DNA from: Cyanobium sp. Cruz-8D1
GTDB taxonomy: Bacteria > Cyanobacteriota > Cyanobacteriia > PCC-6307 > Cyanobiaceae
Direction: 5' to 3'
NCBI RefSeq assembly: GCF_024345975.1
Contig: NZ_JAGQCD010000001.1
Span: 124,001 to 188,000, forward strand
Length of the DNA: 64,000 nt
Position numbers and translations under genes: made by a program
The notes under the pieces: generated by a model
What the model saw: only the letters and a program-made list of their open reading frames with translations
Told to the model about the DNA's origin: nothing
Database searches by the model: none
Part shown: piece by piece, positions 1 through 64,000 of the stretch
Position numbering within the stretch: the stretch's first letter is position 1
Layout of the letters: every line of letters starts with the position of its first letter

Positions 1-908
1 CTCGACAGGCTGCGCAGTTTGCGCAGGGCCTTGAGCTCAATCTGCCGAACCCTCTCCCTTGAAACATCCAACTGCCGGCCGATCTCGGCCAGGGTGTGGC
101 GCTCCAATCCGTTGAGGCCGAAGCGCAGGGCCAGGACCTCCTTTTCCTGGGCGGACAGGTGGCCCAACAGCTCGGCCAGCTGCTCCTGATGCATGCCTCG
201 CTCGATGCGGTCGAGGGGTTCTTCGGCGGAAGCATCGGCGATCAGATCACCCAGGAAGCTGCGACCGCCCTCCGCATGAATGGGGGCATCCAGGCTGGAG
301 ATGGTGAGGGCCTGGCGCAGCAGGGAGTCGAGTTCCTCAACCGGAATGGCCATGGCTTCGGAGATCTCGCGACGGCTGGGCATGGCGCCGAGCTTGTGGG
401 CCAGCTCAAGGCTCACCTTACGGATCGTGCTGAGCCGCTCGCTCAGGTGGACCGGCAGCCGGATCGCCCGGGACTGGCAGGCAATGGCTCGCGTCATGCT
501 CTGGCGGATCCACCAGAAGGCGTAGGTGGAGAACTTGTAACCGCGGGTGGGGTCGAACTTTTCGACGGCGCGTTCCAGACCGAGGGAGCCCTCCTGGATC
601 AGATCGAGCAGCTCCAGACCCTTGCCCTGGTACTTCTTCGCCACGCTCACCACAAGCCGAAGATTGGCGCGCATCATCCGCTCCTTGGAGCGCCGGCCCA
701 CCTTGATCGTCTTGTTCTCCTGCACCGAGTAGCCGTTTTTCGACTCCTCCAGAAGGTGCATCATCGCCTGAACCTGATTGCCGAGCTGGATCTCTTCGGC
801 TGGTGTCAGCAGCGGCTCTCTGCCGATCGAGGTGAGATACCAGGTGATGGAATCACCCCCTCTGCGGCTGGAGCCCTCCCTTCTCGTCGCGACGGCAGAG
901 GCGGTCAT
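1..908 (-). CDS. RNA polymerase sigma factor, sigma-70 family type II (3' end cut by window edge)
   Basis: The protein directs RNA polymerase to promoters. The visible 302 residues hold the canonical blocks in order. Region 1.2 starts near residue 17 ([16 protein letters not shown]). Region 2 follows, with [12 protein letters not shown], the [11 protein letters not shown] core-binding part and [13 protein letters not shown] for -10 recognition. Then come region 3 and region 4 ([24 protein letters not shown] helix-turn-helix). There is no long region 1.1, so it is a group 2 (SigB/C-type) factor rather than the primary RpoD. The ATG at 908 is the first start in frame. The gene leaves the window a few residues before its expected end. 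The specific paralogue cannot be assigned from the sequence alone. Confidence 0.95.
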
Positions 909-1088
909 AGGAGGGGGCGAAGTGGCGCCATTGAGTGTGTTATGGAATTACCTTTAGCAAGTCAGGAAAGTGTCTGGAACAACTTTTAAGGAATTGCTTT
1001 TGAAACCACACACAATTGCTTGTTTGGCGATTGTCTTCGCTTGGATGAGCAAATGGCTAATTTCCCAGTTGATGGATCGGATAATTCT

Positions 1089-1116
1089 GAGGCTTGCCAC
1101 ATCGGAACGTGGCCTC
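1089..1116 (-). terminator. Hairpin between nnr and the sigma factor gene
   Basis: A stem of GCCAC with GTGGC, flanked by gag/ctc pairing around a small bulge, lies 46-73 bases beyond the nnr stop. No U-run follows on the minus strand, so an intrinsic terminator is only possible. The rest of 909-1161 is AT-rich and must contain the sigma gene promoter. No convincing -35/-10 pair could be fixed. Confidence 0.3.
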
Positions 1117-1161
1117 GCTGTCCTTGATCCATAGGCGCTGAATCTTCAACGCGGGCTCCCA

Positions 1162-2778
1162 TCACCCGGTTCCGGGTTCTCGTTGGGACAGGGCTTCGGC
1201 CACAGCGAGCGGCGTGACGCCACCGACACCGTTGAGCTCCCGGCAGTGGAGACCGGCGAGGGCATGGTCGAGGACGGCGGCCGCCAGCCAGGCCCCATCG
1301 GCGCTGGAGCCACGTACAGGTGCCAGTCCTGCGGCCGCCAGTGCCATCGCCCCTCGCCCCGCGGCATAGCCGGCAAGCACATCACCGAGCCCGGCCCTGG
1401 CCGCATCCGGGCAGGCCGAGAGCAGTTGCCAGCGGCGTCCGTCAGGTGTCGCCACGACGCTGCGCGCTCCCTTGAGCAGCACGCAGGCGCCAGAACGGCG
1501 GGCCGCCGCCAGCGCCGCCTCTGGCCGGGGCAGCGGGGCCAGATCGGGAAAGAGTCTGCGGAACTCCCCCTCGTGGGGGGTGATCCAGGTGGGGCCCCGG
1601 CGCGCTTGGAGCCAGCCCGTGCCCATGGCCGCCAGGCGGTTCAGGCCATCGGCATCGAGCACCAGCAGTCCTTCGAAGGCGCCCAGCTCCTGCCAGCGCC
1701 GCCGTTCCCGGGCTTCGATCGCCGCCGCCACCGGCACACCGGCATTGCCCAGCCCGCCCAGGCCCGGCCCCAGCAGCACCGCATCCAGCCGGTTCAGCCA
1801 GCCCTCGCCCAGATCTCCCAGGGCCAGGCCGCCGGCCGGGGTGGCCCCAAGGCCGGGCTCGAGCACCACGTGGGGATGGATCTGCCAGAGCTGGGGGGCG
1901 ATCTGCCGTGGCGGAGCGGCCCTGAGGCTGCCGCATCCCGACGCCGTGGCGCCCGCCAGGGCCAAGTGGGCGGCGCCCCTGAACCGGCGGCTGCCGGCGA
2001 GGACCAACAGGCGCCCCCGTTCGTATTTCCCGGCGGCCGGATCCGACACGGGCCAGGGGGCCGAGCTCCGGTCGGCGGCCGACAGGCCCAGCAGGTGATC
2101 GCCTGGAGGCTGGCCCAGAAGGGCCGGCGGCCATCCAAGGCAGACCCGCTCCAGCCGGCCCACCCAGCGCAGAGCCGCATCCTGCACCAGCCCCCGCTTG
2201 ATCAGCCCGATGCAGTAAGTGGTGGAGGCCGTGGCCGCCACCGTGCCAAGCAGCTCACCATCGTCGGCGTCCAGTCCGGTCGGGACGTCAATGGCCACAA
2301 GGGCGCCGGGCCGTTGCCCCTGGCGATCGTGCAGCAGGGCTTCGATCGCGACTCCGGCCGGACGGTGCTGGCCGATGCCGAACAGGGCATCCACCCAGAG
2401 GGCGGGATCGGCGGGGGCCGGAGCATCCTCCAGCAGGGGAATCCCCAGCCAGCGGGCGTGGCGCAGGTGGGCGTCGGTGAGCGGGCGTCGGCGCTCGAAG
2501 GGGCACCAGATCCGCACCCGGCCCCCGGCCAGATGCCATTCCCTGGCCACCACCAGGCCATCGCCGCCGTTGTGGCCCGGTCCCACCAGAACCAGCAGGC
2601 CGTCGTGGCGATCCTGGCCCGGCCGCGCCAGCAGGCGGCGACTCACCGCCAGGGCGGCCTTCTCCATCAGGGCCTCCACCGGCAGGCCGCTGGCGAAGAG
2701 CTCCTGCTCGATGGCCGCCATCGTGGTGCCGCTCACCAGGACGTGCTCGGCATCCACAGGCGGCCAGGAGGGGGGCAT
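1162..2778 (-). CDS. nnr: Bifunctional NAD(P)H-hydrate epimerase / ADP-dependent NAD(P)H-hydrate dehydratase
   Basis: The enzyme repairs hydrated NADH and NADPH: the N-terminal half epimerises NAD(P)HX and the C-terminal half dehydrates it. The N-terminal YjeF domain shows VLVGPGHNGGDGLVVAREW. The C-terminal ribokinase-like carbohydrate-kinase domain shows VLLGPGLGG, LVLDADGLNRL, WITPHEGEF, VLLKGARSVV and the nucleotide-binding AGLGDVLAG. The 538 residues match the usual fused form. The ATG at 2778 was chosen because the domain begins just after it; the open frame runs further upstream but there it overlaps mnmA. It is divergent from mnmA with only 28 bases between starts, so the two must share a promoter region. 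Confidence 0.93.
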   Translation of the reverse strand: MPPSWPPVDAEHVLVSGTTMAAIEQELFASGLPVEALMEKAALAVSRRLLARPGQDRHDGLLVLVGPGHNGGDGLVVAREWHLAGGRVRIWCPFERRRPLTDAHLRHARWLGIPLLEDAPAPADPALWVDALFGIGQHRPAGVAIEALLHDRQGQRPGALVAIDVPTGLDADDGELLGTVAATASTTYCIGLIKRGLVQDAALRWVGRLERVCLGWPPALLGQPPGDHLLGLSAADRSSAPWPVSDPAAGKYERGRLLVLAGSRRFRGAAHLALAGATASGCGSLRAAPPRQIAPQLWQIHPHVVLEPGLGATPAGGLALGDLGEGWLNRLDAVLLGPGLGGLGNAGVPVAAAIEARERRRWQELGAFEGLLVLDADGLNRLAAMGTGWLQARRGPTWITPHEGEFRRLFPDLAPLPRPEAALAAARRSGACVLLKGARSVVATPDGRRWQLLSACPDAARAGLGDVLAGYAAGRGAMALAAAGLAPVRGSSADGAWLAAAVLDHALAGLHCRELNGVGGVTPLAVAEALSQREPGTG

Positions 2779-2806
2779 CGGCCGGAAGCTCACGGCGGCC
2801 TGAGCA

Positions 2807-4048
2807 GTGCTCTCCCATGATGGGGCTGTCTGGTCCTTCCACCCACCGGGATCCTTGAGCCCCGCCGCCGCCCCCACGTCGTCTGACACCACCACCGCCA
2901 TCAGCAGCGCCTCGCCTGAGGTGGCCGCGGTGTTGGCGCGGCTGAGGGCGTGGCCTGGCGAGCGGCGGGTGGCCGTGGGACTCTCCGGCGGCGTCGACAG
3001 TTCCCTGACCGCGGCCCTGTTGGTGGCGGCTGGCTGGAATGTCGAGGGCCTCACCCTGTGGCTGATGAGTGGCAAGGGCTCCTGCTGCGCCGAGGGCCTG
3101 GTGGATGCGGCCGGGATCTGCGACCAGCTGGAGGTGCCCCACCATGTCGTCGACAGCCGGGCCCGTTTTCAGGAGCAGATCGTTGAGTTTCTCGTGGAGG
3201 GCTATGGCGAGGGCCTCACCCCCTTGCCCTGCTCCCGCTGCAACCGGGCGGTCAAGTTCGGACCGATGCTCGATTGGGCCGAGGCGGAGCGTGGAATTGG
3301 CCGACTGGCCACGGGCCATTACGCCCGGCAGTGGCCTGCCGGCGATGGGGCTGATCGCCATCAGCTGTTGCGGGGCCTGGATCCTCTCAAAGATCAGAGC
3401 TATTTCCTCTACGACCTGCCCCAGACAGTGTTGGGCCGGCTGGTGTTCCCCTTGGGGGAGCTCACCAAGGAGGCGACGCGGGCCGAGGCCTCACGCCTCG
3501 GTCTGCGCACCGCCGAGAAGCCCGAGAGCCAGGACCTCTGCCTGGCCGACCACCACGGTTCGATGCGGGCGTTCCTTGATGCCTACCTGCCGCCGCGCCA
3601 GGGGGAGATCGTGCTGGCGGACGGCACGGTGCTGGGGTCCCACGATGGCCTCGAGCACTTCACCATCGGGCAACGCAAGGGGCTGGGGGTGGCCTGGAGC
3701 GAACCGCTCCATGTGGTGCGGCTGGATGGGGCCATGAACCGGGTGGTGGTGGCTCCCCGCCGGGAGGCGACCCGCCAGGCCTGCGTGGTGGCTGCCATCA
3801 ACTGGGTGTCGATCGCCCCGCCGGACGAGCCGATCGCGGTGGAGGTGCAGGTGAGATACCGGAGCCTGCCAGAGCGGGCCCTGCTCACACCGCTGGCGGA
3901 GACGGCCGACGACCATGCCGCCGAACGGCCCCACCGGGCCCGGCTCGACTTCGCCGAGCCCCAGTTCTCGGTGGCACCGGGTCAGGCGGCGGTGTTCTAT
4001 CGCGGTGACGTCTTGCTCGGCGGCGGACTGATTCAGGCTGACGGCTGA
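2807..4048 (+). CDS. mnmA: tRNA-specific 2-thiouridylase MnmA
   Basis: MnmA thiolates U34 of tRNAs for Lys, Glu and Gln using ATP and sulfur relayed from a desulfurase. The PP-loop [12 protein letters not shown] is near residue 50. The catalytic cysteines lie in the CSRCNR motif and in SQDLCLAD, and the TGHYAR and LKDQSYFLY motifs of the family are present. The full frame gives 413 residues from a GTG at 2807. The first 30-40 residues are not conserved-looking, so a TTG at 2855 is a realistic alternative start. The 3' end overlaps the convergent glf gene by 16 bases. Confidence 0.94.
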
Positions 4049-5163
4049 CGGGTTTCGCTGCGAAACCGGTTCATCGCCGATTCGATGACGACATGCATAT
4101 CCATGTATTTGTATTCGGAGAGCCGCCCCCCGAAGATCACGCTGTCGGCGCTGTGGGCCAACTCCTGGTAACGCCGGTAAAGCGATTGGTTGGCTGGATC
4201 ATTGACCGGGTAATAGGGAATCGCTTCGCCGCTGCAGGCTTTGGGATACTCCCTTGTGATCACCGTCACCGGGGAGGTTGAAGCCTCAAAGTGTTTGTGC
4301 TCGATGATGCGGGTAAAGGGCTGACTGGTATCGCAGTAGTTGATCACGGCATTCCCCTGGAAGTTCTCGAGCTCTTCGATGCTGTTCTCAAAGTCAAGTG
4401 AGCGATACTCCAGTCGGCCGAGTTCATAGTTGAAGTATTGATCGATGCAACCGGTGTACACCACCTTTTGGGCCAGGGAGGTCCACCGGGGCCGGTCCTC
4501 GAGAAAGTCGACGTTCAGCCGAACCTCAATCCCCTCGAGCATGGCTTCAAACAGGGCCGTGTAGCCGCCGATGGGGATGCCCTGATAGCGATCACTGAAA
4601 TAGTTGTTGTCGTAGGTGAAGCGCAGTGGCAACCGCTTGATGATGAAGGCCGGTAGCTCACGGGGGTCCTTGTCCCACTGCTTGCGGGTGTAGTCGCGGA
4701 TCAGAGTCTGGTAGATGTCCTTCCCCACCAGGGAAAGCGCTTGTTCCTCCAGGTTGGTCGGCTCACCCAGAAAGCGCTGGGCCTCAATCTTCTGCCTGGC
4801 TTCCGCAGGCGTGCGGGTTTGCCAGAGCTCATAAAACGTGTTCATGTTGAACGGAAGCGAATAGAGCTTCCCGTTCGAGATCGCCTTGGGAGAGTTGATG
4901 TAGTTATTGAATTCCGCGAACCTGTTCACGAAGGCCCAGACGGCCTTGTTGCTCGTATGGAAGATATGGGCTCCGTAGCGATGAACGTTGATGCCTTCCT
5001 GCTTCTCCGTAAAGCAATTGCCCCCGATGTGGGGGCGGCGGTCGATGACAAGGCAGCGCTTGCCGACATCGGTGGCCAGCCGGGCGAACGTAGCTCCGAA
5101 CAGTCCGCAGCCGACGATCAGATAGTCGTAGGGGATGGCGTTGCCTGGATCGAGTGTCGTCAC
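4033..5163 (-). CDS. glf: UDP-galactopyranose mutase
   Basis: This FAD enzyme interconverts UDP-galactopyranose and UDP-galactofuranose, providing Galf for surface polysaccharide. The N-terminal Rossmann motif is [16 protein letters not shown] followed by [11 protein letters not shown]. The family motifs [24 protein letters not shown] and the late [12 protein letters not shown] are present. At 376 residues it is full length. Its base composition is slightly lower in GC than its neighbours, and upstream lies a decayed low-coding region. This suggests that a larger surface-polysaccharide cluster was once here, or that glf arrived by transfer; that history is inference. Confidence 0.95.
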
Positions 5164-5583
5164 AGGTCAATGGCAGGAATGGTGACCAACTTTAACTAAG
5201 ATCCCTCAGGATGAAGGCCGGAATCTCTTCGATCGTTTTCGGAATCTCCGGAGGTTCTTGCATGCTATGGCATAGGGAGCAGTTTGCTGGAAGATCCAGG
5301 CCTATCTGGGATGCGTGCATGAAGCAATTCTGGGAACGGAGTCTGCCGATGGCCTGCGGCACCAGCTGGGGGCTCATGGATGGATTCCAGTTCCGGGGGG
5401 AACCGTCTCCAGGCCTAAAGCCATCATGTCAATGGCCAGTCATGGACGTGACAAGAGAGGACTTCGTTCCCAGTTCGTCGCAAAAGGGCTTGATCTGATG
5501 CACCTCATGCGGCTTTGACTGTGCACGAGATAGTGCCCATCAATGTTGTCAAAGCACTCCCGGTCACCCAGAGTTCCAGCGGA

Positions 5584-6054
5584 TCAGGTTGGCGAGCACG
5601 GTGAATCCGCCCACCCTCCTGGTTGATCTGATCGGTGTGTTGGGTGCCTGGCATTCCAGAGGTGCAGCGCCTTCCGCAGGGCCCAGTCTTCGTCGTCAGT
5701 CAGGTCCAATGAAACTCTGTATGGAACTGCCTGGCTCTCGGCGCAGGCGATCAACGCGAGAAACTTGGAATGACGGGTTGGCAGTATCCAGTTGCATGGG
5801 TGCAATCAACAGTTGAACTTGGCGTCCGCCTTCGCCTTGAGACCGATTGATTCGAGCATCTCAATCGGCATCTGCGTCAGGTTCTGGCCGATCCTGTTGG
5901 TGATAGCCGGCATGCCGACAGGAAGGGCCGTACAGGGATGGTCGGGCCCGAGGAAACGCCCTGACAGCTGGATAAACGTGCTGGGAACGGCACGTTTCAG
6001 GGCCGTTCCTGCGGCCCATTTGATGTTGTACGAAGTGTCGTGCGTCCAGTCATC
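5584..6054 (-). pseudogene. Possible gene remnant interrupted by one in-frame TGA, function unknown
   Basis: An 82-codon stretch with protein-like composition (beginning DDWTHDTSYNIKWAAG) ends at a TGA at 5808-5806. The same frame then continues for a further 73 codons from the next base (including SLDLTDDEDWALRKALHLWN) to the stop at 5584. The first part has no usable ATG near its beginning; a stop lies immediately upstream and its first ATG is mid-way. This pattern fits a broken gene with an internal stop. I do not recognise the family. Chance is not excluded. Confidence 0.3.
5952..6009. repeat. Nested and competing inverted repeats
   Basis: An outer imperfect stem pairs 5952-5964 with 5997-6009 (11 of 13 positions, core GCCCTGA/TCAGGGC). 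An inner perfect stem pairs AAACGTG (5974-5980) with CACGTTT (5991-5997). A third pairing, GGAACGGC (5984-5991) with GCCGTTCC (6002-6009), excludes the other two. The arrangement resembles an attenuator or the end of a mobile element. No T-run follows on either strand. Confidence 0.5.
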
Positions 6055-6126
6055 TTAGCCTCTGCTCGCTGACATCGAATCTCGCAAGACTTTCGTTTCA
6101 CGATGACGCGCGAACGATGGGGCTGA

Positions 6127-6137
6127 GGGGGGGGGGG
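6127..6137. repeat. Homopolymer of 11 G
   Basis: Eleven consecutive G lie directly after (in the minus-strand sense) the stop codon of the putative glycosyltransferase. The tract is outside the reading frame, so slippage would not change the protein unless the stop were also altered. It is also a likely place for a sequencing length error. Confidence 0.8.
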
Positions 6138-7178
6138 TCAGCGGGGCGTCGCCTGGCCCCCTTGTCTCGCCGCCGTACCCAGGATTCGCCCAAGCCCCCG
6201 CAGCGTCCGTTGGCGGCGACGCCACCAGCAGCTGATCGGGGCAGGGGTCAACCACCCCGCCAGCCGATTCAGGCGGCGGCTCCAGACCACCCGCCGGTGC
6301 TGGGCGCGTCTGTCCCGCCGGCAGGTCGCCAGCTGGGCGGCCGAAGGCCCCCGGTAGGCCGGCAAGTCCAGCTGACGGGCCAGTTGGACGGTGGCCTGCT
6401 GCCAGTAGAGGGTTGCTTCGGTCCGAACCTGCCAGCATTGCTGGATCGACGCCACGCTCAGCAGGGTGTCCGGAGCGAAGCGCTCCACCTCAAGGATCCC
6501 TGGCAGCCCGAACGGATTGGTGCCCTTCTCACTGATCACCAGGCAGCCATGCAGCGGCGCCTGCCACATCCGGCCGGACAGGGTGGTGCCCCGTTGGTAG
6601 GGATACATCAGGCCATAGCAGCACCAGGCGCTCGCCAGCCGCCGGTTTGCCTCCAGATAGCTGAGCCCATGGGTGCTCAGGCCCAGCCTGTCCCAGTGGC
6701 CGCCGTGGACCTCCACCAGGCCCCTGCGGGCGAGACGGGCCAGATCCTGCTGGTAGGGGTCGTCGCCCATCGGCTTGAAGTTGGCGATGTGCAGGGGCCG
6801 GCCGGCCCGTTTGCGGAACGGAAGCTGCTGCCAGAACTCGGGAATCACCGGCAGATACCCCTGCACCCAGCGGACACCTTCCGGAAGGGACGGCGGCCGG
6901 AGCAGGGAAATCAGCCGGATCTCGCGGGCGTGGGGAAAGCGGCAGCGCCAATCCACTTGGAGCTCCTTGACGTAGTCGTAGACGTGGACGATCCCGTCGT
7001 AATCCTGATGGGACAGGCCGGGATCGCCCCGCAGGATCACCAGCAGCTCCAGCTCCTGAGCAACCCACTCGCGGATCAGTTCAAACCCGGCCGCCCGATA
7101 GAACAGCCGCACATTCCAGATCACATCGAGATCCTGGAAATCGATCGACAGGATGTGACATCGGGGGGTGGAGCTCAC
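6138..7178 (-). CDS. Putative glycosyltransferase, family 1/CgeB-like
   Basis: The protein has 346 residues from a GTG at 7178, chosen because it lies 5 bases after the upstream ferredoxin stop and precedes the hydrophobic opening strand (CHILSIDFQDLDVIWN). The middle and C-terminal part read like the nucleotide-sugar-binding half of CgeB/GT1-type enzymes: LHIANFKPMGDD, VHGGHWDRLGL, the LMYPYQRGTTLSGRMWQAPLHG stretch and ISEKGTNPFGLPG with an acidic VERF. The last 60 residues are very basic. No signal peptide or membrane helix is seen. Donor and acceptor cannot be inferred. It is probably cotranscribed with the upstream ferredoxin and cobQ, although a functional link is not obvious. Confidence 0.6.
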   Translation of the reverse strand: MSSTPRCHILSIDFQDLDVIWNVRLFYRAAGFELIREWVAQELELLVILRGDPGLSHQDYDGIVHVYDYVKELQVDWRCRFPHAREIRLISLLRPPSLPEGVRWVQGYLPVIPEFWQQLPFRKRAGRPLHIANFKPMGDDPYQQDLARLARRGLVEVHGGHWDRLGLSTHGLSYLEANRRLASAWCCYGLMYPYQRGTTLSGRMWQAPLHGCLVISEKGTNPFGLPGILEVERFAPDTLLSVASIQQCWQVRTEATLYWQQATVQLARQLDLPAYRGPSAAQLATCRRDRRAQHRRVVWSRRLNRLAGWLTPAPISCWWRRRQRTLRGLGRILGTAARQGGQATPR

Positions 7179-7183
7179 AGGCG

Positions 7184-7438
7184 CTACCAGAAGGGATCGC
7201 TGGCCAGGCTCACCGTCAGCCGGCCGCTCGGGCTCGATGGCACGGTGGCCACGCAGGCCCGCACCAGGCGTCCATTGACCTCGATCTCGCAGGCGCCGCA
7301 GCTGCCCCCCAGGCAGCCAGTGGGGATCAGCACCGCCGCCTGACGTGCGGCCTCCAGCCAGTCCTGGCCGGGGATAGCCGTGGTGGTCTGGCCATCTGGC
7401 CACGCGATGGTGATGGCAGGCCGGGGGATGCCGATGGC
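7184..7438 (-). CDS. 2Fe-2S plant-type ferredoxin-like protein, start codon unclear
   Basis: About 84 residues with the 2Fe-2S ligand pattern PTGCLGGSCGACEIEVNG and a later Cys in VRACVA. The domain opens with PAITIAWPDGQTTT. The reading frame shows no ATG, GTG or TTG between the cobQ stop (7462) and the first beta-strand. The given 5' limit is therefore only where homology begins; the same frame stays open back into cobQ. Either a rare start such as ATC is used, the gene is translated by coupling to cobQ, or one base is missing or added in the C-rich run near 7420. It is probably an electron carrier. Confidence 0.7.
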   Translation of the reverse strand, partial: AIGIPRPAITIAWPDGQTTTAIPGQDWLEAARQAAVLIPTGCLGGSCGACEIEVNGRLVRACVATVPSSPSGRLTVSLASDPFW

Positions 7439-7461
7439 CGCAAGCTCGCTCTGGCGGAAAT

Positions 7462-8994
7462 CTAGGGCTTGCTTGGGATCAGGGGGGCCAGATCGATGTG
7501 GTCCTCGAAGGCGTCGGCGAGGCGGTCGAGCAGGGCGTCCCGCTGGCGGGCGTGGTGGGGTTGGTTCTCCTCCAGGGGCGGCAGCTGGCGCCGTTGGCGC
7601 AGCTGGTTCAGCCAGCGGCGGCGCCAGGGGCCGTTCTCGAAGATGCCGTGCAGATAGGTGCCAGCCACCAGACCGCCCTGGGTCCCTGAGGCCGCCCACC
7701 AGCCCAGCTGTCCGTCCTCCGCCAGGGGGGCGCAGCCCGCCTGATCCGTCGGCTCGCTGCGCCCTTGATGGAGCTCGAATCCTTCCAGCAGGGGCGCTTC
7801 GGCCGGGCCCGGGGGCCAGAGGGCCCGGCTGCGGCATTGCCGCAGGGCCTTGCGGCCGTGGAACACGGTGCGCAGGGGCAGCAGGCCCAGCCCGGCCACC
7901 GTTTCCCCGGCCTGATCCCCCTCCAGCCCCTCGGGGTCGTGCAGCTCCTGGCCCAGCATCTGCAGACCGCCGCAGAGGGCGAACAGCTGCCCCCCCCGGG
8001 CCACGTAGGCCTGCAGCTCGTCCGCCAGGCCGCTGCTGCGCAGGCTCGCCAGGTCCCGCAGGGTCTGCTTGCTGCCGGGCAGGATCACCGCATCGGGCTG
8101 GTCCAGCGGCTCCCCTGGCCGCCGCCACTGCAGCTGCACGCTGCTCTCCGCCTCAAGCGGATCGAGATCGGAGAAGTTGCTCAGGGAGGGCAGGCGCAGC
8201 ACCGTGATGTTCAGCTCACTGCGGGGCTTGCGGCTGCCTCTCTCCAGCAGATCAAGGGAGTCTTCCGGCGGGAACAGCTCATCGAGCCAGGGCATCACAC
8301 CGAGCACAGGGACCCCGGTCTCCTGCTCCAGCCAGTGGCGGCCTGCATCGAACAGGGAACGGCGGCCACGGAAACGGTTGATCAGCAAGCCGCCGATCAG
8401 CGGGCGCTCCACCGGCCGCAACAGGGCCAGGGTGCCGACGATCTGGGCGAAGACGCCACCCCGCTCGATGTCCGCCACCAGCAGGCAGCGGGCGCGCAGG
8501 TACTGGGCCAGCCGCAGGTTGGTCAGGTCCCTGGCCTGCAGGTTCACTTCCACCGGGCTGCCAGCCCCCTCCAGCACCAGTCGCCCGCCCGGGTGGGCCG
8601 CCTGGAGCTCCGCCAAGCCCGTCCGGATGGCCGCCCAGCCCGGCCGGAACCAGTCGCGGTAGTAGTGCTCCGCCCGGGCCGTGCCCACCGAGCGGCCCAG
8701 ATGGATCACCTCACTGGTGCTGTCGCCCCTGGGCTTGAGCAGCACCGGGTTCATCGCCACCCGCGGCTCCAGACCCGCGGCCCAGGCTTGCAGGGCCTGG
8801 GAGTAGGCCATTTCACCGCCCTGCTGGTCGACCCAGGCGTTGAGGCTCATGTTCTGCCCCTTGAAGGGCAGGGGCTGTTCTCCCCGGCGCCGCAGCACGC
8901 GGCAGAGGGCAGCGGTCATCAGTGATTTGCCGGCACCGCTGCTGGTGCCCAGCACCATCAGTGGTTGGGGGGAGTCGGGATGGGGGCGGGTCAA
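7462..8994 (-). CDS. cobQ: Cobyric acid synthase CobQ
   Basis: CobQ amidates four carboxylates of adenosylcobyrinic a,c-diamide with glutamine and ATP during (pseudo)cobalamin synthesis. The N-terminal P-loop domain shows [31 protein letters not shown] and MNPVLLKP. The C-terminal class I amidotransferase domain has the nucleophile Cys in [11 protein letters not shown] and a catalytic His in AGTYLHGIF. At 510 residues it is full length. The TTG at 8994 overlaps the upstream gene's stop as TTGA, suggesting coupled translation. An ATG 12 codons inside is an alternative. Confidence 0.95.
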
Positions 8995-9365
8995 AGGCGG
9001 GGGCGGTGGCGGCTCAGCGCCTCCAGGATCCGATCCCGTCGGCCCGCCCGGGGAATCTCGCCGGGCCAGCGCCGCAGCACCTGGCGGCCCATGGGCGTGA
9101 GCCGCACCCGCTCGGTGAGTCCCTGACCGTCAACTTCCCGCCGCAGCACCCCCAGTCGGATCAGCCAGAGGAAATGGTCCTCAGCGCGTTCGCTGCTGAG
9201 GGGAACGAAGCTGAGGGGGAAGGCCGGATCGGCTTGTCGGGCGAGCTCCTCACTGCTGAGGGGGTTGGCTCCCACCGCCTCGTAGAAACCACGGCGGAAG
9301 GGAAGACAGCGAAGCGAGAGGGCGGCCCGCGCCAGCGAAAGGGACTCGTTGTCAGCTTGTGCCAT
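8991..9365 (-). CDS. Conserved small protein, winged-helix-like, unknown function
   Basis: A 124-residue soluble, helix-rich and Arg-rich protein with ATG at 9365. The middle ([21 protein letters not shown]) followed by [12 protein letters not shown] resembles the recognition-helix and wing layout of winged-helix proteins, but no DNA-binding role can be proven. It overlaps cobQ by 4 bases (TTGA) and is divergent from maf, with about 55 bases between the start codons. I do not recognise a named family. Confidence 0.7.
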
Positions 9366-9419
9366 GGCCCCATTCTCCCCAATCGACGGGCAGGCTGGAG
9401 ACCCTGGCCGTCACCTCCC

Positions 9420-10025
9420 TTGCTCCTGCTGGCTTCCGCTTCCCCCGCCCGGCGTCGCCTGTTGGAGCAGGCCGGAGTGCCTCACCGGGTCCAGCTGAGT
9501 GGCGTGGATGAGGAGGGGTTCCAGGAGCAGGATCCTTTGCAGCTTGTGCAACGGCTGGCCCTCGCCAAAGCCCTCGCCGTGGCGAGCACGCTGGGTTCCG
9601 AGGCGGCGTGGCCGTCCATGGGGGTGCTGGGCTGCGACTCCCTGCTGGTGGTGGAGCAGGAGGTGTGGGGCAAGCCCCGGGATGCCGCCGAGGCCGTGGC
9701 CCGCTGGCGGCGCATGGCCGGTGGTTGGGGCGATCTGCACACCGGCCATGCCCTGGTGCGGCGACCCACCCCAGGCGCGAGCCCGGAACCCCAGCTGGCG
9801 GTGGTGACCACCCGGGTGCATTTCGCCGCGCTCAGCGACGCCGCTATCGCGTCCTACGTGGCCAGTGGTGAGCCCTTGGCCTGTGCCGGGGGCTTTGCCC
9901 TCGAGGGCCGCGGTGGCCTGGTGGTGGAGCGGCTCGAGGGCTGCTTCAGCAACGTGATCGGGCTCAGCCTGCCCCTGCTGCGGCGTTGGCTCGACCCCGG
10001 TGTGCTGCCTCAGGGGCCAGGTTGA
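9420..10025 (+). CDS. maf: Maf-like nucleotide pyrophosphatase
   Basis: Maf proteins hydrolyse non-canonical or modified nucleoside triphosphates to monophosphates. The N-terminal signature [19 protein letters not shown], the [16 protein letters not shown] block, the LHTGHALV motif and the C-terminal [24 protein letters not shown] are all present. The TTG at 9420 gives 201 residues, the usual length; nothing further upstream in this frame looks like Maf. A decayed second fragment of the same family lies 160 bases downstream. Confidence 0.9.
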
Positions 10026-10145
10026 TGGGAGCTGGATCTTCGGCTCCAACAGCACCCTGATGATGTAAGGAGAGCGATGGATCTTGCCAGAAATCCTCCT
10101 CCACATGCTCTGGGCTGGGATCGTGCAGGATCTCCCGTCCGATCA

Positions 10146-10277
10146 CCATGGCGCGCACGCCTGAGAGGGTGCTGGGCGGCCAGGTTTGGCAAACCTACCG
10201 ATGCCGCCGAAGCGCGGGCATGGTGGCAGCGCTTCGGCGGCTGGGGCGAGCGGCACACTGGCCATGGCTTGTTGGCC
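10146..10277 (+). pseudogene. Fragment of a second Maf-like gene
   Basis: The frame at 10188-10277 reads GKPTDAAEARAWWQRFGGWG followed by ERHTGHGLLAG. This lines up with the intact Maf segment [16 protein letters not shown] and LHTGHAL, with about 20 of 28 positions identical. Just upstream, in another frame, is VLGGQVW, matching the start of the same Maf block. The N- and C-terminal parts of the domain are absent, so it is a remnant of a diverged duplicate. The rest of 10026-10557 shows no gene. Confidence 0.65.
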
Positions 10278-10557
10278 GGACCGAACTCGCCGCACAACCG
10301 GTAAACCCAACTGTTCGCCCGGCCATAGTGACCCACTTGGTGTTGTTTGCCCCCCCTCAGCGCGCCAGAGCCGGCCGCAGCGTCAGAGGTTGCTGCCGCC
10401 CCAGCGACAGGACTTGGCTGTCGTGGCAGAGCCTCCCCTGCTGAGCGCAGACCATCCTTGCTGAGGAAAAGAGTGGGTTCGGGCCCCGCTGCCAGCGGAG
10501 GCTCTCAGGTGCGTGGTCATGGTGGGGCAAGGAAGATGATCGGGCTTCCCCCATGGC

Positions 10558-10587
10558 CAGCACCCCTGCAGAGGGTGCTGTGATTTT
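10558..10587 (+). terminator. Rho-independent terminator-like hairpin
   Basis: A perfect 8-bp stem (CAGCACCC/GGGTGCTG) with a 7-base loop is followed on the plus strand by TGATTTTA. It could end transcription coming from maf and its remnant. In the minus direction no T-run follows. Confidence 0.5.
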
Positions 10588-10589
10588 AC

Positions 10590-10838
10590 TCAGTTATCCA
10601 CTCTTTCAAGCAGTACCTTGCAGTTCATGTCGGTCTTGATTTCGTATTTCTGATTGTTTTTGATGCCGTCGTAATCGTAGATGCGACCATCATCGATATC
10701 CATTGAGTAGATGTTGTAGCCCCGCGCCTTGAGTTGGCTGGCACACTGTTCAACGGTCTTCTGGGCGTGAGCCGGCAGGGCAACAAGGGCACTGGCGGAC
10801 AGGCAGGCCAGGCACAGGATGGCAAACGAGCGTGGCAT
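10590..10838 (-). CDS. Small exported protein, PepSY-like
   Basis: An 82-residue product. The ATG at 10838 was chosen because it opens a classic signal peptide (MPRSFAILCLACLSASALVA, cleavage expected after AHA). The mature part is about 55 residues with two Cys and an alternation LKARGYNIYSMDIDDGRIY ... KYEIKTDMNCKVL. This recalls a single PepSY repeat, a periplasmic module thought to bind peptides or inhibit proteases. That similarity is judged by eye. An earlier start at 10892 would bury the signal peptide. The gene lies downstream of the psbC terminator in the same orientation. Confidence 0.55.
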   Translation of the reverse strand: MPRSFAILCLACLSASALVALPAHAQKTVEQCASQLKARGYNIYSMDIDDGRIYDYDGIKNNQKYEIKTDMNCKVLLERVDN

Positions 10839-10892
10839 TGCTGTTGAAGTGATTGTCCAATCATTCACACACATCCGCTTGTCCATTGTCAA

Positions 10893-10919
10893 TAAAAAAG
10901 CCTCCCCTGCGGGGAGGCT
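10893..10919 (-). terminator. Rho-independent terminator of psbDC
   Basis: On the minus strand a 9-bp GC-rich stem AGCCTCCCC with GGGGAGGCT encloses a 3-base loop and is followed by TTTTTTATT, 28 bases after the psbC stop. This is a textbook strong intrinsic terminator. Confidence 0.92.
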
Positions 10920-10946
10920 GAGCGTGAGATGTTGAAAGGCCTTGGA

Positions 10947-12335
10947 TCAATCGAGGTCCGGCATGGCCAGGGTGGGCTCGGCCTGACGGTCGATGCCCTT
11001 CTCGAAACCGGCGGCGGCGGCACGGGCACGACCCGCATGCCAGAGGTGACCGACCAGGAAGAAGAAGGCCAGCACGAACTGGGTGGAGGCCAACCACTGG
11101 CGGACGTTGACGAAGTTCACCGAGTTGGGCTCGGTGATGATGCCACCGACGGAGTTGAGCGAGGCGTTGGGGGCGTGGGTCATGTACTCAGCGGCCCGAC
11201 GCACCTGCCAGGGCTGGATGTCGTTCTGGAGCTTGTCGAGGCTCAGACCGTTGGGGCCACGAAGGGGCTCCAGCCAGGGACCGCGGAAGTCCCAGAAGCG
11301 CATCGTTTCACCGCCGAAGATGATCTCACCGGTGGGGGAGCGCATCAGGTATTTGCCCAGGCCGGTGGGGCCCATGGCGGAGCCGATGTTGGCGCCCATG
11401 CGCTGGTCGCGGACCAGGAAGGTGAAGCTCTGGGCCTGGGAGGATTCGGCGTTGGTGGGGCCGTAGAACTCCGAGGGATAGGCGGTGTTGTTGAACCAGA
11501 TGTAGGCCGAGGCGATGAAGCTCATGAAGCTCAGCGCGCCGAGGCTGTAGCTCAGATAGGCCTCACCGTTCCAGATGAAGGCGCGGCGCACCCAGCCGAA
11601 GGGCTTGGTGATGACGTGCCAGATGCCACCGAAGATGCAGATCAGGCCGATCCAGATGTGGCCACCGATGATGTCCTCCATCGAGTCGACACCGATGATC
11701 CAGCCCTCGCCACCGAAGGGGGCTCGGGTGAGATAGCCGAAGATCACACCCGGGCTGAGGGTGGGGTTGCTGATCAGGCGCACGTCGCCACCGCCCGGTG
11801 CCCAGGTGTCGTAGACGCCACCGAAGAACATGGCCTTGAACACCAGCAACAGGGCACCCACTCCAAGAAGGATGAGGTGATAGCCAATGATGTTGGTCAT
11901 CTGGTTCTTGTCACGCCAGTCCTGGGAGAAGAACGAGGAGTAGTTCTCCAGGATCTCAGGACCGCGCAGGGCGTGATAGAGGCCGCCGAGACCGAGCACG
12001 GCGGAGCTGATCAGGTGCAGAACCCCGACCACGAAGAAGGGATAGAGATCGGTGACCTCACCGCCGGGTCCGACGCCATAGCCGAGGGTGGCGACGTGGG
12101 GGAACAGGATCAGACCCTGCTCGTACATGGGCTTGTCGAAGGTGAAGTGACTCACCTCGAACAGCATCATGGCGCCGGCCCAGAAGACCATCAGGCCCGC
12201 ATGGGCCACGTGGGCTCCCAGCAGACGGCCGGAAAGGTTGATCAGTCGGGCATTGCCAGCCCACCAGGCATAGCCGGTGGAGTCGAGGTCCTTGCCACCG
12301 ACCGAAATAAGACCGGAATTAAAGGGCGTTTCCAC
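10947..12335 (-). CDS. psbC: Photosystem II CP43 chlorophyll-binding protein
   Basis: CP43 is the inner antenna of photosystem II in the thylakoid membrane and donates ligands to the Mn4CaO5 cluster. The 462 residues include the six-helix antenna core with its His-rich membrane segments ([38 protein letters not shown]), the large lumenal loop, and the [19 protein letters not shown] sequence near the cluster. The start is GTG at 12335, 17 bases inside the end of psbD, as in other cyanobacteria. It is transcribed with psbD and ends at the terminator near 10.9 kb. Confidence 0.98.
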
Positions 12336-13377
12336 GGGGCAGAACCTCTTCAGGGAAGATGAAGTTTTCGTGCGGCTGGTCGGCGGGAGCCATCCAGGCG
12401 CGCAGACCTTCGTTGAGCAGGATGTTCTTGGTGTAGAACGTTTCGAATTCAGGATCCTCCGCGGCGCGGATTTCCTGGCTGACGAAGTCGTAGGCCCGCA
12501 GGTTGAGGGCCAGGCCGATGATGCCGATGCTGCTGGTCCACAGACCCATCACTGGCACGAACAGCATGAAGAAGTGCAGCCAGCGCTTGTTGGAGAAGGC
12601 GATCCCGAAGATCTGGCTCCAGAAGCGGTTGGCGGTGACCATCGAGTAGGTCTCCTCTTCCTGGGTGGGCTCGAACGCCTTGAAGGTGTTGGCTTGGTCG
12701 CTGTCCTCAAACAGGGTGTTCTCCACCGTCGCGCCATGGATGGCGCAGAGGAGGGCACCGCCGAGGATGCCGGCCACGCCCATCATGTGGAAGGGGTTCA
12801 GGGTCCAGTTGTGGAAACCCTGCAGGAACAGCAGGAAGCGGAAGATCGCCGCCACCCCGAAGGAGGGAGCGAAGAACCAGCTGCTCTGACCCAGCGGATA
12901 CATCAGAAAGACGCTGACGAACACCGCGATCGGGCCGGAGAAGGCGATGGCGTTGTAAGGGCGGATGCCGACCAGACGGGCGATCTCGAACTGGCGCAGC
13001 ATGAAGCCGATCAGGGCGAAGGCACCGTGCAGGGCCACGAAGGGCCAGAGGCCGCCGAGCTGGATCCAGCGCACGAAGTCACCCTGGGCTTCCGGGCCCC
13101 AGAGCAGCAGCAGGCTGTGCCCCATGGCATCCGCGGGGGTGCTGACGGCAGCGGTGAGGAAGTTGCATCCCTCAAGGTAGCTGCTGGCAATGCCGTGGGT
13201 GTACCAGGAGGTGGCGAAGGTGGTGCCGGTGAGCCAGCCGCCCAGGGCCAGATAGGCCGTGGGGAACAGCAGCAGACCGGACCAGCCCACGAAAACGAAG
13301 CGGTCGCGCTTGAGCCAGTCGTCGAGGACGTCGAACCATCCACGGGTGGCCGGTGCACGCCCTAAGGCGATCGTCAT
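12319..13377 (-). CDS. psbD: Photosystem II D2 reaction-centre protein
   Basis: D2 pairs with D1 to bind P680, pheophytin and plastoquinone QA. The 352 residues equal the universal length. The five helices are recognisable, for example [20 protein letters not shown], the [20 protein letters not shown] loop and [20 protein letters not shown], whose His is a non-heme iron/chlorophyll ligand. The start is ATG at 13377. It overlaps psbC by 17 bases and is divergent from ycf4. An inverted repeat lies in the leader at 13414-13432. Confidence 0.98.
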
Positions 13378-13413
13378 GGTTGAAAGCGGTGCGGATGACC
13401 CGCAGGGCTGTGG

Positions 13414-13432
13414 GTTACCAGGGGATGGTAAC
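13414..13432. promoter_or_regulatory. Inverted repeat GTTACC-N7-GGTAAC in the psbD leader
   Basis: A perfect 6-bp inverted repeat with a 7-base spacer is centred about 46 bases upstream of the psbD start, within the 153-base intergenic space shared with ycf4. It could be a repressor or activator site, or an mRNA stem in the 5' leader. It does not fit the NtcA consensus GTA-N8-TAC. No factor can be named. Confidence 0.4.
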
Positions 13433-13530
13433 AACGTTGATCCGCCCCCCGCGCCTGGCGACACGGGCTGAAACTGACGCTTGCGGCACGCTTCACGGCA
13501 GGATGGCCACCCACTGCCCCTTCGTCCCGC

Positions 13531-14097
13531 ATGGCTTCGCCTGGCGTCGCTTCCCCTTCCGCCGACGAGCAGGTGCTGGAGCAACCGGTGCTCGGCTCCC
13601 GGCGTCTTTCCAACCTCCTGGTGGCGGCCGCCGTCAGCGTCGGCGGGCTTGGTTTCGTGCTCACGAGCGCCTCCAGCCGCTTCGGCCGCGATCTGCTGCC
13701 CATCGGCCACCCCGCCGCCCTGGTCTGGGTGCCCCAGGGACTCGTGATGGGGCTCTACGGGGTGGCGGCGCTGTTGCTGGCCATCTACCTCTGGTTGGTG
13801 ATCGGCATCGATGTGGGCTCGGGCAGCAATCGCTTCGATCGGAGCGCCGGCGAGGCCCGCATCAGCCGCCGCGGTTTCCGCCAGCTGATCGAAGTGGTGA
13901 TTCCCCTGCGGGAGATCCAGGCGGTGAAGGTGGAGGTGCGGGACGGCCTCAGTCCCCAGCGACGCCTGGCCCTGCGCGTGCAGGGTCGTCGGGACATGCC
14001 CCTGACCAGGGTGGGGGAACCGATGCCCCTGGCCGACCTGGAGCTGGCCGGTGCCCGCCTGGCGCGTTTTCTGGGTGTTCCCCTGGAGGGCCTCTGA
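13531..14097 (+). CDS. ycf4: Photosystem I assembly protein Ycf4
   Basis: Ycf4 is a thylakoid protein assisting photosystem I assembly. The 188 residues have the expected architecture: a short N-terminus, two close membrane helices (about residues 31-47 and 69-92), separated by a loop with [18 protein letters not shown], then a soluble C-terminal domain with [20 protein letters not shown] and [20 protein letters not shown]. The ATG at 13531 is the first in frame. It is divergent from psbD, and its stop lies 1 base before the next gene, so the two are likely cotranscribed. Confidence 0.93.
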
Positions 14098-14098
14098 C

Positions 14099-14842
14099 AT
14101 GCGACAGCCCGATGGGCGACACAGCACGACCCCCGCGTCCCTGGGCTGGCGGCTGCTGCTGGTGGTGGTTCTTGGCCTGACCCCCCTGGGACTGGCGGCC
14201 TGCGCCGCCGACACCGGCGACCGACCGCTGGGATGCGAAGCGGCCAACACCCCCTGCCTGCAGGGCACGGCGGTGGTGGCGATGGAGACCAGCAAGGGTC
14301 CGGTGGAGCTCCGGCTCGACGGTGCGGCGGCCCCCCTCACGGCGGGCAACTTTGTCGATCTGGTGCGGCGAGGTGCCTACAACGGCACGGTGTTTCACCG
14401 GGTGGTGAAGGAGCCGGTGCCCTTCGTGGTGCAGGGTGGCGACCCCAGCAGCGCCGACCCCAAGGTGGCCCCCGGTGACTACGGCTCGGGCAGCTTCGTG
14501 GACCCTGCCAGTGGCGAGTCCCGACTCATTCCCCTGGAGCTCAAGCTCAGCGGCGCCCCGGAACCCCGCTATGGAGAGGAGATCACCACCCCGACAGCCA
14601 CGCGCCAGCTGGCCCTCAGCCACGAGCGTGGCGCCATCGCCATGGCCAGATCCAGCGATCCCAATTCCGCCAGCGCCCAGTTTTATGTGGCCCTGCAGGC
14701 GCTGCCTGAGCTGGACGGCCGCTACGCGGTGTTCGGCCGGGTGAGCAAGGGGATGGAGGTGATCGACCGGATCCAGCAGGGGGACAAGCTGATCAGGGCC
14801 CGGGTGATCGACGGGGGCACGCTGGTCAAGAAGAAGCCCTGA
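14099..14842 (+). CDS. Cyclophilin-type peptidyl-prolyl isomerase, predicted lipoprotein
   Basis: The enzyme catalyses cis-trans isomerisation of prolyl bonds, probably in the periplasm or thylakoid lumen. The ATG at 14099 gives 247 residues. An N-terminal hydrophobic helix ends in a lipobox (GLAAC), so the mature protein should be lipid-anchored at that Cys. The cyclophilin core follows: [39 protein letters not shown], then an insert typical of cyanobacterial forms, [20 protein letters not shown] and YAVFGRV. Most active-site residues (FHR, Q-GGD, AMA, QF) are present. It follows ycf4 by 1 base. Confidence 0.9.
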
Positions 14843-14849
14843 GGCCCTT

Positions 14850-15380
14850 TCAGGCCGGGACGCGCTTGTCGGAGACGGTGGCCTTGAGCAGCTCGGTGTT
14901 CACCCCCGAGGCTCGCTCCAGGGCCACCTTGCCTGTGCGGGCGATCTCCAGGATCCCGTAGGCCTCAAGCAGCCGCTCCAGGGCCACCAGCTTGCCCGGA
15001 TCCCCCACCACTTCCAGGGTGAGGGCGTCATCGGCCACGTCCACCACCTTGGCCCGGAAGACCTGGACCAGATCGAAGATGGCACCGCGGTTCTCCGCCG
15101 GCGCCGCCACCTTAAGGAGCATCAGCTCCCGCTCCACCGCCGGAATCGTGGAGAGGTCGATCACGCCGAGCACGTTGATCAGCTTGTTGAGCTGCTTCGT
15201 CATCTGCTCGAGGGTGCGGTCGTCCCCTTCCACCACCATGGTGAGCCGGGACATGCCCCGGTGCTCCGCCGGCCCCACGGCCAGGCTCTCAATGTTGAAA
15301 CCCCGCCGGGCGAACAGACCGGAAATGCGGCTCAGGGCGCCCGATTCGTCTTCCACCAGCACCGAGAGGGTGTGCTTCAT
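14850..15380 (-). CDS. ilvN: Acetolactate synthase small (regulatory) subunit
   Basis: IlvN binds the catalytic subunit IlvB and gives valine feedback inhibition in branched-chain amino-acid synthesis. The 176 residues start with the ACT domain ([20 protein letters not shown] followed by [14 protein letters not shown]) and continue with the second domain ([12 protein letters not shown] ... [19 protein letters not shown]). ATG at 15380; the frame upstream lacks family sequence. It is convergent with the cyclophilin gene, 7 bases apart. The large subunit is not in this window. Confidence 0.95.
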
Positions 15381-15468
15381 GTCGGGCTCGTGAGCGGGGT
15401 GCGGCGAAGGACCGGAGCGAAAGCCGGCACGGTCCAACCAAAGGTACGCGCCAGGGGACAGCTTCCCC

Positions 15469-16443
15469 TCAGCCCGTCTCCAGATGCTCCAGCCAGCGGA
15501 GCACCGCGCCACCGAAGGCGTCAGGGGTTTCATCGTGGGGACAGTGGCCGCAGGAGGGGATCACGTGCAGCTCGAGGTCGCTGCGCAACCGCAGGCACTG
15601 CTGGGAGACCTCCAACGGCACCAGCCGATCCTGGCCGCCCCAGACCAGCAGGGTGGGCCGCCCCAGCCGTTGCAGCAGCGAGACGGCCGTGGCCCGGAAC
15701 GGCCGCAGGGCCATGCCGATGCTCATGGCCCGCAGGGCCCGTACCGCTCCGGGGCGTCGGGCGGGCCGGGCGATCAGCCGACGCAGCTCCTGGTCACCGA
15801 TCACCGGGTGGTGGTACGCCGACTGGATGCCCAGATCGAGCAGGGGGGAATGGGCCAGCAGCGGAACGAGCAGCTCCAGGGGCAGGAGCCGTAGCAGGAG
15901 ATGGATCACCCCCCGTTTCAGTCGCCGTCGCCAGGGGCGGCGGCGGGGCGGGCGGCGCCCGGCCATCAGCAGGCTGGGATCGGGGAGGGGAGCCGCCACC
16001 ACGGCCCGCACCCATTGCGGGGCATAGACGCTGCAGGTCAGGGCCACCAGGCCACCGAGGGAATGGCCCACCAGCACCGCCGGCGCCTGGACCACCTCCG
16101 CCAGGAACGCCTGCACCTGGCGGGCCCACAGGCGGTTGTCCAGGGCCTGATGGCGATCCAGCCCCGGCTGGCTGGAGGCACCGAACCCGATCAGGTCCAG
16201 GCTGTAGACGCACCACCCCGCCGCCGCCAGGGTGCCGACGTTGCGGCGCCAGTGGCCGCTGGTGGCTCCGAAGCCGTGCAACAACAGCAGCGCCGGCCGG
16301 TCAGGGCTCCCCAGGCGGCGCCAATGGCAGCTCTGGCCGCGCCAGAGCCACTGGGCGTGATCGCCCCACTCAGCTCCCTCCTGCGGCGCGACCTCCCCGG
16401 GGGCAGGCTGGGGGTCGGCGGACGACACCGATGGTTGCGGCAA
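15469..16443 (-). CDS. Alpha/beta-fold hydrolase
   Basis: A 324-residue alpha/beta hydrolase. The oxyanion motif [14 protein letters not shown], the nucleophile elbow VGHSLGG, the acid in [10 protein letters not shown] and the His in [11 protein letters not shown] make a complete Ser-Asp-His triad. The cap region contains an Arg/Pro-rich stretch and hydrophobic helices. Homologues are common in cyanobacteria and plastids, where some act on chlorophyll or lipid derivatives; the substrate here is unknown. The TTG at 16443 is 10 bases from the divergent trm1 start, so promoters of each gene lie inside the other. Confidence 0.85.
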
Positions 16444-16453
16444 GGACCCGGAC

Positions 16454-17623
16454 TTGAGCGAACCCCCTCACTATTGCGAAGGTGCGGCCCTGGTGGAGAC
16501 CGGTGACGGCTTTTTCCGAGCCGCCTCGCGGCCGGCCAGGGATTTCGGCGTGCTGCTGGCACGGACTCTGGTCGCCCGAGGGCTGGATGGGCCCGTGCGG
16601 ATCCTCGATGGCATGGCGGGCTGCGGCATCCGGGCTCTCCGTTATGGCCTGGAGGGCGGTGCCGGGGCGGTGTGGGCCAACGACGCCGACCCGGACCGCC
16701 TGCCCCTGCTGGAGCGCAATCTGGCCCGGTTGCCGGTGGGGGTGGAACGGCAGCTGAGCACCGCCACCGCCCAGCAGCTGCTGGCCGGGTGCCTGGTGGA
16801 GGGGCGCCGCTTTGAGCTGGTGGATCTGGATGCCTTCGGCTGTCCGGCCGCCCTGGTTCCCCTGGCGCTGGAGGCGGTGGCCTTCGGCGGCGTGCTCTAC
16901 CTGGCCAGCACCGACGGACGTTCGGCCACGGGCCATGACCGCCGCGCTGCCGTGCGCCGTTTCGGTGCCGCCGCCCGGGCTCACCCCGCCAGCTGGGAGA
17001 TCGCCCTGCGCCTCCAGCTGGGGTTGCTGGCCCGGACCGCCTGGGCGATGGGCCGGGGGATCCTCCCCTTACTGAGCTTCAGCGAAGGGCGGGCGTTCCG
17101 CACCGCCGTGCGCCTGGAGCGGCATCCCGCCGGCGCAGAGGAGGCCCAGCTGGGCCTGGTGGCCCATTGCCACGGCTGCGGCGATCAGCAGGTGCAGAGC
17201 CTGCTGCGGCTCGGACGCTGGCGGCCTTGCGATTGCCCTGGGGCTGCATCGGGCGCGGCGCCGGCCCTGGCGGTGAGTGGCCCGCTCTGGATCGGCCCCT
17301 TGCAGGATCCCGCCACGCTCGCGGCGATGCTGCAGGAGGCCGAGGCGGGAGGCGTTGCCCACCTGGACCGGCCGGGCCGGCGGCTGCTGGAGCGGCTCCG
17401 GGACGATCCGGCCACGACACCCCGCTGCTGGCCGGTGGACGCGATTGCCCGCCGCCTGGGTCAGGGGCCGCCGCCGCTGGCGGCGCTGGTGGCGGCGCTG
17501 ACGGCGGAGGGCTTCGCCACGGCGGCCAGCGGGGTGATGGCCGGGCAGCTGCGCAGCGAGGCCCCCTGGCCCCTGATCGTGGCCACGGCCCGGGGGCTGG
17601 TGGCCACGACGGCTGCTAGATAG
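16454..17623 (+). CDS. trm1: tRNA (guanine-N2)-dimethyltransferase Trm1
   Basis: Trm1 uses S-adenosylmethionine to make m2,2G at position 26 (and sometimes 27) of tRNA. It is common in eukaryotes and archaea but rare in bacteria, with cyanobacteria among the exceptions. The 389 residues show the N-terminal [18 protein letters not shown], the SAM loop [18 protein letters not shown], the AVWANDADP acidic residue, the catalytic [35 protein letters not shown], and a Zn-finger-like pair HCHGCGDQ / CDCPG. TTG start at 16454. In this window tRNA-Trp carries G26 and so could be a substrate; tRNA-Asp has A26. Confidence 0.9.
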
Positions 17624-17649
17624 GTAGCCCGTTCCCCATTGTCCGGGCC

Positions 17650-17748
17650 ATGGCCTCTGAAATCTTCGGCACCGCCGCCATCTTCTGGGTGCTGATCCCC
17701 GTCGGGCTGGCGGGCGGCGCCCTGCTGCTCAAGCTCCTCAACGACTGA
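17650..17748 (+). CDS. petM: Cytochrome b6-f complex subunit PetM
   Basis: A 32-residue single-helix subunit of the cytochrome b6f complex in the thylakoid membrane. It begins [20 protein letters not shown] and ends [12 protein letters not shown], which matches the family over its whole length. ATG at 17650, 26 bases after trm1 and 58 bases before ycf39. Confidence 0.95.
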
Positions 17749-17806
17749 GCAGCGCGCCGGGGACGGACGCACCTCTAGGCTCGGCCTCCTTCCCTTGCAG
17801 GGGTCC

Positions 17807-18769
17807 ATGAAGGTTCTGGTCATCGGTGGAACAGGAACCCTCGGTCGCCAGATCGCCCGTCGTGCCCTCGACGCCGGCCATGTTGTCCGCTGTGTGGTGC
17901 GTTCCCCGCGCAAGGCCGCCTTCCTTCAGGAATGGGGCTGTGATCTCACCCGCGGCGACCTGCTGGAGCCCGCCAGCCTGGATTACGCCCTGGAAGGCCA
18001 GGAGGCGGTGATCGATGCCGCCACGGCCCGGGCCACCGACGGTGGCAGTGCCTATGAGATCGACTGGGATGGCAAACAGAACCTGTTCGCGGCCTGTCGC
18101 CGCGCCGGCCTGAGCCGGCTGGTTTTCCTGTCGTTGCTGGGTGCGTCCAAGCACCGTGGCGTGCCGCTCATGGACATCAAGGCGTGCACCGAAGAGTGGC
18201 TTGAGGCCTCCGACCTCGATTACACGATCCTGCGCGGTGTGGCCTTCATGCAGGGCCTGATCAGCCAGTTTGCGATTCCGGTGCTGGAGAGCCAGACCGT
18301 CTGGGTGAGCGGGGCGCCGACGCCGATCGCCTACATGAACACCCAGGACGTGGCCCGTTTTGCCGTGGCGGCCCTGGAGCGGCCCGACACGATCCGGCAG
18401 GCGTTCCCTGTTGTCGGTCCGAGGGCCTGGATCACCGGGGAGATCACCCAGCTCTGTGAGCGCTACAGCGGCCGCGAAGCCCGGGTGTTTCGGGTGCCGC
18501 CGTTTCTGCTGGGGCTGATGCAGTCGGTCACAGGGTTCTTCGAAGCCAGCCTCAACGTGGCCGAACGCCTTGCCTTTGCTGAAGTGGTGGGCGGGGGCGA
18601 GCCCCTGACGGCGCCGATGGAGGCCAGCTACGCCGCCTTCGGCCTCGATCCGGCCGAAACCACCCGGCTGGAGGACTACCTCAAGGAGTACTACGACACG
18701 ATCCTGCGGCGCCTGCGGGAGATGGAGTCCGACCTCGACAAGGAAGCCAAGAAGAAGCTTCCCTTCTGA
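17807..18769 (+). CDS. ycf39: Ycf39-type NmrA-like NAD(P)-binding protein, photosystem II assembly factor
   Basis: An atypical short-chain dehydrogenase of 320 residues. In Synechocystis its orthologue binds Hlip proteins and helps deliver chlorophyll to newly made D1. The Rossmann motif MKVLVIGGTGTLGRQIARR is at the extreme N-terminus, followed by CVVRSPRKAAFLQEWG, GDLLEPASLDYALEG, VFLSLLGAS and YTILRGVAFMQGL. The C-terminal EDYLKEYYDTILRRLREMES is a charged helix. ATG at 17807 was chosen over one 4 codons upstream because the Rossmann strand starts there. Its position beside petM fits a thylakoid biogenesis role. Confidence 0.9.
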   Translation: MKVLVIGGTGTLGRQIARRALDAGHVVRCVVRSPRKAAFLQEWGCDLTRGDLLEPASLDYALEGQEAVIDAATARATDGGSAYEIDWDGKQNLFAACRRAGLSRLVFLSLLGASKHRGVPLMDIKACTEEWLEASDLDYTILRGVAFMQGLISQFAIPVLESQTVWVSGAPTPIAYMNTQDVARFAVAALERPDTIRQAFPVVGPRAWITGEITQLCERYSGREARVFRVPPFLLGLMQSVTGFFEASLNVAERLAFAEVVGGGEPLTAPMEASYAAFGLDPAETTRLEDYLKEYYDTILRRLREMESDLDKEAKKKLPF

Positions 18770-18822
18770 AGCGGCGCCGTTCGCCAGTTCGTGTGTACTA
18801 TTGCAGGGGTTTGCCGGCTGTC

Positions 18823-19038
18823 ATGGCGATTTCCCAGATCAAGAACCTCCAGCGGCGTCTGGCCAACCTGGAGGAGGAGGCCATCGGCGAGCTCACACGG
18901 GCCTGCGGCCACGAGCTCTGGGCGTCGTTGGGCTTCGATGCCCTCGACACCCTTGAGGACCCCGATCGTCGTGCCCGGGCGAACTACTACTACGGTCAGC
19001 TTCAGACAGTCAGGGAACTCAGGGACGCCCTGGTCTGA
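18823..19038 (+). CDS. Conserved small cyanobacterial protein
   Basis: A 71-residue soluble helical protein (SQIKNLQRRLANLEEEAIGE ... YYYGQLQTVRELRDALV), mostly charged, with a probable coiled coil over the first 25 residues. ATG at 18823; a start 10 codons upstream is possible but unlikely, because a -10-like TACTAT overlaps that segment. The end overlaps the convergent pseudouridine synthase gene by 20 bases. Function unknown. Confidence 0.65.
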   Translation: MAISQIKNLQRRLANLEEEAIGELTRACGHELWASLGFDALDTLEDPDRRARANYYYGQLQTVRELRDALV

Positions 19039-19627
19039 GCAGTGCCGCCAGGCGTTGTTGCTCCAGGGGGCTCACGGCGCGCCAGGCGCCGGGGGCCAGG
19101 CCGACCAGATCCAGGGGCGGACCTCCGTCCATCAGGTCGATCGCCGTCCGCAACAGGCGCAGCGTGGGTAGGCCCACGGCGGCGGTCATGCGCCGCACCT
19201 GCCGGTTGCGCCCCTCGCGCAACTCCAGTTCCAGCCAGTCGGTCGGCACCTGCAGGCGGTGGCGGATCGGCGGATCTCTCTCGGCAAGGGCGGGGTCCGC
19301 CACGGCCCGGGCACGGGCCGGCAGGGTGCATCGCCCTTGCACGATCACCCCCTGACGGAGGTTGTCGAGGGCCGCTGCGGTGATGACCCCCTCCACCTGC
19401 ACCAGATACCGGCGCCAGTGCCCCCTGGCCGGATCGGTGAGCCTGGCCTGCAGGCGCCCCTCGTCGGTGAGCACGAGCAGTCCTTCGCTGTCCGCGTCCA
19501 GGCGGCCGGCGGCATAGACGCCCGGCTGATCGATCAGCTCGGCCAGAGTGCCCCAGGGGCTGCCCGGTTCCGGACGGAACTGGCTGAGCATCCCGTAGGG
19601 CTTGTGGAGCAGCAGGGTGGTGGTCAC
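19019..19627 (-). CDS. RsuA/RluE-family rRNA pseudouridine synthase
   Basis: The enzyme isomerises a uridine in 23S or 16S rRNA. The 202 residues comprise only the catalytic domain, without an S4 domain, as in RluE. The signature GRLDADSEGLLVLTDEGRLQ contains the catalytic Asp. Other family motifs are LLLHKPYGMLSQF, HWRRYLVQVEG and ELREGRNRQVRRMTAAVGLP with LRLLRTAI. ATG at 19627. The exact target base cannot be told. Confidence 0.9.
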   Translation of the reverse strand: MTTTLLLHKPYGMLSQFRPEPGSPWGTLAELIDQPGVYAAGRLDADSEGLLVLTDEGRLQARLTDPARGHWRRYLVQVEGVITAAALDNLRQGVIVQGRCTLPARARAVADPALAERDPPIRHRLQVPTDWLELELREGRNRQVRRMTAAVGLPTLRLLRTAIDLMDGGPPLDLVGLAPGAWRAVSPLEQQRLAALLRPGRP

Positions 19628-19640
19628 TGCCCCCGCAGGA

Positions 19641-19730
19641 TCAGGAGCTTTCCCGGGCGCGCCAGAGGTTGACCACGCCGATCGAGATCAGCAGCAGGCC
19701 CAGATCCATCGCGATGGGAGGAAGGATCAT
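19641..19730 (-). CDS. Possible 29-residue single-helix membrane peptide
   Basis: An ATG at 19730 opens 29 codons. After a short MILPPIAMD lead comes an uninterrupted hydrophobic helix LGLLLISIGVV, then NLWRARESS, giving a positively charged end. The size and layout resemble small subunits of thylakoid complexes, but I do not recognise it as PetL, PetN, a Psb or an Ndh subunit. It lies 13 bases upstream of the pseudouridine synthase gene on the same strand. It could instead be leader sequence. Confidence 0.4.
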   Translation of the reverse strand: MILPPIAMDLGLLLISIGVVNLWRARESS

Positions 19731-19861
19731 GGGGTGGGGCCAGGGGCATTCGGTTGCTGACCCTATCGCTCCGGTCTTCTCACCGTGTGACGGGCTTTGG
19801 AGCCGGCACGGCCGGCGCTTAAGCTGAAACTCTGTTGTTTTCCTCAGGCCACCCTTCCCGC

Positions 19862-20131
19862 ATGATCGAAACGTCCGGTGTGATCGAAAAGGAGCAAGGC
19901 AACGGGTTCTACCTGGTCACCCTCGAGCAGCCTGCCGGTCACCAGTGTCTCTGCCGGGCGGCGGGCAAGCTCACCAAGTTCCGGATCAAGCTGCTGGCCG
20001 GCGACAAGGTGTTGGTGGAGATCAGCCCCTACGACCTGACCCGGGGCCGCATCACCTACCGGGAGCGCAATGCCGGAGCCACCGGCCCGCGGCCGGGGGG
20101 CAACCGTCCCGGCGGACCCAGGCGCCGCTGA
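19862..20131 (+). CDS. infA: Translation initiation factor IF-1 paralogue with a Gly/Pro/Arg tail
   Basis: IF-1 occupies the ribosomal A site during initiation. The 89 residues hold the OB-fold S1-like domain (IETSGVIEKEQGNGFYLVTL, CRAAGKLTKFRIKLLAGDKV, LVEISPYDLTRGRITYRER), then a 20-residue tail rich in Gly, Pro and Arg (GPRPGGNRPGGPRRR). Standard bacterial IF-1 is about 72 residues and sits in the ribosomal protein cluster. This stand-alone, longer and more divergent copy may be the second infA. ATG at 19862; an upstream start at 19835 adds no conserved sequence. Confidence 0.8.
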   Translation: MIETSGVIEKEQGNGFYLVTLEQPAGHQCLCRAAGKLTKFRIKLLAGDKVLVEISPYDLTRGRITYRERNAGATGPRPGGNRPGGPRRR

Positions 20132-20147
20132 GTCCCACCGGGTCGGC

Positions 20148-20438
20148 TCAGATCTCCAGCAGGCCGTCGGTTTCCGGACGGCGGCCGAGGTGCAGATCTC
20201 TTGGCACCATCAGAACGTTGGCCTGAAGCAGTTCGGGGTGGTCTTCCAATGTGAGGAGCCACTCACGGAATTCCTCGTTGATGGCGTAGCTGTCTTCGAA
20301 CAGCTCACGGCCGTCCAGGGCAGCCCGGCGGGCCAGGGCCCAGCAGACCGCCACGGTCACGCGGCGATGAACGGCAGCATTAAGGGGGGCATCAAAACAT
20401 TCGTCCTGTTCGCTGGAATCTTCTCTTGGCCTGTCCAT
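20148..20438 (-). CDS. Hypothetical small acidic protein
   Basis: A 96-residue soluble protein. ATG at 20438 was preferred because the open frame upstream (to 20555) is Thr/His-rich and unlike a protein start. Visible features are an acidic N-terminus, a helical RRVTVAVCWALARRAALDG segment and a C-terminal REWLLTLEDHPELLQANVL. No family recognised. It is convergent with infA (16 bases apart), and a 12-base perfect palindrome lies about 30 bases upstream of the start. Confidence 0.5.
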   Translation of the reverse strand: MDRPREDSSEQDECFDAPLNAAVHRRVTVAVCWALARRAALDGRELFEDSYAINEEFREWLLTLEDHPELLQANVLMVPRDLHLGRRPETDGLLEI

Positions 20439-20467
20439 CGGAATGATCTCGGTGGATGTCCTGTGGT

Positions 20468-20479
20468 GCCAACGTTGGC
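20468..20479. promoter_or_regulatory. Perfect 12-base palindrome GCCAACGTTGGC
   Basis: The palindrome is 29-41 bases upstream of the ATG of the small acidic protein and about 85 bases past the end of the helicase gene. A location between promoter and start would suit an operator. No binding factor is known to me for it, and a 12-base palindrome in GC-rich DNA may be coincidental. Confidence 0.3.
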
Positions 20480-20564
20480 GGTTGGTGGTCGCGTCGACGG
20501 TGTTGGTTGTCACATCGTTGCAGGAATGGCGACGGCAACAGGCCGTTCCCATCAAATTTTAAGC

Positions 20565-22040
20565 TCATTGGCGTCGAAACAACGGCAGTTCGGGGCCGCT
20601 GACGCTGAGCATCCGTCCGGCATCGTCCGCCAGGGCCTGCAGGGGCAGGCGCTGGTCGCTACCGGGCGAGCCGGCCGCGGCTGGAGCCGTGTCCGTCGGG
20701 CGCGTCCGGATCACATAGGGCTCACTGACGGTCCAGCCGCGGGCATAGCCGATCAGCAGGGGATCGGCCGGGGCGTACACGTAGGACGGCCGTCGCGGAA
20801 TGGTTTCCTGACACGAGCGATCCCCATCCATGCGCACGGCCCTGGTGATGGCCTGAACAAAGCGGCTGCGGGTGACCACGGTGGTCAGGTAGGCCACCAC
20901 CCGTAGCCGGGGGGCATCGAAGCCTTCGGCGCACATGTCGATGCTCACCAGCCAGTCGGCCTCCCCAGCCTGGAACGCCGCCAGGCGCTGGGCCGCCTCC
21001 GGATCCTGGGAGTGCACCAGATGCACCCGGTCCCCTTCCTTGGCCAGCAGGTCGGCGATGGCGCCCGCATGGCCGATGTCGCGGGCGACCACCAGGCCGC
21101 CGGCCCCCGGATGCTCCAGCCGGACGCGCTCCAGGCGGCGGCGGGCCTGGAGCAGCAGCCGCAGGGCGATCCCGCCCCGATCCCCCGGACGGATGGCCCG
21201 CCGCAGGTTGCGGGCCCGCCAGCTCTCCCGCTGCTCCGCCGACAGGGGGGAGGTCTCGGTGTCCCGTCCGTCCTCCGGGCGGCCGTGTTCCACCCAACCG
21301 TCCTGGAAGCGAAATTCCAGCGGCCGCACATCGCCGGCGGCGATCAGGGCACGGGGCTCGACGCAGAGGTCCGGAATGATGCGCTCGGCCGGGCCGTCCT
21401 GGTCGTGCATCCGGATCCGGCGGGCGGAACAGAAGCCGAGGTTGTCGGCGCGGAAGGGGGTGCCGGTGAGCCCCAGGCGCAGCTGGGCGCCGCCGCTGAG
21501 GCTGCTGAAGGCATGCCCCCACGCGGTGGCCTCCGGTTCGAGGGGATCAAGGCCCAGGTGGTGCACTTCGTCGGCGATCGCCAGCCAGCTCCTGCCCTGG
21601 AGATGGCGGCCCAGCTCCCGCTCCAGGCGCAGCCGGTGCAGGGCGGCTGCCTGGTAACTGAGCAGCAGGCCCTGGCCGGTCGCCGCCGAGGCTGTTCCCC
21701 CTGGGGTTTCCCACTCCTGCAAAACCAGGCCGAGGCGGGCGGCGGCGCTGATCCACTGGCGCGCGATGGCGCTGCGGTGGCAAAAAACCACGAACCGATC
21801 CAGCCGTCCTTCCCGTTGCAGCTGCTGGAAGGCAAGCAGGGCCCCCAGGGTCTTGCCGGCGCCGGGACCAGCGTGCAGCAGCACGTCCTGGCCCCCGGGG
21901 TTCGCCGCGACCAGCCGGGCCCGCAGCAGCTGAATCAGGCGCCGTTGCCAGGCCCGGGGCTCGGGTCCGCAGGGAGCGCCGGTGTTCCCCGACATAGCGG
22001 CCTCGCGGCGCAGACCCAGATCGAAGGACGGTGGCGCCAT
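20565..22040 (-). CDS. Superfamily 2 DEAD/DEAH-box helicase
   Basis: An ATP-dependent nucleic-acid remodeller of the UvrB/RecG-like SF2 type. From the ATG at 22040 it has 491 residues. Motif I (HAGPGAGKT) is near residue 58, motif Ia VVFCHRSAIARQW, motif II with DEVHHLG, motif III-like LGLTGTPFRA, motif V MCAEGFDAPRL and motif VI RFVQAITRAVRM. The C-terminus lacks a recognisable accessory domain. GTG at 22136 or ATG at 21995 are alternative starts. It is divergent from pntA; with this start the gap is 139 bases. It may serve in DNA repair or defence, but the context gives no support for defence. Confidence 0.85.
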   Translation of the reverse strand: MAPPSFDLGLRREAAMSGNTGAPCGPEPRAWQRRLIQLLRARLVAANPGGQDVLLHAGPGAGKTLGALLAFQQLQREGRLDRFVVFCHRSAIARQWISAAARLGLVLQEWETPGGTASAATGQGLLLSYQAAALHRLRLERELGRHLQGRSWLAIADEVHHLGLDPLEPEATAWGHAFSSLSGGAQLRLGLTGTPFRADNLGFCSARRIRMHDQDGPAERIIPDLCVEPRALIAAGDVRPLEFRFQDGWVEHGRPEDGRDTETSPLSAEQRESWRARNLRRAIRPGDRGGIALRLLLQARRRLERVRLEHPGAGGLVVARDIGHAGAIADLLAKEGDRVHLVHSQDPEAAQRLAAFQAGEADWLVSIDMCAEGFDAPRLRVVAYLTTVVTRSRFVQAITRAVRMDGDRSCQETIPRRPSYVYAPADPLLIGYARGWTVSEPYVIRTRPTDTAPAAAGSPGSDQRLPLQALADDAGRMLSVSGPELPLFRRQ

Positions 22041-22179
22041 CGGCTGATTCTGCTGGGCTGGCCAGGGGGCTGCCGCCAGCGGCGGTCGCGTCCGGTGGGC
22101 GTGTCCGCACATTGGCGTCTGGGTGCTTGCCGTCACCGGCGGGGCTGTCTATCGCAGAAGAACTGTGTGTGGCCCCGCG

Positions 22180-23337
22180 TTGGTCAAATTGCTGATTCCC
22201 AGGGAGACGGCTCCCGGTGAGCGGAGGGTCGCCGCGACCCCCGAAACGGTCAGGCGGCTGGTGGCCAAGGGGGCGACCCTGCAGGTGCAGCGGGGGGCGG
22301 GCCAGTCGGCCGGCTTCCTCGATGACGACTACGCCGCCGTGGGTGCCGAGCCATGGGACGGGGAGGCCGGGGCCTGGGGGACGGTCGACGGGGTGCTCTG
22401 TGTGCAACCCCCCCGGAGCGAGGAACTGGGCCGCCTGCGCGATGGAGCCCTGCTGGTGGGCCTGCTGGCCCCCTACGGCGCCACTGCCCTTGTGCAGGCC
22501 CTCAACGAGCGGCGGGCCTCCGCCATCGCCCTCGAGCTGCTGCCACGGATCACCCGGGCCCAGTCGATGGATGTGCTGTCATCGCAGGCCAACATCGCCG
22601 GCTACAAGGCGGTGCTGCTGGCGGCGGCGGCCCTCGATCGCTACGTGCCGATGCTGATGACCGCGGCGGGCACGATCCAGCCCTCCCGGGTGCTGATCCT
22701 GGGTGCGGGAGTCGCTGGTCTGCAGGCCCTGGCCACCGCCCGTCGTCTGGGCGGTGTGGTGTACGTCTCGGATGTGCGGCCGGCGGTGAAGGAACAGGTG
22801 GAATCCCTTGGGGGCCGTTTCATCGACCCGCCCCAGCTGGAGGAGGCCCCGGCCGAGGTGGGGGGCTACGCCCGCCAGGCCAGTGAGGCCTTCCTGGCGG
22901 CCCAACGCCAGCAGCTGGCCGACCAGCTGGCCCTGGCCGACATGGTGATCTGCACCGCCCTGGTGCCCGGCCGGCCGGCTCCCCGCCTGATCAGTGAGGC
23001 GATGCTGGACGGCATGCGGCCCGGTGCGGTGGTGGTGGATCTGGCCGTGGCCCAGGGGGGCAACTGCTTCGGCACGATCCCCGGGGCCACGGTGGAGCGC
23101 CGCGGCGTGCTGCTGATCGGGGCCGACACCCTGCCCAGCACCGTGCCCAACCACGCCAGCGCCCTCTACGCCCGCAACATCGCCACCGTGGTGGAACACG
23201 TGCTCGGCGAGGACGGCTTCCGGCTGGATCCGGAGGATCCGATCCTGGACGGTTGTCTGCTCACCCATGCCGGTGCCTGCCGCCGCGACGACATCGTCGA
23301 GCCCGCCGGCCTTTCCCCTATCGGAGCCCGTTCATGA
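22180..23337 (+). CDS. pntA: NAD(P) transhydrogenase alpha subunit, NAD-binding part (PntAA)
   Basis: This is the peripheral NAD(H)-binding domain I of proton-translocating transhydrogenase, which couples hydride transfer between NADH and NADP to the proton gradient. The 385 residues have the alanine dehydrogenase-like fold: LLIPRETAPGERRVAATPET at the N-terminus, QANIAGYKAVLLAA, the nucleotide-binding VLILGAGVAGLQALATARRL and VVVDLAVAQGGNC. TTG at 22180 was chosen since the conserved strand starts two residues later. It overlaps the next gene by 4 bases (ATGA). Confidence 0.95.
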   Translation: MVKLLIPRETAPGERRVAATPETVRRLVAKGATLQVQRGAGQSAGFLDDDYAAVGAEPWDGEAGAWGTVDGVLCVQPPRSEELGRLRDGALLVGLLAPYGATALVQALNERRASAIALELLPRITRAQSMDVLSSQANIAGYKAVLLAAAALDRYVPMLMTAAGTIQPSRVLILGAGVAGLQALATARRLGGVVYVSDVRPAVKEQVESLGGRFIDPPQLEEAPAEVGGYARQASEAFLAAQRQQLADQLALADMVICTALVPGRPAPRLISEAMLDGMRPGAVVVDLAVAQGGNCFGTIPGATVERRGVLLIGADTLPSTVPNHASALYARNIATVVEHVLGEDGFRLDPEDPILDGCLLTHAGACRRDDIVEPAGLSPIGARS

Positions 23338-23627
23338 GCGTTCTGACGCAGTCCCTCTGGGTGCTCCTGCTGGGCAGCCTGCTGGGGCTGGAATTGATCG
23401 GCAAGGTGCCCCCCACCCTGCACACCCCGCTGATGTCGGGGGCCAACGCCATCAGCGGCATCACCGTGCTGGCGTCCCTCACCCTCATCCAGCAGGCCGG
23501 CGACAACACGGCCCTGCTGGTGATCGGGGCCCTTTCCCTGGGCTTCGCCCTCTACAACGTGATCGGCGGCTTCCTCGTCACCGATCGCATGCTCGCCATG
23601 TTCCGCCGCAAGGGTGACAGCCGATGA
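23334..23627 (+). CDS. pntA2: NAD(P) transhydrogenase alpha subunit, membrane part (PntAB)
   Basis: A 97-residue membrane protein giving the N-terminal helices of domain II. Visible are SLWVLLLGSLLGLELIGKVP, then the conserved LHTPLMSGANAISGITVLA and ALYNVIGGFLVTDRMLAMF. The alpha subunit is split into two genes here, as is usual in cyanobacteria. ATG at 23334 overlaps the previous stop, and its own stop overlaps pntB (ATGA). Confidence 0.95.
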   Translation: MSVLTQSLWVLLLGSLLGLELIGKVPPTLHTPLMSGANAISGITVLASLTLIQQAGDNTALLVIGALSLGFALYNVIGGFLVTDRMLAMFRRKGDSR

Positions 23628-25054
23628 CGTTCTCCATGGATGCGTTCGCCGCCGCCATCGATCTGGCGGCCGTGCTCCTGCTGGCCCTCGGCATCAAGGG
23701 TCTCTCCAAGGTGAGTTCCGCCCGCGGGGCCAACGCCCTGGCGGCCCTGGCCATGGGCTTGGCCGTGGTGGGGCTGTTGATCCAGATCCGGCCCGATCCG
23801 ATCGCCTGGCTCTGGATCGCGGCCGGCAGCGCCGCCGGCGGCCTGGCCGGCCTGGTCACCGCCCGCCGGGTGCCGATGACCGCCATGCCGGAAACGGTGG
23901 CCCTGTTCAACGGCTGCGGCGGCATGGCCTCCCTGCTGGTGGCCATGGGGGTGGCCCTGTTCGATGCGGGCGAGTCCGACATCGTCGCCCTGGTGTCGAT
24001 CGCCGTGTCGGTGTTCGTCGGGGCGATCACCTTCAGTGGCTCGATCGTGGCCATGGCCAAGCTCCAGGGCTGGCTGGACACCCCCGGCTGGACCCAGAGC
24101 CACCTGCGCCACGGCGTCAACATCTCCCTGGCGGTGCTTTGCCTGGTGTCGGCCGTGCTGCTGCCAGGCGATCCCTCCGGCCTGCCCCTGTGGCTGCTGA
24201 TGGGCGGCTCCACCCTGCTGGGCATCGGCGTCACCCTGCCCATCGGCGGGGCCGACATGCCGGTGGTCATCTCCCTGCTCAACTCCTATTCCGGCGTGGC
24301 GGCGGCGGCAGCCGGCTTCGTGGTCGGCAGCCAGCTGCTGATCGTGGCTGGCGCCATGGTGGGAGCGGCGGGCCTGATCCTCACCCAGGTGATGTGCACG
24401 GCCATGAACCGCTCCCTGGTGTCGGTGCTCTTCGGTGGGGCCCTCGGGGCCAGCGCCGGCGCCGTGGGCGGTGGCGGCAGCGAGGCCGGCTACACCCGCA
24501 TCACCAGCTGCAGTGCCGAGGAATGCGCCATGGCCCTCGAGCAGGCCGAGCGCGTCGTGTTCGTGCCGGGCTACGGCCTGGCGGTGGCCCAGGCCCAGCA
24601 TTCCCTGCGGGAGCTGTCCAAGTTGCTGGAAAGCCATGGGGTGGAGGTGAGCTACGCCATCCATCCGGTGGCGGGCCGTATGCCTGGCCACATGAACGTG
24701 CTGCTGGCCGAGGCCGACGTTCCCTACGAGCAGATGCTGGAGATGGATCTGGTCAATCCCGAGTTCCCCCGCACCGATGTGGTGATCGTGCTGGGGGCCA
24801 ACGATGTGGTGAATCCCCAGGCCAAGAACGACCCCACCAGCCCCCTGTACGGCATGCCCGTGCTGGAGGTGGATCAGGCCCGCCAGGTGTTCGTCGTCAA
24901 GCGCAGCCTGGGGGCCGGTTATGCCGGCATCAACAACGCCCTGTTCGAGATGCCCCAGACCGCCATGGTCTTCGGTGATGCCAAGGCGGTGCTCAACGGC
25001 CTGCTGAGCGAGCTCCGCTCGATGGGCGTGGGCAAGGTGAAGGTGACGGCCTGA
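23624..25054 (+). CDS. pntB: NAD(P) transhydrogenase beta subunit
   Basis: The 476 residues supply the remaining membrane helices and the NADP(H)-binding domain III. Markers are GIKGLSKVSSARGANALAAL, MPETVALFNGCGGMASLLVA, the VMCTAMNRSLVSVLFGG helix end, the NADP site VPGYGLAVAQAQH, HPVAGRMPGHMNVLLAEADV, DVVIVLGANDVVNP and KRSLGAGYAGINN. The gene completes a three-gene operon with 4-base overlaps throughout, implying coupled translation and fixed stoichiometry. Confidence 0.97.
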   Translation: MTFSMDAFAAAIDLAAVLLLALGIKGLSKVSSARGANALAALAMGLAVVGLLIQIRPDPIAWLWIAAGSAAGGLAGLVTARRVPMTAMPETVALFNGCGGMASLLVAMGVALFDAGESDIVALVSIAVSVFVGAITFSGSIVAMAKLQGWLDTPGWTQSHLRHGVNISLAVLCLVSAVLLPGDPSGLPLWLLMGGSTLLGIGVTLPIGGADMPVVISLLNSYSGVAAAAAGFVVGSQLLIVAGAMVGAAGLILTQVMCTAMNRSLVSVLFGGALGASAGAVGGGGSEAGYTRITSCSAEECAMALEQAERVVFVPGYGLAVAQAQHSLRELSKLLESHGVEVSYAIHPVAGRMPGHMNVLLAEADVPYEQMLEMDLVNPEFPRTDVVIVLGANDVVNPQAKNDPTSPLYGMPVLEVDQARQVFVVKRSLGAGYAGINNALFEMPQTAMVFGDAKAVLNGLLSELRSMGVGKVKVTA

Positions 25055-25070
25055 GGGAGGGGCAGGGGGC

Positions 25071-26102
25071 ATGAGCCAACTACCCCACCATCTCGGCCTG
25101 CCCCCCTTCCGGCAGCGCTCCCCCTGGATTGGCGGGGACCTGCAGACCCTGCGGGACACCCTGCGGCCCCTGCGCTTCCCCCCCGAGCGCGCCGAGGCGC
25201 TGTCCATTCCCCTGGCCGACGGCGGCCAGCTGTTCGCTCTCCTGGACCGTCCCGACGCCAAAGAGCCGCTAGGCCTGGTGTTGGTGCTGCATGGTCTGGG
25301 GGGCTCCAGCGATGGCCAGGGCCCGCGGCGCCTGGCCCTGGCCCTGATCGCCGAGGGCTTCGCCGTCCTGCGCCTCAACCTGCGGGGCGCCGGCCGCGGC
25401 CGGCCCCTCGCCCGGGGCACCTACTGCGCCCTCTGCACCGACGATCTCCGCCCGGCCGTGGCCTGGGCCCGGCAGCTGGCCACCGAGCGGCCGCTGTTCG
25501 GCGCCGGCATTTCCCTGGGGGGCACGGTGCTGCTCAACGCCGGCCTGGGCGGCCTGGGCTTCGATGGCCTGGTCAGCGTCAGCGGTCCCCTTGATCTGGG
25601 GGTCTGCGCCGTGCAGTTTGAGCGCCGCCGCAACCGGGTGTACCAGCGCTGGCTGATGCAGCGCCTGCGGGAGCAGACCCTGGCCGATCCGGGGGGGATC
25701 GATGAGGCGGAGCGCCAGGCGCTGGTGGGGCCAAAGCGTGCCCGCACGATCCGGGCCTTCGATGCGGCCATCACCGCGCCGCGCTGGGGTTTCGCCACGG
25801 TGGAGGCCTACTACGCCGCCGCCAGCCCCCTGGTCTCCCTGCTCGAAGGCCGGCCCCTGCCCCCCACCCTGCTGCTGCATGCCGGCGACGACCCCTGGGT
25901 GCCGGTGGGCCCGCTGCGGCAACTGGCGGGCAGGGTTTCCGGCCAGGCGGCCACCGGCGCGGGATCGACCCCCGAGGTGCTGATCACGCCCCAGGGCGGC
26001 CACAACGGCTTCCATGCCCCTGGCGACGGACCGGTCTGCTGGGCCGATCGGCTGGTGGTGGCCTGGCTGAAGCGCCTCAGCCAGGCGGCAATGGGCGGCT
26101 GA
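25071..26102 (+). CDS. YheT/EMB8-type alpha/beta hydrolase
   Basis: A 343-residue hydrolase resembling E. coli YheT and plant EMB8. The N-terminal LPPFRQRSPWIGGDLQTLRD matches the family's opening. Then come the oxyanion loop VLVLHGLGGSSD, an RLNLRGAGRGRPLA motif, the nucleophile in GAGISLGGTVLLN, the acid in LLLHAGDDPWVPV and the His in PQGGHNGFH. Substrates of this family are not settled; acyl esters are likely. It starts 16 bases after pntB and may be read from the same transcript. It ends overlapping the convergent ferredoxin gene by 26 bases. Confidence 0.88.
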   Translation: MSQLPHHLGLPPFRQRSPWIGGDLQTLRDTLRPLRFPPERAEALSIPLADGGQLFALLDRPDAKEPLGLVLVLHGLGGSSDGQGPRRLALALIAEGFAVLRLNLRGAGRGRPLARGTYCALCTDDLRPAVAWARQLATERPLFGAGISLGGTVLLNAGLGGLGFDGLVSVSGPLDLGVCAVQFERRRNRVYQRWLMQRLREQTLADPGGIDEAERQALVGPKRARTIRAFDAAITAPRWGFATVEAYYAAASPLVSLLEGRPLPPTLLLHAGDDPWVPVGPLRQLAGRVSGQAATGAGSTPEVLITPQGGHNGFHAPGDGPVCWADRLVVAWLKRLSQAAMGG

Positions 26103-26423
26103 AGGGGGTGCGGCGCACGATCCACTCCTCGATCGGCACGCCGCCGACCACATGCTCCTGCACGATCCGCTCGATCCGTTCGGGGGTGACGCCGCCGTAG
26201 GTGAGCCCCTCCGGCCAGATCAGCAGCACCGGCCCATCGCAACAGACGCGCAGGCAATCGGCCTTGGTGCGTAGCACCACACCCTGGGGCCGCCCCGGCT
26301 CCTCCAGCCCCAGCTCCCGGACCAGCTGCTTGAGCCGGTTCCAGCTGGCCGTTCCGATGGCCGGGTCGCCACAGAGCGCCTTGGTGGGCGTGGCACAGAG
26401 CAGCAGGTGGTGCTGAACGCCGC

Positions 26424-26427
<4 letters not shown>
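26077..26427 (-). CDS. Thioredoxin-like 2Fe-2S ferredoxin
   Basis: A 116-residue protein of the thioredoxin-fold ferredoxin family. The four candidate cluster ligands are Cys11 and Cys19 ([15 protein letters not shown]) and the pair in [11 protein letters not shown]. The following [20 protein letters not shown] is the family's usual strand-turn-helix. It probably shuttles electrons or supports assembly of other proteins. GTG at 26427 overlaps the dxr stop (GTGA), so it is likely translated from the dxr transcript. Confidence 0.88.
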
Positions 26428-27674
<1,247 letters not shown>

Positions 27675-27756
27675 CGGAACGGCCCGGAGCTGCAGGGCGC
27701 CAGTCTCCCATTGCCTGCTGCCGCGCGTCACACTGAAGCCACTTGCGGCGTTTGGC

Positions 27757-27975
27757 GTGCTCTGGCTCAAGCGCTGGAACTTCATCGAGCGGGCCCGTGT
27801 GGAACGGGAGCTGTGGGAGGCCTTCGAGCGCCGGGAGGACATCGAGGCGATGGTGGCCGGCTGCCCAGCAGACGATGCCTTTCGGCTGGAGGTGTGGCAG
27901 ACCACCCTGGTGCGGATCCGCAAGATCGAACAATTGATGGCGGGCAAGGCGCCCACACCACCCAGCGATTCCTGA
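27757..27975 (+). CDS. Conserved small protein, unknown function
   Basis: A 72-residue soluble helical protein starting at GTG 27757: [34 protein letters not shown] and a final [20 protein letters not shown] helix. The frame is open upstream without a better start. The Arg/Glu-rich amphipathic helices suggest a protein-protein role. It is divergent from dxr. The next 190 bases hold no recognisable gene. Confidence 0.5.
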
Positions 27976-28165
27976 GCCGCAGACGAAACCCAGACCAGCC
28001 TCGATGCCCAGGGGCTGTCGTTGTTTCAGCGGGATGGGCAGCGGTGGAGCTTCACGACGGTGGCCCTCGGCGGCGGCTGCATTTGTGGGGTTTGCGCTGT
28101 TGCCCTTTTTGGAGCACCGGCCGCCCCTGCCCCGGCAGGATGCCCACACTTGAACGGCCCCATCC

Positions 28166-29107
28166 ATGGCTGACGCCCCTGCCGCCACCCCCTCGCCTGG
28201 CTGGTCCTACGTCCTTGGCTGCGGCCTGGCCATGGGTGCGGCTGATGTTGTGCCGGGGGTGAGCGGCGGTTCGATGGCCTTCATCCTCGGCATCTACGGC
28301 CGGCTGCTGGAGGCGGTGGCGGGCTTCGATCTCAAGCTGTTGCGGCTGCTGGTCCAGGGGTGCTGGGCCGACGCGGCGGCGCGGGTGCACCTGGGCTTCC
28401 TGCTGCCCCTGCTGGCCGGAATCGCCAGTTCGGTGCTGCTGTTGGTGCGGCCGATCACCTGGCTGTACGTCGCCCATCCGGTCTGGCTGTTCGCCTTCTT
28501 CTTCGGCCTGATCGTGGGCTCGATCGTGCTGATCGCCCGCCATGCCCACTGGGGCGCCAGCGGTCTGGTGGCGATGGCGCTGGGCGCGGCGGGCGCCCTG
28601 GTGTTCGTCACCCTGGTGCCGGTGACGATGCCCCACGACCCCTTCACCCTGTTCTGGAGTGGCGCCGTGGCGATCATGGCGATGATCCTGCCGGGCATCT
28701 CCGGCTCGTTTCTGCTGCTGGTGCTGGGCCAGTACCAGCACGTGATGGAGGCGGTGAAGGGCCTTGATCTCGCCACCTTGGTGCCCTTTGCCGCCGGCTG
28801 CGCCATCGGCCTGGCGGTGTTTGTGCGGCTGCTGCGCTGGCTGCTGGCCCGCTGGCATGGCCAGACCGTGGCCCTGCTGGTGGGGGTGATGGCGGGTTCG
28901 CTCTGGAAGATCTGGCCGTTCCGCACCGTCCTGGAGAGCACCACCAACGCCAGGGGCAAGCTGATCGTGCTGCGCGATGCCCTGGCGGCTCCCCCCGATG
29001 GCGGCGCCCTGGTGGCAGCCCTGCTGCTCGCGGCCTTCGGCATCGTGCTGGTGATGGGCCTGGAGTGGCTGCAGCAGCGGGCGGGGGTGGCTGAGATGGG
29101 GGGCTGA
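28166..29107 (+). CDS. DUF368 membrane protein, probable undecaprenyl-phosphate translocase
   Basis: DUF368 proteins (PopT) return the lipid carrier undecaprenyl phosphate across the membrane for new rounds of cell-wall synthesis. The 313 residues have about eight hydrophobic helices and two inverted signature motifs, GAADVVPGVSGGSMAFIL near residue 25 and MILPGISGSFLLLVLGQY near 175. Their duplicated placement fits an internally symmetric transporter. ATG at 28166. It stands alone on the plus strand. Confidence 0.85.
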   Translation: MADAPAATPSPGWSYVLGCGLAMGAADVVPGVSGGSMAFILGIYGRLLEAVAGFDLKLLRLLVQGCWADAAARVHLGFLLPLLAGIASSVLLLVRPITWLYVAHPVWLFAFFFGLIVGSIVLIARHAHWGASGLVAMALGAAGALVFVTLVPVTMPHDPFTLFWSGAVAIMAMILPGISGSFLLLVLGQYQHVMEAVKGLDLATLVPFAAGCAIGLAVFVRLLRWLLARWHGQTVALLVGVMAGSLWKIWPFRTVLESTTNARGKLIVLRDALAAPPDGGALVAALLLAAFGIVLVMGLEWLQQRAGVAEMGG

Positions 29108-29164
29108 GACCAGGCGCCGCGCCGATCTCGAGTCCAGGTTCAAGGCGTTGCTGCTCAGTGCGGA

Positions 29165-29467
29165 TTGAGGCCTTGGCGCTCGTGCGGCACGAAAGCCAGA
29201 GTTGCGTGCAGCACCAAGCTGGTTGGCGCCAATGGGCAGATCTCCCTCGGCAAGCAATACGCCGGCCGTCAGGTGTTGGTGGAAGAGCGCGGGCCTGGGT
29301 GGTGGATCGTGCGCACCGCCACCGTGATCCCCGACAACGAGCGCTGGCTGCACGAACCGAAGGCCGCTGCCGCGCTGGAAGCCGCGATGGCCTGGTCGGC
29401 CAGCCATGCTCCTGCTGAGACCGACTTGGACATAACGCTGAGCCGCCTTGGTCATGCCGAGCGATGA
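29165..29467 (+). CDS. Antitoxin of a type II toxin-antitoxin pair, start uncertain
   Basis: The core beginning STKLVGANGQISLGKQYAGR, then VLVEERGPGWWIVRTATVIP, DNERWLHEPKA and ASHAPAETDLD resembles small AbrB/SpoVT-like antitoxins: an N-terminal beta-rich DNA-binding part and a C-terminal toxin-binding tail. The only available start in frame is a TTG at 29165, which leaves a poor 16-residue lead. A GTG-CAG that would look natural is one base out of frame, hinting at a small indel. The toxin gene starts 5 bases downstream. Confidence 0.6.
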   Translation: MRPWRSCGTKARVACSTKLVGANGQISLGKQYAGRQVLVEERGPGWWIVRTATVIPDNERWLHEPKAAAALEAAMAWSASHAPAETDLDITLSRLGHAER

Positions 29468-29471
29468 CGCG

Positions 29472-30158
29472 ATGGTGAGGCTCGACCTCAACAATCCCGT
29501 CTTTCAGGAGCATCTGCTGACGCTGCAAAAGCCTGAGCGCCATGCGGCCCTCGACACGCCCAACAAGATTCGCCATCTCACCTGGAATCAGCTCTACCGA
29601 GACCCAGGGCTCCAATGGGAAAAAAGCACCAGCATCATTCCTCCTGCCGGAATTAACGCCATTTACTCTTTGCGGGTCAGCAGATCACGCCGTGCGACAG
29701 CCCATCGAGATGGCGATTACATGCGGCTGCTCACCATCGCGCCTGATCACGACGCCACCTACGGCAAGAAGTACAGGCGGAAGCCAACCGGGCAACTTCT
29801 GGTCAATCCCAGACCTGTACAGCCTGTACAGAACGCCGGATCCATCTGCCGGCCCCACCCCAACGAACGCATCACCACCAATCGCAGCCCCGGCAGCATG
29901 GTTGGGCCGGTGAGCCCTCGCCTCACCCCTCCACCAGCCTCCAGAAGCCCCAGCGGCCCCCGAAGCGGCCCTGCAGCCGCCCCACGAAGGCGGCATGGTC
30001 GGGATGGCCCTGCCAGTCGTCAAGGCGGTCGGCGAGCAGATCGCAGCTGCGCAGGTGCTCGGCGGCGTAGCGGTAGCGCTGGCTGCGGCCCAGCTCCAGC
30101 GCCCCCCAGACCATCGGCCGCAGCAGCAGCGTGGCCGCCAGGGGATGGTCGGCGCTGA
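29472..30158 (+). CDS. RelE-like toxin with lost stop codon (C-terminal extension probably spurious)
   Basis: The first 100 residues (VRLDLNNPVFQEHLLTLQKP, LTWNQLYRDPGLQWEK, AIYSLRVSRSRRATAHRDGD, YMRLLTIAPDHDATYGKK) form a complete RelE/ParE-like toxin core that should end at about 29771. Instead of a stop the frame continues with TAC and runs 129 more codons of Pro/Arg-rich sequence antisense to the DUF6880 gene. A single base change or insertion near 29772 would explain this. The natural toxin is ribosome-associated or gyrase-directed in related families; which one applies here is not known. The gene is probably inactive or extended. Confidence 0.55.
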   Translation: MVRLDLNNPVFQEHLLTLQKPERHAALDTPNKIRHLTWNQLYRDPGLQWEKSTSIIPPAGINAIYSLRVSRSRRATAHRDGDYMRLLTIAPDHDATYGKKYRRKPTGQLLVNPRPVQPVQNAGSICRPHPNERITTNRSPGSMVGPVSPRLTPPPASRSPSGPRSGPAAAPRRRHGRDGPASRQGGRRADRSCAGARRRSGSAGCGPAPAPPRPSAAAAAWPPGDGRR

Positions 30159-31263
30159 GCCGCTCGGCGGCGGCGCTGTGGAGGAGGTAGGCCTCCCCGT
30201 CCCACGCCGTGGCCTGGGCCAGCACCAGGCGGGCGGCGCGGGCGAGCGCCCCCCAGGCCACCAGGAACTCCAGCCCCAGCAGGCGGCTCGGGTGCTGCTC
30301 GGCCAGCTGCAGGGCGCGCTCCTCCGCTTCGCCATCTTCGAAGGCCTCAAGGCGCCGCAGGTAGTCGCGCAGGTGCGGGATCGAGAGGCTGCGGCAGAAC
30401 CACTGCCAGCGCATCTCCTGGGCTTCGGCGGGGCGCTCCAACGCCTCGAGAACGGCCAGGCGGCTGTCCAGCCAGGTGCCATCGAGCCGGCCTGGGTTGT
30501 CTGCGCTGGCGCCATCGAGGATCTCCAGGGCCTGCGCCGCCCGGCCGTTGTCCAGCAGGACCTGGGCCACGCCGGCGGCGATGGCGCGCCGGCGCAGATC
30601 CGCGGCGCTGAACTGGCCCAGGTAGCCCTCCACGTCCCGCCGGGCCACGGCGATCTGGAGCAGCAGCCGGCTGCCGTCGCGGGCGCCGTGCCCACGGCAG
30701 CAGCCCTCCAGCCGCTGCAGGCCCCCGTCGCCGAGGGCCTCCGCCAGGGCCGGCACCAGAGCGTCGAACTGGCCATGGTCGTTGTCCAGCAGCAGCTCAG
30801 CGGCGTGCTCGGCCAGGGTCTCCGGGGCCAGTTGCGCGGCCAGCGCCAGCGGCCCGAGCTGGCCAGCGGCTCGCTCAAACACGCCGACCACCACGCCGGT
30901 GCCGTCGGAACAGCGCGCCAGCACCCCGCCGGAGATCTCCAGAAAGCGCAGCAGCAGTTCGCAGGCCCCCCGGGGGTCTTCGGCCGCGATCGGGCCGGTG
31001 ATCGCCTGCACCTGGGCCTCCAGATCGCTCAGCAGCGCCGGGCGCCGGGCTGAACCCACGAACGTCCGGGCCCGATCGATCGCCGCCAGCCGCTTGCGCA
31101 CCTCCTGGGCGGCGCCACTGGCCCCCTCCGCCGCCGCCAGCGCCAGGCGCAGCCGCCGCTGGATCACCGCCTGGCCACTGGACACCTCCAGCAGCAGCTC
31201 CGCCAGCGCCGCCGCCCCCAGGGCCTCCAGGTTGCGGGCGTTCAGGCTGCGCTTGCTGGCCAT
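29923..31263 (-). CDS. DUF6880 family protein
   Basis: A 446-residue, Ala/Leu-rich, all-helical protein. Its start, SKRSLNARNLEALGAAALAE, and QRRLRLALAAAEGASGAAQEVRKRLAAID are typical of DUF6880. The rest forms repeated helical hairpins resembling TPR repeats (LDNGRAAQALEILDG, RPAEAQEMRWQWF, LAEQHPSRLLGLEFLVAWG). No catalytic motif or signal peptide is seen. ATG at 31263, 16 bases after cysS on the same strand, so cotranscription is likely. Function unknown; perhaps a scaffold. Confidence 0.75.
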   Translation of the reverse strand: MASKRSLNARNLEALGAAALAELLLEVSSGQAVIQRRLRLALAAAEGASGAAQEVRKRLAAIDRARTFVGSARRPALLSDLEAQVQAITGPIAAEDPRGACELLLRFLEISGGVLARCSDGTGVVVGVFERAAGQLGPLALAAQLAPETLAEHAAELLLDNDHGQFDALVPALAEALGDGGLQRLEGCCRGHGARDGSRLLLQIAVARRDVEGYLGQFSAADLRRRAIAAGVAQVLLDNGRAAQALEILDGASADNPGRLDGTWLDSRLAVLEALERPAEAQEMRWQWFCRSLSIPHLRDYLRRLEAFEDGEAEERALQLAEQHPSRLLGLEFLVAWGALARAARLVLAQATAWDGEAYLLHSAAAERLSADHPLAATLLLRPMVWGALELGRSQRYRYAAEHLRSCDLLADRLDDWQGHPDHAAFVGRLQGRFGGRWGFWRLVEG

Positions 31264-31279
31264 CGCGTCACACCAGAGC

Positions 31280-32749
31280 TCAGCGGTGCACCCAGTCGGT
31301 CACACCGCCCGGCCGGTCGATCAGCTCGATGCCCTCGGCGGCCAGTTCGGTGCGGATGCGGTCGGCGCTGGCGAAATCGCGGGCGGCCTTGGCAGCCCGG
31401 CGCGCTTCGATCCGTTCCTGGATCGCCGCCCCGTCCGCCGCTTCCTTCGAGGGCTCTTTGGCCGTCTCCGCCGCCAGCCCCAGCACCCCGGCCAGCTCCG
31501 TCAGCAGCCGCCAGCGGCTCTCCAGGTTCGCCGCCTCCCCGGCGGCCTCGGCTTCGGCCTCGCCCCGCTCCAGCCGGTTGGCCAGGGCCCGCAGCGGCCG
31601 GGCCAGCTCGAACAGCACCGCCACGGCCGCCGAGCTGTTGAGGTCGTCGTCCATGGCGGCGGCGAAGCGCCCGCGGGCCTCGGCCAGCGCCTCGCTGCGC
31701 TCCAGGCTGGCCGTCGCCGGCTCTGCCCCCCAGCCCAGGGCCGCCCCGTGGCGTTCCCCCAGCCCAAGGGCGGCATCCAGCCCCTTCCAGCCGGTGGCGG
31801 CCGCCGCCAGGGCCTCGGCGGTGAAATCCAGCGGCTTGCGGTAGTGGGCCTGCAGCACGAACAGCCGCAGCGTCATCGGGCTGACACCGCTCTCCAGCAA
31901 CGCCCGGATCGTGGTGAAGTTGCCCAGCGATTTGGACATCTTCTCACCGCCCACATTCACCATGCCGTTGTGCAGCCACCAGCGCGCCAGGGGCTGGCCG
32001 CTGGCCGCCTCCGACTGGGCGATCTCGTTCTCGTGGTGCGGAAAGATCAGGTCGGCGCCGCCCAGGTGGATGTCGATCGTGGTGCCGAGCTCCTCGCGCA
32101 CCATCGCCGAACATTCGATGTGCCACCCCGGCCGCCCCGGTCCCCAGGGCGAGGGGAAGCTGGGTTCACCGGGTTTGGCCCCCTTCCACAGGGCGAAATC
32201 AAACGGATGGCGCTTGCGGGCCTCCTCCGCCTCCTTGGTGCGGCCGCTGGCCCCCTCCTGCTGCTCCTCCAGCGTGCGGCCGCTGAGCTTGCCGTAGCCG
32301 GCCTGCCGCATCACCGCGAAGTACACATCCCCATCAGCCGAATAGGCCGCCCCCTTGGCCTCCAGCTCGCTGATCAACGTGCGGATCGCCTCCAGGCTGC
32401 GGGTGGCCCGGGGCATCCGGTCGGGGGGAAGGATGTGCAGGGCGGCCATGTCGGCCTGGTAGGCGGCGATGTTGCGCTCGCTCACCACCGCCATCGAGCT
32501 GCCCTCCTCCTCAGCCCGCTTGAGGATCTTGTCGTCGATGTCGGTGAAGTTCTGCACGAAGGTGACGGCATAGCCGCTCCACAGCAGATACCGCCGCAGC
32601 ACGTCCCAGACGATGTAGCTGCGGGCGTGGCCCAGGTGGCACAGGTCGTAGACCGTGACCCCGCAGCAGTAGATCGACACCTTGCCCGGCTGCAGCGGCT
32701 CGAACGGCTCGCAGCGGCGGCTGAGGGTGTTGGTGAGCCGCAGGGTCAA
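31280..32749 (-). CDS. cysS: Cysteinyl-tRNA synthetase
   Basis: This class I enzyme charges tRNA-Cys. The 489 residues include the HIGH-type motif [17 protein letters not shown], the zinc-binding Cys in [10 protein letters not shown] and [28 protein letters not shown], and the KMSKSLGN loop. The C-terminal DALR domain is present. TTG at 32749 overlaps the rfbB stop (TTGA). Both features are unusual enough to suggest coupled translation from rfbB. Confidence 0.96.
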
Positions 32750-33891
32750 TGCCCTGCTCCCGTTGTGGCCTGGCCCAGGCGGCCGCCGCCGTAGCCGGCC
32801 CGGCTGCGCACGTTGCTGCACCAGTCGCCGTGGGCCAGGTACCACGCCACCGTTTCCCTCAGGCCCTGGTTGAAGTCATGGCGGGGCTGCCAGCCCAGTT
32901 CGGTGCTGATCCGTTCCGGGTCGATGGCATAGCGCCGGTCGTGGCCCGGCCGGTCGGCCACCGGTGTGATCAGGCCGGCGTGGGGGGAGCCGGTGGGCTG
33001 CAGCTCGTCGAGCAGGGCGCAGATGGCTTGCACCACCTGCTTGTTGGTGCGCTCGCCGTGGCCACCGACGCAGTAGCTGCGCCCCAGCTCACCGCTGGTG
33101 CCGGCCAGCAGCAGGGCTTCCACATGGTCCTCCACGTACAGCCAGTCGCGCACGTTGGCACCGTCGCCGTACAGCGGGATCCGCTCACCGGCGGCGGCCT
33201 TGAGGATCACCACCGGGATCAGCTTCTCGGGGAACTGCCAGGGGCCGTAGTTGTTGCTGCAGTTGGTCAGCACCACCGGCAGCCCGTAGGTGTGGTGCCA
33301 GGCCTGCACCAGGTGGTCGCTGCCCGCCTTGCTGGCCGAATAGGGGCTGCGCGGGTCGTAGGGGGTGGTTTCCGAGAACCGTCCGCTGGCCCCCAGCGAA
33401 CCGAACACCTCGTCGGTACTGATGTGGTGGAAGCGGAACTGCTCCCGGCGCTTCGGCGCCAGCCCTTCCCAGTGGCTCCGCACCGCCTGCAGCAGGTGGT
33501 AGGTGCCCATCACGTTGCTGACCAGGAAGGCACCCGGATCGTCGATCGAGCGGTCGACGTGGCTTTCGGCCGCCAGGTGCAGCACCAGATCCGGATCGGC
33601 CTGCCGCACCGCCGCCGCCACGGCCTCCCCATCGGCCAGATCCACCTGCAGCAACCGGTGGCGCGGGCCGTCGGCACGCTCGGCCGCCTCGCCCAGTTCC
33701 GCCAGGGTGTTGGTCACGCCCAGCAGATCGCTGGCGTAGCCCATCTTGTCGAGGTTGAACACCGTCACGGTGCTGTCCCGCAGCAGCCGCCGCACCAGCG
33801 CCCCGCCGATGAAGCCCGCCCCCCCCGTCACCAGGACGCGGCGACGCCCGGCGAGCAGCAGCGGCAGATCGAGGGGGAGGTTGGGGAGCAT
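32746..33891 (-). CDS. rfbB: dTDP-glucose 4,6-dehydratase
   Basis: The second enzyme of dTDP-L-rhamnose synthesis. The 381 residues carry the Rossmann motif [46 protein letters not shown], the catalytic YSASK and [23 protein letters not shown] at 33891; an alternative TTG at 33912 adds 7 residues. rfbD is 30 bases upstream on the same strand. rfbA and rfbC are not in the window, so the pathway genes are split. Confidence 0.95.
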
Positions 33892-33921
33892 CGGCGTGGA
33901 GCGAGACGACAAAGGGGGTGT

Positions 33922-34821
33922 TCAGGCCTGGGGCCGGGGGATCTGGGCTAGCACCTCAGCCAGGGCGGCCTGCCAGTGTTGCCCCTCCAGCTTCAGCGCC
34001 TGCCGGGTGGTGCTGCCATCCAGCAGCGAATAGGCGGGGCGCCGGGCCGGGGTGGGGTAGTCGGCGGTGGTGATCGGCTTCACCTGGGCCGGGGCCTCAA
34101 TCAGGCCCCGCGCCGCCGCCTGGGCGCCGATCGCCACGGCGAAGTCGTACCAGCTGGCGGCGCCACAGTCGCTCCAGTGGTGGCGCCCGCTCGCGCCCCG
34201 CGCGATCACCCGCCAGCAGGCGGCCGCCAGCCCAGCGGTGGCCGTGGGGCAGCCCACCTGGTCGGCTACCACCTTCAGGGGTTCGCCGGCGGCGGCCTTG
34301 GCCCGGTGCAGCCGCAGCATGGTGAGGCAGAAATTGGCCCCCACCGGCCCATACACCCAGCTGGTGCGCAGCAGGCACAGGCGCTCGGCCGGCAGGGCGG
34401 CCGCCGCCCGCCGTTCGCCTTCGGCCTTGGTGGCGCCATAGACCCCCAGGGGCGCCAACGCCTGCTCCGGCGCGTAGGGATGGCCCTGCTCACCGTCAAA
34501 CACAAAATCGGTGCTCACCTGCAGCAGCCGGCCGCCGGCCTCGGCCAGGGCGTCGGCGAAGGCCCCCGGGGCGCCGGCGTTCACGGCCTCGGCCAGGGCC
34601 GGTTCCGATTCGGCCCGGTCCACCGCCGTGTAGGCACCGGCATTGAGCACCCAGTCGGGCCGGTGCTGCTCCACCGCTGAGCGGCAGGCGGCCGGATCGG
34701 CCAGATCCAGCTCGCCCCGGCCCGTGGCGAGCAGCTCCACGCCGGACGGCACCGAGGCCAGAAGGGCCTGGCCCAGCTGGCCGTGGCGGCCGGTCAGCAG
34801 CACCCGCACCGGTTCAGGCAT
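33922..34821 (-). CDS. rfbD: dTDP-4-dehydrorhamnose reductase
   Basis: The final step of dTDP-L-rhamnose synthesis, reducing the 4-keto group with NAD(P)H. The 299 residues show VLLTGRHGQLGQALLAS, WVLNAGAYTAVDRAESEP, LLQVSTDFVFDG, the catalytic YGATKAEGE and LRTSWVYGPVGANFCLTML. ATG at 34821, one codon after a TTG. It sits 43 bases after polA on the same strand and precedes rfbB. The rhamnose is presumably for lipopolysaccharide or exopolysaccharide. Confidence 0.95.
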   Translation of the reverse strand: MPEPVRVLLTGRHGQLGQALLASVPSGVELLATGRGELDLADPAACRSAVEQHRPDWVLNAGAYTAVDRAESEPALAEAVNAGAPGAFADALAEAGGRLLQVSTDFVFDGEQGHPYAPEQALAPLGVYGATKAEGERRAAAALPAERLCLLRTSWVYGPVGANFCLTMLRLHRAKAAAGEPLKVVADQVGCPTATAGLAAACWRVIARGASGRHHWSDCGAASWYDFAVAIGAQAAARGLIEAPAQVKPITTADYPTPARRPAYSLLDGSTTRQALKLEGQHWQAALAEVLAQIPRPQA

Positions 34822-34864
34822 CAATGGCGGGGGAAAAGCTCAGGCGCAGCCTACCTTCGCGCGG

Positions 34865-37786
34865 CTATTTCGCCTCCATCCAGTTGGGGCCGACCCCGGT
34901 GTCCACCGCCAGCGGCACCGTTAACTGCACCGCCTGCTCCATGGTGCGCCGGGTCAGCTCCCGCACCTCCTCGAGCGCCTCCGGTGCCGCCTCCAGCACC
35001 AGCTCGTCGTGCACCTGCAGCAGTAGGCGCGCCGGCAGGGCCGCCGCCGTGAGCGCCCGTTGCAGGCTCACCATGGCCAGCTTGATGATGTCGGCGCTGG
35101 AGCCCTGGATCGGGGCATTGGCGGCCGCCCGCAGCTGCTGGGCCTCCATCCCGCCCCGGCGGGCCACCTCCAGGTCGATCTCCAGCGGATCCTTGCCCCG
35201 CAGCCGGCCCAGGCCGCCGGGGTCGAAGTGGAACGGCCGCCGCCGCCCCAGGATCGTTTCCACATAGCCGCGGCTCAGGGCCAGCCGCTCCTGCAGCTCC
35301 AGGTACAGGAACACCCGGGGGTAACGCTGCTTGTACAGGCTCAGGAACTCTTTGGCCCGTGCCTGGCCCATGCCGGTTTCGCGCGCCAGCCGCTGGGCCC
35401 CCATGCCGTAGATCACACCGAAGTTGATCGTCTTGCCCAGCCGCCGCTCCTCCGGGGTCACCGTGTCGGTTTCGAGCAGCAGCCGGGCGGTGAGGGCGTG
35501 GACGTCGTCGCCCTCGTTGTAGGCCTGCACCAGCACCGGTTCGCCCGAGAGGTGGGTGAGGATGCGCAGCTCGATCTGGGAGTAGTCGGCGCTGATCATC
35601 CGCCAGCCCTCCTGGGGCAGGAAGGCCTTGCGGATGCGGCGGCTGAACTCGGTGCGGATGGGGATGTTCTGCAGGTTGGGGTTGCTGCTCGACAGCCGCC
35701 CGGTGGCGGTCACCGCCTGGTTGAAATCGGTGTGCACCCGCCCGGTCTCGGGTTCCACCAGGGCCGGCAGGGCCTCCACGTAGGTGCTCAGCAGCTTGCT
35801 GAGGGTGCGGTGCTCCAGCACCAGCTTCACCACCGCATGGTCGTCCTCCAGCTTCTCCAGCACCGCCGCGTCGGTGCTCCAGCCGGTCTTGGTGCGCCGC
35901 GATTTCTTGCGATCCAGCCCCAGGGTGTCGAACAGCAGCTCACCGAGCTGTTTGGGGGAGGCCAGGTTGAAGTCCACCCCCGCCGCCGCCTGGGCGTCGC
36001 GCTCCAGTCGCCCCAGGGTGGCGCTGAGCTCCCCGGCCAGCTCTTTGAGATAGGGCACATCGATGCGGATGCCGGTGGCCTCCATCTGGGCCAGCACCGG
36101 CTCCAGGGGCAGCTCCACCTGCTGCAACAGCAGGGGCAGCTGGGGCCCCATCGCCGCCAGCTGCTGCGCCAGCAGGATCCCCAGGCGCCGGGTCAGGTGC
36201 ACGTCCATGGCGCAGTAGGGGGCCGCCGCCTCGATCGGCACGTCGGCGAAGGTCTGGCCCTTGGCCACCAGATCGCCGTAGGCGGTGGGCTGAATGCCGA
36301 AGGCGCGGGCCGCCATCGCCTCCAGGCCATGCTTGTCGTTGGCATCCCGCAGGTAGTCCGCCAGCAGGGTGTCCATCACCACACCGGCCAGGGGCAGCCC
36401 GTGGCGCAGCAGGATCAGGCGGTCGTACTTGGCGTTCTGGAGCGCCTTGGGGTGGCTGGCGCTGGCCAGCCAGGGCCCCAGGGCCAGCAGCACCGCATCC
36501 AGGGGCAGTTGCACCGGCGCCGGTGGTGGCGTACTGAGCAGATCGGCGGCGGGGGGGCTGTGGTGGCCGAGGGGCACGTAGGCCAGATCCGCCAGCCCCT
36601 CCCCCCAGCAGACGCCGATCCCCACCAGCTCCGCCTGGAAGGGGTTCAGCGAGGTGGTCTCGGTGTCGAGGGCCACCGGCGCCGCTGGATCGGTGCAGGC
36701 CAGCAGCCGCTTGATCAAGGCGGCCAGGGCCTCGGGGGTGGTGATCAGCTGCGGCCGCAGGGCGGGCAGGCCGTCCGTTGCCTCTGGCGCTTCCTGTGCC
36801 GTCGCCGCCGGCTCGCTGGCGGGGGCGGAGGTGGTGGTGGTGGCGGTAGCGGCTTCGGGCGGCTCCGCCGAGAACAGGCGGGCGAAGCCCTCGGTCTGCT
36901 TCACCAGGCTGAACAGCTCCAGCTCGGTCAGGCGTGCCCCCAGCCCCTCGCTGTCCACCCGGCCCAGGCCCAGGCGCGGTTCCTGCGGCAGGGGGATCTG
37001 CACCAGGATCTCGGCCAGCATGCGGGAGCGGAAGGCGTTGTCCCGGTCGGTTTCCAGCTTGGTTTTCAGCGCCCCCTTCTGCTGGTCGAGGGCGGCATAG
37101 ATGCCGTCCAGGTCGCCGTGGGCCTTGAGCAGGGTGAGGGCGGTCTTGGGCCCCACCCCCTTGACCCCGGGGATGTTGTCGGAGCTGTCGCCGGTGAGGG
37201 CCTTGAGGTCCACCACCCCCTCCGGTGGCACCCCCAGCTTCTCGATCACCTGGGCCCGGCGGATCTGGGTCGGGCCGCTGTTCTTGGCATAGGGGCCGCC
37301 CCCCATGTACAGCACGCTGATGTCGCGTTCGTCGTCCACCAGCTGGAACAGGTCGCGGTCGCCGGAGAGGATCCGCACCCGCCAGCCCTCGCCCGCCGCC
37401 CGGTTGGCCAGGGTGCCGAGCACGTCGTCGGCCTCGAAGCCCGGCGCCATCGACAGGGGCAGGTCGAGGCAGTCCCTGAGGATGGCCTGCAGGTTGGCCA
37501 GGTCGGCGAAGAAGTGCTCCGGTGCCACCTCCCGGTGGGCCTTGTAGGCGGCGTCCGCCTCGTGGCGGAAGGTGGGTTCGGCCGTGTCGAAGGCGATCAC
37601 CACCCCCTGGGGCGCCAGTCCCTTGCAGTTGTCGAGCAGGGCCTTGAGGAAGCCGTAGGTGACGCTGGTCGGCACCCCGTCCTTCGTGGCCAGTCCCCCC
37701 TCACCGCCCTTGGCAAAGGCATAGAAGCTGCGGAAGGCCAGGGAGTGGCCGTCCACCAGCAGCAACAGGGGCTTGTCCCGCTCCAT
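34865..37786 (-). CDS. polA: DNA polymerase I
   Basis: PolA fills gaps in repair and Okazaki fragment processing. The 973 residues comprise the 5'-3' exonuclease (LLLVDGHSLAFRSFYAF, LTGDSSDNIPGVKGVGPKTA), a 3'-5' exonuclease with its acidic residues apparently intact (VALDTETTSLNP, QNAKYDRLIL, YCAMDVHLTRRLG), and the polymerase domain (motif A ISADYSQIELRIL, motif B KTINFGVIYGMGAQRLA, motif C LLQVHDELVLEAA). A Thr/Ala-rich linker around residue 320 joins the first two domains. ATG at 37786; the frame is open upstream without conserved sequence. Confidence 0.97.
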   Translation of the reverse strand: MERDKPLLLLVDGHSLAFRSFYAFAKGGEGGLATKDGVPTSVTYGFLKALLDNCKGLAPQGVVIAFDTAEPTFRHEADAAYKAHREVAPEHFFADLANLQAILRDCLDLPLSMAPGFEADDVLGTLANRAAGEGWRVRILSGDRDLFQLVDDERDISVLYMGGGPYAKNSGPTQIRRAQVIEKLGVPPEGVVDLKALTGDSSDNIPGVKGVGPKTALTLLKAHGDLDGIYAALDQQKGALKTKLETDRDNAFRSRMLAEILVQIPLPQEPRLGLGRVDSEGLGARLTELELFSLVKQTEGFARLFSAEPPEAATATTTTSAPASEPAATAQEAPEATDGLPALRPQLITTPEALAALIKRLLACTDPAAPVALDTETTSLNPFQAELVGIGVCWGEGLADLAYVPLGHHSPPAADLLSTPPPAPVQLPLDAVLLALGPWLASASHPKALQNAKYDRLILLRHGLPLAGVVMDTLLADYLRDANDKHGLEAMAARAFGIQPTAYGDLVAKGQTFADVPIEAAAPYCAMDVHLTRRLGILLAQQLAAMGPQLPLLLQQVELPLEPVLAQMEATGIRIDVPYLKELAGELSATLGRLERDAQAAAGVDFNLASPKQLGELLFDTLGLDRKKSRRTKTGWSTDAAVLEKLEDDHAVVKLVLEHRTLSKLLSTYVEALPALVEPETGRVHTDFNQAVTATGRLSSSNPNLQNIPIRTEFSRRIRKAFLPQEGWRMISADYSQIELRILTHLSGEPVLVQAYNEGDDVHALTARLLLETDTVTPEERRLGKTINFGVIYGMGAQRLARETGMGQARAKEFLSLYKQRYPRVFLYLELQERLALSRGYVETILGRRRPFHFDPGGLGRLRGKDPLEIDLEVARRGGMEAQQLRAAANAPIQGSSADIIKLAMVSLQRALTAAALPARLLLQVHDELVLEAAPEALEEVRELTRRTMEQAVQLTVPLAVDTGVGPNWMEAK

Positions 37787-37848
37787 GGCCTTCCCTGGGA
37801 TCTGCCCGCCGATCGCCACAGCCTGCCATCCGGCGGCCCGACAGCGCC

Positions 37849-38424
37849 GTGACCAGCACCGGCCGGGCCGCCTTCAGCCGCTGCCGCCAGTACCGCTGGT
37901 GGTTGGAGCGGGTCTGGGATCCCGGAGGCGGTCGCCTGCTGTTCATCGGCCTCAACCCCTCCCGCGCCGACCAGCGCCAGGACGACCCCACCCTGCGGCG
38001 GCTGATGGCCTTCGCCGCCGCCTGGGGCTACGGCGGCCTGGAGGTACTCAACCTCTTCGCCCGGATCAGCCCGAGCCCGGCGGCCCTCGCCCACTCCGCC
38101 GATCCGGTGGGCGCCGCCAACACGGCCTGGCTGCTGCGGCGCCTGCGGGCCGCTGATCGCCGCGCCAGCCCGGCGCCGATCTGGTTGGGCTGGGGCAACG
38201 GCGGCCGCCGGCTGGGCCAGGACGCCCGGGTGCTGACGCTGCTGGCCCCCCACCAGTCGCGGCTGGTCTGCCTGGGCCTCACCGCTTCGGGGGCCCCGCT
38301 CCATCCCCTCTACCAACCGGCGGCGAGCCTGTTGCGGCCCTATGGGCCATCCTGTGGGCGTTCAGCCGCAGCCGCTGCTCCATGGCCCGCACCCCCCGCC
38401 GCTATGCCATTCATCTGTTCCTGA
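37849..38424 (+). CDS. DUF1643 family protein
   Basis: The core (RWWLERVWDPGGGRLLFIGL, NPSRADQRQDDPTLRRLMAF, GGLEVLNLFARISPSP, LGLTASGAPLHPLYQP) is typical of DUF1643, a family of unknown function often encoded near DNA metabolism genes. GTG at 37849 gives 191 residues. The family normally ends soon after HPLY; here the last 25 residues are Ala/Pro-rich and overlap the next gene by 43 bases, so a frameshift near 38340 is possible. It is divergent from polA, 62 bases apart. Confidence 0.75.
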   Translation: MTSTGRAAFSRCRQYRWWLERVWDPGGGRLLFIGLNPSRADQRQDDPTLRRLMAFAAAWGYGGLEVLNLFARISPSPAALAHSADPVGAANTAWLLRRLRAADRRASPAPIWLGWGNGGRRLGQDARVLTLLAPHQSRLVCLGLTASGAPLHPLYQPAASLLRPYGPSCGRSAAAAAPWPAPPAAMPFICS

Positions 38425-38624
38425 TCGGCGGCCACCACCAGGAGGTGCACTTCAACACCCTCGAAGACTTCCAGAGCTGGTACGGCGGGGTGCTGAACGC
38501 GGCGGGCCTCGATGCCTTCGTCAACGTGCCGATCAGCGACCTGACCAGCGAATTCCTCGTGCTGCGGGCCGGCAGCGTCCAGGCGATCCGGGTGGAGCCG
38601 ATCTACGGCGCCCTCGAAGACTGA
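38382..38624 (+). CDS. Conserved small protein, unknown function
   Basis: An 80-residue protein: RYAIHLFLIGGHHQEVHFNT, LEDFQSWYGGVLNAAG, FVNVPISDLTSEFLVLRAGS, VQAIRVEPIYGALED. The alternation of strands and a helix suggests a small alpha/beta fold, reminiscent of small proteins that bind other factors. ATG at 38382. It is convergent with gltX, 20 bases apart. I do not know the family, though the sequence looks conserved rather than random. Confidence 0.65.
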   Translation: MARTPRRYAIHLFLIGGHHQEVHFNTLEDFQSWYGGVLNAAGLDAFVNVPISDLTSEFLVLRAGSVQAIRVEPIYGALED

Positions 38625-38644
38625 GGCGCCCGCCAGGCCGCTGG

Positions 38645-40087
38645 TCAGAGGGCGGCGGCGATCCGCTCCCGGTCGCTGCCCAGCCGGTGCAGCAGCAGCC
38701 AGGTGGTGAGCAGATCGGGGCCCTTGAGGCTGCCCAGCAGGGCGGCCCGCAGCCCCTTCATCAGCACCCCCTTTTTAACGCCGGCGGCCGTGGCGGCCTC
38801 CGCCAGCAGCCCCTGGGCGGTCTCGGCATCGAGCGGCCCCTGGGGCAGGCGCTCCAGCAGGGCGCCCAGGGCGCCCAGGCTGCCGGCATCGGCCCGCAGC
38901 GCCAGGGCCGCCCCATCCGGCTCCGGGGCAACGAAGAACGGGGCGGCCTGGTCGACCCCGTCGGCCAGCAGGGTGAGGGAGGGCCCCAGCAGGGCACAGA
39001 GATCCTCCTGCCAGGCGGCGTCGGCGCCGGCCACCGCGCCCCAGCCCCGGGCCTGCCACAGGGGCAGCAGCCGTTGGCGCAGCTCGCCGGCCACCAGCCC
39101 ATGCAGCACCTGGGCATTAAGCCAGTTGAGCTTGTCCCAGTCGAAGCGCGCCCCGGCCCGGTTCACCCGCTCGAAGGAGAACACCGCCGCCGCCTGCTCC
39201 AGGCTGAAGCGCTCGCCGATGCCCTCTGGCGGCGACCAGCCCAGCAGGGTCATGTAGTTGACCAGGGCCTCGGCGGTGTAGCCCATGGCGCGGAAGTCGC
39301 CCACGGAGGTGACGCCATCGCGCTTGGAGAGCTTGCGGCCCTCCTGGTTGAGGATCAGCGGGGTGTGGGCGAACACCGGCGGTGTCAGCCCCAGGGCGGC
39401 GTAGAGCAGCAGCTGCTTGCCGGTGTTGGCGATGTGGTCCTCGCCCCGGATCACGTGGCTGATGGCCATGGCGGCGTCGTCCACCACCACCACCAGGTTG
39501 TAGAGCGGGTCGCCGATGGCGTCGGCGGGCGCCCGGCGGGCGATCACCATGTCGCCGCCCAGGTCGCTGCCGGCCCAGCGCATCTCGCCCCGCACCAGAT
39601 CGTTCCAGGTGATCGTGGCGCCGTCATCGATACGGAAGCGGACCACCGCCTCGCGGCCCTCGGTGATGTAGGCCTGCTGCTGCTCGGCGCTGAGGTCGCG
39701 GTGCAGGTTGTCGTAGCGGGGCGCCCGGCCTTCGGCCTGCTGGCGCTCCCGCATCGCCGCCAGTTCGGCGTCGCTGGCGAAGCAGCGGTAGGCATGGCCG
39801 CTTTCGAGCAGCTGCTCGATGGCCTGCCGGTGGGCCGCGATGCGCTCGCTCTGCACCACCGGCTCCTCGTCCCAGGTCAGGCCCAGCCAGCCCAGACCAT
39901 CGAGGATGTTGGCGGTGAATTCCGGCTTGGACCGTTCACGGTCGGTGTCCTCGATCCGCAGCAGGAAGGCGCCGCCCAGGTGGCGGGCGAACAGCCAGTT
40001 GAACACCGCCGTGCGGGCGGTGCCGATGTGCAGGGTGCCGGTGGGGCTGGGGGCCAGGCGAACGCGTACGGGAACCGTTGCGGGCAC
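38645..40087 (-). CDS. gltX: Glutamyl-tRNA synthetase
   Basis: This class I enzyme charges tRNA-Glu for translation and also for tetrapyrrole (chlorophyll and heme) synthesis via glutamyl-tRNA reductase. The 480 residues start [20 protein letters not shown] (HIGH motif) and include [33 protein letters not shown]-like [10 protein letters not shown] and the [11 protein letters not shown] loop. The C-terminal anticodon-binding region is complete. GTG at 40087 was chosen just before the conserved opening. tRNA-Asp lies 24 bases upstream on the same strand. Confidence 0.96.
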
Positions 40088-40111
40088 GGGAGCGGCTCCA
40101 GGTGGTGAGAA

Positions 40112-40185
40112 CGGGACTGACGGGGCTCGAACCCGCAACTTCCGCCGTGACAGGGCGGTGCTCTAACCGATTGAACTACAGTCCC
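40112..40185 (-). tRNA. tRNA-Asp (GTC)
   Basis: The minus strand folds into a full cloverleaf: acceptor GGGACTG pairing with CAGTCCC, D-arm GTTC/GAGC, anticodon stem CCGCC/GGCGG with loop CTGTCAC (anticodon GTC), and T-arm GCGGG/CCCGT around GTTCGAG-type loop sequence. CCA is not encoded. Base 26 is A. Confidence 0.97.
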
Positions 40186-40362
40186 AGACCGTCTTTCGAG
40201 GCTCGAATCGCCCCGAGGGGTGGATCCGGCGCCGAGGGGCGATCGCGACGGCGCGGACGCCGACTAGGGAAGTATCCATCGTCACCCGTCCCACCGTCAA
40301 CGCCCCTCCTCAACGCCGTCCGTCAACGCCGGCCTCGTGGTGGGGGCGGCGATCGGCCACAC

Positions 40363-40388
40363 AAAAAGCCCCGTGCTGGACACGGGGC
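40363..40388 (-). terminator. Rho-independent terminator
   Basis: On the minus strand GCCCCGTG pairs with CACGGGGC around a 5-base loop and is followed by TTTTTGTG. It lies about 70 bases after the small SH3-like gene and ends that transcript before tRNA-Asp. The remaining interval 40186-40456 shows no gene. Confidence 0.85.
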
Positions 40389-40456
40389 AGCTGGTGCTTG
40401 GCAGCCGGGAAGGCCGGCTTGGACGGCGGCGCGGCAGCGCCAGACAACCCTGGCTC

Positions 40457-40645
40457 TCAGGGGCGGAAGCCGGCGGGTTCGATCAGGCGCACCTGATTGC
40501 CCCGGGCGGTGAATTCCCGTCCCTGGTCGCTCTGCACCACGACCCGACCTCCGGACTTGACCCGGATCACCCGGGCCCGGACCCAGCCAAGGGCAGCTGA
40601 TTCCAGCACCTTGACCACATCACCGGGCTGTAGATCCAACTCCAT
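40457..40645 (-). CDS. Small SH3-like conserved protein
   Basis: A 62-residue protein beginning ELDLQPGDVVKVLESAALGW and continuing VRARVIRVKSGGRVVVQSDQ with a basic/aromatic end. The strand-rich pattern suggests an SH3-like barrel, as in several small cyanobacterial proteins including NdhS, but key NdhS residues are not recognisable. ATG at 40645 was chosen because a longer frame would run into tRNA-Trp. It has its own terminator downstream. Confidence 0.6.
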   Translation of the reverse strand: MELDLQPGDVVKVLESAALGWVRARVIRVKSGGRVVVQSDQGREFTARGNQVRLIEPAGFRP

Positions 40646-40681
40646 ATTCGGAACCACGAGACTGCAAATGGGACCATCGAA

Positions 40682-40754
40682 CGCGCCGTGGAGGACTTGA
40701 ACCCCCGACATCAGGTTTTGGAGACCTGCGTTCTACCAACTGAACTAACGGCGC
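40682..40754 (-). tRNA. tRNA-Trp (CCA)
   Basis: The minus strand gives acceptor GCGCCGT/ACGGCGC, D-arm GTTC/GAAC, anticodon stem CAGGT/ACCTG with loop CTCCAAA (anticodon CCA) and a complete T-arm. Base 26 is G, so the tRNA is a candidate substrate for the Trm1 encoded at 16.5 kb. CCA is not encoded. Confidence 0.97.
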
Positions 40755-40819
40755 AAGGCGATGGTCCCTGGAAAGCGTGAGAGGGAAACGCGGGCGATGA
40801 AATCCCGTGAGACCAGGCT

Positions 40820-41314
40820 TCAGCGATCGAAGCGCTGTTTGACACGCGTGGCTTTACCCACCCGGTCACGCAGATAGAAGAGCTTTGCCCGACGCACCTT
40901 ACCGCGCCGCTCCACCTTGACGGAAGCGACCTGGGGGCTGTGCAGCATGAACACCCGCTCCACGCCGATGCCCTGGAAAATCCGGCGCACGGTGATGGTC
41001 TGGTTGAGACCGCCGTGGCGCTTGGCGATCACCACGCCCTCGTAGGGCTGCACCCGCTCCTTGTTGCCTTCCCGGATCCGCACGCCCACCTTGACGGTGT
41101 CGCCCACGTAGATCTCGGGCAGGTCGCTCTTCAGCTGGGCCGCCTCGAACGCGTCGATCAGGGCCCGGGCGCTGAGCTTGCCGGTGGTGATCTTCACAAC
41201 AGTGGCGGCAGTCGCCGTCACGCTGTCAGAGCTGGTTTCCGCTTCCACCGACTGGGGCTCCGCGTCTGGGGTTTGTGGGTCCACTTGCGTGGACGAATCG
41301 ATCTCAGTTGCCAT
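40820..41314 (-). CDS. rplS: 50S ribosomal protein L19
   Basis: L19 lies at the interface of the ribosomal subunits. The conserved core starts near residue 60 ([20 protein letters not shown]) and continues with [42 protein letters not shown] and [20 protein letters not shown]. The 164 residues include an extra acidic, Thr/Ser-rich N-terminal extension of about 45 residues, as in other picocyanobacteria. ATG at 41314. tRNA-Trp follows on the same strand. Confidence 0.96.
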
Positions 41315-41356
41315 CCCTGTTCTCGGAGCGCCAGGCCAAACCAACACCTTACCGCT

Positions 41357-41707
41357 TCAGGTGACCCCCCTCCCCCCACGCCGTCGCCAGTCCCGCCGCA
41401 GCCGCTCCCAGGCCATGACGCCGCCGGTGACGAGCATCCACAGCAGCCCCAGGCCGTTGAGCAGCACGTACAGCGTCTCGCCCACGTCGCCCACCCAGCC
41501 CTGCAGCCATTCGCCCTCGTGCAGCACCATCAGCGGATGGGCCTGGTCCCGGCTCAGCCCGCCCCAGTCGCGCAGCAGCCGGTAGCCCACCCCCGTGACG
41601 GCCGAGAGCAGCAGGGGGGCGAGCACCAGCGGCGCCAGCCAGGCATGGGCCTGCCGCAGGCGCAAGCCCCAGGACGGTGAGGGTGCGACTGGGGAGGGGG
41701 TGGACAC
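41357..41707 (-). CDS. Small membrane protein, PepSY-associated TM type
   Basis: A 116-residue protein with three hydrophobic segments: LAPLVLAPLLLSAVTGVGYR, a weaker ETLYVLLNGLGLLWMLVTGG helix pair, and a basic C-terminus (WERLRRDWRRRGG). The opening LRLRQAHAWLAP followed by a helix ending in SAVTG is typical of PepSY-associated membrane helices. GTG at 41707; a longer frame exists upstream but has no conserved look. It is divergent from map by 39 bases. Confidence 0.65.
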   Translation of the reverse strand: MSTPSPVAPSPSWGLRLRQAHAWLAPLVLAPLLLSAVTGVGYRLLRDWGGLSRDQAHPLMVLHEGEWLQGWVGDVGETLYVLLNGLGLLWMLVTGGVMAWERLRRDWRRRGGRGVT

Positions 41708-41746
41708 GGCGAACCAACAGCTGGAGGGACGCCATTGATAACTTGA

Positions 41747-42631
41747 ATGTCCGGCTCCGACTCCCACCGCATGAACCTGTTCGCCGATCTGCTGGCCAGC
41801 ACCAACGGCGTCAAGGGCGGTGGCACCCCTCTCACCCAGGCCGGTCCCCGCATCCAGAAGGGCCGCCGTGGTGTCGAGGTGAAATCGGCACGCGAGATCG
41901 CGATCATGCGCCAGGCCAGCCGCATCGTCGCCACGGTGCTGCGGGAGATCATCGACCTGGCCGCCCCGGGCATGACCACCGGCGACCTCGACCGCCACGC
42001 CGAAACCCGCATCCGCGCCATGGGGGCCATCCCGAGCTTCAAGGGCTACCACGGCTTCCCCGCCAGCATCTGCGCCAGCATCAACAACGAGGTCGTCCAC
42101 GGCATCCCCAGCGCCAAACGGGTGATCAAGGCCGGCGACCTGGTCAAGATCGACACCGGCGCCTACTTCGAGGGCTTCCATGGCGACAGCTGCGTCACCC
42201 TCTGCGTCGGCGAGGGCGTGCCCGAGGAGGCCCGCCGCCTCAGCCGCGTCGCCCAGGAATCACTGATGCAGGGCCTGGCCACGGTCAAGGCCGGCAGCAC
42301 CCTGCTGGAGCTGGCCGGTGCCGTCCAGGACCATGTCGAGGCCCATGGCTACGCCATCGTTGAGGACTACACGGGCCACGGCGTCGGCCGCAACCTGCAC
42401 GAGGAGCCCTCGGTGTTCAACTACCGCACCAGGGATCTGCCCAACATGCAGCTGCGGGCCGGCATGACCCTGGCGGTGGAGCCCATCCTCAACGCCGGCG
42501 GCAAGGGCTGCCGCACCCTCAAGGACCGCTGGACCGTGGTGACAGCCGACGGCAGCCTCTCCGCCCAGTGGGAGCACACGATCGTCGTCACCGCCGACGG
42601 CTGCGACATCCTCACCGACCGCGACTTCTAG
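41747..42631 (+). CDS. map: Methionine aminopeptidase type I
   Basis: Map removes initiator methionine from new proteins. The 294 residues contain an N-terminal extension, then [20 protein letters not shown] and [20 protein letters not shown] (catalytic His). The dinuclear metal ligands lie in [20 protein letters not shown] (two Asp), the His in [15 protein letters not shown], the Glu in [10 protein letters not shown] and the Glu in [13 protein letters not shown] at 41747; an ATG at 41771 (MNLFADLL) is equally credible. Confidence 0.96.
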
Positions 42632-42646
42632 GCCAGACCGCTGCCC

Positions 42647-43363
42647 TCAGGGGCGCCGCAGCAGGCCCACATAGGCCCAGCGGCCCAGGGTGGCCAACGG
42701 CATCAGCACGTAGGTGAGCGGGTTGGGCGTGACGATGATCAGGCTGCAGTTCCAGTCGGCCTGCCGCAGGATCTCGCCGGCCACCCAGTCGGCCCCCATC
42801 ACTCCCACCGGATTGAGGGCCGAGCGGAACGGCCCCAGCACCAGCCGCCGCAGGCGCAGCGCCTGTGCCAGCTCCGGCGCCCGCAGGCTGAGCAGCTGGC
42901 CCAGCAGCCGCTTGCTGATCTCATAAAGGGGGCTCACGGCCGGCTGGATCTCCGCCTCCGAGGTGTTCACCCACACCTCCGCCCGCCGGCGCCCCTCCCG
43001 CCGCGACGCCACCATGGCGAACAGCTCCAGCAGCCGCCAGGCGCTCAGGGCATTCACCTCCAGCGAACAGCCGGTGGCCGCGGCGCTGCAGTCGCCATGG
43101 ACGTTGATGCCGTGGTTGATCACCAGCACGTCCACCTGCTCCAGCAGGGGCTCCAGGGCCGCCTCCTGGCCCACCTGCCAGTGCACCTGGCGCAGGGGGA
43201 TCGGCTGACCGTCCGGGCCGGCCAGCTGCAGGGGCGCCTGGCTGTGGCAAAGGGCGATCAGCTGCGCCCCACGGCCGTGCCAGCGGCGCAGCAGGGCCTG
43301 GCCCAGGGCGCCGCTGGCCCCGGTGATGGCCACGGTGAGGGAGTCGCTCGAGGGGTCCGGCAT
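42647..43363 (-). CDS. Short-chain dehydrogenase/reductase
   Basis: A 238-residue SDR. The NAD(P) motif is TVAITGASGALGQALLRRW, with VLVINHGINVHGD in the NAG position and YEISKR as the catalytic YxxxK. In some cyanobacteria the same domain is fused to a sterol desaturase; here it stands alone. The C-terminal segment ends in a hydrophobic helix (LTYVLMPLATLGRWAYVGLL) that may anchor it to the membrane. ATG at 43363. Convergent with map, divergent from the next gene. Confidence 0.8.
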   Translation of the reverse strand: MPDPSSDSLTVAITGASGALGQALLRRWHGRGAQLIALCHSQAPLQLAGPDGQPIPLRQVHWQVGQEAALEPLLEQVDVLVINHGINVHGDCSAAATGCSLEVNALSAWRLLELFAMVASRREGRRRAEVWVNTSEAEIQPAVSPLYEISKRLLGQLLSLRAPELAQALRLRRLVLGPFRSALNPVGVMGADWVAGEILRQADWNCSLIIVTPNPLTYVLMPLATLGRWAYVGLLRRP

Positions 43364-43426
43364 CGGCCTGCGGTGGACGTGCTGCCTAGATTGCCCGGCA
43401 CCTGCAGGACCCGGCGAGGTCAACCC

Positions 43427-44533
43427 ATGTCCATCCCCCTGCTGATCGGCTCCTGTGAACCCTTCAGCGGCAAGTCGGCGGTGGTGCTCGGTCTTGGCCG
43501 CCAACTCGCCCGTGGGGGCGTGCCGCTCGCCTTCGGCAAGCCGCTGGTCACCTGCATGGACGATCCGCTGGCTGCCTTCCCCGAGGCGGGGCCGGGCCAC
43601 CTCCTGCTCGATCCCGATGTCCGCTTCATCGGTGACACCCTCGGACTGTCCGAGGAGCAGCTGATCCCGTCGCTGCATGTGATGGAGCCGAAGGCCGCCC
43701 GGGAGCGCCTGCTGGCCGGGGACCTGACCCCCGGGGAGGGCCTGGCGCTGCTGCAGCGGCGCATCCACGACGACGCCGATCGCCTGGTGCTGCTGGAAGG
43801 GGCCGGCAGCCTCAGTGAGGGCCAGCTCTACGGCCTGGGCCTGGTGCAGCTGGCCCAGGCCCTGCAGGCGCCGGTGCTGCTGGTGCATCCCTGGGGCGAC
43901 AGCCGCAGCGTCGATGCCCTGCTGGAGGCCCGTCGCCAGCTGGGCGATCTGCTGGCTGGTGTGGTGCTCAACGCCGTGCTGCCCGAGATGGTGCCGGAGG
44001 TGCGGGAGGCGGTGCAGCCGGCTCTGGAGCGGCTGGGGATTCCGGTGCTGGGCGTCATGCCCCGCAGCCCCCTGCTGCGCAGCGTCACGGTGGAGGAGCT
44101 GGGCCGGCGCCTCGAGGCCACCGTGCTCTGCTGCCGCGACGGCCTCGATCTGCTGGTGGAGACCCTCTCGATCGGCGCCATGAACGTCAACTCGGCCATG
44201 GAGTTCTTCCGGCGCCGCCGCAACATGGCCGTGGTCACCGGCGCCGACCGCACCGACATCCAGCTGGCCGCCCTGGAGGCCTCCACCCAGTGCCTGATCC
44301 TCACGGGGGCCGGCGAACCCCTGCCCCAGCTGATCAGCCGGGCCGAGGAACTGGAGGTGCCGGTGCTCAAGGTCGACCACGACACCCTCACCACCGTGGA
44401 GGTGATCGACGCCGCCATCGGCCATGTGCGCCTGCATGAGGCCGTCAAGGCCACCTATGCCATCCGCCTGGTGGAAGAGAACTGCCACTTCGAACGGCTG
44501 TTCGGCCGGCTGCGCCTGGCGGTCCCCGCCTGA
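43427..44533 (+). CDS. Phosphotransacetylase-family P-loop protein with DRTGG domain
   Basis: The 368 residues comprise an N-terminal dethiobiotin synthetase/CobB-like P-loop domain (LLIGSCEPFSGKSAVVLGLG, LVLLEGAGSLSEG) and a C-terminal DRTGG domain (GAMNVNSAMEFFRRRRNMAV, VTGADRTDIQLAALEASTQC, LILTGAGEPLP). This is the arrangement of the N-terminal half of long Pta enzymes, but the phosphotransacetylase catalytic domain is absent. A regulatory role is likely. ATG at 43427. The LOG-like gene follows 39 bases later, and the pair seems to be a unit. Confidence 0.82.
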   Translation: MSIPLLIGSCEPFSGKSAVVLGLGRQLARGGVPLAFGKPLVTCMDDPLAAFPEAGPGHLLLDPDVRFIGDTLGLSEEQLIPSLHVMEPKAARERLLAGDLTPGEGLALLQRRIHDDADRLVLLEGAGSLSEGQLYGLGLVQLAQALQAPVLLVHPWGDSRSVDALLEARRQLGDLLAGVVLNAVLPEMVPEVREAVQPALERLGIPVLGVMPRSPLLRSVTVEELGRRLEATVLCCRDGLDLLVETLSIGAMNVNSAMEFFRRRRNMAVVTGADRTDIQLAALEASTQCLILTGAGEPLPQLISRAEELEVPVLKVDHDTLTTVEVIDAAIGHVRLHEAVKATYAIRLVEENCHFERLFGRLRLAVPA

Positions 44534-44572
44534 GGGCACTGCTAGTTTCTTTTTGTTGGTTGTCGATAACGG

Positions 44573-45085
44573 GTGACCCGGTCCTTAGATATTCCGGCCC
44601 TGGACCGGATTGATACGCTCGCCCAGGAGCTGGCCATGCTCCAGGACCGGGGCAAACGCAGAATCGCTTTCCTCGGCAGCCGCCATGTGCCGGTGGTGTC
44701 GATCCATCTGGTGGAGCTGGTGGCCCGCTCCCTGGCCCAGGAGGGCCACAACCTGATCACCTCCGGTGCCCAGGGCGTCAACGCCGCCGTGATCCGCAGC
44801 GTGCTGGAGGTGGATCCGGCCCGGCTCACCGTGCTGCTGCCCCAGAGCCTGGATCGCCAGCCCGGCGAATCCCGCAGCCAGCTGGAGCGGGTGCTGCATC
44901 TGGTGGAAAAGCCGGAGCACGACGACCTGCCCCTGCCCATGGCCAGCAGCCTCTGCAACCAGGAGATCATCAACCGCTGCGATCACCTGATCTGCTACGC
45001 CTTCCACGACAGCGAAACCCTGCTTTCCAGCTGCCGCACCGCCGAGGACATGGGCAAGGTGGTCAGCCTGATGTTCTTCGACTGA
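44573..45085 (+). CDS. Rossmann-fold SLOG/DprA-like protein
   Basis: A 170-residue cyanobacterial protein usually labelled DNA recombination-mediator A-like. The strand-loop RRIAFLGSRHVPVVSIHLVE, then GHNLITSGAQGVNAAVIRSV and TVLLPQSLDRQPGESRSQLE follow the nucleotide-binding SLOG layout. The DprA C-terminal domain is missing. The end LICYAFHDSETLLSSCRTAE is well conserved in appearance. GTG at 44573. Nucleotide or second-messenger binding is plausible, not shown. Confidence 0.75.
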   Translation: MTRSLDIPALDRIDTLAQELAMLQDRGKRRIAFLGSRHVPVVSIHLVELVARSLAQEGHNLITSGAQGVNAAVIRSVLEVDPARLTVLLPQSLDRQPGESRSQLERVLHLVEKPEHDDLPLPMASSLCNQEIINRCDHLICYAFHDSETLLSSCRTAEDMGKVVSLMFFD

Positions 45086-45096
45086 TCCGGCCTGGG

Positions 45097-45546
45097 TCAG
45101 CCGGGCAGGGACTCCTGGCGCGGCAGCACCTGCAGCCGCGTCCCCTCCCGTCCCATCACGGTCACCTGGGCGCCGGGGGCCAGCCGTTGGTCCGGGGCCA
45201 GGTTCTGGGCGGCCCAGCTCTGCCCCTGCCAGCGCACACGGCCATCCCCATGGGCATCGAAGCCGCTGGTCACCTCCGCCAGCTCGGCCCGTTCACCGGG
45301 GGGGATCGGCTGGGCCTGGCGCCGGGCCGACCAGCGCCGCATCCAGCCGTAGCCCGCCCCCACCAGCGCGCCGAACAGCAGCAGCTGCAGCAGTGGCGGC
45401 AGCACCGGCAGCAGGATGGCGACGAGGGTGAGCAGCAGGGCGGCCACGCCGCCGATCAGCAGCAGGCCGTCTGCGTCGGCGCCCACCAGCTCCAGCAGCA
45501 GCAACACCCCCGCCAGGGCCAGCCAGAGGATCGGGGGTGCGGGCAT
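45097..45546 (-). CDS. NfeD-like membrane protein
   Basis: A 149-residue protein with two or three N-terminal membrane helices (PPILWLALAGVLLLLELVGA, then GLLLIGGVAALLLTLVAILL and LLQLLLFGALVGAGYGW) and a C-terminal OB-fold (GFDAHGDGRVRWQGQSWAAQ ... APGAQVTVMGREGTRLQVLP). NfeD proteins partner with SPFH proteins in membrane microdomains; the slipin gene is immediately divergent, 123 bases away. ATG at 45546. Confidence 0.9.
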   Translation of the reverse strand: MPAPPILWLALAGVLLLLELVGADADGLLLIGGVAALLLTLVAILLPVLPPLLQLLLFGALVGAGYGWMRRWSARRQAQPIPPGERAELAEVTSGFDAHGDGRVRWQGQSWAAQNLAPDQRLAPGAQVTVMGREGTRLQVLPRQESLPG

Positions 45547-45669
45547 CGACAGGGGGGCGAAGGGGCGCAGGCTGGGCGGAGACTGGGCGGAGACGCTGGC
45601 GACGAAAGCCACCGGACCGTTGGCCTTCCCCCCCATCCTGCCTAGCGTGGCCCCAGTGAAGAACCCTGC

Positions 45670-46584
45670 ATGGAAGCGCTCATCATTCCGGTGCTGGTGG
45701 TGCTGGCCGGCCTGGGCCTCAGCGGCGTCAAGGTCACCAGCAGCAGCCGCTCGATGCTGGTGGAGCGCCTCGGCAAGTACGACCGGCAGCTGCGCCCCGG
45801 CCTGTCCCTGGTGATTCCCGGCCTGGAGCGGGTGGTGAGCCACGAATCCCTGAAGGAACGGGTGCTCGACATTCCGCCCCAGCAGTGCATCACCTGCGAC
45901 AACGTCTCGATCGAGGTGGATGCGGTGGTGTACTGGCAGCTGCTGGAGCACGCCCGCGCTTACTACGGCGTCGACAACCTGCAGGCGGCGATGGTCAACC
46001 TGGTGCTCACCCAGATCCGGGCCGAGATGGGCAAGCTCGACCTCGACCAGACCTTCACCACCCGCAGCGAGGTCAACGAAACCCTGCTCAAGGAGCTCGA
46101 CCAGGCCACCGACCCCTGGGGCGTCAAGGTGACCCGGGTCGAACTGCGCGACATCCAGCCTTCCCAGGGGGTGCAGCAGGCGATGGAGCAGCAGATGACC
46201 GCTGAGCGGGAGAAGCGGGCGGCGATCCTGCGCTCCGAGGGCGAACGGGAATCCCAGGTGAATGCGGCCCGGGGCCGGGCCGAGGCCCTGGTGCTCGATG
46301 CCAAGGCCAAGCAGGAGGCGGTGCTGCTGGATGCCGATGCCCAGGCCAAGCAGCAGCTGCTGCTGGCCAAGGCCCGCGCCCAGGCGGCCACCGAACTGGC
46401 CGCCGTGATCGAGGCCCATCCGGCGGCGGCCGAGGGTCTGCGGTTGCTGCTCGCCAGGGACTGGATGGCCATGGGCCAGCAGATGGCCGCCGCCCAGGGG
46501 GGATCGGTGCTGATGGTGGATCCCCAGAGCCCGGCGTCGCTGCTGGCGGCCCTCAAGGGCTTCCAGGAACGGGGCGGCAGCTGA
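45670..46584 (+). CDS. SPFH/stomatin-family slipin
   Basis: A 304-residue membrane-associated scaffold of the QmcA/slipin type. The N-terminal helix is IIPVLVVLAGLGLSGVKV. The SPFH domain follows with SMLVERLGKYDRQLRPGLSL, VIPGLERVV, LDIPPQQCITCDNVSIEVDA and VVYWQLLEHARAYYGV. A long Ala/Glu/Lys-rich coiled coil (about residues 175-255) drives oligomerisation. ATG at 45670. With the divergent nfeD it forms a complete pair, presumably managing membrane quality or protease access. Confidence 0.93.
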   Translation: MEALIIPVLVVLAGLGLSGVKVTSSSRSMLVERLGKYDRQLRPGLSLVIPGLERVVSHESLKERVLDIPPQQCITCDNVSIEVDAVVYWQLLEHARAYYGVDNLQAAMVNLVLTQIRAEMGKLDLDQTFTTRSEVNETLLKELDQATDPWGVKVTRVELRDIQPSQGVQQAMEQQMTAEREKRAAILRSEGERESQVNAARGRAEALVLDAKAKQEAVLLDADAQAKQQLLLAKARAQAATELAAVIEAHPAAAEGLRLLLARDWMAMGQQMAAAQGGSVLMVDPQSPASLLAALKGFQERGGS

Positions 46585-46585
46585 C

Positions 46586-47074
46586 TCAGCTGCGCAGCAC
46601 GGCCCGCAGCCCTTCGGAATACAGCAGGGCGGTGCAGAGAATGCCGCCGGCCCAGCAGAGGCTGCGCACGGTTGGGATGTTGGCCACGTAGGCCGCCAGG
46701 TAGCCCAGCCGCAGCAGGGGGTGCAGCCAGGCCGCCAGCGCCAGCCAGGGGGCCGCCGCCACTACGGCGGGCGCCACCACCAGGCACAGCAGGCAGGCCG
46801 GCGCGTGCAGGGTGAAGGCCTCGAAGCTGTTCTGGTGGGCCCAGTTGGCCCGCTTGCCCCAGGCCGGCAGCCGCTCGAACATCGCCCGGGGGGCGGCCAG
46901 GTCGGAGGGTTTGAAGTCGGCCTGGGAGCGGGCGGCGCCCAGGGGGATCAGGCTGAGCACCACCACGGCGCCCGAGAGCACCAGGGACCAGGCGAAGGGC
47001 CCACCCGCCGCCGCCGGCAGCACCGGCAGGGCGATGCTGGCCGCCAGGAGGGGCGTGAGCAGGGAGATGGTCAT
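46586..47074 (-). CDS. MAPEG-family membrane protein
   Basis: A 162-residue protein with four hydrophobic helices. The central loop RAMFERLPAWGKRANWAHQN followed by SFEAFTLHAPACLLCLVV is the MAPEG signature. The end VRSLCWAGGILCTALLYSEG supplies the last helix. The family includes glutathione transferases, though bacterial members like this one are uncharacterised. ATG at 47074; an upstream in-frame start at 47137 would overlap yajQ. It ends 1 base after the slipin gene, convergent. Confidence 0.82.
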   Translation of the reverse strand: MTISLLTPLLAASIALPVLPAAAGGPFAWSLVLSGAVVVLSLIPLGAARSQADFKPSDLAAPRAMFERLPAWGKRANWAHQNSFEAFTLHAPACLLCLVVAPAVVAAAPWLALAAWLHPLLRLGYLAAYVANIPTVRSLCWAGGILCTALLYSEGLRAVLRS

Positions 47075-47135
47075 CGGGAGGGGGGCGCCGGAGGTCTCTT
47101 TTCTAGGCTGGCGCTGCCTTGCCTTCGCCCGCCCC

Positions 47136-47627
47136 ATGGCCGACAGCTATTCCTTCGACGTCGTCTCGGACTTCGACCGCCAGGAGCTGGTGAATGCCGT
47201 CGACCAGGTGCGCCGCGAGGTGGGCCAGCGCTACGACCTCAAGGACTCGGCCACCGAGATCGACGTGGAGGAGGCCAGCCTGACGATCACCACCGCCAGC
47301 GACATGACCCTCGATGCGGTGATGGACGTGCTGCGCCAGAAGGCCACCAAGCGCAACCTGTCGCTGAAGATCTTCGACCTGCAGACGCCCGAGCCGGTGG
47401 GCGGCAACCGGGTCAAGCAGGTGGTGAAGTTGCGCAAGGGCCTCAGCCAGGAGCTGGCCAAGACGCTCAGCAAGCTGGTGCGTGATCAGATCAAGAAGGT
47501 GACCGTGGCGATCCAGGGCGAGAGCCTGCGCGTCACCGGCAAGAACAAGGACGATCTGCAGCAGGTGATCACCCTGCTGCGCGCCGAGGACCTAGAGGTG
47601 CCGCTGCAGTTCGAGAACTACCGGTGA
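47136..47627 (+). CDS. yajQ: YajQ-family cyclic-dinucleotide-binding protein
   Basis: A 163-residue protein with two ferredoxin-like repeats: SYSFDVVSDFDRQELVNAVD, YDLKDSATEIDVEEASLTIT, VGGNRVKQVVKLRKGLSQEL, KLVRDQIKKVTVAIQGESLR and VTGKNKDDLQQVITLLRAED. Xanthomonas relatives bind cyclic di-GMP and act with a transcription factor. ATG at 47136 agrees with the universal family start. Its 3' end overlaps a decayed minus-strand gene. Confidence 0.94.
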   Translation: MADSYSFDVVSDFDRQELVNAVDQVRREVGQRYDLKDSATEIDVEEASLTITTASDMTLDAVMDVLRQKATKRNLSLKIFDLQTPEPVGGNRVKQVVKLRKGLSQELAKTLSKLVRDQIKKVTVAIQGESLRVTGKNKDDLQQVITLLRAEDLEVPLQFENYR

Positions 47628-48087
47628 GGCGGCCGCGGACCCTTTTCGCACGTGCTGGTTGCACCTGGAGGAGGCAGCGACGCCCAGGATGGGTATGGGG
47701 CCAGGCACGTCTGAATCCCTGGGGTCGTATGGCCTGAAGCCGAGCCGAGGGCGTGATCAGCAGCTGCCAGCCGCCGTTGACGCCATGGATGAGGGCAGGA
47801 GTGTTGAGCTGTTTGCTACTGGCGTCCACGGAGATGAAGTCACAATCCGGAAGCAGGCAGATGGGCGCCCTGCTATAGAGACCCTTCGGAGCGTCGCTCG
47901 GCTGGGTGAAGGTCAGCCAGGCTTCAGTGGGTGGAAAATCCGTGGTCTGTCCTGTCTCCAGGCCACGGATGACACCCTCGAGAACGAAAGTGATATCCAG
48001 GGCGAAGGCCGCATGCGGAGCCAGCAGAATGGCGGAGGCAATCCCGACAGCAAAGGATGGATAGAAGCGATGACTTCGCCGCTTCAT
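47569..48087 (-). pseudogene. Exported protein gene with frameshifted PEP-CTERM-like tail
   Basis: ATG at 48087 opens a signal peptide (KRRSHRFYPSFAVGIASAIL, then APHAAFA) and a mature part (LDITFVLEGVIRGLETGQTT ... GGWQLLITPSARLQ). After about residue 118 the frame becomes Arg/Pro-rich and runs into yajQ. In another minus-strand frame the same DNA (about 47666-47710) encodes DVPGPIPILGVAASS, very like the VPGPLPILGAAA sorting motif of cyanobacterial PEP-CTERM proteins. A frameshift near 47710-47730 would join the two. The hydrophobic helix after the motif also looks eroded. The function of such proteins is extracellular or envelope-linked and unknown here. Confidence 0.5.
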
Positions 48088-48561
48088 TGTGACTTTGCCG
48101 TCGTTGATTCCATCATTGATGGTTATGGCTGGCTCGGCAGTCACTGTTGCAGGATCTTCATCGCTGATGACGATCTGATGCCAGCATGCATCCCAGCACC
48201 ACCGCCTGGATCCATTGCAGGCAGCGCTGACCACCAGGTGGACGCGAATGCCATCACGGCGTATGGCTCTGCTGGCACTAGGGTTTTGAGCTGGGTGAGG
48301 ATTGGAATGTCCACCATCCTGGGGCTGATGGCGACAACGAGATTCCCCATCGATAGGCTCACCTCTGTCCAGAAAGGCATCCGGCTTCGCTCTCGAAACG
48401 CAGCAGCGACAATTGGATGATGCGGCCGAGCACGGCGGCAAGCAGCAGGCTGGACTCTCCGATATCCGGCTTCCCAGATGCCGACGACACCTTCATCCTG
48501 GGAGGGCCTCTCCATCGCCCATCTTGGTGTCTGCCTTCCGACCCAGACAGCGACGGCCGTC

Positions 48562-51500
48562 GTGACGAGCACCGGCTGGCGCTTCTGGATCGACCGGGGT
48601 GGCACTTTCACCGACGTGGTGGCCTGCACTCCCAGTGGTGAGCTGCTGGTGCGCAAGCGGCTCTCCGATCCGCCGCGCCCACCGGGCGGAGCAGCTCCTG
48701 AGGATCCCGCCGTGGCCGCCCTGCGCGAGCTGCTCGCCCTGGCGCCGGACCAACCCATTTCCCCCGGGCTCGTTGCGGAGGTGCGCCTGGGCACCACCGT
48801 GGCCACCAACGCCCTGCTGGAGCGCCAGGGGGCGCCGGTGCTGCTACTGGTGACTCGCGGTTTCGCTGATCTGCAGCGCATCGGCGATCAGCACCGCCCC
48901 GATCTCTTTGCCCTGGAGATCCTGCGGCCCGATCCCCTGCGCGTGCGAGTGGTCGAAGTGGGCGGTCGGCTGGCGGCGGATGGGCAGGAGCTTGAGCCTC
49001 TGCCGCTGGACCAAGCGTTGGAGCAGACCCTGGCCCAGGCCTGGGCCGACGGCTTCCGCAGCGTGGCCGTGGCCCTGCTCCATGCCGGCCGCCATCCGGT
49101 CCATGAGCAGGCCCTGGGGAGTTGGCTGGCGTCGAAGGGGTTCGCCCCGGTGCTGCTCTCCCACCAGCTCAGCCGCCAGCCCCGGCTGGTGCCCCGCCTC
49201 GACACCACCGTGCTGGAGGCGGCCCTGGCCCCGGTGCTGGGCGCCTACCTCGATCAGGTGCGTGCCGCCATTGGGGCCGCCATCCCGCTGCGGGTGATGA
49301 CGTCGGCTGGAGCCCTGCAGTCGCCCGCCCTGCTGCAGGCCAAGGACACGATCCTCTCCGGCCCCGCCGGCGGCATGGTGGCGGCCGTGGCGGCGGCGGC
49401 GGCGGCCGGATTCGGCGACGCCCCGATCCTGGGCTTCGACATGGGCGGCACCTCCACCGATGTTTTCCACTTCGATGGCAGCCGCGGTGCGGCCGCCTGG
49501 GAACGCAGCAACGAAACCGAGATCGACGGCCTGCGGCTGCTGGCGCCGATGCTGCCGATCCACACCGTGGCGGCCGGCGGTGGCTCGGTGCTGCACGTCC
49601 AGGACGGGCGCCTGCAGGTGGGTCCCCGTTCGGCCGGCGCCAACCCCGGTCCCGCCTGCTATGGGCGCGGGGGGCCCCTGGCGATCACCGACGCCAACCT
49701 GCTCCTGGGCCGCCTGCCGGTGAGTGCGCTGCCAAGCCTGTTCGGCCCGGGCGGCGACCAGCCGGCCGATCGGGAGGTGGTGCTGCAGCGCTTCGAGGCC
49801 CTGGCCCGCGAGCTGGGGGCGGGCGCGCCCGAGGCGGCGGCCCAGGGGGCGCTGACGATCGCCATCGAGCGCATGGCCGAAGCGATCCGGCGCATCTCGA
49901 TCCAGCGGGGCCACGACCTGCGCGGCGCCGTGCTTGTCACCTTCGGCAGCGCCGGCGGCCAGCTGACCTGCCCCCTGGCCGACGCTCTGGGCCTCACCCG
50001 GGTGCTGCTCCATCCCCTGGCCGGGGTGCTCTCGGCCTACGGCATCGGCCTGGCCCGCCCGTCGCTGCTGCGGGAGCGCACCCTGCGCCAGCCCCTCGAT
50101 GAGGTCCTGCGGCCTCGCCTGGAGCAGGAGATCGCGGTGCTGGTGGGCGAGGCCACCGCCGCCCTGCGCGGCTCTGGTGATCTGGCGCCCGACCAGCAGC
50201 CGCGCTGGCAGGCCCGCCTGGAGCTGCGCTACCGCGGCAGCGACCAGGGGCTGGAGCTGCCCTGGCCCGCCATCGCTGGCGATGACCTGCTGGCCGAGCT
50301 GCGCGTCTGCTTCGAAGCCCGCCATCGCCAGCGCTTCGGTTTTGCGGTGCCGGACGAGCCGCTTGTTGTGGAGCGGCTCCAGGTGGAGGTGGGCGCCCCG
50401 CCGTCCGAGGTGGCCGCGTCAGCGGCGTTGGCGGCGGCCCCCGAAACGCCGCTGCCGGCCGAGCCCTCCGCATGGGTGCCGCTGTGCCTGGGCGAGGCGC
50501 ACGGCGCTGGCATGCACTGGCGGCAGGTGCCCCTGTGGCGCCGGCAGCAGCTGGCGGCGGGCCAGCGGATCGCGGGGCCGGCCCTGGTGGTGGAGCCCAC
50601 CGGCACCACGGTGCTGGAGCCCGGCTGGAGCGGCCGGGTGCTGGTGGGGGGCGAGCTGCTCCTGGAGCGGCAGACGCCGGCAGCCGGTCCGGCACTGGCC
50701 AGCAGCAGCGCCGGGGTGGTGGATCCGGTGCGGCTGGAGCTCTACAACCATCGTTTTGCCGCCATCGCCGAGCAGATGGGCGAGCGGCTGCGCCAGTGCA
50801 GCCGCTCTGTGAACATCCGCGAGCGACTCGACTTTTCCTGTGCCCTGTTCGATGGGGCGGGCCGGCTGGTGGCCAACGCCCCCCACATCCCTGTGCACCT
50901 CGGCTCGATGGGGGACAGCGTCGCCAGCCTGCTGGCCGCCGTCGCCGCCGGCTCGGTGCCGCCGCTGGCGCCCGGCGAGGCCTACGCCAGCAACGACCCC
51001 TTCGATGGCGGCACCCACCTGCCGGACATCACCGTGATCACCCCGGTGTTCCCCCCCGAGGGCGGGGCGACGCCGCTGCTGTTCGTGGCCTGCCGCGGCC
51101 ACCATGCTGATGTGGGTGGCCTCACCCCGGGCTCGATGCCCCCCTTCAGCCGCCGGATCGAGGAGGAGGGGCTGCTGCTGCGCCACGTGCCGTTGCTGCG
51201 CCAGGGCCAGTTCGATGCCCCGGCGTGGCGACAGCGCCTGGCGGCCGGCCCCCATCCGGTGCGCAACCCCGACCAGCTCCTGGCCGACCTGCAGGCCCAG
51301 GCGGCCGCCAACCAGCTGGGGGTGGACGAACTGCAGCGGCTGCTGGCCCGCGACGGCATCGGCGAGGTCCGCGCCTACCTGGGCCACGTGCTGGCCAACG
51401 CCGAGGCGGCGGTGGCCGAGGCGATCGCCGGCCTCAGCGATGGCGACCACACGGTGGAACTCGACAACGGCAGCCGCATCGTCGTGGCCGTGCGCCTCGA

Positions 51501-52305
51501 CCGGGCTGCCCGCCGCGCCCGCATCGATTTCAGCGGCACCTCCCCCCAGCAGCAGGGCAACTTCAACGCCCCGCTGGCGATCACCAAGGCGGCGGTGCTC
51601 TACGTGTTCCGCTGCCTGGTGGGCCGTTCGATTCCGCTCAACGCCGGCTGCTTCGCGCCGATCGATCTGGTGGTGCCCGATGGCTGCCTGCTGCACCCGC
51701 TGCCGCCGGCGGCGGTGGTGGCCGGCAACGTCGAAACCTCCCAGGCGGTCACCAACGCCCTGTTCGGGGCCCTGGGCGTGATGGCGGCGGCCCAGGGCAC
51801 GATGAACAACCTCAGCTTCGGCGATGCCCGCTGCCAGTATTACGAGACCATCTGCGGCGGCACCGGGGCTGGCGTGCGGCCCGATGGTCGCGGCTTTGCC
51901 GGAGCCAGCGCGGTGCAGAGCCACATGACCAACTCCCGCCTCACCGATCCGGAGATCCTCGAGGATCGTTTCCCGGTGCGCCTGGAGCGCTTCGCCATCC
52001 GCCGCGGCAGCGGCGGCACGGGGCGTTGGCGCGGCGGTGAGGGGGTGGTGCGGCGGCTGCGCTTCCTGGCGCCGATGACCGTCGCCATCCTCTCGGGGTC
52101 CCGGCGGGTGCCCCCCTTCGGTCTGGCGGGTGGCGGCGATGGCGCCGTGGGCCGCAACCGGCTGGAGCGGGCCGATGGCCGGCTGGAAGATCTCGCCGGC
52201 TGCGACCAGGTGAGCGTGCAGCCCGGCGACCTGCTGGAGATCGCCACCCCCGGCGGCGGTGGCTACGGCACCCCGGCCGCCGGTGGCGCTGGAGTTCCGC
52301 TGTGA
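48562..52305 (+). CDS. 5-oxoprolinase (ATP-hydrolysing), fused HyuA-HyuB type
   Basis: The enzyme opens 5-oxoproline to glutamate at the cost of ATP. The 1247 residues are the full-length fusion. The HyuA-like ATPase half holds FWIDRGGTFTDVVA, RLGTTVATNALLERQGAPVL, LSGPAGGMVAA and GFDMGGTSTDVFHF with TVAAGGGSVLHV. The HyuB half starts near residue 740 (DPVRLELYNHRFAAIAEQMG) and has SNDPFDGGTHLPDITVITPV, CRGHHADVGGLTPGSMPPFS, FNAPLAITKAAVLYVFR and a final TPGGGGYG. GTG at 48562 precedes the conserved opening. The gene overlaps ggt by 4 bases, so both act together on gamma-glutamyl compounds. Confidence 0.93.
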   Translation: MTSTGWRFWIDRGGTFTDVVACTPSGELLVRKRLSDPPRPPGGAAPEDPAVAALRELLALAPDQPISPGLVAEVRLGTTVATNALLERQGAPVLLLVTRGFADLQRIGDQHRPDLFALEILRPDPLRVRVVEVGGRLAADGQELEPLPLDQALEQTLAQAWADGFRSVAVALLHAGRHPVHEQALGSWLASKGFAPVLLSHQLSRQPRLVPRLDTTVLEAALAPVLGAYLDQVRAAIGAAIPLRVMTSAGALQSPALLQAKDTILSGPAGGMVAAVAAAAAAGFGDAPILGFDMGGTSTDVFHFDGSRGAAAWERSNETEIDGLRLLAPMLPIHTVAAGGGSVLHVQDGRLQVGPRSAGANPGPACYGRGGPLAITDANLLLGRLPVSALPSLFGPGGDQPADREVVLQRFEALARELGAGAPEAAAQGALTIAIERMAEAIRRISIQRGHDLRGAVLVTFGSAGGQLTCPLADALGLTRVLLHPLAGVLSAYGIGLARPSLLRERTLRQPLDEVLRPRLEQEIAVLVGEATAALRGSGDLAPDQQPRWQARLELRYRGSDQGLELPWPAIAGDDLLAELRVCFEARHRQRFGFAVPDEPLVVERLQVEVGAPPSEVAASAALAAAPETPLPAEPSAWVPLCLGEAHGAGMHWRQVPLWRRQQLAAGQRIAGPALVVEPTGTTVLEPGWSGRVLVGGELLLERQTPAAGPALASSSAGVVDPVRLELYNHRFAAIAEQMGERLRQCSRSVNIRERLDFSCALFDGAGRLVANAPHIPVHLGSMGDSVASLLAAVAAGSVPPLAPGEAYASNDPFDGGTHLPDITVITPVFPPEGGATPLLFVACRGHHADVGGLTPGSMPPFSRRIEEEGLLLRHVPLLRQGQFDAPAWRQRLAAGPHPVRNPDQLLADLQAQAAANQLGVDELQRLLARDGIGEVRAYLGHVLANAEAAVAEAIAGLSDGDHTVELDNGSRIVVAVRLDRAARRARIDFSGTSPQQQGNFNAPLAITKAAVLYVFRCLVGRSIPLNAGCFAPIDLVVPDGCLLHPLPPAAVVAGNVETSQAVTNALFGALGVMAAAQGTMNNLSFGDARCQYYETICGGTGAGVRPDGRGFAGASAVQSHMTNSRLTDPEILEDRFPVRLERFAIRRGSGGTGRWRGGEGVVRRLRFLAPMTVAILSGSRRVPPFGLAGGGDGAVGRNRLERADGRLEDLAGCDQVSVQPGDLLEIATPGGGGYGTPAAGGAGVPL

Positions 52306-54134
52306 GCGCCGCTCGCCGGGGGGCCGCCGCAGCGGCGCTGCTGCTGCTGGCGGGGACGCTGGCCGTGCCGGTGGCCCAGGCCCAGGCACCTGCCGTACTC
52401 GCCCCGCCGGAGAGCAACGTGCTGCTGGAGGGCGAGCAGCGCTTCCGGCCGCTGTGGTCGGCCCGGGGGCTGGTGGCGGCCCAGGAGCCGCTGGCCTCGG
52501 CGGCGGGAGCCGCGATCCTGCGCCAGGGGGGTAATGCGGTGGATGGGGCGGTGGCCACCGCCTTCGCCCTGGCGGTCACCTTGCCCCAGGCCGGCAACCT
52601 GGGCGGCGGCGGCTTCCTGCTGCTCTGGCTGCCGGGGCCCTCGCCGGCCCGCGCGCGCGGCTGCCTGGCTGAGGTACCCCCCGGCGGCCAGCCAAGGACC
52701 GGCCCCGAGCTGGCCATCGGCGGCGGCACGGCGGTGGCGGTGAACTTCCGCGAAACGGCCCCGGCGGCGGCCACGGCCACCATGTTCCTGGGCCCCGACG
52801 GCCAGGTCGACCGGGCCCGCGCTACCCGCAGCCTGCTCAGCTCCGCCGTTCCCGGCACTGTCGCCGGGCTGGCCCTGGCCCAGCGCTGCTACGGCCGCCT
52901 GCCCCTGCAGGTGGTGATGGCGCCGGCGATCCGCCTGGCGGCGCAGGGCTTCCCGGTCAGCCGCGAGCTGAGCGATTCGCTGGCCGCCGCCGCCCCGCGC
53001 CTGCAGGCCGACCCTGCCTCCCGCCGCCAGTTCCTCCCCGCCCCGCCGCCGGGCACGCGGCTGCGCCAGAGCGAGCTGGCGGCCACCCTGCGCCGCATCG
53101 CCGCCGAAGGGGAGCGCGGCTTCTACCGCGGGCCGGTGGCCGACGCCCTGGTGGCCGTGATGGAGCGGGGCGGCGGCCTGATCACCCGCGCCGATCTGCG
53201 CGCCTACCGCGCCCGGCTGGTGGCGCCCCTGCAGGGCCGCTTCCGCGGCCATCCGCTGCTCACCATGCCGCCCCCCGGCGGTGGTCTCACCCTGCTGCAG
53301 ATCCTGGCGATCCTCGAGCCCTTCGACCTGGCTGGCAGCGGCCTGAATGCCGCCGCCAGCCTGCATCCCATGGCCGAGGCGATGAACCTGGCCTACCGCG
53401 ACCGCAACGCCCTGCTGGGGGATCCGGAGCAGGGGCCGGTGCCGGTGGAACGGCTGCTCTCGCCGGCCCACATCGAGGGCCTGCGCCGGCGCCTCGACCC
53501 CCGCCGCCACACCCCGGCCCCGGCGCTGGAGGCGGCCTCGGCGCGCGAGGGCACCAACACCACCCATCTGTCGGTGGCCGACCGGCAGGGCGGCCTGGTG
53601 GCCCTGACCACCACCTTGAACTTCCCCTACGGCAACGGCATCAGCGTGCCGGGGCTGGGGTTCCTGCTCAACAACGAAATGGACGATTTCAGCGCCCTGC
53701 CTGGCAGCGCCAACGCCTTCGGCCTGCGCCAGGGGGCGGCCAACGCCATCGCCCCCGGCCGGCGACCGCTCAGTTCGATGGCCCCCACCCTGCTGTTCCG
53801 CCCCGATGGCCGCCCCTGGATCGCCACCGGCAGCCCCGGCGGCAGCCGCATCATCACCACCGTGCTGCAGGTGCTGCTCAACCGGGTGGTGCATGGCCTC
53901 AACCTGGCCAGCGCCGTGGCCGCGCCCCGGATCCACAGCCAGCTGTGGCCCGACCGGATCGATGTCGAGCAGGGCGTCAGCCCCGACAGCCGCCGCCTGC
54001 TGGAGGCCATGGGCCACAACGTCCGCCAGGCCCCGGCCATGGGGGCCGCCAACAGCGTCGAGGTGCTCGAGGCTGGCGGCAGCCTCGGGGCGGTGGATCC
54101 CCGCCGCGCGGAGGGCCCGGCCGTGCCCGAATGA
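52302..54134 (+). CDS. ggt: Gamma-glutamyltransferase (glutathione hydrolase)
   Basis: An Ntn-hydrolase that cleaves glutathione and other gamma-glutamyl compounds in the periplasm. The 610 residues start with a signal peptide (AAAAALLLLAGTLAVPVAQA). Early motifs are ASAAGAAILRQGGNAVDGAV and the GNLGGGGFLLLW loop. The autocatalytic cleavage site is the first Thr of NTTHLSVADRQG, near residue 418, giving large and small subunits. Substrate residues LNNEMDDF and SSMAPTLLF are present. The GTG start overlaps the oxoprolinase stop (GTGA). The two genes reproduce part of the gamma-glutamyl cycle. Confidence 0.94.
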   Translation: MSAARRGAAAAALLLLAGTLAVPVAQAQAPAVLAPPESNVLLEGEQRFRPLWSARGLVAAQEPLASAAGAAILRQGGNAVDGAVATAFALAVTLPQAGNLGGGGFLLLWLPGPSPARARGCLAEVPPGGQPRTGPELAIGGGTAVAVNFRETAPAAATATMFLGPDGQVDRARATRSLLSSAVPGTVAGLALAQRCYGRLPLQVVMAPAIRLAAQGFPVSRELSDSLAAAAPRLQADPASRRQFLPAPPPGTRLRQSELAATLRRIAAEGERGFYRGPVADALVAVMERGGGLITRADLRAYRARLVAPLQGRFRGHPLLTMPPPGGGLTLLQILAILEPFDLAGSGLNAAASLHPMAEAMNLAYRDRNALLGDPEQGPVPVERLLSPAHIEGLRRRLDPRRHTPAPALEAASAREGTNTTHLSVADRQGGLVALTTTLNFPYGNGISVPGLGFLLNNEMDDFSALPGSANAFGLRQGAANAIAPGRRPLSSMAPTLLFRPDGRPWIATGSPGGSRIITTVLQVLLNRVVHGLNLASAVAAPRIHSQLWPDRIDVEQGVSPDSRRLLEAMGHNVRQAPAMGAANSVEVLEAGGSLGAVDPRRAEGPAVPE

Positions 54135-54137
54135 GCC

Positions 54138-54659
54138 TCAGCCCTGGGGTGCGGCGGGCGGGGTGGCGGTGATCAGGTTGAAGGCGGAGAAGGCCAGGCC
54201 GAAGCCGAACAGGGTGCCGATGGCCCAGATGCTGTCGGAGGGCCATTCGGCGATCAGCATCCCGCCCAGCACGACGGTGACGATGCCATCGAGCAGCACC
54301 AGGCCCCGGGCCGGCCCTGTGCCGGCGGCGGCGCCCGCCAGCTCCATCACCCCCTCGACGGCCAGCAGGACGCCGATGAACAGGGTCAGGCTCACGGTGC
54401 TGGCGACCGGGAAGGCCACCAGGCCGATGCCGCCCACCACGTAGAGCACCGCGGAGATGGCGCGGAACAGCTTGCTGCGGGTGTCATCGGCCGACGTCAG
54501 TCGCAGCAGCTGGGAGGCGCCCGCCGCGATCGCCACCCCACCCAGGGCGATGGTGAGCAGGGTGGCTGAGACGAAAGGCAGCGCCAGACAGAGGACGGCC
54601 GCGACAAGCAGCAGGCCGGCGGTGACCCAGCGCAGGGTGGGGGAAGCGGGGACGGACAA
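54138..54659 (-). CDS. HdeD/DUF308 family membrane protein
   Basis: A 173-residue protein with six short hydrophobic helices, for example WVTAGLLLVAAVLCLALPFV, LLTIALGGVAIAAGASQLLR, YVVGGIGLVAFPVASTVSLT and LLDGIVTVVLGGMLIAEWPS. The paired helix-turn-helix repeats and GILLA-type spacing are typical of HdeD/DUF308. In E. coli HdeD is linked to acid resistance; the role here is unknown. ATG at 54659. It is convergent with ggt, 3 bases apart. Confidence 0.82.
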   Translation of the reverse strand: MSVPASPTLRWVTAGLLLVAAVLCLALPFVSATLLTIALGGVAIAAGASQLLRLTSADDTRSKLFRAISAVLYVVGGIGLVAFPVASTVSLTLFIGVLLAVEGVMELAGAAAGTGPARGLVLLDGIVTVVLGGMLIAEWPSDSIWAIGTLFGFGLAFSAFNLITATPPAAPQG

Positions 54660-54715
54660 GGGCTTGGGGAGACTGCTGGGAGGCTAGGCCGCTTTCCCCT
54701 GGCTGACCGCTGCCC

Positions 54716-55102
54716 TCAGCGGGAGCGCGGCGGGCCGTTGAACAGGATGGCCACCACCCGGCGACCATCCGGGGCGATCTTGATCTCGGTTTCCGTGGTG
54801 GCCGGGAGCCCCTTGGCCTCCCAGCCGGGGGGGCCTCCGAGGAAGCGGTAGACGAAGCCGTCAGCGTCGCTGCGCACCAGGCAGGGGTTGGTGGCCGCTG
54901 AGGTGCTGAACATGCAGTTGGCCGGGGTGTACACCGTCAGCCCGCCATTGCTGAGCACGGCCGCGTTGCGGGCCAGGTTGAGGGCCCGGATCTCATTGAA
55001 GGGGATGCCCTGGGCCAGGGCCGGGGCCAGGGGGGCCAGCGCCAGCAGCAGTCCCGCGGCAGCGGGCAGCAGGCGGGTGGCGGGCCGGAAGCGGAAGGCC
55101 AT
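54716..55102 (-). CDS. Small secreted protein, unknown function
   Basis: A 128-residue precursor with a clear signal peptide (ATRLLPAAAGLLLALAPLAP, cleavage after ALA). The mature part has two Cys (ANCMFSTSAATNPC) that could form a disulfide, a VYRFLGGPPGWEAKGLPATT stretch and a C-terminal APDGRRVVAILFNGP. No family recognised. ATG at 55102. Divergent from the potassium channel gene, 103 bases apart. Confidence 0.65.
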   Translation of the reverse strand: MAFRFRPATRLLPAAAGLLLALAPLAPALAQGIPFNEIRALNLARNAAVLSNGGLTVYTPANCMFSTSAATNPCLVRSDADGFVYRFLGGPPGWEAKGLPATTETEIKIAPDGRRVVAILFNGPPRSR

Positions 55103-55205
55103 CGGGTTCTTGGCGGATGTCTCCAGTATCAGGCGGTGATCCGCTTTCGCGTCCAGGGCCGCTGACTGTTGCTGAGGCGCGGCCTACCTTGACGGTTCTG
55201 AGTTC

Positions 55206-55982
55206 ATGGCCCGCGTGATCCGACCTCCGGCAGCTCCGGCCACGCCGGAAGGCCTGGCGCGCCGGCGGCACCGCTTCTACCGCCGACTGCTGGTTCTGTG
55301 CCTGCTGGTGATGCTGAGCCTGGCGTTTCCCCAGACGCTGCGCCTGGCCGGATCGGTGGGCTACTTCCTGATCACGTTGCTCACCTCCGTCGAGCTGGGC
55401 GGCTTCCTCGCCGGCTCGGTGGCGCGTGACTGGGGTGACCGTCTGTACCTGGCGCTGGGAGGCGCCAACCTCGTCGCCCAGCTGTACTGGCTGCTGACCC
55501 CCGAAGCGTGGCGCCTGTCCGGGGTGCCCCTGCTGCTGATCACCACGCTGTTCATCGGCTGGAGCCTGGTGCGGCTTGTGCGGACCCTGGGCCGGGAGCC
55601 CCGGGCCACCCGTCCGGTGGTGGTCGGGGCGGTGGCCGGCTATCTCCTGCTCGGGCTCAGTGGCGGCCTGGTGCTGAGCGTGCTGGAAACGATCCAGCCC
55701 GGCAGCTTCCTGGCCAACACCGCCGATGGCCAGGCCGCCATCGTGCGCTCCCATGCGGGGGTGGCCGCCCACAGCGTCTTGGAGCTGGATTTCGCCCGTA
55801 TCAACTACTTCGCCTTCGTCAGCCTCACCACCACCGGCTATGGCGACATCACCCCGGCCCTGCCTCCGGCGCGCATGGCCAGTGTGGTGCTGGGCATCGC
55901 CGGGCCGCTCTACATCGCCGTGATCCTGGGGGTGCTGATCAATCGGTTCAAGGGTTCGGAGGGGGGCACTTCCGGCGACTGA
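55206..55982 (+). CDS. Potassium channel, two-pore-helix (Ion_trans_2) type
   Basis: A 258-residue membrane protein. Four or five hydrophobic helices precede the pore, which carries the selectivity filter in FAFVSLTTTGYGDITPALPP. A final helix follows (MASVVLGIAGPLYIAVILGV). There is no voltage-sensing Arg series and no C-terminal RCK domain, so gating is unclear. ATG at 55206. The last 73 bases overlap the convergent NADH dehydrogenase gene. Confidence 0.85.
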   Translation: MARVIRPPAAPATPEGLARRRHRFYRRLLVLCLLVMLSLAFPQTLRLAGSVGYFLITLLTSVELGGFLAGSVARDWGDRLYLALGGANLVAQLYWLLTPEAWRLSGVPLLLITTLFIGWSLVRLVRTLGREPRATRPVVVGAVAGYLLLGLSGGLVLSVLETIQPGSFLANTADGQAAIVRSHAGVAAHSVLELDFARINYFAFVSLTTTGYGDITPALPPARMASVVLGIAGPLYIAVILGVLINRFKGSEGGTSGD

Positions 55983-57394
55983 GCCAGGCCACCCGGCGGC
56001 ACGGCCCGCTCCAGGCCCACATCGACGCCGAGGTGCTGGTCGGGGCGGCCGGTGATCAGCAGGGCCGTGCGCTGGCGGGTGGCGATCTGCCACATCCATT
56101 TGCTGAACAGGGCGATGCGGTTTTCCGTGTCGGGGATGAAGGCGAGGTGGGCCAGGGCCCAGAGCACCCAGCCCGCCAGCCCGCTGACATGCAGCCCGCG
56201 CAGATCGGCCACCGCGTACCAGGGGCCGATCACGGCCATGCTGCCGAGATCAAACCAGCGGAAGGGGTCGCTGCGGCGCCCCTCGAGGCCCGCCAGGATG
56301 TCCCGGGCTACCCAGCCGCCCATCTGCACGGCCGGGCCCGCCATGCCCGGCAGCACCTTGCCGTCACCGGTGTGGGCGTAGTGGCAGAGGTCGCCCACCG
56401 CCCGGATCTCCGGATGACCCGGCAGCGAGAAGTCGGCCTCCACCTGCAGCCGGCCGCCCCGATCGACCGGGGCGCCGGTGCGTTCCGCCAGCAGCCGGCC
56501 GAGGCGGGAGGCGCGCACCCCGGCGGTCCAGCAGATCGTGGCGGCCTCTAAGTCGCCGCTGCCACCGCCGGCGGCGTCCGCCTCGCCAGCGGAGACGTCT
56601 GCGGGGCACTGGAGGATCACCCGGCCGGGTTCGATCGAGGCCACCATCGTGTTCAGGCGCAGTTCGACGCCGGCCCGCTCCAGGTAGGCCGCCGCCTCCT
56701 TGGACAGGTTGGCGGCCATCGCCGGCAGCACCCGGTCGACCGCATCCAGCAGGATCACCCGGCACTGGGCGCGTTCGAGCTGTTTGAAGTCGCGGTCGAC
56801 GGCGCGATGCATCAGCTCGATCAGGGAGCCGGCCAGTTCGCATCCCGCCGGCCCGGCCCCGACCACCACCACCGATTGCAGGAAGCGGCGCCGCTGGGGG
56901 TCCCGGGTCTGCTCGGCTTCTTCGAGGGCCATCAGCAGCCGGCGGCGGATCTCATCGGCGTGCTCAAGGATCTTCATCGGCGGCGCCAGGGGGCGCCATT
57001 CCTCATGGCCGAAGTAAGTGCTGCCCGAACCGCTGGCCAGGATCAGGTGGTCGTAGGCGTAGCGGTGGTCGTTGAACACCACCTCCCTGGCCTCGGTGTC
57101 GATGTCGACCACCTCGCCCAGCAGGATCTGGATGTTGGCGGCCTCGCCCACCATCTGGCGCAGGGGTGAGGCCACGTCGGCCTCCGAGACGAGCCCGGAA
57201 GCCACCTGATACAGCAGGGGCTGGAAGAGGTTGAAGTTGCGCTTGTCGATCAGGGTGACGCGCACCGGCTGGCCGGCCAGGGCGTTGCAGGCCTTGAGCC
57301 CGGCGAAGCCGCCGCCCACGATCACCACGTGGGGCCAGTCGCGCATGGCCTCCAGGGGCGGATCCAGCTGGAGGAAAAAGCGTTCCGTTGCCAT
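55910..57394 (-). CDS. ndh: Type 2 NAD(P)H dehydrogenase (NDH-2)
   Basis: A non-proton-pumping flavoenzyme passing electrons from NAD(P)H to the quinone pool. The 494 residues have the FAD motif HVVIVGGGFAGLKACNAL, RNFNLFQPLLYQVASGLVSE, the NADH motif SVVVVGAGPAGCELAGSLIE, TICWTAGVRAS and the second FAD-binding AVGDLCHY. The quinone-site block PAVQMGGWVARDILAGLEG is conserved. A C-terminal amphipathic and hydrophobic stretch (HVSGLAGWVLWALAHLAFI) likely binds the membrane. ATG at 57394. The last 25 residues overlap the K+ channel gene and may be an extension. Confidence 0.9.
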   Translation of the reverse strand: MATERFFLQLDPPLEAMRDWPHVVIVGGGFAGLKACNALAGQPVRVTLIDKRNFNLFQPLLYQVASGLVSEADVASPLRQMVGEAANIQILLGEVVDIDTEAREVVFNDHRYAYDHLILASGSGSTYFGHEEWRPLAPPMKILEHADEIRRRLLMALEEAEQTRDPQRRRFLQSVVVVGAGPAGCELAGSLIELMHRAVDRDFKQLERAQCRVILLDAVDRVLPAMAANLSKEAAAYLERAGVELRLNTMVASIEPGRVILQCPADVSAGEADAAGGGSGDLEAATICWTAGVRASRLGRLLAERTGAPVDRGGRLQVEADFSLPGHPEIRAVGDLCHYAHTGDGKVLPGMAGPAVQMGGWVARDILAGLEGRRSDPFRWFDLGSMAVIGPWYAVADLRGLHVSGLAGWVLWALAHLAFIPDTENRIALFSKWMWQIATRQRTALLITGRPDQHLGVDVGLERAVPPGGLAQSPEVPPSEPLNRLISTPRITAM

Positions 57395-57500
57395 CGTCCG
57401 CCATCCTCAGAGCACGACCGTAGGCAGCCCGCCCCTCCGGGTCGGTAGTGAAGGACGCGGTTTGCGTTGAAGCGCGGACGCATGTCCCGCAGCTGCTAGT

Positions 57501-57517
57501 TTGATAATGATTCCCAT
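57501..57517. promoter_or_regulatory. Zur-type operator upstream of the zinc operon
   Basis: The sequence TGATAATGATTCCCA lies 33-48 bases before the start of the COG0523 GTPase gene. Its left half matches the cyanobacterial Zur half-site TGATAAT exactly, and the right half matches in 5 of 7 positions. Zur represses such operons when zinc is sufficient. A Fur site has a similar sequence; the downstream genes favour Zur. Confidence 0.65.
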
Positions 57518-57549
57518 ACCTGGCCCGGCGCTGCCCGGCCACTGCCCCC

Positions 57550-58518
57550 ATGGCCTCCCCGCGGGATCGCTTGCCTGTCACCGTTCTGACGGGCTACCTC
57601 GGCTCCGGCAAGACCACGCTGCTGAACCGGATCCTCACCCACGAGCACGGCATGAAGGTGGCCGTGATCGTCAACGAGTTCGGTGATGTGGGCATCGACA
57701 ACCAGCTGGTGATCGAGGCCGATGAGGAGATCTTCGAGATGAACAACGGCTGCATCTGTTGCACCGTGCGTGGTGATCTCATCCGCATCATCGGCAACCT
57801 GATGAAGCGCCGCGACCGTTTCGACCACCTGGTGATCGAAACCACCGGCCTGGCCGATCCCGCCCCGGTGATTCAGACCTTCTTCGTCGATGAGGACCTG
57901 CGCGACCAGCTGAAGCTCGACGCCGTGGTCACCCTGGTCGACCTCAAGCATGTCGAGCAGCACTGGGACAGTGTGGAGGTCCAGGAGCAGCTCGCCTTCG
58001 CCGATGTGCTGCTGCTCAACAAGATCGATCTGGTCGATGTCGAGGCCTGCCTGGCCATCCAGCAGCGGACCCGGGCCATCAACCCGTTGGCCCGGGTGAT
58101 TCCCACCTGCCAGGCCGATGCGGCGATGGATCAGATCCTTGGCGTCGAGGCCTTCAGCCTGGAACGGGCCCTGGCGATCGATCCGGAGTTTCTGACCTCC
58201 GACCACGACCATGAACACGACGGGGCCATCGGCGCGGTGGCCTTCATCGAAGACCGTCCGATGAGTTACAAGAAATTGGGGCAATGGATCGATGGGTTGG
58301 TGACGGAACGGGGCCCGGATCTGTTTCGGATGAAAGGCATCATCCAGTTCGCGGGAGAGACCAACCGTTACGTCCTGCAGTCGGTGCACATGCTGGTGGA
58401 CAGCGCCATGGATCGCCCCTGGCGCGACGGCGAAACCCCCAGCACCCAGTTCGTGATCATCGGCCGCGATCTCGATGAGGCCGCCCTGCGGGCCGGTTTT
58501 GAGGCCTGTGTGGCCTGA
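57550..58518 (+). CDS. COG0523 (CobW/ZigA-like) zinc-related GTPase
   Basis: A G3E-family metal chaperone of 322 residues. The GTPase motifs are VTVLTGYLGSGKTTLLNRIL (Walker A), the ETTGLADP region and LLLNKIDLVD. The metal-binding NGCICCTVRGDL (CxCC) is intact. A short His/Asp-rich linker DHDHEHD follows near residue 220. The C-terminal CobW_C domain ends at DEAALRAGFEACVA. ATG at 57550, directly after the Zur-type box. It likely delivers zinc to essential enzymes when zinc is scarce. Confidence 0.92.
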   Translation: MASPRDRLPVTVLTGYLGSGKTTLLNRILTHEHGMKVAVIVNEFGDVGIDNQLVIEADEEIFEMNNGCICCTVRGDLIRIIGNLMKRRDRFDHLVIETTGLADPAPVIQTFFVDEDLRDQLKLDAVVTLVDLKHVEQHWDSVEVQEQLAFADVLLLNKIDLVDVEACLAIQQRTRAINPLARVIPTCQADAAMDQILGVEAFSLERALAIDPEFLTSDHDHEHDGAIGAVAFIEDRPMSYKKLGQWIDGLVTERGPDLFRMKGIIQFAGETNRYVLQSVHMLVDSAMDRPWRDGETPSTQFVIIGRDLDEAALRAGFEACVA

Positions 58519-58525
58519 GCGCGCC

Positions 58526-59626
58526 ATGGCTCCCCCCCAGACCCTGGTGCAGGAACGCCTGTGCGGTGCCTGCAGCAACGCCATCACCGCCCAGGCCTGG
58601 TCGGCCGATGGCGAGCTGCTGGCGATGGCGACGGCTGGCGGTGAGCTGCTGCTGATCGATTTCCGCGCCGGCTGCGAGGAGCTATTGCGCGGTGAGCGGG
58701 ACAGCAGCCTCGATGTGGTGGGCTTCAGCGCTGACGACCGCTTTCTGATGGCGGCGGGCCAGGACGGGGAGCTGCTGTTGTGGGAGCTGGGGGGCTCAGG
58801 CGTGCGCCCGATCGCCTTCGATCCTTTGCCCCTGGGGGGCCACTGGCTGGATGCGGCGGCCTGGCAGCCCCAGGGCTCCCTGCTGGCGGTGGGGGCCGGC
58901 AAACAGGTGCGGCTCTGGGATGGCGCCAGCCGGACGCTGCGGGTGGAAAGCCAGGAGCTGGAGGGCACGGTCCTGGCCCTGGCCTGGAGCCGTGATGGCC
59001 GGCGGCTGGCGGCGGCCTGCCACGGCACGGTGCTGCTCTGGTCTCCGGATGACCCTGGCCAGCCGCCCCAGCGCTGCGCCACCGCTTCGGCGGGCCTGGC
59101 CCTGGGCTGGTCCGGCCAGGGGAACCTGCTGGCCTGTGGCCAGCTGGACGGCTCGCTGATGCTCTGGCCCGACGGCGGGGCCGGCCGCGGCTGGCAGTTC
59201 CGTGGCTTCCCCGGCAAGGCGCGGGCCCTGAGCTGGTGTGATCAGCCGGGGCGCCTGGCGCCGCTGCTGGCCGTCGCCTCCGCCGACATCGCCGTGATCT
59301 GGAGCCAGCAGGATCCCGGTGCCAAAGGCTGGAAGCCGGAACCTCTGGTTCTGCATCAAGGCCGCGTCCATGCGGTCGCCTTTGCCCCCGGCAGCCGCCT
59401 GCTGGCCACCGCCTCCAGCGATGGCACGGTGGCGCTCTGGGATGGCCGGGGCAGGCTGCAACAGCTGCTCGAGGGCGACGGCCAGGCCATCACCAGCCTC
59501 AGCTGGCGACCCGACGGCCGCCATCTGGTGGCCGGTGGTGAGCAGGGCCAGTGGTGGCTCTGGCCCGTCGCCCGGCCCCCATCCGTTCGCTCCCGCCCAC
59601 CCCGTTCCGGAGGTTTTGCCCCATGA
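58526..59626 (+). CDS. WD40-repeat protein of the zinc operon
   Basis: A 366-residue soluble protein without a signal peptide. Repeated WD-like units are evident: ITAQAWSADGELLAMATAGG, VVGFSADDRFLMAAGQDGEL, AAAWQPQGSLLAVGAGKQVR, LALAWSRDGRRLAAACHGTV, VAFAPGSRLLATASSDGTVA, LSWRPDGRHLVAGGEQGQWW. About seven blades would form one beta-propeller. ATG at 58526 (7 bases after the GTPase stop), and its stop overlaps znuA (ATGA). Its place between a metallochaperone and znuA implies a zinc-related job, probably as a scaffold. The mechanism is unknown. Confidence 0.85.
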   Translation: MAPPQTLVQERLCGACSNAITAQAWSADGELLAMATAGGELLLIDFRAGCEELLRGERDSSLDVVGFSADDRFLMAAGQDGELLLWELGGSGVRPIAFDPLPLGGHWLDAAAWQPQGSLLAVGAGKQVRLWDGASRTLRVESQELEGTVLALAWSRDGRRLAAACHGTVLLWSPDDPGQPPQRCATASAGLALGWSGQGNLLACGQLDGSLMLWPDGGAGRGWQFRGFPGKARALSWCDQPGRLAPLLAVASADIAVIWSQQDPGAKGWKPEPLVLHQGRVHAVAFAPGSRLLATASSDGTVALWDGRGRLQQLLEGDGQAITSLSWRPDGRHLVAGGEQGQWWLWPVARPPSVRSRPPRSGGFAP

Positions 59627-60582
59627 ACCAGTCCCGATCCCGTCGTCCCCTGCTGGTCCTGGCCGCGGGTCTGTCCGCCCTGCTGCTGGCCTGCCGTCCG
59701 GCGGTGGAGTCCCCGGCGCCCCAGGCCGGCCGCGCCGATCGCCCCAAGGTGGTCACCACTTTCCTGCCGATCACCCTGTTCACCCGCGCCGTGGCCGGCG
59801 ATTGCGCCGAGGTGACGGCGCTGATCCCCGCCGCCAGCGGCCCCCACGACTTCCAGGCCAGGCCGGGGGATGTGGCCGCCATCAGGAACGCCAAGGTGCT
59901 GGTGAAGAACGGGCTGGGTATGGAGTCGTTCCTCGACAAGCTGGTCAAGGGCGCCGAAAACCCCGCTCTCCAGGTGATCGACTCCAGCCGCGGCGTCGCC
60001 ACCCTGGAGATCCCGGACGAGCCCGGTGGGGACCACGGCCATGATCACGGCCACGACCACGGCCCGATCAATCCCCACATCTGGCTCGATCCGGTGCGCG
60101 CCGCCCAGCAGGTGGACAACATCCGCGATGGTCTGATCGCGGCCGATCCGGCCTGCGCCGAGGGCTACCGCCGCAATGCCGCCGCCTTCAGCGGCGAGCT
60201 GCGCCAGCTCAACACCGAGTTCGAGACGCAGCTGGCGCCATTCCGGGGCAAGACCTTCGTGGTGGTCCACGATTTCGCCCCCTACTTCGCCGAGCGCTAT
60301 GGCCTCAAGGCCGAGTCCATGGTGGATGTGCCGGAGCAGAACCCCTCCCCGGCGGATCTGGCGCGGGTGGCCGAGACAGTGCAGCGCAGCCAGCTGCAGG
60401 CCCTGCTCAGCGAACCCCAGGAGGGCAACCGCTCCTTCAACGCCCTGGCCGGCGATCTGGGGATCCGCATCAGCGTCTTCGACCCCCTGGAAACCGGCAC
60501 TGAGGAGGCCTCCCAGACCCCGGCCAGCTACGCAGAGGTGATGCGTCGCAATGTCAGCGACCTGGTGAGCGCCTTCCGCTGA
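59623..60582 (+). CDS. znuA: Zinc ABC transporter substrate-binding lipoprotein ZnuA
   Basis: ZnuA captures zinc in the periplasm for the ZnuBC transporter. The 319 residues begin with a lipoprotein signal ending LSALLLAC. Metal ligands are the His in SGPHDFQARPGD, the His in NPHIWLDP and the His in VVVHDFAPYFAERYGL; an acidic residue follows near VFDPLE. A His-rich loop GDHGHDHGHDHG precedes the second ligand, typical of zinc-specific members. ATG at 59623 overlaps the WD40 stop. Its TGA overlaps an ATG (TGATG) opening the znuC remnant. Confidence 0.95.
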   Translation: MNQSRSRRPLLVLAAGLSALLLACRPAVESPAPQAGRADRPKVVTTFLPITLFTRAVAGDCAEVTALIPAASGPHDFQARPGDVAAIRNAKVLVKNGLGMESFLDKLVKGAENPALQVIDSSRGVATLEIPDEPGGDHGHDHGHDHGPINPHIWLDPVRAAQQVDNIRDGLIAADPACAEGYRRNAAAFSGELRQLNTEFETQLAPFRGKTFVVVHDFAPYFAERYGLKAESMVDVPEQNPSPADLARVAETVQRSQLQALLSEPQEGNRSFNALAGDLGIRISVFDPLETGTEEASQTPASYAEVMRRNVSDLVSAFR

Positions 60583-60620
60583 TGGTCGTTCTGGAGCTCA
60601 TGGGTCTGCGGATCGGATGA
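60582..60620 (+). pseudogene. Remnant of znuC (ABC ATPase) reduced to 12 codons
   Basis: Between znuA and znuB only 34 bases separate the coding regions, where znuC normally lies. They encode MVVLELMGLRIG and a stop. This is the pattern with which ABC ATPases begin (xVLELxxLxxG before the first Tyr/aromatic). The ATG overlaps the znuA stop as TGATG, and the stop overlaps the znuB start as ATGA, exactly the junctions expected of an intact znuC. The body of the gene, including Walker A, signature and Walker B, is missing. An assembly collapse could mimic this. Confidence 0.6.
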
Positions 60621-61462
60621 CGGAGTTCTCCCAGCTGGGCACGGTGATCGGCCAACCCTTCATGCAGCGCGCCCTGGTGGGGGGGCTGCTGACCGGGACC
60701 CTGGGTGGGCTGCTGGGCAGTTTCGCGGTGCTGAGGCAGCTGTCGTTCTTCAGTGATGCCCTGGGCCATTCCGCCCTGCTGGGCCTCAGCCTGGGCATCC
60801 TGCTGGGCCTCCACCCGATCCTGGTGCTGATCCCCTTTGCGGTGGTCTTCGCCCTGCTGGTGAATCTGCTGGTGGAGCGCAGCCAGCTGCCGGCCGACGC
60901 GCTGCTGAACATCGTCTACTCCACGTCCCTGGCCTTTGCCGTGGTGGCCCTCAGCCTGGTCACCACCTACAGGGGCGGCATCCAGCAGCTGCTGTTCGGC
61001 GACATCCTCGGCATCTCCTGGCTGGATCTCGTCCTGATCGCCGCGCTGTTGCTGGTGGCGGTGGCCTACCTGCTGGTGAGCCTGCGGGCCCAGGTGCTGG
61101 TCACCCTGCATGCCGATCTGGCCGGGGCCTGCGGGGTGGGCAACCAGTGGCACCGGATCGCCTTCATCCTGCTGCTCGCCGTGGTGGTGGCCGTGTCGAT
61201 CAAGGCGGTGGGGGTGCTGCTGATCAGCGCCTTCGTGGTGATTCCCGCCTGTGCGTCGCGGCTGGTGAGTCGCCACTTCGGCTCCTATCTGGTGCTCTCT
61301 TCGCTGATCGGTGGCAGTTGCGCCGTGCTGGGACTGCTCGGCTCGGGCCTCACCAACCTGCCCTCGGGCCCCTGCGTGGTGATCGTGCAGTTCTTTGGAT
61401 TCCTGCTGGCCCTGGGCTTCAGTCTGTGGCGGCGGCAGCGGGGCAGGATGTCCCAGGCCTGA
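60617..61462 (+). CDS. znuB: Zinc ABC transporter permease ZnuB
   Basis: The membrane channel of the zinc transporter, 281 residues with about eight helices. Family landmarks are PFMQRALVGGLLTGTLGGLL at the N-terminus, LRQLSFFSDALGHSALLGLS (metal permease motif), the GDILGISWLDL segment, the VSIKAVGVLLISAFVVIPAC motif and a hydrophobic end. ATG at 60617. The coupling helix for the ATPase appears intact, so it presumably still uses a ZnuC encoded elsewhere. If none exists the transporter is dead. Confidence 0.94.
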   Translation: MTEFSQLGTVIGQPFMQRALVGGLLTGTLGGLLGSFAVLRQLSFFSDALGHSALLGLSLGILLGLHPILVLIPFAVVFALLVNLLVERSQLPADALLNIVYSTSLAFAVVALSLVTTYRGGIQQLLFGDILGISWLDLVLIAALLLVAVAYLLVSLRAQVLVTLHADLAGACGVGNQWHRIAFILLLAVVVAVSIKAVGVLLISAFVVIPACASRLVSRHFGSYLVLSSLIGGSCAVLGLLGSGLTNLPSGPCVVIVQFFGFLLALGFSLWRRQRGRMSQA

Positions 61463-61464
61463 GT

Positions 61465-61986
61465 TCAGCGGCCGCGGGCAAAGCCGGCCGTCGCGTCCTG
61501 AGCCGCCGCCAGCACGATATTGGCGCAGGCCTCGGCGTCGGAGAGGGCATCGTGATGCCGGAGCGGCAGACCCAGATGGCGGCACACATCCGGCAATTTG
61601 GTGGGCCGAAGATTCCAGGCCCGCCTGGCCACCTGGACCGTGCAGACAAAGGGTTGGCTGGGAGGCCGCAGGCCGGCCTGCTCGCAGCAGGCCCGCAGCA
61701 CGCCGGCATCAAAACTGGCGTTGTGGGCGGCGATGAAGTGCGCCCCCTCCAGGCAGGCCGCCAGCTGCGGCCAGAGTTCGCCGAACGTGGGTGCATCGGA
61801 CACCTGCGACCAGCTGATGCCGTGGATGGAGGTGAACTGGAAGGTCCGCCGAGGCGGGCGAATCAAGTGGTGCTCGCGCTGCACGATCCTTCCCTTCTCC
61901 ACCCGGACCAGGGCGATCGAGCAGGCACTGTCCCGGCCTTGATCCGCCGTCTCGAAATCCAGGGCTACGAAGCAGTTCTGATGGAT
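61465..61986 (-). CDS. DEDDh-family 3'-5' exonuclease, start codon unclear
   Basis: A DnaQ/epsilon-like exonuclease of about 173 residues. Motif I FVALDFETADQG (Asp and Glu), motif II AHNASFDAGVLRA and motif III HDALSDAEACANI give all five DEDDh residues. The first GTG in frame (61902) lies after motif I and would remove it. In frame upstream there is only an ATC (61986) before a stop. Either ATC is the start, or a one-base indel separates motif I from an ATG reading MKRRHPS just upstream in another frame. It ends 2 bases after znuB, convergent. Confidence 0.75.
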   Translation of the reverse strand: MHQNCFVALDFETADQGRDSACSIALVRVEKGRIVQREHHLIRPPRRTFQFTSIHGISWSQVSDAPTFGELWPQLAACLEGAHFIAAHNASFDAGVLRACCEQAGLRPPSQPFVCTVQVARRAWNLRPTKLPDVCRHLGLPLRHHDALSDAEACANIVLAAAQDATAGFARGR

Positions 61987-62183
61987 GGGAGGGGTGACGG
62001 CGCTTCATCAGCTTGTCGCAGAAACCGCCGCTCGTCGTGGCCAATGTCGGCGGAGCCGAACAGGCTGGGGTACTGCCATCGTCTTGGAGGCACAAAGCCC
62101 GGTTCTGTCAAGATCAATCAACGCTCCGTTGCTGGTATGAGGCTGAATGCTTGGCAGTGAGCTGAGGCCAGGGACGGAACAGT

Positions 62184-63065
62184 TCACAGTTCAGCACCGC
62201 AGAACTTGCAGTGGCGAGCCTCTGGATCGTGCCCAGTCCTCAGGCAAGCCGCGCACATCACCGCCGTCTTCTGGCTCTCCTCGTGCTGGCGGGCGCTGGC
62301 TTGGCCGATCTCGGCACTGATGATGCCCGTGGGGACGGCGATGATGCTGTAACCCAGCAACATCACCACCGAGGCCAGGAAACGGCCCAGGGTGGTCTGC
62401 GGCGTCACGTCGCCATAACCCACGGTGGTGATGGTGACGATCGCCCAGTAGATCCCCACGGGGATGCTGCGGAAGCCCCGTTCCGGGCCTTCGATGACGT
62501 ACATCAATGAACCGATCACCGTGACCAGGGTGATCATCGCCAGCAGGAACACCGAGATCTTGCGCCGACCCGCCACGATCGCGTCCCAGAGAAGATTGGA
62601 TTCCTGCAGGTATTCGCCAAGCTTCAACACACGAAAGACGCGCATCACCCGCAGCATCCGCACCACCAGGAACACCTGGGCGCCGCCAACCAGCAGGCCC
62701 AGGAAGCTGGGCACGATCGAGAGCAGATCCACCACGCCAAAGAAGCTGCGGGCATAGAGCAGCGGCGATCGCACACACAGCAGTCGCAGCAGGTATTCGA
62801 GCGTGAACAGCAGCGTGAACCCCCACTCCAGCAGCTGGAACGGGTGGCCCCAGGCCAACCGCAGCACCGGATCACTTTCGATCACCACGGCCCCCACGCT
62901 CAACACGATCGCGATCAGCAGCACCACGTCGAACGTCTTGCCGGCGGGAGTGTCGGTTTCGAAGATCATGCGGTAGAGAAACCCCTTTCCGACCGTCCGG
63001 CGGATCAGCAAGGCCAGCAGCAGCAGGCCGCCCAGGATGAGGGCGATCAGTTGGACCGGTGGCAT
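62184..63065 (-). CDS. Voltage-gated-type potassium channel with C-terminal zinc ribbon
   Basis: A 293-residue six-helix cation channel. The S4 segment VVRMLRVMRVFRVLKLGEYL holds the regularly spaced Arg residues of a voltage sensor. The pore has WAIVTITTVGYGDVTPQTTL, the K+ filter, followed by S6 (LASVVMLLGYSIIAVPTGII). After S6 come a charged helix and a terminal CxxC ... CxxC pair (MCAACLRTGHDPEARHCKFC), a small zinc ribbon that may sense metal or redox state. ATG at 63065 overlaps the livF stop (TGATG). Confidence 0.9.
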   Translation of the reverse strand: MPPVQLIALILGGLLLLALLIRRTVGKGFLYRMIFETDTPAGKTFDVVLLIAIVLSVGAVVIESDPVLRLAWGHPFQLLEWGFTLLFTLEYLLRLLCVRSPLLYARSFFGVVDLLSIVPSFLGLLVGGAQVFLVVRMLRVMRVFRVLKLGEYLQESNLLWDAIVAGRRKISVFLLAMITLVTVIGSLMYVIEGPERGFRSIPVGIYWAIVTITTVGYGDVTPQTTLGRFLASVVMLLGYSIIAVPTGIISAEIGQASARQHEESQKTAVMCAACLRTGHDPEARHCKFCGAEL

Positions 63066-63784
63066 CAGCTGGTGTCCCCCAGGTAGGAGGCCCGCAGCCC
63101 CGCATCAGCCAGCAGGGACTCAGCGCGGCCTTCCAGGCTGATGCTGCCAGCCTCCAGCACCACGCCGCGGTCGGCGATCTCCAGGGCGGCGGTGGCGTTC
63201 TGCTCCACCAGCAGCATCGACAGTCCTTCGCGGTGCAGCGCCGCCAGGGCGGTCATCACCTCGGCCACCAGCTTCGGCGCCAGCCCCAGGCTGGGCTCAT
63301 CCAGCAGCAGCAGGCTGGGCCGGCCCATCAGGGCCCGGGCGATGGCCAGCATCTGCTGCTCGCCCCCCGAGAGGTTGCCGGCCAGCTGGCGGCGCCGTTC
63401 CGCCAGGCGGGGGAACAGGCCGTAGCAGCGCTGCAGGTCGGCGGCGATGCCGGCCCGGTCGCGGCGCAGCCAGGCCCCCAGCTCCAGGTTGGTGGCCACG
63501 GTCTGGCGGGCCAGCACCCGCCGGCCCTCCGGGCAGTGGCCGATGCCGAGCCGCACCGTGCGGTGGGTGCGCACCCCCGCCAGGTCGGCGCCGCGCCACA
63601 GCACCTGGCCGGCCGCGGCGTCCACCAGCCGGGAGATGGCCCGCAGGGTGGTGCTCTTGCCGGCGCCGTTGGCCCCCAGCAGCGTCACGAGTTCGCCCTG
63701 CTGCACCTGCAGATCGAGGCCCCGCAGGGCGGTGAGGGCGCCATAGCGCACGGTGAGCCGGCGCAGCTCCAGCAGCGGCGTCAT
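63065..63784 (-). CDS. livF: ABC transporter ATPase, branched-chain/neutral amino acid type (LivF/NatE-like)
   Basis: One of two ATPases of a HAAT-family importer. The 239 residues have Walker A LLGANGAGKSTTLRAI, Q-loop region GHCPEGRRVLARQTVATNLE, the signature NLSGGEQQMLAIARALMG, Walker B LLLLDEPSLGLAP and the switch His replaced by VEQNATAALEIADRG. This spacing is typical of LivF; the urea paralogue UrtE is close, so the substrate is not certain. ATG at 63784 overlaps the previous gene's stop (ATGA), and the channel gene follows with a further overlap. Confidence 0.9.
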   Translation of the reverse strand: MTPLLELRRLTVRYGALTALRGLDLQVQQGELVTLLGANGAGKSTTLRAISRLVDAAAGQVLWRGADLAGVRTHRTVRLGIGHCPEGRRVLARQTVATNLELGAWLRRDRAGIAADLQRCYGLFPRLAERRRQLAGNLSGGEQQMLAIARALMGRPSLLLLDEPSLGLAPKLVAEVMTALAALHREGLSMLLVEQNATAALEIADRGVVLEAGSISLEGRAESLLADAGLRASYLGDTS

Positions 63785-64000
63785 CGCTGCTCCGCTCCGG
63801 CGGCGCTTCCCTGGCCGCCCAGGTAGGCCTCGATCACGAGCGGGTCACGGCGCACCTCGGCGGGGCTGCCCAGGGCGATGCGCTTGCCGAAGTTGAGCAC
63901 CGCCAGCCGGTCGCAGAGGCGCATCATCAGCGGCACGTGGTGCTCGATGATCAGCACCGTCAGGGAGAAGTGGTCGCGGATCCGGCTGATCAGCTGCCGC
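63781..64000 (-). CDS. livG: ABC transporter ATPase, LivG/NatA-like (5' part outside window)
   Basis: The final 72 residues of the partner ATPase are visible: RQLISRIRDHFSLTVLIIEH with the switch His, HVPLMMRLCDRLAVLNFGKR and IALGSPAEVRRDPLVIEAYL, followed by a short Gly/Ala-rich tail. This is the canonical C-terminus of LivG-type proteins. The gene enters from the right edge. Its TGA overlaps the livF ATG, so the two ATPases are translationally coupled. Confidence 0.88.
   Translation of the reverse strand, partial: RQLISRIRDHFSLTVLIIEHHVPLMMRLCDRLAVLNFGKRIALGSPAEVRRDPLVIEAYLGGQGSAAGAEQR

Follow-up and report, generated by a model that had tools for sequence, protein, structure and literature searches.

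Introduction

Zinc importers of the ZnuABC and AztABC kind, exemplified in cyanobacteria by the products of synw0969-0971 in Synechococcus WH8102, combine a substrate-binding protein of the ZnuA family (PF01297), a permease of the ABC-3 family (PF00950) and an ABC ATPase. According to the excerpted account of WH8102, its znuABC cluster is Zur-repressed, and znuC lies next to znuB and has a Zur box in common with the divergent znuA (PMC9337993). In S. aureus, the housekeeping iron-importer ATPase FhuC powers three importers, isd, hts and sir, that have no ATPase gene in their own operons, and the coupling helix is not the only determinant of which partner it selects; no remnant of a lost ATPase gene is described in the excerpt (PMC10147376). 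Parts of a zinc importer can likewise be common to separately encoded partners, as in S. pneumoniae, where the permease and ATPase of AdcABC are reported, in an excerpt citing earlier work, to serve the orphan substrate-binding protein AdcAII (PMC12183173 citing Bayle 2011). In-trans ABC ATPases and divided zinc-importer parts are already known. Adjacent genes may also be coupled by termination and reinitiation of translation across overlaps of the ATGA or TGATG type. In the excerpted study of E. coli and Haloferax, reinitiation coupling is nearly abolished at gaps of about 20 nt (PMC10666635).

The locus described here lies in a window of 64,000 nt (the whole stretch of DNA that was analysed) from the genome of Cyanobium sp. 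Cruz-8D1, an assembly of 3.97 Mb in 108 contigs with a completeness estimate of 100%. It resembles ZnuABC and AztABC in the families of its binding protein and permease and in its Zur-box-like promoter, but where WH8102 has znuC beside znuB, znuC is here a stub of 12 codons. Like the operons served by FhuC, it encodes a permease and no ATPase and is predicted to use one from elsewhere; whereas no remnant is described for FhuC, here the deletion, the intact sister state and later fates are found within one genus. The missing part is the ATPase, unlike in S. pneumoniae, where the partner served is a binding protein. The stub has one overlap type of coupled gene pairs at its start and the other at its end, but it is a 12-codon remnant that carries them, and coupling across it is presumed. 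In the open-licence literature no description was found of such a deletion or of a dispersed Znu system in Cyanobium, and the excerpted text of PMC8786288 does not mention znuC. The account that we favour, with a probability of roughly 0.74, is that a redundant znuC was lost from the operon, that the ATPase is supplied in trans by a stand-alone ZnuC, and that the stub has been kept as a relay. This account is built on sequence comparison.

The zinc operon and its twelve-codon stub

The features of the operon are as follows, in coordinates of the window.

57502-57516, + strand: Zur-box-like palindrome TGATAATGATTCCCA, upstream of the operon, 33 nt before cobW
57550-58518, + strand: cobW-type GTPase, putative metal chaperone (PF02492, 7.3e-61; PF07683, 3e-23)
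58526-59626, + strand: WD40 beta-propeller protein (PF00400, 8.6e-36)
59623-60582, + strand: znuA, substrate-binding protein (PF01297, 3.2e-75)
60582-60620, + strand: znuC remnant of 12 codons, 9-10 codons of the head joined to 2-3 codons of the tail
60617-61462, + strand: znuB, ABC-3 family permease (PF00950, 8.5e-54)
61465-61902, - strand: RNase T-type exonuclease (PF00929, 3.8e-17), right-hand neighbour of znuB

The stub (60582-60620; DNA ATGGTCGTTCTGGAGCTCATGGGTCTGCGGATCGGATGA, peptide MVVLELMGLRIG followed by a stop) is the sole open reading frame between znuA and znuB. Its ATG overlaps the stop of znuA (TGATG) and its stop overlaps the start of znuB (ATGA), just as the first-pass annotation had described. 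The permease and binding protein, which the same annotation took to be intact, have Pfam matches that span nearly the whole profile. The operon provides a ZnuA-family substrate-binding protein and an ABC-3 family permease, and of the ABC ATPase that a ZnuABC operon would carry it has the 12-codon remnant only. Curated NCBIfam cut-offs are missed by both proteins, ZnuA scoring 125 of 268 bits for the ZnuA model and 171.2 of 350 for AztC, and ZnuB 119.5 of 284 bits for the ZnuB model and 146 of 280 for AztB. Given these scores, the predicted zinc specificity rests on the protein families, on the presence of cobW next door and on the Zur-like box.

Deletion of znuC seen in relatives

The znu site was located in relatives with the RNase T-type exonuclease gene as right-hand marker. 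(Designations beginning with G denote genomes, with C contigs and with L loci; G000 is the source genome.) A stub occupies the znuA-znuB site in six genomes, namely G000 and five others (G026, G004, G012, G013 and G060), and a full znuC is present at the equivalent site in six relatives (G025, G018, G006, G023, G008 and G002). Intact znuC has 262 codons in five of these and 248 in G002. In all six it starts with MAVLEVEGLR or MPVLEVEGLR, ends with PRIG or PRIR before the stop, and has the same junctions as the stub (TGATG with znuA, ATGA with znuB). The stub consists of the first 9-10 and the last 2-3 codons of znuC. It had been noted earlier that the stub begins like an ABC ATPase, and its head indeed matches that of intact znuC in the six relatives, because the stub is a znuC remnant.

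The gap between znuA and znuB is 787 nt with a 262-codon znuC and 37 nt with the stub, a difference of 750 nt or 250 codons. The comparison identifies an in-frame deletion that took exactly 250 of 262 znuC codons, and the clean deletion suspected in the first-pass annotation is upheld by the intact 262-codon gene at the same site. The trinucleotide CGG is present at both edges, which fits a microhomology-mediated deletion. Among relatives of znuB in named genomes, the best 80 of 191 were examined for an adjacent znuC. By our own criterion of adjacency, znuC adjoins znuB in 67 of these best 80. The other 13 comprise four with znuA next to znuB and no znuC (L115, L124, L134 and L175), five of the stand-alone type, two with znuC slightly further upstream and two cut by a contig end. 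In these 80, then, znuC has seldom been lost from its place between znuA and znuB.

Later fates of the site

Internal deletions have broken znuB in two of the six stub genomes, G013 and G060, the second of which is a close relative of G004 in the trees. G003, G062 and G009 have neither znuC nor znuB at the site, and the exonuclease region follows directly after znuA there. Within about 5 kb upstream of znuA in these three genomes, cobW and the WD40 gene were not found, apart from 37 WD40 codons in G062. Since znuB is broken in two of six stub genomes, absent in three relatives and altered at its C-terminus in G012, it may be slowly dispensable.

In a tree of concatenated rpoB, stand-alone znuC, stand-alone znuB and mntA-like genes, the six stub genomes fall together with G003, G009 and G025 in a single clade (100/100) whose inner order is weak, and G062 adjoins this clade with low support. 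The tree of rpoB by itself places those ten genomes together (100/97). Most of the inner order is weak in both trees, and a single deletion is accordingly deduced from the identical join rather than from tree topology. G025 (L078) has an intact znuC, yet its operon is apparently a mosaic. It was compared in 200-nt steps with seven genomes, four with the stub and three with the intact operon. A stub genome is the best match in 13 of 13 steps between cobW and a point about 550 nt short of the znuA end; in the next two steps, stub and intact-operon genomes match about equally; from the last 150 nt of znuA through znuC, znuB and the exonuclease gene, an intact-operon genome is best in every step, although three of these steps fall in znuC, where stub genomes offer no counterpart. 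G025 has likely regained znuC and znuB by recombination, judging from this pattern. The simplest account would be one deletion, followed by retention in four genomes, decay of the permease in two, loss of both genes in G003, G009 and perhaps G062, and regain in G025. On this account, G003, G009 and G062 may have passed through the stub state. The stub arrangement is, on this comparative evidence, unstable.

Constraint on the remaining permease

These fates can also be read as signs that the permease of the stub operon is an un-energised, decaying relic, and that only ZnuA, working with stand-alone ZnuB and ZnuC, still matters. The broken znuB of G013 and G060 and the altered C-terminus in G012 agree with this, as does the survival of znuA behind a Zur-like box in G003, G062 and G009, where znuC and znuB are gone. 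The dN/dS of znuA is also higher in stub genomes than in intact-operon genomes (0.285 vs 0.172). Selection on znuB itself points the other way. Among G000, G026, G004 and G012, the mean pairwise dN/dS of znuB is 0.19 (six pairs, range 0.06-0.36), which is far below 1 and near the 0.21 found beside intact znuC (10 pairs, five genomes; the mosaic G025 was left out). The highest values involve G012, whose znuB has a replaced end of ~14 codons; restricted to the first 262 codons, the range for the four genomes is 0.04-0.17. Codon-model log-likelihoods for znuB in stub genomes are -1651.9 with omega free and -1713.3 at omega 1, the selection estimates relying on the pairwise counts rather than on the codon-model fit. 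A dS of 0.12-0.29 between the four genomes, moreover, implies a long history after the deletion if the deletion was shared. Taken at sequence level, purifying selection on znuB suggests that ZnuB is still useful after the deletion in four stub lineages, and we regard the relic reading as unlikely.

For the other genes, dN/dS of stand-alone znuB is 0.18 in stub genomes and 0.19 in intact-operon genomes, and that of stand-alone znuC is 0.09 and 0.10, respectively. An open frame of 319-344 znuA codons is present in all 15 genomes compared.

ATPases and further Znu parts elsewhere in the genomes

Three ATPases of the znuC kind were found by a genome-wide search of G000: a ZnuC on contig C39, a stand-alone ZnuC on C45 (3171-3974) and a manganese-type, MntA-like ATPase on C65. 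The C39 gene belongs to a complete second set, cobW-WD40-znuA-znuC-znuB, and G000 also holds a stand-alone znuB besides the stand-alone znuC. The first-pass annotation had offered a loss of high-affinity zinc uptake as one explanation of the gap. This explanation was rejected for the source genome, where the complete C39 set, stand-alone znuB and znuC, and the constrained operon znuB speak against it. Its other suggestion, an ATPase borrowed from elsewhere, is the best supported of the three readings that it gave, by evidence of sequence.

The C45 ZnuC was used to query 42 genomes of the genus (E <= 1e-40) and gave matches in 38, with none in G019, G035, G061 or G064. By comparison of coordinates by eye, ZnuC lies apart from any adjoining znuB in 18 of the 38, namely a clade of 17 genomes and G031. 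The 17 include every stub and intact-operon genome of our comparison, are separated from the rest by a single branch (100/99) of a 22-genome rpoB tree, carry a stand-alone ZnuC 89-100% identical to the G000 copy, and each also have a znuB that znuC does not adjoin. In a second search with the C39 ZnuC (14 genomes, E <= 1e-20), G004 (99% complete, 10 contigs) contained only the stand-alone ZnuC and a manganese-type ATPase (37% identical). As it has no C39-type operon, stand-alone ZnuC is its only possible zinc-type ATPase. G012, G013 and G060 likewise have stand-alone ZnuC only and no C39-type operon, although G012 is merely 85% complete. The C39-type ZnuC is 96-98% identical across G000 (L066, G000:C39:12000-26000), G026 (L076) and G025 (G025:C17), and at most 82% identical in the other 11 of the 14 genomes. 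The second set was checked gene by gene as complete in G000 and G026. The C39-type sets resemble each other more closely than the native operons do, and may thus have been transferred horizontally in recent times.

Walker, Q-loop and signature motifs are all intact in the stand-alone ZnuC, which matches the NCBIfam ZnuC and AztA models below cut-off, as does the C39 ZnuC. A permease operon without its own ATPase thus coexists with an intact, related ATPase at another locus, as in known in-trans systems. Relative to the operon ZnuC of G006, identity is 68% for stand-alone ZnuC (73% around the Q-loop) and 72% for C39 ZnuC (77%). The corresponding values for the manganese-type ATPase are 33% and 28%, and its gene lies in a separate operon that has a permease of its own. 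Although it is present in all five stub genomes searched (G000, G026, G004, G012 and G013), we think it very improbable that this ATPase, rather than stand-alone ZnuC, energises the operon ZnuB.

A coupling loop was assigned in ZnuB on the basis of the protein family. The putative loops of operon ZnuB and stand-alone ZnuB are strongly different. Nine columns separate the ZnuBs of stub and intact operons, and a single one, position 176 with a fixed S to N change in the stub genomes, falls within the loop. Convergence of the operon loop on the stand-alone type was looked for in the ZnuB comparison and not found, and one ATPase would therefore need to serve two loop types.

Two other genomes show znuC apart from its partners. 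In G014 (L083), the stand-alone znuB follows znuA after 76 nt and znuC is on a different contig, an arrangement from which this second locus, too, seems once to have been a znuA-znuC-znuB operon. In G031 (L021/L081), there is a direct TGATG overlap of znuA with znuB, and znuC is on a different contig; the assembly is fragmented, and znuA there spans two frames. By gene order, znuC has apparently left the znuA-znuC-znuB arrangement three times within the genus.

Regulation

Zur-like boxes were scored against a 14-position consensus. The palindrome TGATAATGATTCCCA matches 13 of 14 positions and is the only match of at least 12 in the 64-kb window, where shuffled sequence gives an expectation of 0.1; genome-wide, its pattern occurs once exactly and five times with two mismatches. 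A Zur-like box (12 or 13 of 14) was present in all 15 operon loci scanned. It lies ~20-80 nt before znuA in G012, G013, G003 and G009, where no cobW or WD40 gene was found upstream, and about 180 nt before znuA in G062, with the WD40 remnant between. In the C39 set a box scoring 12 lies between the WD40 gene and znuA. Scans of 14 loci with stand-alone znuB and 10 with stand-alone znuC gave no Zur-like box close to the gene; one stand-alone locus has two matches ~6 kb off. The distribution of boxes suggests that Zur-induced ZnuA and ZnuB would meet a constitutive ZnuC. With no box near stand-alone znuC, the ATPase may be limiting upon induction of the operon.

The stub as a probable translational relay

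The stub is 12 codons long in all six genomes, with TGATG and ATGA overlaps in each, and this identical length argues against both chance and a collapsed assembly. Over its 32 free bases, pairs of stubs differ at 2 to 14 positions; relative to G000, the difference is 6% for G026 and 34-41% for the other four. Among the four genomes that keep znuB, stub difference exceeds znuB dS in four of six pairs and is below it in two, and the stub therefore seems to drift about as fast as synonymous sites. Its frame has remained open throughout, but only 3.3% of substitutions would create a stop, which makes the open frame suggestive and not significant as proof of selection; retention of the frame was rejected as such proof.

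An open frame of 12 codons in six of six genomes could also be taken as the mark of a functional micropeptide. However, only three of 12 residues (M1, E5 and L9) are common to all six, which leaves no conserved peptide, and differences in the free bases reach 0.44. This reading was rejected for want of conservation and has hardly any chance of being correct. The chance that the gap is an assembly or sequencing artefact, a loss of ~0.75 kb as the first-pass annotation allowed, is negligible: the unusually clean join is all that speaks for it, and the same join, surrounded by substitutions, recurs in five other genomes. Of that annotation's interpretation, the deletion stands, borrowing is the likeliest reading, assembly loss is refuted and loss of uptake is not supported.

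If a gap of about 20 nt nearly abolishes reinitiation, an untranslated gap of 37 nt should uncouple znuB from znuA; with the stub there, the neighbouring genes overlap it by 1 and 4 nt. The stub probably persists as a translational relay from znuA to znuB. A ribosome ending znuA would re-initiate at the stub ATG and, twelve codons later, at the ATG of znuB.

The sequence of events behind the favoured account, redundant loss with ATPase supply in trans, may have been as follows. The ancestor of one Cyanobium-like subclade would have had cobW-WD40-znuA-znuC-znuB behind a Zur-like box, with znuC and znuB each also standing alone at a further locus. Then 750 nt bounded by CGG were deleted in frame, which took 250 of the 262 operon znuC codons. 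Operon ZnuB would have stayed in use through stand-alone ZnuC docking in trans, as the gene inventory and selection on znuB suggest, with the C39 operon ZnuC as a possible second partner in G000 and G026. The permease later broke in two stub genomes, three relatives have neither gene at the site, and one genome seems to have regained both by recombination. A more specific combination, namely a pure relay stub without a useful peptide, a constitutive ATPase from another locus, and a zinc importer turning into a dispersed, mix-and-match system with only ZnuA (sometimes ZnuB) under Zur control, is tentative, and we would give it somewhat less than an even chance.

Implications

The intact operon, the stub beside a sound permease gene, the stub beside a broken one, znuA by itself and apparent repair by recombination make up a natural series in the break-up of an ABC importer operon, applicable once one subunit is also encoded elsewhere. 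With these matched genomes one could test whether zinc importers share ATPases, and whether a short remnant ORF can come under selection as a device for coupling. Annotators should not assume that a permease operon is dead or misassembled just because it lacks an ATPase.

Other observations at the locus

The WD40 gene is tightly linked to cobW and znuA in two paralogous operons, and it may be the counterpart of an uncharacterised gene under Zur repression in WH8102, such as synw0972 or synw0973. Upstream of znuA in G012 (L070, C181), cobW and WD40 genes are missing and about 2 kb of unrelated sequence is present, with the Zur-like box right before znuA; a serine-hydrolase-like motif was noticed by eye in these 2 kb. 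Residue 172 of the window ZnuB, in the putative coupling loop, is C in G000 and F in the nine other operon ZnuBs compared.
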